This document shows positions 1 to 44,588 of a stretch of 44,588 nucleotides of DNA, in pieces. The notes beneath the pieces were generated by a model. It ran no database searches and was not told where the DNA came from. It saw only the letters and a list, made by a program, of their open reading frames with translations. Source of the stretch: an uncultured Candidatus Saccharimonas sp. (GTDB lineage: Bacteria > Patescibacteriota > Saccharimonadia > Saccharimonadales > AWTP1-31); the NCBI GenBank assembly GCA_943353855.1, contig CALRBD010000003.1:1-44588 (forward strand), read 5' to 3'. Position 1 is the stretch's first letter. Every line of letters begins with the position of its first letter. Made by a program: the position numbers and the translations under genes.

Positions 1-1098
1 AAGCATAAATATCCAAAATCTAAGCTTATCTATGCAATAGGTAAGAACGATTCCTTAATTCATCTGCCAGAAAATGATCCAGCAATTGAAAAGGTATTTT
101 CTATTCGTTCTGGCAAGTTCCGTCGCTATCATGGAGAAGGCATAAAGCAGATCTTTGATATTCCAACACTGCTTAAGAATATTCGTGATTTCTTCTATGT
201 AATTATTGGATTTTTCCAGGCGCTAGGCATGATCCGTAAAGAACGTCCTGATGCAATCTTTATTAAAGGTGGATTTGTGGGCGTACCAGTTGGTCTTGCA
301 GCGGCAGTCTGCGGTATTCCATATACGACCCATGATTCTGACGCAGTTCCAGGCTTAGCTAATAGAATAATTAGTCGTTGGGCTCGTAAAAATACTGTTG
401 CAATGCCGGTAGAGAACTATAGCTATGACAAAGCTAAGATGATCCAGGTTGGTGTTCCTATTGGTGAGCAGTATCGACCAGTTAGTGCCAGTAAGCGATC
501 CCAGTATTTACAATCCATTGGTATTCCCAATGATTCTCAACTTATTCTCGTAACTGGTGGTGGACTGGGTGCTCAAAGATTAAATACAGCAATAACAAAA
601 ATATCAAAGCAGTTATTGTCCCGTTATCCGCATTTATATATAGTTCATATTACTGGCCCTAATAACGAAGACCAAGTACGCAAACAATACGATAAGGTAC
701 AGGATTCAGCACAGCGAGTTATCATCAAACCCTTCATAGATGATATGTATGTTTACACGGGTGCTGCAGACGTAGTTATTTCTCGGGCTGGAGCAAATAG
801 CTTGGCTGAACTTGCTGCTCAACAAAAGGCATGTATTATCGTTCCAAACCCACAGCTGACAGGTGGTCATCAAACTAAGAACGCTGAAGTGTTACAGAAG
901 TCCAAAGCCGTTATGGTTATTTCTGACTCTCAAATCGTTAAAAATCCAGAACTACTTCTTCGGGATATTGAACATCTCCTTAAAGATAATAACGCCCGTA
1001 AGGAACTTGCTGAGGCTTTTCATGATACTGCTGACACTGCCGCTGCTGAAAAACTTGCAGAGATTATAATAGGCACAGCGAACGGAACTAGAGCGTAG
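1..1098 (+). CDS. murG: UDP-N-acetylglucosamine--N-acetylmuramyl-(pentapeptide) pyrophosphoryl-undecaprenol N-acetylglucosamine transferase, 5' truncated by window edge
   Basis: Frame 1 is open from base 1 (KHKYPKSKLIYAIG...), so the listed ORF at 229 is only an internal start. Contains IFIKGGFVGVPVGLAA, ILVTGGGLGAQRLN and VISRAGANSLAELAA, typical of MurG (GT28). Confidence 0.92.
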   Translation, partial: KHKYPKSKLIYAIGKNDSLIHLPENDPAIEKVFSIRSGKFRRYHGEGIKQIFDIPTLLKNIRDFFYVIIGFFQALGMIRKERPDAIFIKGGFVGVPVGLAAAVCGIPYTTHDSDAVPGLANRIISRWARKNTVAMPVENYSYDKAKMIQVGVPIGEQYRPVSASKRSQYLQSIGIPNDSQLILVTGGGLGAQRLNTAITKISKQLLSRYPHLYIVHITGPNNEDQVRKQYDKVQDSAQRVIIKPFIDDMYVYTGAADVVISRAGANSLAELAAQQKACIIVPNPQLTGGHQTKNAEVLQKSKAVMVISDSQIVKNPELLLRDIEHLLKDNNARKELAEAFHDTADTAAAEKLAEIIIGTANGTRA

Positions 1099-2003
1099 TG
1101 CTAGGCCGAAATAAAAAACAAGTCGAGGGCACACATTCAAGACGTTCTATATCAAGCCCTTCAGCTCAGAAGAACTTTTTCTCTTATCATGCAAACAGGT
1201 CCAATGAATCCGGAGCACGGAGCAGGGAAGAGACCCCTGTTAGACGAGGTTCGGTTGCTTTTAAATGGAAGCATATACCGACCTTAATTGCTGCAATTGC
1301 AATTGGTGTAAGCGTCCTCTATGCACTAACACTAAACAACAGAGTTACTATTAAGACTCTAGGTAAAAAAACTCCGCTACTACGGGATCAAAAAGTTTAT
1401 CAGGATGAAGCAAATAGCATATTAAACGATTCGATATTCAATAAAACTAAACTTACTATCAGTACCGACAAATTTGAAGATCGGATGAAAGAAGAATTCC
1501 CAGAACTTGGTGTCGTATCAATGACTATACCCATAATGGGCCGATCGCCTTTAGTGGAGCTAGTTTCAGATAACCCTAAGCTTCTAATAACTAGCCAAGA
1601 TGGCGTATTCGTATTAAACCAGAACGGTAAGGCTATTGCCCGGCTTAAAGATGTACCAGGAGTCTCAAGTCTTAATCTACCAACCGTAAACGATGATACA
1701 AACATTCCAATAAAAGTAGGGAAGGGAGTACTTTCAACAAAGGACGTCACATTCATTACCTCACTTATTTACCAACTGAATGCTAAGGGGATTACAGTAT
1801 CAAACATCAAGCTACCCAAGGAGGCTGCAGAGATACGAGTTGAAATTGTTGGCCAAAAGTACTTTGTGAAGTTTAGTCTAATGAGTGATCCTAGGATCGC
1901 AGCAGGGCAGTTTATTGCAATATACAATAAACTCCGGGCAGAGCAGGGAGCAGTGAAAGAATACATCGATGCCCGTGTAGAAGAAAAGATATTCTACAAG
2001 TAG
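1098..2003 (+). CDS. ftsQ: FtsQ/DivIB-like cell division protein (N-terminal TM, POTRA-like region)
   Basis: GTG start overlaps the murG stop. Basic cytoplasmic N-terminus, single TM (IPTLIAAIAIGVSVLYALTL), extracytoplasmic beta-rich domain. murG-ftsQ synteny. Confidence 0.65.
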   Translation: MLGRNKKQVEGTHSRRSISSPSAQKNFFSYHANRSNESGARSREETPVRRGSVAFKWKHIPTLIAAIAIGVSVLYALTLNNRVTIKTLGKKTPLLRDQKVYQDEANSILNDSIFNKTKLTISTDKFEDRMKEEFPELGVVSMTIPIMGRSPLVELVSDNPKLLITSQDGVFVLNQNGKAIARLKDVPGVSSLNLPTVNDDTNIPIKVGKGVLSTKDVTFITSLIYQLNAKGITVSNIKLPKEAAEIRVEIVGQKYFVKFSLMSDPRIAAGQFIAIYNKLRAEQGAVKEYIDARVEEKIFYK

Positions 2004-2668
2004 ACGTAACTCATAGACCATAGCAAACAATCCGAAACTACAATTAGGCAAGGAAGACTGCGCACTAAGGTCGTGAGTTATGGTCTTCTCCTCCCCCTCC
2101 TTTTTTAACAAAGAATGTTCGTATTTTGTTCAATGAGTAATATCAGTGCGTGTTACAAATTAGTATAAAACCATAATGAAACAGGGTATAAGTCAAATAA
2201 AAGGGGGTGTAGAAATATATAAAAGGATACATATAAAAGCATATATAAAGCAACAAAAGTCAAATAATGCAAATAACGTTGTGGAAAACTTTTTGCGACA
2301 TGTGCATAGTAACTGTAGATCCCAGGACTCAGCTAGTATAGGCCTTGTTATAGAGTAGTACGCGCGGCTACCATTATTAGTTTTATACGTTAGTTAGGGT
2401 TTATGCACTAGCAGTGCCCTACAATAGTGGTATCAGTAGGTCTCTTTATATCCTATATGTGAGTCGCAAAATATACATTGTGCGACGTCTTGTATGTACC
2501 TAAGACTTAACGCACTACCGATTTCACCCTGGTTTTCTCCCTGTTTTTTTGTTTGTATTTATTGTGCTTTACCCTACGCACCCTTATCTATCTTGTTCTT
2601 TAAGGCTTAACGGTTAGACTATCCTGCCTTTTGCCATATATAGTGTTCGTAAAATGTTCGTATAGTGT

Positions 2669-3187
2669 TTAACCGCGTAATAGTGGCTCGATGTCTAGGA
2701 AAGTCCAAGCTCCAGTATCGCTGTTCTGAACGAACTGCCTTGCACTTAGGTCGGCTAGCTTATTTGAGGCCTGCTTATATCGCCTTATTCCCTGCCATAT
2801 CGAATAGGGACGTATTTTTGGCAATCTCGAATCTTCGTGCGGTATTATCTCAACTTCCGCGGCTAAAATATAACCGCTTGGTATAAGTCCATTTTGGCCA
2901 TGGGCTCTATAGTAGTTTTCTAGAACTTTGTCTGCCGGGTAGAGTCCAAACCTATGAGGGACTATTTCAGTCTGCGTGTGGTATGCCAGCAGTCTAAATT
3001 CATGCTGTGCGCTTTTGAGTCTAGTCTCAAGGTCACTATCGCTTGGGCCAGCTGTAAATACTGGGCGTATAAACCTATCTTCTCCATCCTGTAAGGCAGA
3101 ACTAAGCTGCATCTCAGAACTCATCAGCAGGCGGCGTTCTTGTACTTCAAAAATTGGTAAACTGGTATCGTTTTGGTCTAGGGACAT
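2669..3187 (-). CDS. hypothetical protein (172 aa)
   Basis: Intact ORF followed upstream by the sigma-r4/HARE gene on the same strand. No family recognised. Confidence 0.6.
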   Translation of the reverse strand: MSLDQNDTSLPIFEVQERRLLMSSEMQLSSALQDGEDRFIRPVFTAGPSDSDLETRLKSAQHEFRLLAYHTQTEIVPHRFGLYPADKVLENYYRAHGQNGLIPSGYILAAEVEIIPHEDSRLPKIRPYSIWQGIRRYKQASNKLADLSARQFVQNSDTGAWTFLDIEPLLRG

Positions 3188-3208
3188 TTAATATCCTTTT
3201 TGAAATAT

Positions 3209-4249
3209 TTAAGCTTCGTTGAGTGTATATGTTGCTTTTGCAACTCGCTTGAACTGAGTCTTGCCCTGTAGGTTTAGAAGGATTGTAGTTTCCTTGACGT
3301 GCCTACTCTCAAGTACTCTTTTGACTATTTCTTCACGATGAAGAGGTTCACCGGCTTTTTTCAATACATCAGTAATGATGTCAGCTACTGTACCTTTCGC
3401 GTATCCCCACTCTTTGAGAGCATAGATACCACGGCCGATAAGTACAAAGCGTCCATCTTTAATTAGCTCATTATGAATTGCTTGAGTAGTCACATTCTTG
3501 CGCTTAAACTCTGAACCCTTAATTGCTTTAGCGATCTCATTAAAGTGCATAGGCTTGCCATTAACACTTAAGATAACGTAGATCTTATCGCGAATGTTCT
3601 TAGGGTTTACTAGTGGCCATTTAATGAGGCCCCATAGTCCGTTAAGGGTAGCAAGCTGCTTGCTTGTACTTGCGAGAGCGGCTGCGTTCTTGACACTTTT
3701 AATCGATGCTTCGTTAGCTATAGCATCTATCTTAGCTGGTTTACCGAGCTTCTTGATAGAAGTAATTATGTTATCTACGCTTGCTTTTACCTGCGCTGCA
3801 TCATTAGTAGCTTTAATGCTAACAGCGTGATGGAAGTGATCGTTATCTTCAATAACATGTAGTGACGGGCTTAAATGTGACAAGAATGAGATTCTGGATT
3901 GTGTTAGCTTGTCGTTGTCTCCGGTATAAAGACTTGTCAGAACTTTAACGCGAGCAATATCACCAACTGTATTTAGGTGATTCTTTAGCTTTTCCTCAAA
4001 GTCTTTTATGTGTGGTAGGTCGGATTCAGAAGCAGCTTTAAGCTTTATGACTACTGATTTTTCAAGCTGACGGACACGTTCCCGAGTGATACCAAGTAAT
4101 TCACCGATCTGTTCAAGTGTTTCTTTTCGATCAAAAAGACCAAAACGACGTTCGATAATCTCTCGCTCTCGTTCACGTTCAATGGTTGCGATGACGTCTT
4201 TAACCATCTGCTCCATTGTAGTTGTTCCGGTTTGTGCTGTTTCTGCCAT
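3209..4249 (-). CDS. sigma-70 region 4-like HTH protein fused to HARE-HTH (RpoE-delta-like) domains
   Basis: IIERRFGLFDRKETLEQIGELLGITRERVRQLEKSVVIKLK matches sigma70 region 4. C-terminal segments (IRDKIYVILSVNGKPMHFNEIAKAI... and VADIITDVLKKAGEPLHREEIVKRVL) look like HARE-HTH repeats. Confidence 0.75.
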   Translation of the reverse strand: MAETAQTGTTTMEQMVKDVIATIEREREREIIERRFGLFDRKETLEQIGELLGITRERVRQLEKSVVIKLKAASESDLPHIKDFEEKLKNHLNTVGDIARVKVLTSLYTGDNDKLTQSRISFLSHLSPSLHVIEDNDHFHHAVSIKATNDAAQVKASVDNIITSIKKLGKPAKIDAIANEASIKSVKNAAALASTSKQLATLNGLWGLIKWPLVNPKNIRDKIYVILSVNGKPMHFNEIAKAIKGSEFKRKNVTTQAIHNELIKDGRFVLIGRGIYALKEWGYAKGTVADIITDVLKKAGEPLHREEIVKRVLESRHVKETTILLNLQGKTQFKRVAKATYTLNEA

Positions 4250-4296
4250 TATGGTGTTTCCCTAACCTGTTATAATTATTAACAAATTTCTATACA

Positions 4297-4325
4297 ATTA
4301 TATAACTATACTGGGTATAAGTCAA
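4297..4325 (-). promoter_or_regulatory. predicted sigma70-type promoter for the 3209-4249 gene
   Basis: Minus strand reads TTGACT-N17-TATAAT, about 50 nt upstream of the ATG. Confidence 0.65.
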
Positions 4326-4465
4326 ATATGTATTCTCGTAACCATATTCTATCAGCTAGTAGCATATTCCGCATAAAAGTTATCTGTTTGTATTACTGTA
4401 AAATCGACTTGGAATAGATACAAATATGTGGAAAAACACAGAAAAAAATACAATGATCGGTTGGT

Positions 4466-6760
4466 TTAAGCAGCTTTCTTTTTGCGTCGTGTGAAGCGTT
4501 TTTTATCTGGAGCTTCTTCGAGTAGCTTTATCGCTTGTTCATGGGTAATTTTCTTAGGCTCAACATCTTTCGGTATCTTGGCGTTCTTCTTGCCATTAGT
4601 AATATATGGGCCATATTGACCATTAAGAACTTTTACGCCGTCACCGAAGTCATTAATGTTCTTTTCAGCTTCTTTTTTAAGTTTTTCAGCGTATAGATCT
4701 AATGATTCTTCTAGTGTAATTTTCATAGGATCAAGTGGCTTTATTGATACGAATAGCTTATCTATTTGAATATATGGACCAAATCGTCCGATGTTGGCTT
4801 TAATCGGTAAACCTTCCTTAGTCTCACCTACTAAGCGCGGTAGCTTGAACATTTCAAGTGCTTCTTCGAGTGTTACTGTCTCTATCTTTGTTCCTGTAGG
4901 TAGCGGAGCGAACGTAGGCTTTGGGTCATCTGATTGCTCTCCTCGCTGCAACATTGGTCCGTAGCGCCCAAATCGTGCAAAAATTGGTACTTTACCCTTT
5001 GGATCATCTCCAATGTGGCGTGTTTGCGTTGCTTCTGCTCTGGAAATATCGGCACTTGCCTCTACTAGCTTATGGAAAGGTCCATAGAACTTTTCAAGTA
5101 CTTCAACGCGGTTTTTCTTGTTTTCCGCTATTTCATCTAGATCCTGCTCTACTGTTTTTGTGAAATCGTAATCCATAACTTCACTGAAGTGTTTAACTAG
5201 AAAATCAGTCACAACTTTCCCTGTGTCTGTCGGGAACAGTTTATTGGAATCTTTTCCGTAGGCTATTTTCTCTTCAGTTTGGAGAACTTTGCCCTTCTTT
5301 AGGGTAATGCGCTGAATATTTCTTTCTTGTCCCTCAAGATCGCTGCGTTCAACATAGCCTCGTGTCTGGATGGTGCTAATAGTGCTTGCATAGGTACTTG
5401 GACGCCCGATACCCATTTCCTCAAGTTTGCGCACAAGAGACGCTTCTGTGTAGCGTGCTGGTCCACGACTAAGGTTTTCAAGGCCATCTGCGCTGACTAA
5501 TGTAAGTGGGTCACCTGCTTCGAGTGGCGGCAAAAGAGAATCATCTTTACTCCGCCCATAAGCTTTTAGGTAGCCATCGAAAATAACTACTTCTCCCTTG
5601 GCCTCGAGGACTTCTTTAGTTTTTGAGGCAGTTATGCTAATAGTTGTCTTCTCTAGTTTTGCTGGTTGCATCTGCGTGGAAATAGTTCGACGCCAGATAA
5701 GACTATATAGTTTAGACTGCTGCGCATCGGCCCCAGCCTCTTCTACCTTAATATTTGTTGGTCTAATCGCTTCGTGGGCTTCTTGTGCGCCGGCACTTTT
5801 AGATTTAAAAGTTCTAAATTGGTAGTAATCTTGGCCATAGCGTTTAACTATATATTCACTCATTGCATCAGTCGCTACTTTAGAAAGCGCTACAGAGTCG
5901 GTACGCATGTAAGTGATTAATCCTGCTTCGTATAGCTTTTGGGCAAGCTGCATGGTCGTACGAGGGCTAAAGCCTATCTTATTGCTCGCCTCTTGCTGCA
6001 ATGTACTAGTTATAAATGGAGCCGATGGATTTCGGATGCTTGGTTTGCGACTAATATCTGAGACACTGAATTCACTTTCATTAAATGCTTCAAGAATTTT
6101 CAGTACTGAGGCTGCATCCTGATACTTTTTACTAGCTTCTGCGAGTAGTTCTGTGCCATCTTTTAGCTTTAATTCAGCAGTCACCTTATAAGATGACTCT
6201 GCATCGTGCTTTTCAATTTCCCGCTCACGCTCGACGACAAGTCTTACGGCAACGCTCTGCACTCTTCCTGCACTAAGCTGAGGACGTACTTTTCGCCATA
6301 GTACAGGACTTAATTCAAACCCTACAAGATAATCAAGAGCTTGACGAGCTTGCTGAGCTTCAACAAGTGGTAAGTCTATTGTTCGTGGGTTCTTAATAGC
6401 GTGATCGAGCGCATTTTTAGTAATTTCATGAAATACAATTCGTTTGGTTGTTTTAGGGTCAAGCTTTAATACTTCAGCTAAATGCCAAGCAATAGCCTCT
6501 CCTTCTCGGTCTTCATCAGATGCGAGCCAGATAGTATCGGCAGTTTTTGCTTGTTTTTTAAGTTCAGCAATAGTTTTCTTTTTGTCTGGATTAATCTCAA
6601 ATATAGGTTCGAATTTGTTTTTAACATCTATGCTGCCATTCTTGCTTGGTAACGAACGAATGTGGCCCATGCTGCTTTTAACGACAAAGTCACTACCGAG
6701 GTATTTCTCGATAGTTTTAGCTTTTGCTGGGGACTCTACGATAACAAGGTTCTTTGACAT
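4466..6760 (-). CDS. topA: DNA topoisomerase I
   Basis: MSKNLVIVESPAKAKTIEKYLG, DEDREGEAIAWHL, SAGRVQSVAVRLVVERE, GLITYMRTDS, GIGRPSTYASTI. C-terminal topo_C repeats (RFGRYGPML, GRFGPYIQ, GQYGPYIT). Confidence 0.97.
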   Translation of the reverse strand: MSKNLVIVESPAKAKTIEKYLGSDFVVKSSMGHIRSLPSKNGSIDVKNKFEPIFEINPDKKKTIAELKKQAKTADTIWLASDEDREGEAIAWHLAEVLKLDPKTTKRIVFHEITKNALDHAIKNPRTIDLPLVEAQQARQALDYLVGFELSPVLWRKVRPQLSAGRVQSVAVRLVVEREREIEKHDAESSYKVTAELKLKDGTELLAEASKKYQDAASVLKILEAFNESEFSVSDISRKPSIRNPSAPFITSTLQQEASNKIGFSPRTTMQLAQKLYEAGLITYMRTDSVALSKVATDAMSEYIVKRYGQDYYQFRTFKSKSAGAQEAHEAIRPTNIKVEEAGADAQQSKLYSLIWRRTISTQMQPAKLEKTTISITASKTKEVLEAKGEVVIFDGYLKAYGRSKDDSLLPPLEAGDPLTLVSADGLENLSRGPARYTEASLVRKLEEMGIGRPSTYASTISTIQTRGYVERSDLEGQERNIQRITLKKGKVLQTEEKIAYGKDSNKLFPTDTGKVVTDFLVKHFSEVMDYDFTKTVEQDLDEIAENKKNRVEVLEKFYGPFHKLVEASADISRAEATQTRHIGDDPKGKVPIFARFGRYGPMLQRGEQSDDPKPTFAPLPTGTKIETVTLEEALEMFKLPRLVGETKEGLPIKANIGRFGPYIQIDKLFVSIKPLDPMKITLEESLDLYAEKLKKEAEKNINDFGDGVKVLNGQYGPYITNGKKNAKIPKDVEPKKITHEQAIKLLEEAPDKKRFTRRKKKAA

Positions 6761-6937
6761 ATTGCTTAAGTATAACGTTTCTTTATTAATAACAAAGCGT
6801 AAGATTATATGAATTAGATAACAAATGCAAATTTATTCAATCAATTCACACTGTTCTAATCCCATCTTTCGTATACTGCTTATCGTTATGCATAGATAAA
6901 CACTATATTGCGAAATACACAATAATACATAATGGTA

Positions 6938-6966
6938 TTGACTTTATGAAATATTTTTGTTATTAT
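6938..6966 (+). promoter_or_regulatory. predicted sigma70 promoter of a noncoding RNA gene
   Basis: TTGACT (6938-6943), 17-bp spacer, TATTAT (6961-6966); one mismatch per hexamer from consensus. No ORF follows for ~380 nt. Confidence 0.65.
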
Positions 6967-6972
6967 TGCAAC

Positions 6973-7316
6973 TTGTAATTCCTATTTTTTAGGTTTTACG
7001 TACCTTCTACCCCAAATTCTAACAATTGTTAGATTGTTTTAGAGCGTTAGAGCCTTAAGTTGTTACCCTCCACTTATCTTTCGTTGTTCTTGGTTTACCA
7101 AGTTCACGCTCTAAAACAAACTAACCCCTTTAACTAGCACCCACCGACTGTTTACAGATGGTGGTCCCGATTTCAAAGTGAGTCGAACAGATGATCTCGA
7201 TTTTTAATCGAGGCGGCACAGGCCATTATATATTTTAGGTTCTGATGCTTCACTCGGGTGGGTTGAAGGGTGTAATGAGCCTCTAGCGGTGCCCACCCCC
7301 TCTAGAGGCTCTTTTT
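6973..7316 (+). ncRNA. putative structured noncoding RNA or long leader (~345 nt), family not recognised
   Basis: Strong promoter upstream. Imperfect 20-bp inverted repeat GTTAGATTGTTTTAGAGCGT (7028-7047) / ACGCTCTAAAACAAACTAAC (7106-7125), one mismatch. Hairpins at 7089-7102 (CTTGG-TTTA-CCAAG), 7141-7164 (CCACCGACTG-TTTA-CAGATGGTGG) and 7196-7212 (CTCGATT-TTT-AATCGAG). Ends in an intrinsic terminator. No coding ORF on this strand. Confidence 0.6.
7277..7316 (+). terminator. Rho-independent terminator
   Basis: Perfect 10-bp stem GAGCCTCTAG (7277-7286) / CTAGAGGCTC (7302-7311) followed by TTTTT (7312-7316). Confidence 0.88.
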
Positions 7317-7347
7317 GTTTTTATAAAAGTATGGCAATCTATTATGG

Positions 7348-7938
7348 ATGATAGACCATACCTTGCCTGAATCGCGTATCGCCTTCTCCGGTTTTAGTGT
7401 GGACGCTCTTGAGTGTTGTCTAGAATACGGCGCCGCAAAATTATCACGAATTATTTCAGAAGAATCTCTTAATCTTCTAAGAGACAAAGGCGTTCCTCAA
7501 TCCCCCGCTCTATTATCGACAAGAATGCCCGAGATTGTAGGTTTTTTGAACCTTTTGGATATCAGAGACCTTGAAGATAGCAAATTAGTTGTAGATGTTA
7601 TCGACCCCTATCCCAATATTGGATCAGCCATGGAGGCTCATGTAGATAGTACTGCTCGCAAAGGCGTATCACTTCTAGTTCCATACTTAGGGTCACGGGC
7701 CCTATTTTCTTGCGATACTGAACCATATGACATCAATAATACGCCGCGTTTTCAAACGACATATGGACCTGGTGATGCAATACTATTACGACAAAATATT
7801 AACTCCGTGAACCAAGAGCCACGTAGCCTTAACCAGGCATGGCATATGGGAGTTGCTTCCGAGCATAGGACTCTAGTAACTATTGATTATCTTAGTGATC
7901 ATATTGCGGTTAGAGAATCGCTAACCGATAATAAATGA
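7348..7938 (+). CDS. orphan protein, possible 2OG-Fe(II) oxygenase-like fold
   Basis: 196 aa ORF with AHVDST ... YGPGDAILL ... WHMGVASEHRTLVTIDY, an H-x-D...H...R arrangement. 18-nt tail-to-tail overlap with pth. Confidence 0.55.
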   Translation: MIDHTLPESRIAFSGFSVDALECCLEYGAAKLSRIISEESLNLLRDKGVPQSPALLSTRMPEIVGFLNLLDIRDLEDSKLVVDVIDPYPNIGSAMEAHVDSTARKGVSLLVPYLGSRALFSCDTEPYDINNTPRFQTTYGPGDAILLRQNINSVNQEPRSLNQAWHMGVASEHRTLVTIDYLSDHIAVRESLTDNK

Positions 7939-8568
7939 TCTAGTTTCAGTAGACAATTTGTGCTGGAAAACTGATTCAATAAGTATACTTTCTGTTTCTC
8001 GTAGGAGCGCAGATGTGTGAGCTTTTTCACTACTATTAAAAGGTTTTAGTACGAAATCTTTAGTGTCTCCATTAGGCTTATCTGGATTATCAATACCTAT
8101 TCGAACTCTACCAAAATCTTCGCCACAATGAGAGATGAGCGACTTAATGCCATTATGTCCTGCCGAACTACCACCAATGCTGGTGCGGATCTGACCGTAC
8201 GGTAGTGCTAACTCATCGTGAACGACAATAGTTTGAGCATTGGCTATTTTATAAAAAGATTGAACTGCCTGAACTGCTCGCCCGCTATCATTCATGAAAG
8301 TTGTAGGTTTAATGACTATGACTCTAGTTCCGCCAAAAATACCACTGACAATATCACAAGATAAGTCTTTTTTGGTTACCCACTGTCCAAATTCATCATG
8401 ACCAGCTACAAAAGCGTTTAAGCAGTCAAATCCGGCATTATGACGCGTTCCTGCGTAAGAATCACCTGGATTACCAAGTCCGACGATCAACAGCGTCTGC
8501 TGGCCTCCTATGGTGTATAGAGGAGCATGTTTTACGTCTGAATGTATCTTCTTTTGAAATAATCCCAT
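7921..8568 (-). CDS. pth: peptidyl-tRNA hydrolase
   Basis: LIVGLGNPGDSYAGTRHNAGFDCL, VIKPTTFMNDSGRAV, VVHDELALPYGQIR, GGSSAGHNGIKSL. Confidence 0.95.
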   Translation of the reverse strand: MGLFQKKIHSDVKHAPLYTIGGQQTLLIVGLGNPGDSYAGTRHNAGFDCLNAFVAGHDEFGQWVTKKDLSCDIVSGIFGGTRVIVIKPTTFMNDSGRAVQAVQSFYKIANAQTIVVHDELALPYGQIRTSIGGSSAGHNGIKSLISHCGEDFGRVRIGIDNPDKPNGDTKDFVLKPFNSSEKAHTSALLRETESILIESVFQHKLSTETRSFIIG

Positions 8569-8612
8569 AACTAAACTGTATTATGGCGTATTAATGCCCT
8601 ATGGAGCAATAT

Positions 8613-10073
8613 TTATTCTTCTTCTGGTCGTGTGCCATGTTTATGGGTCACATGCTTTTCGATAAACCAGAAATGGATTGCACTACCCTCAAAGTTATAT
8701 GACTCACGTAGATTACGTTCCATGAAACGCTTATAGCTCCAGTGGAGAAACTTCGTATGAGAACCAAAGACTTTAAAGCTTGGAATAGAATTATCGTCTT
8801 CGTGCACTATGTAATTAAGTTTTGGTGTTCGGTTCTTAAGTCCTGCTGGAGGGTGCATACTAACAACTTTACGTAGCCACCTGTTTAGCTCGCTAGTCGT
8901 GAATTTTTGTTTTCGTCGTTCATCAATTTCAAGAGCTAATTCAAAGAGTTTAGTTACATTCTGACCCGTTACGGAGCTTGTGATAACGAGTGGAGCCCAT
9001 GGCACAAAGGCAAAGTTGTGACGGATTTGTGCGGCCATTGAATCTCGGGTAAAGGCAGTTTTATCATCATCAATACTGTCCCATTTACTGATCACTAGTA
9101 TGAGGCCCTTACCTGCTTCTTTGATCATGCCAGCAATCTTCTGATCAAGCTGAACATTCAGTTCATTAACGTCCATCAGCATGACACATACATCAGCCTG
9201 TTCAATTGCGCTGAGGCTACGGATAACGCTAAAGCGTTCGATGCCAACTTCGATTTTTCCGTTTTTTCTGATTCCTGCAGTATCTAGGAGTTCGATTTCT
9301 CGACCTTGATATTTCACGATTGTACGGTTAATATCTCGGGTTGTTCCTGCTCTATCGGCAACTATTGCCTGTTGTTTCTTGGCAAGAGTATTAAAGAGCT
9401 GAGACTTACCAACATTTGGTCGGCCAAGGATTGCTATATGTAGTCGATTTGGATCTTCTTCAAGTCTAGCTTTGCCGATATGCTCTACTAAGCATTCTAA
9501 GAGCTCATCTATTCCTGAATTTTGTGAAGCACTAACCAGGATGATTTCTTTAATACCAAGGCGTTGAAAATCGCTGTGTGTCTTGTGTCCAGCCTTGTCC
9601 ATCTTGTTTACAACAAGCAAGACAGGCTTCTTTGTTTTCAGTGCCATTTTTGCAACACGACGATCTTCTTCTGTAATAATCGTGCTTCCTTCAATAACTA
9701 CCCAGATAACATCTGCGCTATCTGCAGCCTGAGTGATTTGCTCCTGAATTGTAAACTCAAAATCATCTTCAGCATCTTTCATACCTGCTGTATCGACGAG
9801 CCAGAAGTCTTGTCTTTCACGCTCGATACTAGTGCGCCATTTTTGCTGTGAACCATCTGTTCGGCGTACTTTTCGAGATGGTTTTTCTTCTTCTTCGGTT
9901 ACCACTTGGGGTACGTCAATATAGACCGATGCTTTTGCCATGATGCTGTCTCGGGTTGTACCCGCTTCATTTGCAACAATAGCTTCTCTGCGTCGTAGAA
10001 TATTATTAAATAACGTCGATTTACCTACGTTGGCGCGGCCAACAATAGCGACGATTGGTAATTTCTTTGCCAT
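8613..10073 (-). CDS. der: ribosome biogenesis GTPase Der (EngA)
   Basis: Two tandem G domains (GRANVGKSTLFN/GTTRD/DTAGM/NKMD and GRPNVGKSQLFN/GTTRD/DTAGI/SKWD) plus a KH-like C-terminus. Confidence 0.96.
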   Translation of the reverse strand: MAKKLPIVAIVGRANVGKSTLFNNILRRREAIVANEAGTTRDSIMAKASVYIDVPQVVTEEEEKPSRKVRRTDGSQQKWRTSIERERQDFWLVDTAGMKDAEDDFEFTIQEQITQAADSADVIWVVIEGSTIITEEDRRVAKMALKTKKPVLLVVNKMDKAGHKTHSDFQRLGIKEIILVSASQNSGIDELLECLVEHIGKARLEEDPNRLHIAILGRPNVGKSQLFNTLAKKQQAIVADRAGTTRDINRTIVKYQGREIELLDTAGIRKNGKIEVGIERFSVIRSLSAIEQADVCVMLMDVNELNVQLDQKIAGMIKEAGKGLILVISKWDSIDDDKTAFTRDSMAAQIRHNFAFVPWAPLVITSSVTGQNVTKLFELALEIDERRKQKFTTSELNRWLRKVVSMHPPAGLKNRTPKLNYIVHEDDNSIPSFKVFGSHTKFLHWSYKRFMERNLRESYNFEGSAIHFWFIEKHVTHKHGTRPEEE

Positions 10074-10107
10074 TGTCGCTTATTTTACCACAAAATACCT
10101 CTGTTGG

Positions 10108-10767
10108 CTAGTCTTCGCTGACGAGTCTGCTGGTTCCGACTGCCGTACCCTTGAGCATGTAATCCCCAAACTGAATTCGGTGCAGCTTAGAGATTGTATA
10201 GCCTAGCTCACCGAATGTACGTCTAATCTGTCGATTACGGCCTTCTGACATTGTTACAGTCCACGAAGTACCTGACCCAGTAAGCCTTAGCGCACTCTTG
10301 CCATCCTCTAGTTCTATACCTTTTTCTATGGCCCGCTTATCCTCTTGTTTAAGGGGCACATATAGTTCTATTTCGTAGACCTTATCTTTGTTATAACTAG
10401 GATGAGTAAGTCGGTTGGCAAGTTCACCATTATTCGTAAGTAATAATAGACCTGAAGAAGCTTTATCTAGACGGCCTACTGGCTTAAGGGAGTGGTATGC
10501 TTCGGGAAGAAGTTCATAAATTGATTTACTGCCTTGACCATCACGGCTTACGACGTACCCAGTTGGTTTATTGAGCATGATTGTAGTAAATGTCTCTTGA
10601 ATCGATAACGGCTTACCATCTAGGCAAACAACGTCGTTTTCCTGGACTGAATAGCCTGCAGACAAAGGTGGCTGTCCATTAACTGAAATACGGCCCCAGG
10701 TTATTGCCTGGTCCGCAGCTCTTCGAGATATGCCTGTTGCTAAGGCTACATATTTATTGATTCGCAT
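10108..10767 (-). CDS. RsuA/RluB-family 16S/23S rRNA pseudouridine synthase
   Basis: S4 N-terminal domain (MRINKYVALATGISRRAADQAI), LNKPTGYVVSRDGQGSKSIYELLP, PVGRLDKASSGLLLLTNNG, EGRNRQIRR. Confidence 0.92.
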   Translation of the reverse strand: MRINKYVALATGISRRAADQAITWGRISVNGQPPLSAGYSVQENDVVCLDGKPLSIQETFTTIMLNKPTGYVVSRDGQGSKSIYELLPEAYHSLKPVGRLDKASSGLLLLTNNGELANRLTHPSYNKDKVYEIELYVPLKQEDKRAIEKGIELEDGKSALRLTGSGTSWTVTMSEGRNRQIRRTFGELGYTISKLHRIQFGDYMLKGTAVGTSRLVSED

Positions 10768-10786
10768 TGTACTAGTGTACTAGAGA

Positions 10787-11590
10787 TTAGGCCTGAGGAG
10801 TAGGTGGCGTTACTGGCGGCACTATGACAGGAATTTGAACTGGTCCTGTTGTTGCTGTAGGCATTGCCGGAGCCACTGGCGGTGTGACGTCAGGAATTGA
10901 GGTTGTCTGATCCTCCGCTTCCGCTTCAGCTATGAGTTTTTTCAAGCCGTCGCTCCGTTCGTTAATGTCATTAATTGGTTTAATTACTTTTGTATGTCCT
11001 GGAGAAGAGTTGTTGGAATCAGATTTTACTGGCGGTAGCATTTCGGCAGGCACTGATTTAGCGGTTTCAGCCGTTGGCGTTAGTACTTCTGGCATGATTG
11101 ACTCAGTCTTTTCAGCTGCTTTAGCTGGCTCAGCTGGTGCAGGCGTCACTGGCTCAGCTGGTGCAGCAGGCTCAGCTACCTCAGCTGGCTCAGCTACCTC
11201 AGCTGGTGCTGGTGCAGGCGCTAGATCTCCAAGAACTTCTTTAGCTGCCTGTGCGACATCCTCTAGGGTAACTTGAGATTTTACTAAGTAACGATCTGCA
11301 CCAAGCTTGTCAGCACGTTCTTTATCTTCTGCTTGGTTAAGGGCTGTCATCATAATTACTTTAGTATTCTTGGTCTCAGGTGTACTACGAAGGATATCTA
11401 ACATATCAAAGCCACTGATCTTTGGCATCATTATATCGCTAATTATTAGGTCTGGCTTTTCTTTGACTGCCATAGCTAATGCTTCTTCTCCATCTTTAGC
11501 CGATACTACTTCATAGCCTTCTGCAAGAAGTCGTGCGCCATATATTTCTAAGAGATTTGTATCGTCTTCGACGAGCATTATTTTTGCCAT
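10787..11590 (-). CDS. response regulator (REC domain) with Ala/Pro/Glu-rich C-terminal tail
   Basis: MLVEDDTNLLEIYGARLLAEGYEV...DLIISDIMMPKISGFDML...KVIMMTAL...YLVKSQV. No recognisable DNA-binding output domain. Confidence 0.9.
   Translation of the reverse strand: MAKIMLVEDDTNLLEIYGARLLAEGYEVVSAKDGEEALAMAVKEKPDLIISDIMMPKISGFDMLDILRSTPETKNTKVIMMTALNQAEDKERADKLGADRYLVKSQVTLEDVAQAAKEVLGDLAPAPAPAEVAEPAEVAEPAAPAEPVTPAPAEPAKAAEKTESIMPEVLTPTAETAKSVPAEMLPPVKSDSNNSSPGHTKVIKPINDINERSDGLKKLIAEAEAEDQTTSIPDVTPPVAPAMPTATTGPVQIPVIVPPVTPPTPQA
11171..11206 (-). repeat. tandem 18-bp direct repeat encoding Ala-Glu-Pro-rich linker
   Basis: CTCAGCTACCTCAGCTGG occurs twice in perfect tandem (11171-11188, 11189-11206), within a larger AEPAEVAEPAAPAEP low-complexity tract. 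Confidence 0.85.
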
Positions 11591-11653
11591 GTAGTGTATT
11601 CCCTCATATGCTTATTTTAATTACATTGTAGCATAACTGGCTTGTAATAAATT

Positions 11654-13123
11654 TCACTTTTTACTGATTTCTACTGCGGTTGGGGTCATTTTAGTACTAA
11701 GCTCGGCGTAGCGCTGATTGCTAAGTCTAGGCAGATTAATAAAGAACGTACTACCCTTGCCTAGTTCGCTCTCGGCCCATATTTGACCGTTATATAATTC
11801 AATGATTTTGCGAGATATATAAAGCCCAAGACCAGTTCCTCCGCTTGTACGAGTAGAGCTATTATCTAGACGGTAGAACTTTTGAAATAGATGTGGTACG
11901 TCTTCAGGCGCCATACCAACTCCAGTATCCTTGACGTATATTTGTACGACGTTAGCATCTCCCGTTAGACCGATGGATATCTTTCCTGAATTGGTATATT
12001 TAACCGCATTGTCATACAAGTTTGTAATAACTTCACGAAGTCGCTCTGGATCGGCGTAGATATTGTAGAGCGGCTGAATGACCTTGGTGCTCCCATCTAA
12101 CTTGCTAGAATTACCTACAGAGGCTCCAGTTGATCCTAGAACGTATTCAACAGTAAGGCTTTTCTTTTGAGCAACAAAGCGCAGATCTTCAGTCAGTTTT
12201 GCTATGAAAGATCCTACTTCAATAATTTCAGGGTTGTTTGTAAGTCTTCCATCGTCTGCTTTCGAACTGGTCAAAAGGTCTTGGAATAGATCTCCAAGGT
12301 GGCGTGTCGCATCATGAGCTTTGGTTAGGTATGACCTTGCCTTATCATCCACTTTGGAAACATTAGAGTTAAGCGCTAGGGACAAGTATCCTTCGATTGC
12401 TGCAACTGGAGTACGCATTTCGTGACTTGCAGTACTTATGAACTCAGCACGTTGCCGAGCAGCTTCCCGTTCCTCGCTTACGTCACGAACTATAGAAACA
12501 GTACCAACTACTGCTCCCATTTCATCTAGCATTGGAGATACACTCATGCTCACAGCTATTTTTTTCTTGCTGCTGTGTGTCGTTACAAAAGCAGCATCAT
12601 CCTTAATCGGCTTACCGGTATCAAAGACTTTCTTAAACGGGTTTTGCTGATCTGTATATGGAGTACCTTTGGTATCCGAGAATGCAAATACTGAATGGTA
12701 GTCAAGGTTTAGGGCATCTTGCGGGTTCCATCCAGCAATTTGAGCAGCACTATTGTTTAGCATTGTAATTTTGCCAGTTTCGTCAGTAACCACAATACCA
12801 TCAGAAACGGATTCCAAAATATTATCTGATTGGTTCTGTGGGGCACTTAGGATCGAATGTACTGGACTATTGTCTGATGTCTTTCTTGAAGCCGTTTGAC
12901 CAGGAAGAGAAAGCCGAGCTTGTGAAATACCTAGGCTTATTGCGGATAATAATATAGCCGCAAATAATGCAAAGATTATGCCTATTGCAGTGCTACTACC
13001 CTTTGAGCCAATGTTAAACAGCAAGAAAATTACCACAAATTGGCTTATAAACACGAATAGTACCCACCCTATCTTCTCGGCAGAACTGGGTGGATTAGTG
13101 GTAGGTTTTACTGAATTTGGCAT
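11654..13123 (-). CDS. membrane sensor histidine kinase (PAS + HisKA + HATPase_c)
   Basis: Two TMs, PAS (SVSDGIVVTDETGKITMLNNSAAQIAGW), HisKA (ISTASHEMRTPVAAIEGYLSLAL), N box (ITNLYDNAVKYT), GTGLGLYISRKIIELY. Confidence 0.95.
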   Translation of the reverse strand: MPNSVKPTTNPPSSAEKIGWVLFVFISQFVVIFLLFNIGSKGSSTAIGIIFALFAAILLSAISLGISQARLSLPGQTASRKTSDNSPVHSILSAPQNQSDNILESVSDGIVVTDETGKITMLNNSAAQIAGWNPQDALNLDYHSVFAFSDTKGTPYTDQQNPFKKVFDTGKPIKDDAAFVTTHSSKKKIAVSMSVSPMLDEMGAVVGTVSIVRDVSEEREAARQRAEFISTASHEMRTPVAAIEGYLSLALNSNVSKVDDKARSYLTKAHDATRHLGDLFQDLLTSSKADDGRLTNNPEIIEVGSFIAKLTEDLRFVAQKKSLTVEYVLGSTGASVGNSSKLDGSTKVIQPLYNIYADPERLREVITNLYDNAVKYTNSGKISIGLTGDANVVQIYVKDTGVGMAPEDVPHLFQKFYRLDNSSTRTSGGTGLGLYISRKIIELYNGQIWAESELGKGSTFFINLPRLSNQRYAELSTKMTPTAVEISKK

Positions 13124-13231
13124 ATTACCATAAGCAATTATGACAGACTCATGTGATAGTCACAACCACTGTTATTGATCTGGACGTATCTCTGTAAATC
13201 TGTTAGAATTTGCACGTTCACATACGACAAT

Positions 13232-13307
13232 GGCCCCGTCGTCTAGTGGTTAGGATATCTGGTTCTCATCCAGAAGATCGCGGGTTCGAATCCCGCCGGG
13301 GTCACCA
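13232..13307 (+). tRNA. tRNA-Glu (anticodon CTC), CCA encoded
   Basis: ggccccgtcgtctagtggttaggatatctggttCTCatccagaagatcgcgggttcgaatcccgccggggtcacca folds as a cloverleaf. Confidence 0.96.
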
Positions 13308-13349
13308 AAATTTTATAACGAACTTATACTAAGATAGATTTCTAAATAT

Positions 13350-14957
13350 TTATGCTACAATTTTAGTAAATTTAGCGCGCTGTCTTCCTTTGTTCTCACC
13401 ATCGTCTGGCACGTTAAAGTTAAATATTCCACCCGCTCTTATAGGAATCACGAATTCATCTGGGAAACGATCTATACTTGTTTGTTGCAAGGCATCTATT
13501 CCTACCCTAAGCAATGCTTTATTTGCTTCAATTTGTCTATCCATCTCCTCGATATCTGTACTCACCTTAATGGGTTTCTGGTCTATTTTTACAATTTGAG
13601 GAAAACTTTCCCCGACGCCAGAGAGTTGAGCAGTCTGTAGCTCTTGTTCACTTATTGCTATGGCGAAATCGTTCTTTGACAGTCTAAATCCGTGAGCATC
13701 AGGGGCTTGCTCTGTTGGCGCTCCAGGAGTTGAATCGATTGGAGATGAATAAAATGTGCGGTCTATTCCCCCTACGCCTTGACCGTCTGATGATCCTGAG
13801 CCAATACTTCCTATGCTAGGTGGGCTTGTTACGCGACTAATAACTTGCGCCTTGCGATCCTGCTTCATTCGTAGTACGCCATATTCAGCATCTCTTGCGA
13901 AAGGAGCTGAGGATATAACTTCGCGAATAGGAAGTGCTATCGTTCCACCAGTCTTAGTCCCCCCTTTATATCCTGTCGGATCAAATGACTCACTCCAATG
14001 CACCGTAGGCGCATGTAAATGATCACCTAATGATTCAGCAGTTTGTACCTGTACCTCTCCATTTTTTTGTTTTTGCATCCTCCTAGTTAGGATTTCGCCA
14101 TTTGACCGTGTCTTAGTAATATCGCTCGAATTATGGAATAACAGTTGCCCCGCATGGCGAACATCATTCCAGAAACGCTCAGTCGCTCTATCTATTGAAG
14201 CTGTAGGCCTTTCTAGAACCGGCAAAAATATTTTTCTATTCTCTACAAGACCATACTTTACATCACCAAAAGACATACGAACAGCACCGTAGTCAGTAAA
14301 ATGGGGTGACTCTGTAACGACATTTTTTACTCGAGAAAATATATCTTTGACTATTTCAATCTCTTCTTCACCAATCGAAGTAACGCCAACACTTGCTTCG
14401 CTAAATAAAGAGGCGCTGCATTCTATGAGCAACATTTGCTCTACGCACTCAAGCTTTGGATCTTCTGGATTGGCCAATCTCTCGAGGCGTACTTTTGCAA
14501 GTAAGGGCGCAGCAATTCGTGTGATTGCTGGAGGCATGTTGCCATATCCAACCATAGCCTCATATAGATGCTGAGTGTCTAGACCACTTTCATTGCTTGC
14601 GTCAACGATAGACTGTAGTTCAGTCTGTCGCTCGACTTTTTGTTCTTCAGACAAAGTCTTGGGGTCTTCTGTGATACTTTTATCTATTGTTGATACCAAA
14701 GCATAATTTGTTTCAAAATATTGAGTCAGTGCCTCTTTCATTTGAGGTGTCTCTTCAAAATCAACCTTGGCCAAGGCCTCTCTTACTCGTTTTTCAATAG
14801 CCTCAGGGCTCCGTAATGTATCAAGAGTAGAACTGACTGCAACTTCACCTACACCTTCCGCTACCTCAGGGTCAATGGGGTCATTAATTGCCTCTGGCAT
14901 AATATCTTCAGGCTTTATTGGTTGTATATTGGATTGCGGTATTGTTTCTGTGCTCAT
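13350..14957 (-). CDS. hypothetical protein (535 aa)
   Basis: Long intact ORF. Acidic N-terminus, no TM. No family recognised. Confidence 0.7.
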   Translation of the reverse strand: MSTETIPQSNIQPIKPEDIMPEAINDPIDPEVAEGVGEVAVSSTLDTLRSPEAIEKRVREALAKVDFEETPQMKEALTQYFETNYALVSTIDKSITEDPKTLSEEQKVERQTELQSIVDASNESGLDTQHLYEAMVGYGNMPPAITRIAAPLLAKVRLERLANPEDPKLECVEQMLLIECSASLFSEASVGVTSIGEEEIEIVKDIFSRVKNVVTESPHFTDYGAVRMSFGDVKYGLVENRKIFLPVLERPTASIDRATERFWNDVRHAGQLLFHNSSDITKTRSNGEILTRRMQKQKNGEVQVQTAESLGDHLHAPTVHWSESFDPTGYKGGTKTGGTIALPIREVISSAPFARDAEYGVLRMKQDRKAQVISRVTSPPSIGSIGSGSSDGQGVGGIDRTFYSSPIDSTPGAPTEQAPDAHGFRLSKNDFAIAISEQELQTAQLSGVGESFPQIVKIDQKPIKVSTDIEEMDRQIEANKALLRVGIDALQQTSIDRFPDEFVIPIRAGGIFNFNVPDDGENKGRQRAKFTKIVA

Positions 14958-15085
14958 ATCATCCCTTTATTGTTTATAAGTAGTATAGGCTATGTTTATA
15001 CGAACAGTATTTATTATACTCGTCCACTTATTCTTTAGCTTACTTTTTTAATCTCATCACATGAAAAAATACACCAACAGATGAT

Positions 15086-15337
15086 ATGATAGATATGACA
15101 ATCATGAAAATATTAATTATACTTGCCGTTCTTATTGCTATCGTTCTTGCTGTAATGGTATATGTTTACCTAGATTACCGGAGGCATAAAAAGCCATTAC
15201 TAAGCGTTGACCCAAACGTTAACTACAGCTTGTTCCACCATATAGCAGTAGTGACGATTCCAATTTTCCGTTATCGCCTTTCTATTCGTTTATCTAAAGT
15301 TAATCCTCAGAACTCTCGAGGTGTCCACAAGTTTTAA
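15086..15337 (+). CDS. small single-TM hypothetical protein
   Basis: 83 aa; ILIILAVLIAIVLAVMVYVYLDYRRHKK TM segment. Ends with a 4-nt overlap with rlmH on the opposite strand. Confidence 0.45.
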   Translation: MIDMTIMKILIILAVLIAIVLAVMVYVYLDYRRHKKPLLSVDPNVNYSLFHHIAVVTIPIFRYRLSIRLSKVNPQNSRGVHKF

Positions 15338-15762
15338 TGGTGATACGGTTGTCCTGCTGAGATGGTGCTTGCTCGGTACAATGTTTCCGCAAGTATAACC
15401 ATTGCTAAATCGTGTGGAAACGTCAGTTCAGACAATCCCCATTGTCTGTCGGCTGAGTCAATAACTTTTTTCGGGAGTCCATCAGGGCCACCAACTATAA
15501 AGCAGAGCTCTTGAGCGACGTTGGCTCTTTTATCAATGAAAGCTGCCAGTGCTTCGCTGTTCATTTGCGGTCCATCGATAACAAGCGCAACGCTATAGCC
15601 TGAACCGATTGCAGCTTCTATGTGCTCACTATCGTTCTTGTTGTCGGCGATATGCGTAATGCGTACCGTATGGTAGCGCTGTAGCCGATCTATATAGAGC
15701 TTCCAGCCTGTTTGCGCGTAGTCTAGCTTAGGACTGCCAATGGTAACGATATGTAGTTTCAT
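15334..15762 (-). CDS. rlmH: 23S rRNA (pseudouridine1915-N3)-methyltransferase
   Basis: MKLHIVTIGSPK...IDGPQMNSEALAAFID...CFIVGGPDGLPKKVIDSADRQWGLSELTFPHDLAMVILAETLYRASTISAGQPYHH. Confidence 0.96.
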   Translation of the reverse strand: MKLHIVTIGSPKLDYAQTGWKLYIDRLQRYHTVRITHIADNKNDSEHIEAAIGSGYSVALVIDGPQMNSEALAAFIDKRANVAQELCFIVGGPDGLPKKVIDSADRQWGLSELTFPHDLAMVILAETLYRASTISAGQPYHH

Positions 15763-15781
15763 AATGCTCCCATTCTATCCT

Positions 15782-17035
15782 TTATAGGTCGTTCGTGCTA
15801 CCAAAGGCTACACGTTTAATAATAACGTCCTGCATATTAGCCATAGAAGCTGGTACGATCGTAAACTCACCGTATCGGTCATTTACGATATCGGCAGCCC
15901 GAGCAAGTGATTTCGTATCAAGCCGGCTATCGTCAAAGAGGCCCATTTGCTGTGGATTAGATGGACGTAGGTTAAATACTGTAATACCAATGTTGGTGAC
16001 TCTAGCGGGTATCAAAGCTTCGTTTAAAAGTTTTTGAGCATGAAGATAAATGTCCTGGGTAGAATATATGTCGGCCCGTACTCGCTTACCTTTAGACCAG
16101 TGCATTCTATTTTCAAATCCAAGCCATAGATGAATACCGGATGCAATATAATTTTGCCCTCGAAGTCTTCTGCCTGTTTTCTCACAGAGCTTCATGAGTA
16201 AACGCGAAAGTTCTTGCTTATCTCGTGTTTTCTTAGAAAGTGCGTACTGCTGACCGAAAGATTTCCGGCCAAATTTAATCGTGTCGACTTCATGGCCGTG
16301 AAGCCTCAAATGCCAATAGAATCCAACAATACTTTTAAAGACTCGTTTACGGAGCATGAGCGCGGGAGCATCTAGAAACTGGATTGGAGTGTAGATGCCA
16401 GCAATATTAAGCCGTGCCTCGTAACGGACATTAATGCCCGGAAGATCAGTTAGTACTAGTCCGGCGTATACATCCCTGAGATTATTCCCGTCTATTCGGT
16501 CCATGCCGTCTGGCTTATTTAGGCCTGCTGCTAGTTTTGCAAGAAAGCGGTTAGGTCCAATACCAATATTGACTGTTACATATTCCCCCAGCGCATCTTT
16601 AATGTCCTGTTTGATTTGCATACCAATGTCCTCAAGGCTGCGTCCCGCCTGCAATGCCCGTGAACCCCGAAAGTCGATAACGAATTCATCGACAGATTTA
16701 GGAGTCACATCGCTCGTGTACTTTAAGAGCACTTCTTTAAACCGTTTATGAGCATTGAAGTACTTTTCAGGGTCTGGCGTCATAACATGAACGTCTGGAG
16801 ACAAGAGTCGAGCCTCACGGACGTTAACACCCAGCTTAATGCCCAGTGCTTTCGCTTCATATGAAGATGCTATGACCATACCTCCTGGAGAGTCATAGGC
16901 GGCAACAGCCACCGGCTTATTTCGCAGTAGTGGGTTAGCTTGTTGTTCAATGATCGCAAAGCAACTATTAAGATCGATGTGCATTATTTGTGGAGGGTTA
17001 TAGTTAATGGGTATTTCCATCATGCACCGCCTCAA
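15782..17035 (-). CDS. Y-family DNA polymerase (Pol IV/DinB-like)
   Basis: MHIDLNSCFAIIEQQANPLLRNKPVAVA, ASYEAKALGIKLG, VDEFVIDF, NIGIGPNRFLAKLAAGLNKPDG. Start may be the MEIPINY Met. Confidence 0.92.
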   Translation of the reverse strand: MRRCMMEIPINYNPPQIMHIDLNSCFAIIEQQANPLLRNKPVAVAAYDSPGGMVIASSYEAKALGIKLGVNVREARLLSPDVHVMTPDPEKYFNAHKRFKEVLLKYTSDVTPKSVDEFVIDFRGSRALQAGRSLEDIGMQIKQDIKDALGEYVTVNIGIGPNRFLAKLAAGLNKPDGMDRIDGNNLRDVYAGLVLTDLPGINVRYEARLNIAGIYTPIQFLDAPALMLRKRVFKSIVGFYWHLRLHGHEVDTIKFGRKSFGQQYALSKKTRDKQELSRLLMKLCEKTGRRLRGQNYIASGIHLWLGFENRMHWSKGKRVRADIYSTQDIYLHAQKLLNEALIPARVTNIGITVFNLRPSNPQQMGLFDDSRLDTKSLARAADIVNDRYGEFTIVPASMANMQDVIIKRVAFGSTNDL

Positions 17036-17270
17036 GGTTCCACTGAAGTGTATTAGTATTAAGATTAAGCCTAAACCATAAAGATTCTTGAGTATCGACT
17101 AGCTCATAGATGTGATGGAGTATCTTACCTTCAGTAATAGTATGGTGATAGCCTATCTTCCCTACTCTGTATTCCGTATTACGCCAGCTAATAGTATGGG
17201 GTGCTGCAACGCGTTTTTTCGCACTGTAATACATGACGACACTCACTGATTCGTTAATTTTTTCGCGCAT
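17004..17270 (-). CDS. small DUF6504-like protein, overlapping the Y-polymerase gene
   Basis: 88 aa; ESVSVVMYYSAKKRVAAPHTISWRNTEYRVGKIGYHHTI...HHIYELVDTQESLWFRLNLNTNTLQWNLEAV. Resembles the 36300-36569 product. 32-nt overlap with the downstream polymerase ORF. Confidence 0.7.
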   Translation of the reverse strand: MREKINESVSVVMYYSAKKRVAAPHTISWRNTEYRVGKIGYHHTITEGKILHHIYELVDTQESLWFRLNLNTNTLQWNLEAVHDGNTH

Positions 17271-17547
17271 ATCGTATCCTTACTCTGCAAACGCAGAATT
17301 CACAAATAGCCCTATTCTCGAGGTGCTACCTGGCTTATTGTATAAAAGAGAGCTTGCCAAGATGATACGTACTCTTGACGCTTGAACTATGCTGCGATTA
17401 ATGACCGAGGTGCCATTGAGGCCCTACTGCGTCCACAGATAATCAATAAACGGATTTGTATAAAATATAAAGCCTGCAGATGAAAGTGATATTAATCCCA
17501 GTACCTACATCGCTATTAACTAGTATAACGAAAAGTATTTGTGTTGC

Positions 17548-18726
17548 CTACGGTTTGTAACTTACACCGCTAGCTGATCCAACTGCGCTGATCCATGTCT
17601 GACCAGGGTTAAGTTTGATAACTTTACCACTAGAGTCCTTAAAGACCATTTGGTTTTTAGATCCTGTCTTCTCCCAGGTTCCAATTGTTACTGTGCCATC
17701 TTGGAAGATATAAGACTTACCGCTACCAATCGTATTGTAATTACTATTAACTCCATTGGATGCAATACCGTAAGACATAACGTTAGCGATAATAACCTTA
17801 GGGGCTATTTGTATGCCACTTCGTTCATCAGTATGGGGTCTGCCTCCCTGGCTTCGCTTGTAGGTATTTGTTGCTGCATCGTAGTCGTAATGTGGGCTGT
17901 AGAGGAATGATGAGATATTAAAATCAATAGAGCGAGCCGTAGGAGTATTCACAGGGGCCTCTGCTTTACGAGCAAAACCCTCAAAGGTGCTCGTTGTGAA
18001 GCCTTTGGCGGCCCGAAGAGCATCAAGTTTAGCCATAGTCGTATACAGGTTATGTGGAGCGTATCGAGTGTTGACGCGCATATAGCTGCCACCGTTAGCG
18101 AATTGATCAAGGTCCGGTATATTCTCATTTCGTATTTTAGCTAGACCATCTGCACTTCCTCCGGCATGAGCTATTGGCGCATCAAATCCCTGGAGCCAGT
18201 CAAGATAATATGGTCTTACGCTACGGACTGGTCCAATGTAGTCTGGTTGAGCCTCTTGAAAGAGAGTTAAGAATCGAGTAATACCACCTTCGGCAATTGC
18301 CTCGAAGACAACTCCAGCATCTTTAAGTCCAGACTGTGGTCTAGCATCAGGGCTATTCTCAATCATGATACCAACGACACCACGCTGGTTGAGTTCTGGA
18401 GTGATTGTGACACCGGTTAGCCGGCTTGGCTCAGTCGTTGGCTTAACAACTTTCTTAGTTTCGGTCTTCTTAACTGTAGGCAGTACTATTTTTTTATCAC
18501 TTTTGAAGACAAAGAATAGGCCTAGTGCAATCGCTACTATAACGAGAATCGAAATAGCTATTAAGGCTACCTTCTGTTTTTTAGTTAAGTTGTGAAGCCA
18601 TTTTTTTAGTTTTTTCAAGGGTGCTCTTTTCTGTTTTGGGAGATCATCTGGTGCATCATCATCTGGCCCAATTGCATTAAGTAACTCTTCGTCACTCAAT
18701 TGTTTTTTTATTTTGTCGTTCGGCAT
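17548..18726 (-). CDS. DUF3048 (YerB-like) membrane-anchored protein
   Basis: GVVGIMIENSPDARPQSGLKDAGVVFEAIAEGGITRFLTLFQ...IGPVRSVRPYYLDWLQGFDAPIAHAGGS, with an N-terminal TM. Confidence 0.88.
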   Translation of the reverse strand: MPNDKIKKQLSDEELLNAIGPDDDAPDDLPKQKRAPLKKLKKWLHNLTKKQKVALIAISILVIVAIALGLFFVFKSDKKIVLPTVKKTETKKVVKPTTEPSRLTGVTITPELNQRGVVGIMIENSPDARPQSGLKDAGVVFEAIAEGGITRFLTLFQEAQPDYIGPVRSVRPYYLDWLQGFDAPIAHAGGSADGLAKIRNENIPDLDQFANGGSYMRVNTRYAPHNLYTTMAKLDALRAAKGFTTSTFEGFARKAEAPVNTPTARSIDFNISSFLYSPHYDYDAATNTYKRSQGGRPHTDERSGIQIAPKVIIANVMSYGIASNGVNSNYNTIGSGKSYIFQDGTVTIGTWEKTGSKNQMVFKDSSGKVIKLNPGQTWISAVGSASGVSYKP

Positions 18727-18774
18727 TTCTTTAGTATACCAAACGCTTATGTATATAGTGTAGAAATGCTATTG

Positions 18775-20250
18775 CTAACCGAGCAATTCAAGTCCTTGCT
18801 TGATGCGGTCCATGGATTTTTCTTTACCGAGAACTGCAAGGGTATCAAATAGTGCTGGAGATGCAGGGCTGCCACTGATAGCAATACGGATAATACTGAA
18901 TAGTATTCCCGGTTTAGTATCTAGTTCGCTGAGTAGTGCATTTAGTCGACTATCGATATCAGCTAGTGAGAAGTCTGAGTCTTGTAGCATCTTTCGGGCT
19001 GCTGCTAGCTGCGCATGCTTTTCCTCGTTGGTGAGTTTTTTAAGCTGCTTATTTTTCTGGTCATTAAATAGATCACGCACATCTTCAGTCTTTGGTTCGC
19101 TAAAGAAGAACTCAGTGAGCACCGGGACTTCAGTAAAGTACTTAAGTCTTTCTTGAATAAGACTTGCAACCTTACGCTTATAATCTTCAGGTGCCCCATG
19201 ACTGCTCTTTGGCCAATAGTCTTTCAGGGCGTCGTAAAGCGTATAGATATCAAGTGACCTAATATGTGCTCCGCTAAGCCATTGGAGACGTCGATCATCG
19301 AATCGTGCGCCACTACGCTGTACTCGGTCTAGACTGAATTTTTCAATCAGTTCGTCGACACTAAAGACTTCCTGTTCTGTTCCGTCGTTCCAGCCCATTG
19401 TAGCTATAAAATTGAGTAGCGTTTCAGGCATATAGCCTTCTTTGATGTAATCAAGCATATCTTTTGCGCCATCTCGTTTGCCAAGTTTTTTATTGCCGTC
19501 TGCTCCTAAGATGTGCGGTACAGTTGCAAGCATTGGCCGCGCAATTCCTAATGCTTCGTATAGGTTTAAATAATTTGGAGTAGAAGCTAAGAATTCTTGT
19601 CCACGGATAATATGACTGATCTCCATTTCGGCGTCGTCAATAATATGCGCAAAGTTATATGTCGGATAGCCATCTGATTTTATAAGAATAATATCGTCAA
19701 TGACTTCTGGTCCGGTAGATAAGTCGCCCATAACTTCATCATGCCAGTTATAGTTTTTTGGATCTGATTTAAAGCGGAGGGGCTGAGTGCCATCCCAGAC
19801 GGGTGGATTCTCTGGCCGGTGGTTCCGATATAGGAATGGCTGTTTGTTAGCTCGAGCTTCTTGTCTGAAAGTATCAACTTCTTCAGAGGTATAAGGGTCG
19901 GCATATGCTCGGCCGCTATCTATAAGTTGCTGTGCCCATTCCTGGTAGTGACCGAGTCTCTCGCTCTGCTTATATGGTGCAAACTCACCGCCAATATCTG
20001 GACCTTCGTCGTAGTCAATACCAAGAGCTCTAAGACAATCCATAATATGCTGGTCTGAGCCTGCAACTTCACGAGCTTTGTCGGTGTCTTCTAGTCGTAA
20101 AACAAAGGAGCCTTTATTCTGGCGTGCAACAAGCCATGCAAATAGTGCAGTTCGGATACCTCCAGCGTGCATATAGCCTGTTGGACTTGGAGCAAATCGT
20201 GTACGTACTTTCATCCCTGTTAGTATACAGTGATTGGCCGTGAGCGACAA
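18775..20250 (-). CDS. gltX: glutamyl-tRNA synthetase
   Basis: VRTRFAPSPTGYMHAGGIRTALFAWLVAR (HIGH-like), KLGKRDGAKDM (KMSKS-like). Likely start MKVRTRF at an internal Met. Confidence 0.96.
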   Translation of the reverse strand: MSLTANHCILTGMKVRTRFAPSPTGYMHAGGIRTALFAWLVARQNKGSFVLRLEDTDKAREVAGSDQHIMDCLRALGIDYDEGPDIGGEFAPYKQSERLGHYQEWAQQLIDSGRAYADPYTSEEVDTFRQEARANKQPFLYRNHRPENPPVWDGTQPLRFKSDPKNYNWHDEVMGDLSTGPEVIDDIILIKSDGYPTYNFAHIIDDAEMEISHIIRGQEFLASTPNYLNLYEALGIARPMLATVPHILGADGNKKLGKRDGAKDMLDYIKEGYMPETLLNFIATMGWNDGTEQEVFSVDELIEKFSLDRVQRSGARFDDRRLQWLSGAHIRSLDIYTLYDALKDYWPKSSHGAPEDYKRKVASLIQERLKYFTEVPVLTEFFFSEPKTEDVRDLFNDQKNKQLKKLTNEEKHAQLAAARKMLQDSDFSLADIDSRLNALLSELDTKPGILFSIIRIAISGSPASPALFDTLAVLGKEKSMDRIKQGLELLG

Positions 20251-21375
20251 TTACATTGAAGCAGCGATGCGCAGCAGCTGATCTGTAGAAAGCTGTGCGT
20301 TAGCCTGAATGTTATACCAGATGCCACCATCTACCCAGGTAGCATTAGAGCCGTTATAGATGTATACGGTACGACCATTAGTGCTCTGTTCTACTGCCTT
20401 ATCTTTCGTTGTGCCAAGGTATGAATTAGCCATGCTCGCACTATCTAAAGCTGTCTTTTCTTGTGTGATCGTAAAATTGTTGCCATTGTCGGTCGCAGAG
20501 GTGTAGCGCATTATGACTCTACCTGGCTGGTACTGGATTGCTGTATTAAGCCCAAACCCACTTGGCTTATAGCGAGGTACAGATGCTATGAATCCAGACT
20601 TACGTGAAGCAATTTGCATGCGCATGCTTGGAAGGCTGTAATAGGTAAAGAACCCACCAAGGATTAGGAATACTCCGATAGCTGCCACGACAGAGCGTCC
20701 GCGGTGCGCTGACTTACGTTTATGTTTTCGTCCACCAATGTTAGCAGGCGCAGGAGACGGTGCGTTACGGAGCATAGTTTCAAATGAATTTCGCTTTTGA
20801 GTAGGAGCTGAACTCCGTAGATTCATTGGAGGAGCAGTTGAAAGGTCTTCTGTTTTATTCTCTGACTCCGTTGCTTGATTACCTGGCGCTGGCTGCACAG
20901 CTATTTCTTCAACACGCGTTACGATTTGATCTCCAGTGTGACTTTTAAACTTGTGCACTTTAGCATGACGTGGAGTGTGAGAAGCACGATCTTCGCGGGC
21001 AGAATTTCTCTTTGCGCGCATCATAATGCTGTCGGGCTGATTAGTGGGAGCAGTAAGCGAGACCGTCTTAGATCCGGCCTCTACCTCAGGTTTTTTAAGT
21101 ATCTGACGCATAAGTGTCTTTGATCGCTCAGGAGCACCATGTACTTTGCTTGATGAAACTGTTGCGCTGCGGGATACGTGGGGTTTCGGTTTCGGCATTT
21201 CCTCGCTCTTAACTACTGAATGTGTTGCTGGTTTCTTATGAATAATGCCATCAATATGTTTTGCTTTTTGGGGTGCACTAGCAGGCTTAATTACGATCGG
21301 CTGGTGAATAGGCAGGCCAGATGCCGCGTTGTACATCTTGCCGTTAATAACGATTGTATCCCTTTGTGCACTCAC
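20251..21375 (-). CDS. hypothetical single-pass membrane protein with C-terminal DUF4367-like domain
   Basis: Long basic disordered N-terminus, one TM (SVVAAIGVFLILGGFFTYYSL), C-terminal VPRYKPSGFGLNTAIQYQPGRVIMRYTS...YIYNGSNATWVDGGIWYNI. Confidence 0.6.
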   Translation of the reverse strand: MSAQRDTIVINGKMYNAASGLPIHQPIVIKPASAPQKAKHIDGIIHKKPATHSVVKSEEMPKPKPHVSRSATVSSSKVHGAPERSKTLMRQILKKPEVEAGSKTVSLTAPTNQPDSIMMRAKRNSAREDRASHTPRHAKVHKFKSHTGDQIVTRVEEIAVQPAPGNQATESENKTEDLSTAPPMNLRSSAPTQKRNSFETMLRNAPSPAPANIGGRKHKRKSAHRGRSVVAAIGVFLILGGFFTYYSLPSMRMQIASRKSGFIASVPRYKPSGFGLNTAIQYQPGRVIMRYTSATDNGNNFTITQEKTALDSASMANSYLGTTKDKAVEQSTNGRTVYIYNGSNATWVDGGIWYNIQANAQLSTDQLLRIAASM

Positions 21376-21550
21376 GAATGATCCTTGTTTATGCCTATGC
21401 TTTTACTGCTCACGCTTATGTATTAATAGTACCTTGTAAGTAGCCTACCTGACAAGGATTAATTAACGTATATTAATCGGATGTAAATATTGTTTATAAA
21501 GATATTATGCGTGGTATACTTGAACATACGGATATAAAAAAACAAACAGC

Positions 21551-23029
21551 ATGGATTTCCTAGACCCCGACAAAAAAAGAAAACACCAACGTCGCCTATT
21601 TATAGGCTATACGCTAATTGGAATTGCTATTTTTATGACTTCAGCAATATTGGCGCTACAGTCCTATGGTTTTGATTTTAACCGTAAAACTGGTGAAGTA
21701 ATTCAGAATGGCCTAATATTCGCTGATGCTGCTCCTGAACCTGCTCAGATTATATTAAATGGCAAAGATTCTGGGACTACTGATAAGCGACTGACTGTAC
21801 CAGCCGGCCCTTACAAGATTGAATTGAAGCGCGATGGTTATCGAACATGGACTCGTTCCTTCAATCTTGAAGGGAGTACTATCGAGCGATTAGTCTACCC
21901 TTTCCTGTTTCCATCTAAGCTCACTCCTAAGGATCAGAAAACGTATGCTAGTGCTCCAGCTTTTTCAACACAAAGCCTCGATCGCAAATGGATACTGGCA
22001 TTACAGCCCGGTTCTATGACTGAATTTGACGTCTTTGATGCCGGTGATCCAACAGTTTCTACAAAAACAATCTCCTTGCCTTCAAGTGTTCTCACTCCTA
22101 CCACGCTTACCCAAGGATACGAACTTGTCGAGTGGGCTTCAGACAATCGTCATGTGCTTCTTAAACATAATTATGGTGACACTTTCGAGTACATTATTCT
22201 CGATCGAGATACACCTAAGAGCTCAATTAATATTAATAAGCTTCTCAATGTTACTCCAACCAAAGTGACATTACGTGATAAAAAATTTGATAAATTATAC
22301 CTCTACGATGTAACGACAAAGAAACTAAGCTTTGTTGATACCAAAGAAAAGAATATTCAGCCTGTGCTATCAAACGTTTTGAGCTATAAGTCCTACGCTG
22401 AAAAAATTATATTATATGCCGCTGTTGATGAAAAAGACCCTACTAAAGCAACTGTTACATTAAAAGATGGAGATAAGCGATTCGTCATTAGAAATGGACT
22501 TAGTAGCGATACATACCTTTTGGATATGGCTAAGTTTGATGACCATTTTTATGCCGCTGTTGGTGTTGTTAGTCAGGGCAAGGTCTACATATACAAAGAT
22601 CCCGCCAATGATCCTTCTACTGATCCTAAGGCTAGTCCGTCATTATTTACGACACTTATTATTAAAGATCCAAAATATATATCTTTCTCTGCGAATGCTC
22701 GTTTTATAATGGCGCAGAGTGGTAAGAAGTTTGCACTTTATGATGCTGAAACAGTTCGTCGCACATATTTTGAATCACCACTCGATATTCCGCTAAGCTA
22801 TAAGGCGCTATGGATGGATGGGCACCGTATTGTCATTAATAACAATAATAAGGTTGTTGTGGTCGATTACGATGGAATTAATCAGCAAACTCTAGTTCCT
22901 ATCATTCCTGGCTCACAAGCTTATTTCGATAGAGATTACACTCGAATGTACGCACTTGCACCAACTACTAATGATGCAACAAAGACGTCACTATCTAGAA
23001 GTAATCTAAAAATTACACTACAGAACTAG
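21551..23029 (+). CDS. PEGA-domain, N-terminally membrane-anchored protein
   Basis: TM (LFIGYTLIGIAIFMTSAILAL) then AQIILNGKDSGTTDKRLTVPAGPYKIELKRDGYRTWTRSFNLEG (PEGA), followed by beta-propeller-like repeats. Confidence 0.75.
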   Translation: MDFLDPDKKRKHQRRLFIGYTLIGIAIFMTSAILALQSYGFDFNRKTGEVIQNGLIFADAAPEPAQIILNGKDSGTTDKRLTVPAGPYKIELKRDGYRTWTRSFNLEGSTIERLVYPFLFPSKLTPKDQKTYASAPAFSTQSLDRKWILALQPGSMTEFDVFDAGDPTVSTKTISLPSSVLTPTTLTQGYELVEWASDNRHVLLKHNYGDTFEYIILDRDTPKSSININKLLNVTPTKVTLRDKKFDKLYLYDVTTKKLSFVDTKEKNIQPVLSNVLSYKSYAEKIILYAAVDEKDPTKATVTLKDGDKRFVIRNGLSSDTYLLDMAKFDDHFYAAVGVVSQGKVYIYKDPANDPSTDPKASPSLFTTLIIKDPKYISFSANARFIMAQSGKKFALYDAETVRRTYFESPLDIPLSYKALWMDGHRIVINNNNKVVVVDYDGINQQTLVPIIPGSQAYFDRDYTRMYALAPTTNDATKTSLSRSNLKITLQN

Positions 23030-23036
23030 ACAGTTT

Positions 23037-24218
23037 CTAGAATAGCCCGCTGATCCAGTCAGTAAATCGTTGCCAGAGGCTTGGTGCGTTGCTTGGAATA
23101 GTTGTTACCTGCTCAGTTGATTGGGCAATTGTGCTAGCTTTATTGTTCTTTGGATCAGGGTTAATCTGCTCACCCACTACAACCAAGCGATTCAATGAAC
23201 TACCAGGAGGGTCACAGGTAATTAGTGTGGCTGTTGCAGGCTTGGATGCCGTAGCATTAAGAACACTAATGTCAGTGGGCTTAACTATTTTTTTGTCATA
23301 TATCTTATACGAATAACGTACGCCATCTTTAGTCAGGAAGAATACATCTCCAATATCCATTTTATTAAGCAGTACGAACGCAAACTTATATTGACCCTTA
23401 TTAAGAATATTATTACTTGAGTGACCGAAAATTACTGCATTACCTAGTTCACCTGGATTTGGTGTGTTGGGGTAATGTACTACTCCTCTTTCAAGCGCTT
23501 TTTGTATGGCCCCTTCTTGAAGCGATGGCTCATCGTAGATGACTGGTATTTCAACATTTATTTTAGGAATAATAATTTTTGGCGTTGCACCCACTGCTGT
23601 CGTTGCACTATCTATAAGGATTGGAGTACTACTAACCTGCTTGCTTGGACTTATGAACGGGGCAATAAAACGGTCGTTGAATAAGCCAAATAACATAATG
23701 AATACGACGAGTGCTCCCATGGCCAGGCCAAATAGAAGTGATTGAAAGTGCTGTTTTGCCTTAAGGGTTCCTTTGGACTTTGATCGAGGCGCTGCAAGTA
23801 ACTGTTTCTTTAGATCACTCACAGACCGCTTCGTGGATTGTGTTTGCTTTGTATTGTGGCTAACTGGTGTTTGGACTACTGGTTTGGTTGCATACTGGGA
23901 GACATCTTGCTTACCATGTTGATTATAAAATTCTTGCCAAACATCATGTTTCTCACTGTCAGGCAGAGCCGCGTAGTATTGATGCCAAGCTGTCTGTATG
24001 TCTGCTAGTGATTTTCCGGATTTAGTAAGCTGTTGCATGAAGCGTTGGTGCTTTGAGTGGGATGCTACGGTTGGATCAAAACTCTCAGCAATTTCTTCGC
24101 TGGCACTTGGCTCGCTCTGGTACAGGCTATCTATTTTTTGACGAATTAAATCTGCAGCTTGTCCTGAATGGCTATCTGCGTTCTTGTTTGTATCGGTATG
24201 GTCAGTAGTGTTCGACAT
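23037..24218 (-). CDS. sortase family protein with long cytoplasmic N-terminal region
   Basis: IIIPKINVEIPVIYDEP, NAVIFGHSSNN (catalytic His), TATLITCDPPGSSLNRLVVVGE (catalytic Cys/Arg), TM ahead of the sortase domain. Confidence 0.92.
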   Translation of the reverse strand: MSNTTDHTDTNKNADSHSGQAADLIRQKIDSLYQSEPSASEEIAESFDPTVASHSKHQRFMQQLTKSGKSLADIQTAWHQYYAALPDSEKHDVWQEFYNQHGKQDVSQYATKPVVQTPVSHNTKQTQSTKRSVSDLKKQLLAAPRSKSKGTLKAKQHFQSLLFGLAMGALVVFIMLFGLFNDRFIAPFISPSKQVSSTPILIDSATTAVGATPKIIIPKINVEIPVIYDEPSLQEGAIQKALERGVVHYPNTPNPGELGNAVIFGHSSNNILNKGQYKFAFVLLNKMDIGDVFFLTKDGVRYSYKIYDKKIVKPTDISVLNATASKPATATLITCDPPGSSLNRLVVVGEQINPDPKNNKASTIAQSTEQVTTIPSNAPSLWQRFTDWISGLF

Positions 24219-24360
24219 ATGCGTTACTCTTTAGTATACGTTATTTTATACCTAAAACGGAGAACAAAATGCTTATGTTATACAGTCACTGATCGGACAG
24301 TATTACTACAAATATGGTATAATTACCCCTGTCGTAAAGATAACATTCTTTATATCTGAA

Positions 24361-24447
24361 GCCGCAGTGGTGGAATTGGTAGACACGCCGGACTCAAAAT
24401 CCTGTGAGAGCAATCTCGTGACGGTTCAAGTCCGTCCTGCGGCACCA
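24361..24447 (+). tRNA. tRNA-Leu (anticodon CAA), CCA encoded
   Basis: gccgcagtggtggaattggtagacacgccggactCAAaatcctgtgagagcaatctcgtgacggttcaagtccgtcctgcggcacca; class II variable arm. Confidence 0.96.
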
Positions 24448-24461
24448 GCTGTAAAGAATAC

Positions 24462-25286
24462 CTAGTCGTCGATTTGTATTAGCGCTGAAGTCATCGCTTG
24501 AAAAACTTTAGTTGGATTTTGTAACCACCACACTGCTATGTGGGATGCTACAGGAATTTGCCAGGTTGTCTCAGAGTAGTGTGGGTAGATAGTTGAGCTT
24601 ACATCCCCGCCATAGGCTACAAGCATAGTGTCCTGATGGCGTACTACAACCGCAACTGGATTATCTTGTGTGAAATCATGGAGTGCGTCTATAAGGTGCA
24701 TGAGGTCCATGGTATGCGTAATGGCAACAGGAGACTTATTGTTCTTAAATAGTCTTTGTAACTGCGTAACACTAAGGACGAGAGCAGTATTACTTCGCGT
24801 TAGTATTGTCTCGGGATGCATAATTACATATTCTGCAGCGTCTTGAGTTATTGTGACGGCACGTTGTGTTGCGCGCAGTAGTTTCTCAATCACTATTGCA
24901 GTCTCACTATTTTTCCCAAGGTCACCTGCCAAAAGAATACTATCTGCCCATGAAGCTGCGTCATGCATTTCAGCTAGAGCGCTACTTGCAAAACTGCCAC
25001 TTGGCGTACTTGGAGCGTAGGATATTTCAAGAGATGGACCCTGAAAGTGTTCCAGCTGTTTTTTTATATGGTCAGGAATTAAGACTCGGGCACTACCGAT
25101 TCCCGCAGCTACGGCCTCCTGGTAAGCAATTGCAGGTGCAGAGAAGCCATAGGCGTGACCGCCGATAATGAGTAACTTTCCAGATGCTTGTTTGTTCTCT
25201 GGTTTACTCCAGATAACATCAGGATATAGTGGTTTAGCTCCCTGTTTATGCCAATAAGTACGTGGTGCCATGGGGTTCCATTTCAT
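24462..25286 (-). CDS. divergent YjeF C-terminal/NAD(P)HX dehydratase-like (ribokinase-fold) protein
   Basis: GKLLIIGGHAYGFSAPAIAYQEAVAAGIGSARVLIP..., DSILLAGDLGKNSETA, ILTRSNTALVLSVTQLQRLF. I do not see a clear canonical GTGD motif. Confidence 0.62.
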   Translation of the reverse strand: MKWNPMAPRTYWHKQGAKPLYPDVIWSKPENKQASGKLLIIGGHAYGFSAPAIAYQEAVAAGIGSARVLIPDHIKKQLEHFQGPSLEISYAPSTPSGSFASSALAEMHDAASWADSILLAGDLGKNSETAIVIEKLLRATQRAVTITQDAAEYVIMHPETILTRSNTALVLSVTQLQRLFKNNKSPVAITHTMDLMHLIDALHDFTQDNPVAVVVRHQDTMLVAYGGDVSSTIYPHYSETTWQIPVASHIAVWWLQNPTKVFQAMTSALIQIDD

Positions 25287-25968
25287 AGATTACATTTTTA
25301 CGTTCAACAACAATCTTCCAAGACTCACTACGAGCTCGATCGTAAAGTTTCTGGTCTGGATTAAATGCTATAGGCTGTTCAACTAGTTCCATCATGGCGG
25401 CATCACTTAAGCTATCTCCGACCGCTATACTTCCCTCTTTTGCTAGTGAGTGCTTAGCAATAAGTTTCTGTAAAATACTTTTCTTATCTGCGCTACCTAG
25501 TTGTTTCTCCCCAGAAAAAGATTCTGTAGTTCGATTATAATTAGTTCCCACATAGTCATCAAAACCATAATGCTGTGCAATGGCTCGGACGAGTTCCTGA
25601 TGTGAGCCTGAGATCGCAAGCATTACATAGTCTTTGGCCTTTAGATTTTTAATGAGGTCTCTGGTATAGGTATATACCTGATCTTTATATTCAGTTATGA
25701 CTTCCTCAACGTACCTGTCGAAATCATCAGGCTTAAGAGTTGGTAGTGCATCCTCATATGTTTGAATGAGAGTTCGCTCGTAATCATGAAATGCTTCTTT
25801 GTGCTCCCTATTCTTCCATTTCATTCGTGCATTACGCAGCGTTAGTCTGGCGTCAGGACCAAGGTGCCCTGCGCTGGCAAGCTTCTGTACGACTGCATGA
25901 TATAACTGCCACCTAATTAAAGTGCCGTCTATGTCGAAAACTGCGAAAGGCTTTTGGGCATCTGACAT
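25246..25968 (-). CDS. HAD-superfamily hydrolase (HAD-IB, phosphoserine phosphatase-like)
   Basis: FAVFDIDGTLIRW (motif I), AISGSHQELVRAIAQHYGFD, IAVGDSLSDAAMM (motif IV). Start set at MSDAQKPF. Confidence 0.88.
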   Translation of the reverse strand: MSDAQKPFAVFDIDGTLIRWQLYHAVVQKLASAGHLGPDARLTLRNARMKWKNREHKEAFHDYERTLIQTYEDALPTLKPDDFDRYVEEVITEYKDQVYTYTRDLIKNLKAKDYVMLAISGSHQELVRAIAQHYGFDDYVGTNYNRTTESFSGEKQLGSADKKSILQKLIAKHSLAKEGSIAVGDSLSDAAMMELVEQPIAFNPDQKLYDRARSESWKIVVERKNVIYEMEPHGTTYLLA

Positions 25969-25969
25969 T

Positions 25970-26767
25970 TTAGAAATCCAATTCAATACTGACTGGACAA
26001 TGGTCACTGCCCATGACATCTGGGTGAATAGTTGATTTAATGATGTGTGATTCGAGTGACTTAGAAGCCAGCCAGTAGTCTATCCTCCAACCAACATTAC
26101 GTGCTCGAGCATTCGCCCAGTGTGTCCACCAGCTGTAATGTCCGTTACCTTTCGTGAATATTCTAAATGAATCTATAAAACCGGCTTTAACAAAGTTATC
26201 AAAGCCTTCTCTCTCTTCATTCGTAAAGCCGTGCTTACCAACATTTGGTTTCGGATTCGCAAGGTCATCCTCAGAATGAGCAACGTTAAGGTCGCCGCAG
26301 AATAAGACAGGCTTTTTATTTTCGAGTTCTTTGACGTAAGCCAGGAAAGCTTTATCCCAGTGCTTGTGACGTAGCTCTAATCGAGATAGATCCCCCTTAG
26401 CATTTGGTGTATAAACTGTGACTACCCAGAATTTTTCAAACTCCGCTGCAATGACGCGGCCTTCGTCATTAGGGTTGCCGTAGGTATCGCCGTGTACTTC
26501 ATATTTATTAATTATCTCTTCCGGGAATCCATTAACAACCTGCAGTGGACTATCTTTAGAAAATATCGCAGTTCCTGAGTATCCCTTTTTTACGGCTGAG
26601 TTCCAGTACTCTTTATAGTCTGGAAGATCTATTTCGACTTGCTCGCGACTTGCCTTGGTTTCTTGAAGACACAAAATATCCGGTTTATGTTCTTCAATAA
26701 ACTTTTGAAAAGTCCCTTTATTGATAACCGCACGAATTCCATTTACGTTCCATGAGTATAGTTTCAT
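25970..26767 (-). CDS. xth: exodeoxyribonuclease III / AP endonuclease
   Basis: MKLYSWNVNGIRAVINKG, DILCLQETKAS, VFCGDLNVAHSEDDLANPKPN, GWRIDYWLAS, GSDHCPVSIELDF. Internal Met chosen as start. Confidence 0.95.
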   Translation of the reverse strand: MKLYSWNVNGIRAVINKGTFQKFIEEHKPDILCLQETKASREQVEIDLPDYKEYWNSAVKKGYSGTAIFSKDSPLQVVNGFPEEIINKYEVHGDTYGNPNDEGRVIAAEFEKFWVVTVYTPNAKGDLSRLELRHKHWDKAFLAYVKELENKKPVLFCGDLNVAHSEDDLANPKPNVGKHGFTNEEREGFDNFVKAGFIDSFRIFTKGNGHYSWWTHWANARARNVGWRIDYWLASKSLESHIIKSTIHPDVMGSDHCPVSIELDF

Positions 26768-26808
26768 AGTAATAGTATAGCCTGGCACACTCTTCTCTGC
26801 TAGACTGG

Positions 26809-27528
26809 TTGCTAATGACTGATTCATACAACCGCATCTTACTAAAACTATCTGGGGAACAATTAGCTGGTGAATTTGAGAGTGGTATCGACCCTAAGCT
26901 TGTCGCCTGGCTTGCTCAAGAAGTTAAGAAAGTAAGTCAAAGTGGTTGCCAGGTGATTATTATGGTCGGTGGCGGTAACTTCGTTCGTGGCGCTCAAATC
27001 GCTGGCCACGGTATTCAACGCGTTACTGGTGACCATATGGGAATGCTGGCTACCATGATAAACGCCCTAGCCCTTACAGATATCTTTGAAGCTCAAGAAG
27101 TTGAGACGCGGTGTTTAAGTAATATCTTTGCCCAACAAGTCGCTGAACCTTTTGTCTTTAGGTTAGCAAATAAACATCTTCAGAAGCATCGCGTTGTTGT
27201 CGTGGCTGGAGGAATTGGTAGGCCTTATCTTACTACTGACACTGCTGCAGTTAGCCTAGCACTTGAACTGGACTGCGATATTGTTCTCAAAGCCACAAAA
27301 GTAGACGGAGTGTACACCAAAGACCCCGCTAAATTCCCTGATGCAGAAAGACTTGAAAAAATATCTTTCCAAGAGGCAGTTGAGAATGAAGAAATCTCAG
27401 TAATGGATAAGGCGGCACTTGGACTGGCTATGGAACACAAGATGCCGGTAATTGTATTTGACGCTATGAAAGAAGATAACCTACTTCGTGCTTCTCGCGG
27501 TGAACAAATTGGCACCAAGATCTCCTGA
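26809..27528 (+). CDS. pyrH: UMP kinase
   Basis: RILLKLSGEQLAGE, VIIMVGGGNFVRGAQI, DHMGMLATMINALALTD, VVVAGGIGRPYLTTDTAA, KATKVDGVYTKDP. Confidence 0.95.
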   Translation: MLMTDSYNRILLKLSGEQLAGEFESGIDPKLVAWLAQEVKKVSQSGCQVIIMVGGGNFVRGAQIAGHGIQRVTGDHMGMLATMINALALTDIFEAQEVETRCLSNIFAQQVAEPFVFRLANKHLQKHRVVVVAGGIGRPYLTTDTAAVSLALELDCDIVLKATKVDGVYTKDPAKFPDAERLEKISFQEAVENEEISVMDKAALGLAMEHKMPVIVFDAMKEDNLLRASRGEQIGTKIS

Positions 27529-27633
27529 AAATTATTAATATTATTCCCAAGAAACGATTCCTCATATAAGGTTCTATTGTGATTATGCTTATCAGGGCAT
27601 ACAATACACTTAAATACTTAATAGAGGTCTCAA

Positions 27634-29415
27634 ATGGATGACGATAAATCACAGAACCAAAATCAAAATGATCAGATACCTACAAGTCCCGCTGAACAGC
27701 CGCAGCATGTAGAGCCAGAGCATACTGAAGTTAAGCCAAGTAAAGGCTCTTTTTTTAAGAATAAAAAAGTCTTAATTGGCATTGCTTTAGCAGTAGTGCT
27801 GATTATTGGAGTAAGTATTTTCCTTCTTACTAAAAATAAAGAAAAATCTACCAATGGGTCTAATAACTCTAATTCAGTTACCGAGACCGCAGAAGGTTAC
27901 GTTGTTAATGGAAACACCTATTATAAGAATCCAACTGTTATAAAAGGCTTGGCCTTAGCAAAAGATTATAAATGTAGCGGTAGCGAGGATTGCACAGACG
28001 GTGTTTCTTCAAGTGCTCTAAGTTATCTAATTGGAAAAACAAAAGCAAATGAAGATATAATCCTATTTCAGAATTATGATACTGGAAGTAAAGCGTCTAT
28101 TATTCTCGTTAAAAAAGGAACAAACTACGAAGTTGTTCTGCCAAGCGAAGATAAGATCTACGTATCTTTTAATAGCAATGTATCAAAAACTTCATCAACA
28201 AAGCTTGATGAACTGGTTGCTGACAGTAGCATCACGATAAAGGGACAGCCTTTATCTTCTGACGGTTACCCAGGTGCTGCTTTCCTCAACTACGACAATA
28301 ATAAGCGTAAGCTTGTAAATGGACCACCAGAAAAAGGGACAAAACTCTACACTAAAGACAACTTTGATTACTACGTCAAAAAACAAGAGCTAACTAACTA
28401 TTCCCTTAATAAAATCACAGCATACTTCGGCGACCTTATTAGCTATGATGTTACCCTAGCTGGCGAATTGGGTGCAAAAGATTCCAAAGCTACTGAAAAA
28501 ATTAAGTGGAGTAAAGGCGAACAGACGTCTGCAACCTATAGATCGGGCGGTGGCGGTTGCGGAAGCGGATCATCCTATGTTGTTGCAGATGTCCAAAAGT
28601 CAGATCTTACAGAAGTTGGTAAAACACCGCAAGGTCAAACTGTATATAGCCTGAACCCTTCAAATCCATTAGTAACTGAAATCTACACTAAAGATTATGA
28701 TAAAGGTAGTGCTCTTGCCGATTCCGATGCCGCCTACAAAAATCTTTCTATCCAACAATTCAATGACAAACACGGCTATTTCTTGATCGAAAATGGTTTT
28801 GGCGAGTATATGGTATACATAAACGAAAGTCTCATTGCACAAGGCGGATGCGGAAAGCCAGTTATATATCTCTACCCTAAGGCCGATACTAATGTGTCAG
28901 TTGCTGTCGGTGCTAACGTAACGGTTTCTGAACCACTTTACCCTACTGGCGGATGGAAGAACGTGCTAGCTCGACCAAACGGACAGCTGCGTTATCAGGG
29001 CAAAGAGTACGGCTCTCTATTCTGGGAGGGACAAGGAAATGGCGAGTACCCTGCCATAACTCAAGGTATAGTTGTGGCGCAGAAAGACATGCTTGCAACT
29101 ATCGAAAAACAGCTCGCTAGCCAAGGTCTGCAAGGCCGAGAAATTACTGAATTCATTAGTTTCTGGAAGCCTAATCTTCCTAAGGATCCATATGTTCGCT
29201 TAACATGGCTCACTTTACCGCAGATTAATGAGCTCGCACCATTACGGGTTACGCCGCGTCCTAATACATCAATCCGTGTATTTCTAGACTTTGAAGGTTT
29301 ATCAAAGCCAATAAGTCTCCCTGCTCAGAAGTTTAATGCTCCAAAGCGCGAAGGATTCACATTGGTTGAATGGGGCGGTCTTGCTCGCAGAGGCTTAAGT
29401 ACCCTAATCTTTTAA
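27634..29415 (+). CDS. membrane-anchored extracytoplasmic hypothetical protein with CGKPVIYLYP motif
   Basis: 593 aa; N-terminal TM (VLIGIALAVVLIIGVSIFLL), GGCGKPVIYLYPKADTNVSVAV. Confidence 0.72.
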   Translation: MDDDKSQNQNQNDQIPTSPAEQPQHVEPEHTEVKPSKGSFFKNKKVLIGIALAVVLIIGVSIFLLTKNKEKSTNGSNNSNSVTETAEGYVVNGNTYYKNPTVIKGLALAKDYKCSGSEDCTDGVSSSALSYLIGKTKANEDIILFQNYDTGSKASIILVKKGTNYEVVLPSEDKIYVSFNSNVSKTSSTKLDELVADSSITIKGQPLSSDGYPGAAFLNYDNNKRKLVNGPPEKGTKLYTKDNFDYYVKKQELTNYSLNKITAYFGDLISYDVTLAGELGAKDSKATEKIKWSKGEQTSATYRSGGGGCGSGSSYVVADVQKSDLTEVGKTPQGQTVYSLNPSNPLVTEIYTKDYDKGSALADSDAAYKNLSIQQFNDKHGYFLIENGFGEYMVYINESLIAQGGCGKPVIYLYPKADTNVSVAVGANVTVSEPLYPTGGWKNVLARPNGQLRYQGKEYGSLFWEGQGNGEYPAITQGIVVAQKDMLATIEKQLASQGLQGREITEFISFWKPNLPKDPYVRLTWLTLPQINELAPLRVTPRPNTSIRVFLDFEGLSKPISLPAQKFNAPKREGFTLVEWGGLARRGLSTLIF

Positions 29416-29590
29416 CCAGTTAGAAATCTGGTAGTTCCATGCACGTAGAAGATTAAAACTGTGGGTACCCTATTATCGGAAAAAACATCTATACATTATT
29501 CTTGCATTCGAACTATAAGCTGTTGCAGGAATACTGACCTTAGATTAATGGTCAATTAGACCCGACCGTAAAAGATCAATTGTGCTATGT

Positions 29591-31405
29591 CTAGCGATAT
29601 CCTTCGGCTTGTTTGTTGAACATATCTCTATAGATACCGTTCTCACTTTTCATCAGAAGTTTGTGTGAACCGTGTTCGGTTATTTTGCCTTTATCCATTA
29701 CGTAGATTATATTAGCCTGACGCACGGTACTGAAACGATGAGATATAATAACCGTAGTCTTGTCTTTACTATGCTCTTCCAGAGTCTTAAATATTTCGTA
29801 CTCACTCTTAGCATCTACTGCTGCAGTTGGCTCATCAAGAATTAGTATCCCTGCATCCCGAAACATAGCACGCGCTAGAGCAATACGTTGCCATTGTCCA
29901 CCTGACGGCTCAATACCATTTTTAAAACCAATCTCAAGGATCTGATCGTATCCCTTTGGATACTTTTCAATGAATGAATCCGCGTCCGCTAACTTAGCTG
30001 CTTTAAATACTTTCTTTTCATCCTTGAAGTTATCTACCCGGCCTAATGCTATGTTGTCGCGCACAGAGTATGGATAGTCATTAAAGTCCTGGAATAAAAC
30101 ACCTATATGATTATAATAACTGGCAATATCTAAATCACGTACATCGACCCCACTTACGAGTATCCGGCCCTCATCAGGATCGTAGAACCTTAGCAGAAGC
30201 TTAACTATAGTAGTCTTACCCGCTCCATTCTCTCCAACAAAAGCAACTTTATCTCCTGGTTTAATTGTCAGGTTAATATTGCGTAGTGCCCATGCACTAC
30301 TACCTGGATATTTAAATGATACATTTTCAAAAATTATTGTAGGTATCTCTGCTTTCTCTATTATGGTTGGATTTTCTTTTTGTGGTAAATAAGGCTTTAC
30401 GTCAAAAAGCCAATACAGATCTTTCATGTACTCGTTGCTGTCGAATATAGAGTTTAATCCGGATACTATTAGGCTTAACGAGCTGCCAAATTGCAGGATG
30501 ATACCACTATAAAAACTATAATTTGCTAGGCTTAGAGAACCACTTAATACTTTTCTTAGGAGCCAAAGTGTAATTCCTGCGGCAACAATAATTTCAGTTG
30601 TTAGGCCAGCAAACATATGAACCTGGAATTTACGAAGATATTTAAGCTGTCGTTCATAGAAATCAGTGTACAGACCCTTTAGTATATTTATAAGATGGTC
30701 TCTGCTGCCAAATATTTTGGTTTCCTGTAGTTTTTTCTTATCTTGAAGAAAAATAGCTGTCTTATATGCCAACAATGGCTTGTCGCCTTTTTCTCCCCAA
30801 AGATCCCATTTAATTTTACTAAATCTTTTTTCTGCAAAGAATCCAGGCAGTAAGGACGCTACCATAATTATTATTAGCCATGGTGCAAAAGTAAAAACGA
30901 CTATTAACGTCGACATGAGCCTGATTAGAGAATGTATAGAGCTCAAAATACTATTTGAAAATTTTTGAGGTGTATATTGGTACTCCTGCTGTACTTTCTG
31001 GAGTCTTTTCTCGAAGTCATTATTATGGTGCCATGCCATGTCTAGTCCAGAAACGGCTTTATTATAATCAACTGCTATACGTACGTACCATTTAATCCAT
31101 GTTTTACGTTCAATAAATGATATCCAGTGCCATGTAAATCGTTCACACAGTATTGCTAGTGTAGAGGCCCCGAGTAATACGTAGACGTGGTTAGCTGAAA
31201 CTGGTTGCTTTTGAGCCGCCTGAGCCAACTGGCCAATAATACGACTCGCAAAAAATAGACTAAGTATACTTGCAGCTACCTGTATCAACATAAGGCATAT
31301 GTAGCTTATTAAAGAAAGCCTATCTATTTGCCAATTGAGCTTCAGTGTTCTCCACGCGTTATAGCGTAGTGTATATTGTTTTGATTTGGTTTCTTTATTC
31401 TTCAT
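29591..31405 (-). CDS. ABC transporter, fused permease/ATP-binding protein (type I exporter)
   Basis: TM domain then VAFVGENGAGKTTIVKLLLRFYDP (Walker A), EPSGGQWQRIALARA (signature), ILILDEPTAAVDAKSE (Walker B). Confidence 0.95.
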   Translation of the reverse strand: MKNKETKSKQYTLRYNAWRTLKLNWQIDRLSLISYICLMLIQVAASILSLFFASRIIGQLAQAAQKQPVSANHVYVLLGASTLAILCERFTWHWISFIERKTWIKWYVRIAVDYNKAVSGLDMAWHHNNDFEKRLQKVQQEYQYTPQKFSNSILSSIHSLIRLMSTLIVVFTFAPWLIIIMVASLLPGFFAEKRFSKIKWDLWGEKGDKPLLAYKTAIFLQDKKKLQETKIFGSRDHLINILKGLYTDFYERQLKYLRKFQVHMFAGLTTEIIVAAGITLWLLRKVLSGSLSLANYSFYSGIILQFGSSLSLIVSGLNSIFDSNEYMKDLYWLFDVKPYLPQKENPTIIEKAEIPTIIFENVSFKYPGSSAWALRNINLTIKPGDKVAFVGENGAGKTTIVKLLLRFYDPDEGRILVSGVDVRDLDIASYYNHIGVLFQDFNDYPYSVRDNIALGRVDNFKDEKKVFKAAKLADADSFIEKYPKGYDQILEIGFKNGIEPSGGQWQRIALARAMFRDAGILILDEPTAAVDAKSEYEIFKTLEEHSKDKTTVIISHRFSTVRQANIIYVMDKGKITEHGSHKLLMKSENGIYRDMFNKQAEGYR

Positions 31406-31421
31406 AGCTTATAAATTTATT

Positions 31422-31511
31422 TGGCGGAGGGAGAGGGATTTGAACCCTCGATGGAGTTGCCCCCATACCACCTTTCCAAGATGGCGCACTAGGCCACTAT
31501 GCGACCCCTCC
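31422..31511 (-). tRNA. tRNA-Ser (anticodon GGA), CCA encoded
   Basis: Reverse complement ggaggggtcgcatagtggcctagtgcgccatcttGGAaaggtggtatgggggcaactccatcgagggttcaaatccctctccctccgcca. Confidence 0.95.
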
Positions 31512-31659
31512 ATATTGCTATTTACCTGCTTAGTATAACGTTTTATAGACTTCTTTGACAAAAGTACCTGTATTTACTTGCGTTATTATAAATTAACATC
31601 GTAGAATAAAGGTATCTACTCCTATACATAAATATAGGATCGGAGAAGCCTCAAATTCT

Positions 31660-32535
31660 ATGCCAATTATATCCATAAAAGACGTCAGTAAACTGTACGG
31701 CTTTGGCGATGCCACTACGGTAGCACTCGACGAAGTCAGTATTGACGTTGAAGCTGGTGAATTCGTTGCCGTAATGGGTCCTAGTGGATCAGGTAAATCG
31801 ACGCTAATGAATATAATCGGACTACTCGACCGTCCTTCTCACGGAGAATATTTACTTAGTAATCGTTATGTTTCAAAGTTACGCCCAAATCAGCGCGCCA
31901 AAATGCGCCGTGACAAAATTGGTTTTGTTTTTCAGTCATTTAACCTACTACCTAAACTAAGTGTGCTCGATAACGTTGCTCTGCCCTTAATGTATCGTGG
32001 TGTAAGCACCGTAAAGCGTCTACAGCGAGCCGAAGATGTGCTGGAACGAGTTGGTCTTAAAGATCGCCAATACTTTATGCCTAAGGCTCTTAGCGGAGGC
32101 CAAGTGCAAAGAGCTGCTATAGCTCGGGCCCTAGTCGGTGACCCGCAAATTATTATTGCCGATGAACCAACTGGAAACTTAGATAGTGCTGCTAGCCTTA
32201 TTGTCATGGAACTTCTTAGTGAATTACATCGAACTGGGAATACCATAATAATGGTGACCCATAACCCTGAAATAACACGCTATGCCGATCGTGTTGTCTA
32301 TATGCATGATGGCTGTATCGTTCATGACCAACGGACTCCTGTCGGCGAAGTGCCCGCTTTAGCAAAAAAAGCAATGTATGTTTATCCTCGTAGAACTGAA
32401 GAAGATGACCTTGCTGGTGTATCTGCCATGATGGATTTTAGGCCAGAAAAATCAACCACCAAGAAACGCCGAGCATCCAAGAAAACTACCAAGAAACGCT
32501 CTAGCGTAAAACAAAAAAGGACCACAAATGCGTAG
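31660..32535 (+). CDS. ABC transporter ATP-binding protein (MacB/LolD type) with Lys/Arg-rich C-terminal tail
   Basis: VAVMGPSGSGKSTLMNIIGLLDRPS, ALSGGQVQRAAIARALV, IIIADEPTGNLDS. Tail STTKKRRASKKTTKKRSSVKQKR. Confidence 0.95.
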   Translation: MPIISIKDVSKLYGFGDATTVALDEVSIDVEAGEFVAVMGPSGSGKSTLMNIIGLLDRPSHGEYLLSNRYVSKLRPNQRAKMRRDKIGFVFQSFNLLPKLSVLDNVALPLMYRGVSTVKRLQRAEDVLERVGLKDRQYFMPKALSGGQVQRAAIARALVGDPQIIIADEPTGNLDSAASLIVMELLSELHRTGNTIIMVTHNPEITRYADRVVYMHDGCIVHDQRTPVGEVPALAKKAMYVYPRRTEEDDLAGVSAMMDFRPEKSTTKKRRASKKTTKKRSSVKQKRTTNA

Positions 32536-33763
32536 CGGTAATTTTAAAGTTGCGTATAAGACTATTCGTGAATCGAAATGGCAGAGTTCATTAACTATGT
32601 TCGGTATTGTGGTCGGCATAGTCTCTGTAGTAACTATAGTCAGCCTTGGCCAAGGTATTAAGAGACAGATTGTTGGAGAAATAAAAAGTGTAGGAAGCGA
32701 TCTTATTACAGTCCGTGCTGGTAAAGGCGTAAAAAGAGACGCTGATGGAAATATCCAAAAGATTAGTCCCGATTTCGTTTACGGATTTGGTAGTGGAACT
32801 TTGAATGACCGTGACGTTGCTATCGTAGAGGGTAGCCTTGGAGTTAAAGACGCCACTCCTATCCGACTTTTAAATGGTAGTGTTATTGCTGATGGTCGTG
32901 AGTACGGTGATGGCTTTGTGCTAGGCACAAATCCTTCTCTCCCCAATCTAATACAACAGAAATTAGAGTACGGCAGTTACTTCACTACGGGAGAAACATC
33001 TCGACAGGTTGCCGTTATTGGAAAATCAGTAGCAGAAGAGCTCTTCCAAGAAAATGTGCCGTTAGGACAAGTGGTAACTATCCGAGGCCAAGACTTTATA
33101 GTACGTGGAGTTTTTGAAAAGTTTAATAGCAACCCACTTGGTCAAGGTATTGATCTTAACAAGGCAATCTTTGTACCGACAACCAGCCTCAAAGAAGTTG
33201 CCGGCACTGCAGCTCCAGTAGTTAGGGTATTAGCTCGGCCGCAGAATCCTAAAAACGCTGGCGACTTGGCTAAACAAATCTCCTCATCAATTAAAGACTC
33301 TCATGGCGGTCAAGACGATACGACTGTTTTATTGCAAAGTGAAAACCTGCAAGTCACCAGCTCAGTACTTGATAAGTTAACTGGTTTTATTGCGGCTATT
33401 GCTGCTATCTCCCTAGTAGTAGGCGGAATTGGAATAATGAATATCATGCTAGTTTCTGTCAGTGAAAGAACCCGTGAAATTGGCGTACGTAAAGCCGTAG
33501 GTGCTACTAACCGTCAGATTCGTAACCAATTTATGGCAGAGGCAATTGTACTTAGTGTGCTCGGAGGAATTGTAGGAATAATCGCTTCATTTGTATTGAA
33601 CTTCCTAATACGTGTTACTACCGATCTAACACCAGTTATTACCTGGCCTGTCGTAATTGTAGCTGCGGTAGTCTCAGTTTCTGTAGGGATTATCTTTGGC
33701 ACCATACCAGCAGTTAAAGCTGCCCGCAAAGACCCTATCGATGCCCTTCGTATCGGTAACTAG
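32528..33763 (+). CDS. ABC transporter permease (MacB/FtsX-like)
   Basis: SLTMFGIVVGIVSVVTIVSLGQG...; GGIGIMNIMLVSVSERTREIGVRKAVGATNRQIRNQFMAEAIVLS. 8-nt overlap with the ATPase gene. Confidence 0.94.
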   Translation: MRSGNFKVAYKTIRESKWQSSLTMFGIVVGIVSVVTIVSLGQGIKRQIVGEIKSVGSDLITVRAGKGVKRDADGNIQKISPDFVYGFGSGTLNDRDVAIVEGSLGVKDATPIRLLNGSVIADGREYGDGFVLGTNPSLPNLIQQKLEYGSYFTTGETSRQVAVIGKSVAEELFQENVPLGQVVTIRGQDFIVRGVFEKFNSNPLGQGIDLNKAIFVPTTSLKEVAGTAAPVVRVLARPQNPKNAGDLAKQISSSIKDSHGGQDDTTVLLQSENLQVTSSVLDKLTGFIAAIAAISLVVGGIGIMNIMLVSVSERTREIGVRKAVGATNRQIRNQFMAEAIVLSVLGGIVGIIASFVLNFLIRVTTDLTPVITWPVVIVAAVVSVSVGIIFGTIPAVKAARKDPIDALRIGN

Positions 33764-35046
33764 CCAAGAACAATAGTCGCGAGGCCTAGGAATGCCAAGA
33801 AGCCTAGAATGTCTGTTGCAGTTGTTATGAATATAGTTGCAGACGTTGCCGGATCTTTACCAAGACGTTTCATTATAAGTGGAACGAGTGTTCCAAATGT
33901 GCTGGCCACTAGTAGGTTAATGATCATGGCAAGTCCAAGCACCATAGCGATTTTAAAGTCATGGTTAACTACCATGACGACAGTAAATACGATAATACCG
34001 TTAATAATACCGTTAACTAATCCAGCGCCAAGTTCATTGCGTAATGACATCCAGGCATTGCTTAGATCAATCTGCCTGAGGCTAATACCACGTACCTGAA
34101 CGGCCAATGTCTGAGTAGCAGCGTTACCTCCCATGCCTGCAACAATAGGCATGTATATAGCAAGTAGTACGTATTTATCTAAGGTGTCTGAAAAGAGACT
34201 GACTGTAAATGCCGCAAGAAAAGCCGTACCAAGGTTAATGATAAGCCAACGGTAGCGGTTCCTTACTTTATTCTTAGCAGTGTCGGTAACGCTCTCTTCT
34301 TGCTTTATACCAGCAAAGTTATAGAGTGATGACCCTTGCTCTTTTTCAATTAGTTGGAGCATATCATCCGAATAGATAATTCCAACAACTTCATCTGAAT
34401 CGTTTAAAACAGCTACTTTAGTATGAGGGTGAGATTGGAATAGGTTTAATACGTCTTTATGTTTGGCTGCATAGGATATTGATTGCATATGCTTTATGTA
34501 GCTAGCTATTTTTTCAGTTCTTCTCGCAATACCAAGAGCATGGCCTGGCAAAAAGCCATGTAACTTATTATTTTCCAGAACTATGATAACCGGTGGCCTA
34601 CCAGTTTTCTTTTCATGCTGTTTAAACTTCTCTGCTACGCCTTCAATGGTTTCGGATTCATCTACTTGAATATAGTCTAGGGTCATAAGACCGGCCGCAG
34701 TCTCAGGGTCGAAGGCTAATAGAATAGAAAGCGAATCTTTAAGTTCAGCGCTAAGATCGTTAAGAACTTTTTCCCGCTTCATTTTTGATACTAATTGAAG
34801 CATGTCTGTTGCTTCATCGGGATCAAGAGTTTGTAGAATGCTGACAAAATCGGATTCCGGTATACGCTTTAGGATATCTTTCTTAACGCCTGTTGTAACA
34901 GAGCGCAGTAAGTCGACGCGCTTATCTTGATCAAGTGCTAAAAATGTTTCAATACGTTTATCTTTTCGGAAGAGCACGTCTCCTAGAGAAAAAGGATTCA
35001 TGGTAAGTGATGGTATTTTTCGAGTAATCTTTTTGACAAATTTCAT
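33760..35046 (-). CDS. mgtE: magnesium transporter MgtE
   Basis: MgtE_N repeats (LQTLDPDEATDMLQLV), CBS pair, C-terminal TM: MPIVAGMGGNAATQTLAVQVRG. Confidence 0.94.
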   Translation of the reverse strand: MKFVKKITRKIPSLTMNPFSLGDVLFRKDKRIETFLALDQDKRVDLLRSVTTGVKKDILKRIPESDFVSILQTLDPDEATDMLQLVSKMKREKVLNDLSAELKDSLSILLAFDPETAAGLMTLDYIQVDESETIEGVAEKFKQHEKKTGRPPVIIVLENNKLHGFLPGHALGIARRTEKIASYIKHMQSISYAAKHKDVLNLFQSHPHTKVAVLNDSDEVVGIIYSDDMLQLIEKEQGSSLYNFAGIKQEESVTDTAKNKVRNRYRWLIINLGTAFLAAFTVSLFSDTLDKYVLLAIYMPIVAGMGGNAATQTLAVQVRGISLRQIDLSNAWMSLRNELGAGLVNGIINGIIVFTVVMVVNHDFKIAMVLGLAMIINLLVASTFGTLVPLIMKRLGKDPATSATIFITTATDILGFLAFLGLATIVLG

Positions 35047-35141
35047 ATGTGTTTTCCTTTCTTATAGTATAGCTTAAAATAAGCTATATCGTTAAAGCAA
35101 GCGTACTGTTAAACTACAGCCCGATAGTATACCCTTAAGGA

Positions 35142-35624
35142 ATGATTATATTTTTCGCAGTATTGTTAGTATTGCTCCTGGGCTTCACAGTAAGTAGTAT
35201 TTCAGGCGCGCCATGGGTGCCAGCTCGAGCATATGATATTGAGGCGCTATTAGACGATGCAAAGATTAAACCGGGCAGTGTGTATATAGAATTGGGATGT
35301 GGGGACGGTCGACTGGTGCGAGGTGCTGCCAAGCGAGGAGCTAAGGCTATTGGCTATGAACTTAATCCGATGTTGTGGGCATATGCTTGGGTGCGTTCAA
35401 TCGGCAACAAAAATGTGCAGGTACGTTTAGGGAACTTTTGGACTAAAGACATATCTAAGGCTGATGTTGTCATGGCTTTTTTGGTGCCGCGCACCATGCC
35501 TAGATTAGGCAAAAAAGCCGATAAGGAAATGAAAAAAGGATCTATGCTATTAAGCTATATATTCCCTATCCCTAAGAAGAAGCCATTACGTAAAAATCGT
35601 AGTTGGTATATATACTCATACTAA
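35142..35624 (+). CDS. membrane-tethered class I SAM methyltransferase, ANTKMT/FAM173-like
   Basis: N-terminal TM then VYIELGCGDGRLVRGAAKRGAKAIGYELNPMLW...VRLGNFWTKDISKADVVMAFLVPRTMPRLGKK. Confidence 0.8.
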   Translation: MIIFFAVLLVLLLGFTVSSISGAPWVPARAYDIEALLDDAKIKPGSVYIELGCGDGRLVRGAAKRGAKAIGYELNPMLWAYAWVRSIGNKNVQVRLGNFWTKDISKADVVMAFLVPRTMPRLGKKADKEMKKGSMLLSYIFPIPKKKPLRKNRSWYIYSY

Positions 35625-35669
35625 CCTTATTTTTTGGACTAGTTTGTTAGAATTTAAGTGTTATGAAAA

Positions 35670-36275
35670 TTAGTTTACTAAGAACTTAAAGAACTCTGTA
35701 ATTGCGGAGGCCGCCGCTACAATTATGCCTATACCAATTACACCCAACAATACTCCAACCATGAATAAGTAGATATCTTCTATTATTAAAGATAAGGCCA
35801 CGACGACAGCACCCATAGAAGGCACGGTATCAAGCCCTGAGAACGGCGGTGCTATAAAAGAAGCAAGAGCTAATATGAATATAACAAGTCCTGACAATAT
35901 TCTAAAAATGCGAGTATTGAATATTGACGCCCCACGCTGACGTGAGTATCTCTCTAGACGACGAATGTTTTTAAACATAAATGGCAGGCCTTTATTCAAT
36001 AGCCCTGAACTAAGCTGTATCTTACGAGCTTTTTTAGGTATCCAAATCTCACGAAGTCCAAAAATCATTTCAAGCGCTACCACCATAGTAACCGGTAGTA
36101 AAACGAATGTCGTTATACCTCCTGTTGGTATAGGTAACGATGGTATAAACATGAATAGCATAAAGACTACAGCAAAACTTTTCTCACCAAAAAAGTCGGC
36201 CAAATCGCCGACTGTCTTATGTGAGTTATTTTTTAACCATCCTTCAAGTTCATTGCTAAATGGTTTTATTTCCAT
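35670..36275 (-). CDS. ExoD-family membrane protein
   Basis: FGEKSFAVVFMLFMFIPSLPIPTGGITTFVLLPVTMVVALEMIFGLREIWIPKKAR, followed by multiple TMs. Confidence 0.78.
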   Translation of the reverse strand: MEIKPFSNELEGWLKNNSHKTVGDLADFFGEKSFAVVFMLFMFIPSLPIPTGGITTFVLLPVTMVVALEMIFGLREIWIPKKARKIQLSSGLLNKGLPFMFKNIRRLERYSRQRGASIFNTRIFRILSGLVIFILALASFIAPPFSGLDTVPSMGAVVVALSLIIEDIYLFMVGVLLGVIGIGIIVAAASAITEFFKFLVN

Positions 36276-36299
36276 ATAGCTATACTACCATCAGGACCT

Positions 36300-36569
36300 C
36301 TACCGTGGCAAAGGAGTGATGCGTACGAGTGTCCAGGTGAACTCTTGAGAATTGAACTGTAGGCGGTAGTTACTGTGGCCGTCTGACATGTCGAAAAGCT
36401 GAACGATGTCCTTACCTTTGTGAAGCAGGTAACGCATGCCTGATTCTAAGAATGTTACTTGCTGGTTATTGTATGTGATTGCTTTTGGAAAACTTTTGAA
36501 GTTCTGTCGACCGCTGAAGTAGACTGCGTTAACTGAAACTTCTTTGTTGATGTATTGTTTTGTGTCCAT
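36300..36569 (-). CDS. small DUF6504-like protein (paralog of 17004-17270)
   Basis: 89 aa; KEVSVNAVYFSGRQNFKSFPKAITYNNQQVTFLESGMRYLLHKGKDIVQLFDMSDGHSNYRLQFNSQEFTWTL aligns along its length with the dinB-adjacent protein. Confidence 0.7.
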   Translation of the reverse strand: MDTKQYINKEVSVNAVYFSGRQNFKSFPKAITYNNQQVTFLESGMRYLLHKGKDIVQLFDMSDGHSNYRLQFNSQEFTWTLVRITPLPR

Positions 36570-36895
36570 GATTAAAATGCTCCGAGGTTTATAAGTTTTT
36601 ATGTAGAGATACTCGTTTTACAGAGTCAAACGGTTGAAATAGTGGAGCTTGTAAGAGTCAGAAAGTACACCCGTTTGTATGTAGATTCGTGCTTCTCTTG
36701 GAGCTATTGTTGAGGATAGTGTAGTGACGCTTTACTTGCAGGCAAGTTAGTGTGTGTACTCCCCGAGATGGTTTATAAGCCTATGAGTAAGAAGGTTGCC
36801 CAGCACTCATATCGCTAAAAAAAGTATACCGCTAATGTATAGCCTTACACAAGTTTTGTTTTTACAACCTTTTTACTCTGTTAAGAGCGCATTCT

Positions 36896-37900
36896 CTAGA
36901 TTGAATCGTCTATGTGAATTGGATGTTCTGGGGTCTTTTTCGGGAACATAATTGAGATTAAGATACTGCCGAATAAGAATAGTGCGAGAACGACTAAGCT
37001 TACCCATACTGGGACATGTAACCCAAGTGGTGTTGCAACCATCTTAAAGCCTATCCAAGCTAATATGCCAGCTAGTGCCCAAGTAAGCGCCCAGAACTTT
37101 GTGGCTACCGATTGATACACAAAGAATAATGCACGTAGTCCGAGCAATGCAAAGACGTTACTGGCATAGGCTATGAATCGATCTGGGCTCACTGCAAGTA
37201 CAGCTGGAACACTATCTACTGCAAATATAATGTCTGTTAGCTCGATAAGTATAATAACTGCTGCCATGAGCGTCAGCATGCGCTTGCCTTCAATCTTGAC
37301 CGTTAACTTATGGCCAACGTATTCATGATGCACGGGCAAAACTTTAGTAATTGCTTTCCAGACCTTTTTATCGGTAAACTCTACCGCTTCTTCGATGTCA
37401 TCTCCACCACGAGCCTCCTTGAATGCTTTCCAGGCGGCACGTAATAGTATTACTCCAAATATAATACTGACCCATTCAAACTTTTTAAGAAGTTCCAGGC
37501 CAGCGACAATAAATAATAGCCTAAATATAATTGCCCCTGCTATACCGTAATTCAGCATACGCCGTTCAAGTTTTGGACTAACTTTGAAGCTTGTAAAGAT
37601 AAGTCCTATAACAAATAGGTTATCCAAGCTTAACGCTTTCTCTATCGCCCATGCTGCAAGGTATTCCCCCGCCGCTTGGTGACTAACAAAAAAGAATATC
37701 GGAATTGCGAAAAGAATGGCGGCAGTAATATATATAATTGACCAGCGGACTGCTTCTGGGAATTTGATAACGTGGTCTTTTTTTGTGTGATGCGCTTCAA
37801 TTAATGCGTAGACAACAAGCGTCATTAATACTATTCCATACATAAACCAAGGAATACTATAAGAACGAACGGCTGTGGCTTCCAGAGCTGCGAATATCAT
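36896..37900 (-). CDS. TerC-family integral membrane protein
   Basis: WAIEKALSLDNLFVIGLIFTSF, LIELTDIIFAVDSVPAVLAVSPDRFIAYASNVFALLGLRALFF. Confidence 0.93.
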   Translation of the reverse strand: MIFAALEATAVRSYSIPWFMYGIVLMTLVVYALIEAHHTKKDHVIKFPEAVRWSIIYITAAILFAIPIFFFVSHQAAGEYLAAWAIEKALSLDNLFVIGLIFTSFKVSPKLERRMLNYGIAGAIIFRLLFIVAGLELLKKFEWVSIIFGVILLRAAWKAFKEARGGDDIEEAVEFTDKKVWKAITKVLPVHHEYVGHKLTVKIEGKRMLTLMAAVIILIELTDIIFAVDSVPAVLAVSPDRFIAYASNVFALLGLRALFFVYQSVATKFWALTWALAGILAWIGFKMVATPLGLHVPVWVSLVVLALFLFGSILISIMFPKKTPEHPIHIDDSI

Positions 37901-37973
37901 TTATATAAGTTTACTACAAATCACTACTATCCTTGAAGGGTTATCCATTTATATGTACTATACCTCTAACGCT

Positions 37974-39359
37974 ATGGCAGATAATAAAACAGCAAAAAAG
38001 ATTGAGAAAGCTGGTAAGAAGCTTTATACCTCAGAAATGCACGCTATTAATATTGCGAGGCATCACGTCAGTAGAAAGCGCTTCAGTCGATTCTTGCGTA
38101 TCCTGGGGCCTGGGCTAGTCACTGGAGCAGCAGATGATGATCCATCTGGCATCGCGACATACTCACAAGCTGGTGCACGTTTTGGCTTTAGTCTTCTATG
38201 GGTCTTTCCAATTATCTTTCCTATGCTGCTTGCGGTACAGGAATCATGCTCAAGAATCGGAGCGGTCACTGGCAAGGGTTTAGCGGCCGTCATTAAGGAT
38301 CACTACAGTAAATCATTACTATATAGTGCAGTTACTCTGGTGGTTATTGCTAATACCATAAATATTGGGGCAGATCTTGGCGCTATGGCGGCGGCTATGA
38401 ATCTAGTTACTCCAGTGCCGATAATAGTCTGGGCTGTTATTTTTGCAGTCAGTATTGTGCTACTAGAAATATTTGTGAGCTATAGAAGATACGCAAAGAT
38501 TCTGAAGTGGTTGGCAATTTCACTATTCGCCTACCCTATTACTGCTTTTTTGATAGGCCAATCCTGGGGAGACGTTATGAGGGCTACATTCACTTTGCCA
38601 GATAGATTAGGTTTTGACATGATCTACTTGTATGTCGCAATTCTTGGTACAACAATTTCGCCCTACCTCTTTTTCTGGGATACTTCTGAAACTGTTGAAA
38701 ATGAAATTCAGGAACGCCGGTTAAGTGAAAATGGTAAGGCTCCTACTATTACTAAACATTATTTAAAAAGTATTAGAACCGATAACCTAGTCGGCATGTC
38801 GCTAACTATACTGACGGCTTGGTTTATTGTTATCGTTTGCGCCTCCGTTCTGTACGCCAATGGAACAACCGAAATTCGCACTGCCGCTGATGCAGCACGA
38901 GCGCTAGAACCTTTAGTGCAGGACTTTCCATATGCCGGAACTATTGCTAAAGCATTATTTTCTGTTGGTGTAGTCGGCATTGGTCTACTAGCTATCCCAG
39001 TTCTAGCCGGTTCTTCATCATACGCTATTAGCGAAGCTGCTGGCTGGAAAGAAGGTTTGCACCGTAAATATAAGCGCGCAAAGGCTTTCTATCTCGTTAT
39101 CGCTGGGGCAACTTTTATTGGTCTATTACTAAACCTAATAGGAATTGATCCAATTCAGGCTTTAATTTTTACGGCAGTCTTCAATGCTATTGCTGCAGTG
39201 CCATTACTTTTGCTTATTGCCCGAATAGGCTCCAACAAGAACATCATGGGACAGTACACAAATGGAATCGTATCTAATGTTTTCGTAAGACTGACATTTA
39301 CTGTAATGGGCGTTTCAACTCTTATTCTGTTTTATGCTCTAGCTACTGGCAAAGCATAG
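37974..39359 (+). CDS. NRAMP-family divalent metal transporter homolog (divergent clade)
   Basis: ILGPGLVTGAADDDPSGIATYSQAGARFGFSLLW, ILGTTISPYLFFWDTSETVENE. Start set at MADNKTAKK (ORF opens at 37875). Confidence 0.88.
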   Translation: MADNKTAKKIEKAGKKLYTSEMHAINIARHHVSRKRFSRFLRILGPGLVTGAADDDPSGIATYSQAGARFGFSLLWVFPIIFPMLLAVQESCSRIGAVTGKGLAAVIKDHYSKSLLYSAVTLVVIANTINIGADLGAMAAAMNLVTPVPIIVWAVIFAVSIVLLEIFVSYRRYAKILKWLAISLFAYPITAFLIGQSWGDVMRATFTLPDRLGFDMIYLYVAILGTTISPYLFFWDTSETVENEIQERRLSENGKAPTITKHYLKSIRTDNLVGMSLTILTAWFIVIVCASVLYANGTTEIRTAADAARALEPLVQDFPYAGTIAKALFSVGVVGIGLLAIPVLAGSSSYAISEAAGWKEGLHRKYKRAKAFYLVIAGATFIGLLLNLIGIDPIQALIFTAVFNAIAAVPLLLLIARIGSNKNIMGQYTNGIVSNVFVRLTFTVMGVSTLILFYALATGKA

Positions 39360-39390
39360 CTAAAAGTCCTGCGTGATATAATTTAAAGCA

Positions 39391-40986
39391 ATGAAGACCA
39401 ACAAGTGGACTATTGTTATAATTTTAGCTTTTGCTCAGTTCGTAATGGTTCTTGATAGTACAGTCATGAACGTCTCAATTACTACTGTAGTTAGAGACCT
39501 CAATACTTCAGTGTCCTCAATGCAGCTGGCGATTACCTTCTATACTCTTACTATGGCTGCTTTGATGCTACTCGGTGGAAAGCTTGGTGATATCTGGGGA
39601 CGCAAAAGAACCTTCATGATTGGATCCGTAATCTATGCCTGTGGTTCATTAATTACTTCATTGAGTGTTAACTTTACGATGCTCTTTATCGGATGGTCGG
39701 TAGTAGAGGGTATCGGTGCAATAATGGTACTGCCAGCTATCGCTTCACTCACTGCCGCAAACTATAAAGGTAAGGACCGAATCAAGGCTTACGCGATCAT
39801 TGGCGGCGTCACTGGGGCTGCGGCTGCACTAGGTCCGCTTATTGGTGGATACATGACAACTTATCTTTCATGGAGATATGTTTTTGCATCTGAAGTCGTC
39901 ATTATGCTCGGAGTATTACTAACTAGTCGGATTATTGCAGATGTTAAGAAACCAGCATTAGTTACTAGGATTGATATTCTAAGTTTTCTACTTTCTGCTG
40001 GAGGCTTGGTTATGGTCGTATTTGGAATGCTACAAAGCAAAGTTTGGGGTTGGGTATCTCCTCGAACAGTGCCTCAGATAGCTGGAGTCAATGTAGCGCC
40101 CTTTGGTATTTCAATAGTTTCATATTTAATACTCTTCGGATTAATGGTGCTGTATCTATTTTATAGACGACAACAAAAACTTGAAGCTATCGGAGGTAAT
40201 CCTTTGCTCAAGGTTTCACTACTTAAAATCAAGCAGCTTAGAAGTGGTATTGGAGTTTTATTCGCACAGTATTTTGTAATTGGTTCTATATTTTTCATAT
40301 TGCCAGTCTATCTACAAATGACGCTAGGATATGATGCCCTAGAGACTGGACTTAAGATGCTACCTATGTCGATAGGTCTTGTCATATTCTCGATGGTTGG
40401 AGCCCGATTGGCAAATGCCCATTCACCAAAAAGAATCATACGTATTGGCCAGGTACTTCTTATTGTTGGTGTAGTGACATTACTTGGTTCAATAGATATT
40501 ACCCTGCAAAACATCTTCTTCGCAGTAGGAATGTTTATAGGCGGTGCGGCTATTGGTCTGCTTGCCTCTCAGGTAGGAAACGTCACTATGTCATCTGTAG
40601 ATAGCCAGGACACTAGTGAAGTTGGTGGCGTGCAAGGAGTTTTTCAGAACTTAGGTTCATCCTTTGGTACCGCATTAATTGGATCAGTCATGGTCGCAGT
40701 TCTCACTACTACTTTTATATCTCAAGTCCAGAGTAGTTCATTGCAACCTCAGATTAAACAGTATGTACAATCTCAGAGTACAGTTGGCGTTGCAATAGTT
40801 CCAGTTAGTGAACTGCAAACATACGCCACTAAGCAAGGACTATCCCCGGCTGAAGTAACCGAAGCTACCAACGCCTATGCCAACTCTCAAGTAACAGCTC
40901 TTAGGGAGTCATTATTCGCTTTAGCAGTAGTTTCTATTCTGGCATTACTACTCTCTCGTAATATTCCAAATAAGATTGTCGTTTAG
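39391..40986 (+). CDS. MFS transporter, DHA2 (EmrB/QacA) type
   Basis: AQFVMVLDSTVMNVSITTVVRDL, LGGKLGDIWGRKRTFMIG, GAAAALGPLIGGYMTTYLSWRYVF; about 14 TMs. Confidence 0.93.
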   Translation: MKTNKWTIVIILAFAQFVMVLDSTVMNVSITTVVRDLNTSVSSMQLAITFYTLTMAALMLLGGKLGDIWGRKRTFMIGSVIYACGSLITSLSVNFTMLFIGWSVVEGIGAIMVLPAIASLTAANYKGKDRIKAYAIIGGVTGAAAALGPLIGGYMTTYLSWRYVFASEVVIMLGVLLTSRIIADVKKPALVTRIDILSFLLSAGGLVMVVFGMLQSKVWGWVSPRTVPQIAGVNVAPFGISIVSYLILFGLMVLYLFYRRQQKLEAIGGNPLLKVSLLKIKQLRSGIGVLFAQYFVIGSIFFILPVYLQMTLGYDALETGLKMLPMSIGLVIFSMVGARLANAHSPKRIIRIGQVLLIVGVVTLLGSIDITLQNIFFAVGMFIGGAAIGLLASQVGNVTMSSVDSQDTSEVGGVQGVFQNLGSSFGTALIGSVMVAVLTTTFISQVQSSSLQPQIKQYVQSQSTVGVAIVPVSELQTYATKQGLSPAEVTEATNAYANSQVTALRESLFALAVVSILALLLSRNIPNKIVV

Positions 40987-40987
40987 T

Positions 40988-42265
40988 CTAATTTAAATTT
41001 TGAGCTGGAGTAATTGGCAGCTGTTGCTCACAAGAAGATACATTAGGTCTGCCTGCAAAGCGATCTGCGATCCAATCAATGGTCTGTGGAGCAATAACTG
41101 ACGGTATTTTCATATGAGTAACATTATTAATCCAGATAGTTGCAACATTAGACTTCGCGTTACATGCGTTTTGGATATAGAGCGCTGTAACATTTGGAGA
41201 TATTATTTTATCGCTCAGGCTCTCAGCTACTAGTAACGGTTGGCTGGGCTGTAGTATAGGGGCAGTCTGGGCCTCGGCGACACTTTTCCATGCAGGATCA
41301 TTTATAGGGTTTGTCTTAAACATCTCTTGTCTGACTTCGTTACGAGCAATAGCTTCAAATAGCTCGTTCGTAATACATTGGTTAGCTATCTTTTTGTAGT
41401 TATTATTTCCTACTTTTGTTGTAACTGACTCAGTAGTTAATTCAGGAAAGTTTGCTGGCCAGGATACAAGCACTTGGGAACCTATTACCCAGTTTAATAG
41501 ATTACTAGAATCATTAAGTAATTCAGGTATTTCCGAAGCAGGAGCTGAGGCGACGGTACCTACAAGACTCAGTTCGGGCGCATAGGTTGTTGCAGCTTGT
41601 GCCGTGAATAGTGCTGAATGGCCGCCTTGAGAATGGCCCCAAACGGCATAGTTGGTACTTGCATTAGACTGCGGTATTTCTCGCGCTGCCCGGACGCTAT
41701 TTATAACATCTCGTGATTCATCCCCTCCAAACAAGTAAGCTTGTATTCCGGCAGTACCAAGCCCTGCATAGTCAGTTGCAACTACTATCCATCCCCTGGC
41801 CAACATCTGATCTACAAAAGATATTGCATTGAGTGGATTTGTCGAACGTGACGGCGCACATTCTCTGCCCATTCCTACTGTTCCATGTGCCCAGGCAACA
41901 ACAGGTCGCGGCGTATCGCTTGCAGCGTTTGGAATGAATACCATTCCTGAGGATATTGTTGGTGATCCATCTGCTTTTTGAGACCTATAAAGGATCCTTT
42001 GAGCTTTTCCGTTGCTTAGTGGTAGATCTAATTCTTCAGTTCTTAGAGCTTCTCCAGGCTTTCCATATTCTGAGAATGCACTGGTGTCATAGAATGGCTG
42101 CAGTCCCTGTTGTCGTCTGTATTCCGATATTTTTGAATAGGTGGTGCCGGTTAGTAAAATAACAAGAATTGCAATCAAGGCTATAACTGACCCTATAATG
42201 AAGTGCTCAAACTTGAGTACTACCGGATGACGCTTCTTTTTTACTTGCTTTTTAGGGGCTACCAT
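40988..42265 (-). CDS. membrane-anchored secretory lipase-like alpha/beta hydrolase
   Basis: N-terminal TM; RPVVAWAHGTVGMGRECAPS, VVATDYAGLGTAG, VWGHSQGGHSALF (nucleophile elbow). Confidence 0.85.
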   Translation of the reverse strand: MVAPKKQVKKKRHPVVLKFEHFIIGSVIALIAILVILLTGTTYSKISEYRRQQGLQPFYDTSAFSEYGKPGEALRTEELDLPLSNGKAQRILYRSQKADGSPTISSGMVFIPNAASDTPRPVVAWAHGTVGMGRECAPSRSTNPLNAISFVDQMLARGWIVVATDYAGLGTAGIQAYLFGGDESRDVINSVRAAREIPQSNASTNYAVWGHSQGGHSALFTAQAATTYAPELSLVGTVASAPASEIPELLNDSSNLLNWVIGSQVLVSWPANFPELTTESVTTKVGNNNYKKIANQCITNELFEAIARNEVRQEMFKTNPINDPAWKSVAEAQTAPILQPSQPLLVAESLSDKIISPNVTALYIQNACNAKSNVATIWINNVTHMKIPSVIAPQTIDWIADRFAGRPNVSSCEQQLPITPAQNLN

Positions 42266-42291
42266 TTGCAGGTATTATAGCATGAGCGTTT

Positions 42292-42525
42292 TTATTGGAG
42301 GTTAGGTTCTTGGCTTGGGGTGGCTGGATTATCCTGGGCTGGCTCTGGAGGCTTTGGGTTATTTACCTGTGCCTGACTTAAAGCAATTCTTCTTTCGAAT
42401 GCTCGCTGAAGCTCCTCATCAATGTCTTTATTGGTAGGGTTCATTTGTTGTTGCATATCTTCTATGATTCGTGTGTCTTCGTCGGGTGATGTTCCCGGCT
42501 GTATTGGTTGGTTAGTTGTTTCCAT
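42292..42525 (-). CDS. small acidic Pro/Gln-rich hypothetical protein
   Basis: 77 aa, located between convergently and divergently oriented genes. No family recognised. Confidence 0.4.
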   Translation of the reverse strand: METTNQPIQPGTSPDEDTRIIEDMQQQMNPTNKDIDEELQRAFERRIALSQAQVNNPKPPEPAQDNPATPSQEPNLQ

Positions 42526-42607
42526 GTATATATTTTACACGACAAAGCCCCCATTTTAATATATTGGTTGTGTTTAAAGAGTTTAAATGTAGTATAAATG
42601 TACTTAA

Positions 42608-43213
42608 ATGGAATTCGAACCAACTCAGCCTGAAATAGAACCAGCGTCTTTTGAGACGTGTGTTTCATTTGTAGAAAGTGTAACCAGTCGAGCATTTAAA
42701 GATGGCTATACTACTGAGGATGCACCATATATAAAAACCTTTGAAGACATTAACAATAAAGAGATTGGTAAAGTTACGGTAGGATTCATGCCTAATACGA
42801 ATACTCAGGATGGGTCTTTTGAATACTTCGTAATAAAGAATGAATGTGTTGAGAACATTGAGTATGGAACTTTTTCAATTGATACCGAGTACTGCGTTAA
42901 TGCTTTTCAGATAGATGAAAGTTATATTATTCAAAGTGCACTTCTTGATATCTCAAATCAAAGAGTTGATGTTCCACCAATTGCAAAATTTCCTAACTCA
43001 CCAGAATTACTTGAAACATTCGATCGATTTTACAGCCTCTCCTCAAATGAACAACAAAAAGAAATCATTGATGAGCTCCAGTCTCTCTCTTACGATAAAA
43101 AGATGGAACTTCTCGACTTTCTAAAAGCAGTCTTCCCTCCCTTTGACGGTATACAGCTAACTGAGTCAGACCTTCATGAGGCGATCGCCTTAATAGATGC
43201 CATTCAGGACTAG
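42608..43213 (+). CDS. hypothetical acidic protein (201 aa)
   Basis: Intact ORF of acidic composition. 4-nt tail overlap with the convergent 43210 gene. No family recognised. Confidence 0.6.
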   Translation: MEFEPTQPEIEPASFETCVSFVESVTSRAFKDGYTTEDAPYIKTFEDINNKEIGKVTVGFMPNTNTQDGSFEYFVIKNECVENIEYGTFSIDTEYCVNAFQIDESYIIQSALLDISNQRVDVPPIAKFPNSPELLETFDRFYSLSSNEQQKEIIDELQSLSYDKKMELLDFLKAVFPPFDGIQLTESDLHEAIALIDAIQD

Positions 43214-43746
43214 CTCAGTAAACCTAGCAGCATGGCTGCAGCCATAATGCCCATGGCCGCATATTCAACCAGACTCACGATAGTCAATGGAACTTTTAGG
43301 ACTGTTCCTAAGCATAAGCACTGAAATTTTTCATGTTTAGCTAATTTTATGAGCACACTCAAGCAGATAATAAGCGACATAAGTATTGTGATAATGTGTA
43401 GTGCCGGGTTGTTGATTACTAGGAGATACATAACTCCAAGGCTTAATTCAATGAATGGATAGATGTAACCCCAGGCCTTAAACCGTTTAGCTATAATGTC
43501 GTACTCCTGGTAACCAATTGCAAATGCAGAGATATCGATCATTTTAAAAAGAGAAAATACTATAAAGAAGTAGCCCATAAGATACGAGACTATTGTGTAT
43601 ATTGGGGCTGAGTTTAGCTTTGTAGAAATTGCCGTTAGGCCAAAAATATATATAAATACGACCGTCAGTGGTATCCACTTCCTGTAGCTAGTATCAGGAA
43701 ATGTTGTTGGCTCTGGGTGCATATGCGATGAGTGGTCTTTTGCCAT
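43210..43746 (-). CDS. MauE/DoxX-like integral membrane protein
   Basis: Four TM-like segments; EKFQCLCLGTVLKVPLTIVSLVEYAAMGIMAAAML. His-rich N-terminus (HSSHMHPEP). Confidence 0.65.
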   Translation of the reverse strand: MAKDHSSHMHPEPTTFPDTSYRKWIPLTVVFIYIFGLTAISTKLNSAPIYTIVSYLMGYFFIVFSLFKMIDISAFAIGYQEYDIIAKRFKAWGYIYPFIELSLGVMYLLVINNPALHIITILMSLIICLSVLIKLAKHEKFQCLCLGTVLKVPLTIVSLVEYAAMGIMAAAMLLGLLS

Positions 43747-43764
43747 GATTTTGGTCCTCTTTCT

Positions 43765-44430
43765 TTAGGTGATGCGCAAAATATTAACAGCGCGACTTAT
43801 TATAAGAGCGATAGTGGTAAGAGAAACTATAGACTGAGTCAACATAAGCATCTTTATTCTTCGACTGAGCGGCATCGCATCGGTTGGACTAAAGGCCATC
43901 GCATTGGTCGAAGATACATAAAAGTAATCAACAAATGTTGGTATCCATTTTTTTGATTCGAAATCAGTTAGATTGTGCTGCGGGAACATAAAATCTCGTT
44001 CATGATTTTTTGCAATTTTACGTTTACCAGGGCCCCCGCCGTCAATCTCCCAGTAGAGTAATGCAAAGACCACAATGTTTGTTAGAAAAATATTCAAAGC
44101 AGTAAGTACAAGATCACGGCCATTAGATATCTTACCCTCCAGTAGCTGGTTCGCAACTCTGTAAAGTGAGTAGGTATTTGCCACGCCCAAGAGGGCTACA
44201 AGTACGATTACATTTATCCTGCGCCCGATTGATTGAAAGACTGCGGCTTTTGGCGTAGTAAAGGATAAAGCTATAACAAGTAAAAATGATAGGATTGCAA
44301 TTAATTGTCGCGGTTCAGCAGAAAATGTCTGAGGTAGAATAAACTGCATAATAACTGCAGCAACAACCAAGATCTGTACGTGCCATACTGGATCTATATC
44401 GTGGTGCTTATTTGCGAGCAATCGAGCCAT
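43765..44430 (-). CDS. integral membrane protein of unknown function
   Basis: Multiple TMs; FVDYFYVSSTNAMAFSPTDAMPLSRRIKMLMLTQSIVSLTTIALIISRAVNIL, a motif I associate with a widespread uncharacterised bacterial membrane family. Confidence 0.72.
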   Translation of the reverse strand: MARLLANKHHDIDPVWHVQILVVAAVIMQFILPQTFSAEPRQLIAILSFLLVIALSFTTPKAAVFQSIGRRINVIVLVALLGVANTYSLYRVANQLLEGKISNGRDLVLTALNIFLTNIVVFALLYWEIDGGGPGKRKIAKNHERDFMFPQHNLTDFESKKWIPTFVDYFYVSSTNAMAFSPTDAMPLSRRIKMLMLTQSIVSLTTIALIISRAVNILRIT

Positions 44431-44468
44431 AAGCGTATTGTATCAGGGATTAAAGATTATCGTGAAAC

Positions 44469-44588
44469 TTAAGAGGAGCCGGCTCCATAAGCACGTAAGT
44501 ACCTAGTGCTGCGGCCTGTCAGTTGTTTCAATGTATCAACTTGCTGGTCTTTATCTGTGATTGCAATAATAGTCATGCACCATTGAGT
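44469..44588 (-). CDS. C-terminal fragment of a protein truncated by the window end
   Basis: Minus frame is open from 44588 to a TAA at 44469: TQWCMTIIAITDKDQQVDTLKQLTGRSTRYLRAYGAGSS*. Confidence 0.4.
   Translation of the reverse strand, partial: TQWCMTIIAITDKDQQVDTLKQLTGRSTRYLRAYGAGSS

Follow-up and report, generated by a model that had tools for sequence, protein, structure and literature searches.

A predicted structured RNA family of Saccharibacteria with a conserved CCUCC loop and a putative role in translation

Introduction

RsaE/RoxS, trans-acting small RNAs of Firmicutes, have conserved C-rich unpaired regions that are able to pair with G-rich Shine-Dalgarno sequences (PMC4409812). 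In alphaproteobacteria, AbcR1-type small RNAs are reported to regulate translation initiation via an anti-Shine-Dalgarno region (PMC6234868). The Saccharibacteria RNA that we describe here resembles the C-rich RNAs of Firmicutes, Staphylococcus aureus RNAIII among them, in having C-rich unpaired regions. It differs from them in that it has no sequence match to them, appears to be pseudoknotted, has no target shown for it and is present as one copy per genome, at a locus that is conserved. Presumably it is also larger than RsaE/RoxS. From AbcR1-type RNAs it is set apart by the lack of any Rfam match and by an unrelated architecture and host group.

Large structured RNAs of unknown role, such as OLE, ROOL, GOLLD and raiA, are another group to which the RNA can be compared. 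It is likewise long, structured, conserved and non-coding. We take these RNAs to be among the 4227 families of Rfam 15, against which cmscan gives the Saccharibacteria RNA no match. Structured RNAs of unknown role are, in a broad sense, already a known kind; the novelty lies in the RNA family.

The RNA gene and its locus

The locus occupies positions 6938 to 7316 (plus strand) of the window, by which we mean the whole stretch of DNA analysed (44,588 nucleotides). It lies between topA (minus strand), whose product has a Pfam Topoisom_bac match, and an ORF of 196 amino acids (plus strand). The source genome, G000, amounts to 590 kb in 36 contigs. The predicted features are as follows.

6938 to 6966, plus strand: promoter, sigma70-type with extended -10, TTGACT-17-TATTAT, block conserved in relatives (-35 TTGACT 6938-6943; extended -10 TG 6958-6959; -10 TATTAT 6961-6966; spacer 17 nt)
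6973 to 7316, plus strand: predicted RNA, about 345 nt (from promoter and terminator bounds, homologs and fold z of -6.2)
6975 to 6999, plus strand: P1, 5' hairpin GUAA..CCUA / UAGG..UUAC (predicted fold)
7001 to 7013, plus strand: conserved unpaired segment ACCUU-UACCCC, nearly invariant in Saccharimonadales
7018 to 7033, plus strand: P2, local hairpin UCUAAC/GUUAGA (predicted fold, alignment)
7028 to 7046, plus strand: P3, 5' arm (covariation)
7056 to 7076, plus strand: hairpin UAAGU/ACUUA with loop UGUUACCCUCC (7061-7071), the most conserved loop of the RNA
7067 to 7071, plus strand: putative anti-Shine-Dalgarno core CCUCC, within loop UGUUACCCUCC
7089 to 7102, plus strand: P4 hairpin with UUUA loop (sequence, predicted fold)
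7107 to 7125, plus strand: P3, 3' arm (covariation)
7126 to 7134, plus strand: P5, 5' arm CCCUUUAAC, pairs with 7262-7270
7141 to 7164, plus strand: P6 hairpin with UUUA loop, variable region (predicted fold)
7196 to 7212, plus strand: P7 hairpin, variable region (predicted fold)
7256 to 7262, plus strand: putative pseudoknot strand GGGUGGG, its partner being the terminator loop CCCACCC at 7292-7298
7262 to 7270, plus strand: P5, 3' arm GUUGAAGGG, pairs with 7126-7134
7277 to 7316, plus strand: intrinsic terminator, stem 7277-7286/7302-7311, nearly invariant loop CGGUGCCCACCCCCU, U tract (T5)

The original prediction had proposed part of this layout. The promoter that it placed upstream of the RNA (TTGACT-N17-TATTAT) is present, and relatives keep it as GTATTGACA...TTTGCTAAAAT. 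The 20-bp inverted repeat (7028-7047/7106-7125) and the terminator (7277-7311 plus T5) were confirmed, and all three further hairpins exist, two with UUUA loops at 7089-7102 and 7141-7164 and the third at 7196-7212. A convincing ORF was said to be absent; no conserved ORF is apparent, and the homologs differ in their longest ORF, from 0 to 102 amino acids.

Alone, the promoter match would be unremarkable (1.3 kb contain four promoter-type matches, with 3.9 expected by chance), and its significance comes from the conservation of GTATTGACA...TTTGCTAAAAT in relatives. The terminator was not listed by our scan, since the scan allows loops of 3–8 nt only and this loop has 15 nt. Hence, promoter and terminator draw their weight only from conservation in relatives. 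Transcription is inferred, without transcript data, and the RNA is expected to start near 6973.

The neighbourhood was compared across 68 loci, some of which are one place retrieved twice. The divergent neighbour belongs to a DprA-like cluster in 51 loci and to a TopA cluster in 13; downstream, a convergent Pth-like gene is found in 31, and the other downstream genes vary. Pth and TopA were checked with Pfam for the copies in the window, and DprA was named from sequence. One could argue that the RNA is a 5' leader or riboswitch for the downstream gene, since in the window it lies 5' of the same-strand 196-aa ORF with a terminator in between. That same-strand gene is not conserved, however, and at 31 loci there is a convergent gene instead. 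The RNA is therefore a stand-alone gene and not a leader; the leader or riboswitch reading is largely refuted by synteny, and we give it next to no credence. Alternatively, the locus could affect the divergent dprA/topA operon in cis, through supercoiling or promoter interference. A divergent dprA or topA neighbour in most loci, together with the conserved promoter, would suit such an effect, but position leaves the covarying stems inside the transcript unexplained, which makes cis action very unlikely in our judgement.

Comparison with known RNA families

Could the RNA be a highly diverged housekeeping RNA, namely 6S, SRP RNA, tmRNA or RNase P? The original prediction had recognised none of these and had suggested a cmscan search as the check on novelty. 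That search points to no known family: neither in the window nor in 28 homologous loci does Rfam 15 yield a match nearing the cut-off at the RNA, and the weak matches at RNA loci include animal miRNA models. RNase P RNA (RF00010) is encoded elsewhere in the genome (G000:C15:9595-9940, 254.6 bits), and the region of our RNA does not qualify as RNase P. The same holds for tmRNA (RF00023), which is found at G000:C2:23614-24017, with ARAGORN finding none in the window.

For 6S and SRP RNA the place is formally open, since both remain undetected in the genomes. None of 21 genomes has 6S RNA (RF00013) over the cut-off, and the RNA has no Rfam match to it. SRP RNA (RF00169, RF01854) gave no match and no core motif common to the genomes, in searches that were not fully sensitive, as Bacillus subtilis was missing from the positive controls in both. 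It was tempting to see the RNA as a replacement for SRP RNA. We dropped this idea since Ffh was undetected too: its M domain was not detected in the 21 Saccharimonadales genomes, compared with its presence in 14 of 14 controls. That neither SRP RNA nor Ffh was detected agrees with the lack of SRP already reported in Parcubacteria (PMC4508563). With RNase P and tmRNA encoded elsewhere, no Ffh M domain, no SRP core motif and no Rfam match in many homologs, descent from one of these housekeeping RNAs seems most improbable.

The family is undescribed in the literature that we looked through, which was limited to open-access papers. In the main text of a paper on RNA candidates from the human microbiome (PMC8040213), Saccharibacteria go unmentioned.

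Distribution in Saccharibacteria

The RNA is conserved in relatives by both BLAST and covariance model, as the original prediction would require. With a 401-base query, BLAST detected homologs in 34 of the 41 Saccharimonadales genomes. The first covariance model, built on the central stem, matched 23 of 389 genomes of the phylum, all from the same order. After retraining, which used these 23 first-round genomes, the model matched 207 of the 396 genomes from Saccharimonadia, with a single copy in almost every case. A few genomes have two matches; short contigs are among them (G012:C35 has 504 bp) and may be contamination.

Diverged copies occur beside dprA in genus g40, g42 and f6, as well as in families f37, f38, f39 and f40 of other orders. 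They came from dprA loci of genomes that the covariance model had missed or scored weakly. Their E-values (4e-5 for L149 and L148, 0.0002 for L155, 0.0006 for L140 and 0.002 for L145) are rough because the calibration was short, and the contigs stem from MAGs. The RNA is not universal at the dprA locus: four g47 loci have no copy beside dprA. Locus L147 is uninformative in this respect. Absent from Rfam 15 and found in most of the Saccharibacteria sampled, the RNA family is very probably new, with transcription again inferred.

Structure and covariation

The predicted fold has an energy of -109.3 kcal/mol, compared with -78.9 +/- 4.9 kcal/mol for shuffled sequences (z -6.2), and none of 100 shuffles is as stable. 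The minus strand folds almost as well. A minus-strand RNA is nevertheless disfavoured by the promoter, the terminator and the G-U pairs, all of which point to the plus strand.

Further evidence comes from the long stem P3, for which the original prediction had asked for a covariation test (7028-7047/7106-7125); covariation in relatives is indeed strong. Across 41 sequences 96.1% of the cells in its 18 pairs are paired, and 13 of the 18 pairs have two-sided changes. No shuffle out of 500 reaches the observed pairing, and slid controls reach at most 46%. The alignment was fitted to the covariance model and hence leans toward structure. The raw sequences themselves show near-total replacement of the arms, for example GUUAGAUUGUUUUAGAGC/GCUCUAAAACAAACUAAC in L002 versus GUUAGAUUACAUGCAAUG/CAUUGCAUGUAUACUAAC in L046.

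In P5 (CCCUUUAAC/GUUGAAGGG), all nine positions pair in all 41 Saccharimonadales sequences. If diverged copies such as CCCUCUAAC/GUUAGAGGG and CCCAAUAAC/GUUAUUGGG are included, pairing is 96.3% with five two-sided pairs; for this count the arms were picked by hand and joined by an artificial linker. Position 6 of P5 is U-G on the plus strand in 33 of the 41 sequences, and frequent G-U pairs of this kind agree with the predicted direction of transcription. The terminator stem, its arms selected by best pairing around the loop, occurs as 38 distinct stems that are 100% paired, with two-sided changes at all nine scored positions. P1 changes in sequence among relatives while its hairpin appears to be retained, as judged by eye and without a score. 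P2 and the base of P3 have GUUAGA in common, from which we infer that the two may possibly form a switch.

The alignment contains nearly invariant blocks, spaced by stretches of free length: the promoter, ACCUU-UACCCC, AAGUUGUUACCCUCCACUU, CUAACCCCUUUAAC, GGUGGGUUGAAGGG and, in the loop of the terminator, GCGGUGCCCACCCCCUC. The GGUGG of the putative pseudoknot strand is nearly invariant in Saccharimonadales. That GGGUGGG and CCCACCC form a pseudoknot beside P5 is inferred from complementarity and conservation, as these strands vary little.

If a structured non-coding RNA gene is recognised by covariation beyond controls, a promoter and terminator of its own and the lack of an ORF, then the locus qualifies. 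With transcription inferred, we are nearly certain that a functional RNA gene is real.

The CCUCC loop and a possible role in translation

Among 23 sequences, the hairpin with loop UGUUACCCUCC shows little or no variation. All members found, the diverged ones included, carry CCUCC in this loop, at its 3' edge wherever the hairpin is clear. CCUCC is the only loop feature that these members have in common, even those without the terminator-loop motif, such as f39. Stems such as CUAAA/UUUAG close the loop in the copies from f37, f39 and f40, where its sequence is ...CACCCUCC. A conserved, exposed loop of the CCUCC type is what one would look for in an anti-Shine-Dalgarno or C-rich riboregulator, and this RNA has such a loop.

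The loop also resembles the 3' end of 16S rRNA. Most loops of genus g40 (AUUACCUCC) are identical over nine letters to the 16S tail of G379, a relative from another genus of the same family and not g40 itself; other loops contain CCUCC. G379 and G133, which belong to different orders, have the same 16S tail, GGAUUACCUCC, and in each of these genomes the loop has a U before ACC. Only these two tails, both from U-type genomes, were read, and none of the C-type. Unlike the 16S tail, the motif of the RNA is enclosed in the loop of a hairpin, and in most members it has an additional C (ACCCUCC). Mimicry of the tail would predict GGAUCACCUCC tails in f37, f39 and f40, and GGAUUACCUCC in genomes with a U in the loop.

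In the mechanism that we propose, P3 would present an 11-nt loop ending in CCUCC, the long-range helix P5 would close the 3' domain, and the terminator loop would be tied to GGGUGGG by the pseudoknot. The loop would imitate the 16S rRNA 3' end (GGAU[U/C]ACCUCC) and influence translation in trans: either it would pair with Shine-Dalgarno sequences, or it would bind a factor by which the 16S tail is recognised. Our target tests did not reach significance, and the translation role remains tentative. The loop forms 57 duplexes of -10 kcal/mol or better with start regions, while shuffled loops form 42 on average and 76 at most. Upstream of start codons, GGAGGGUA likewise shows no clear enrichment. 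It precedes the starts of sodA-like, rseP-like and hpf-like genes in G379, an anecdotal observation with genes named by eye. The loop has one strong match in 16S rRNA itself (-18.7 kcal/mol, 0 of 100 shuffles). We rejected pairing with rRNA, because on inspection the match appears within GUGGGGGGUAUCGACCCCCUCC, which is self-complementary and so probably already paired. What also counts against the loop mechanism is how short CCUCC is and how common C-rich loops are. A new RNA family together with control of translation via an anti-Shine-Dalgarno loop, taken as one joint statement, is a serious candidate that we place a little below an even chance.

Almost as likely as the translation role is a protein-binding scaffold. 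The RNA would then function within an RNP or as a scaffold, with a dedicated protein bound by its conserved loops, and its anti-Shine-Dalgarno likeness would be coincidental. Several separate invariant segments (ACCUUAUACCCC, the loop, the terminator loop and GGGUGGG) and the core with its inferred pseudoknot point to a compact tertiary structure, and the mRNA target tests of the loop were not significant, both of which would suit a scaffold. CCUCC, on the other hand, is kept in all members found, even in those that lost the terminator-loop motif. The scaffold is a possibility that we take seriously without favouring it. Returning to the translation role, one could go further and see in the RNA a new functional class. 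It would be a housekeeping RNA, present in single copy and inherited vertically, that carries a copy of the 16S rRNA anti-Shine-Dalgarno tail in a fixed hairpin loop and thereby tunes translation or ribosome assembly globally, which we regard as unlikely though worth keeping in mind.

Significance

Saccharibacteria have very small genomes with little intergenic space, and the TM7x genome is 94% coding (PMC10768705). Most of the class, as sampled, keeps these 345 nt along with the promoter and the neighbouring genes, and the RNA is probably important to the bacteria. If the anti-Shine-Dalgarno reading is true, the RNA would represent a new way of controlling translation; if it belongs to a new class, translation or ribosome assembly would be tuned globally in a host-dependent bacterium. 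Many genomes that carry the RNA belong to family f35. We take this family to include cultured oral strains, in which case the RNA may be testable at the bench.

Other observations at the loci

Two RNA copies have inserts of roughly 150–250 nt at conserved sites, in L012 (G007) between P5 and the terminator and in L155 (G451) at the 3' arm of P3; considered as introns, these inserts have no Rfam match. Two loci of g47 genomes (L150 and L157) have dprA-like matches with one in-frame TGA each. The 196-aa ORF (window 7348-7938, plus strand) lies between the RNA and pth and has no Pfam match; among the loci examined, its relatives adjoin the RNA in genomes of the same genus only. Elsewhere in the window (3209-4249, minus strand), a protein of 346 amino acids combines sigma-70 region 4 and HARE-HTH domains. 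Finally, in a g40 genome a skipping-rope RNA (RF02924, 47.3 bits) is found on the opposite side of dprA (L143:1015-1105, minus strand).
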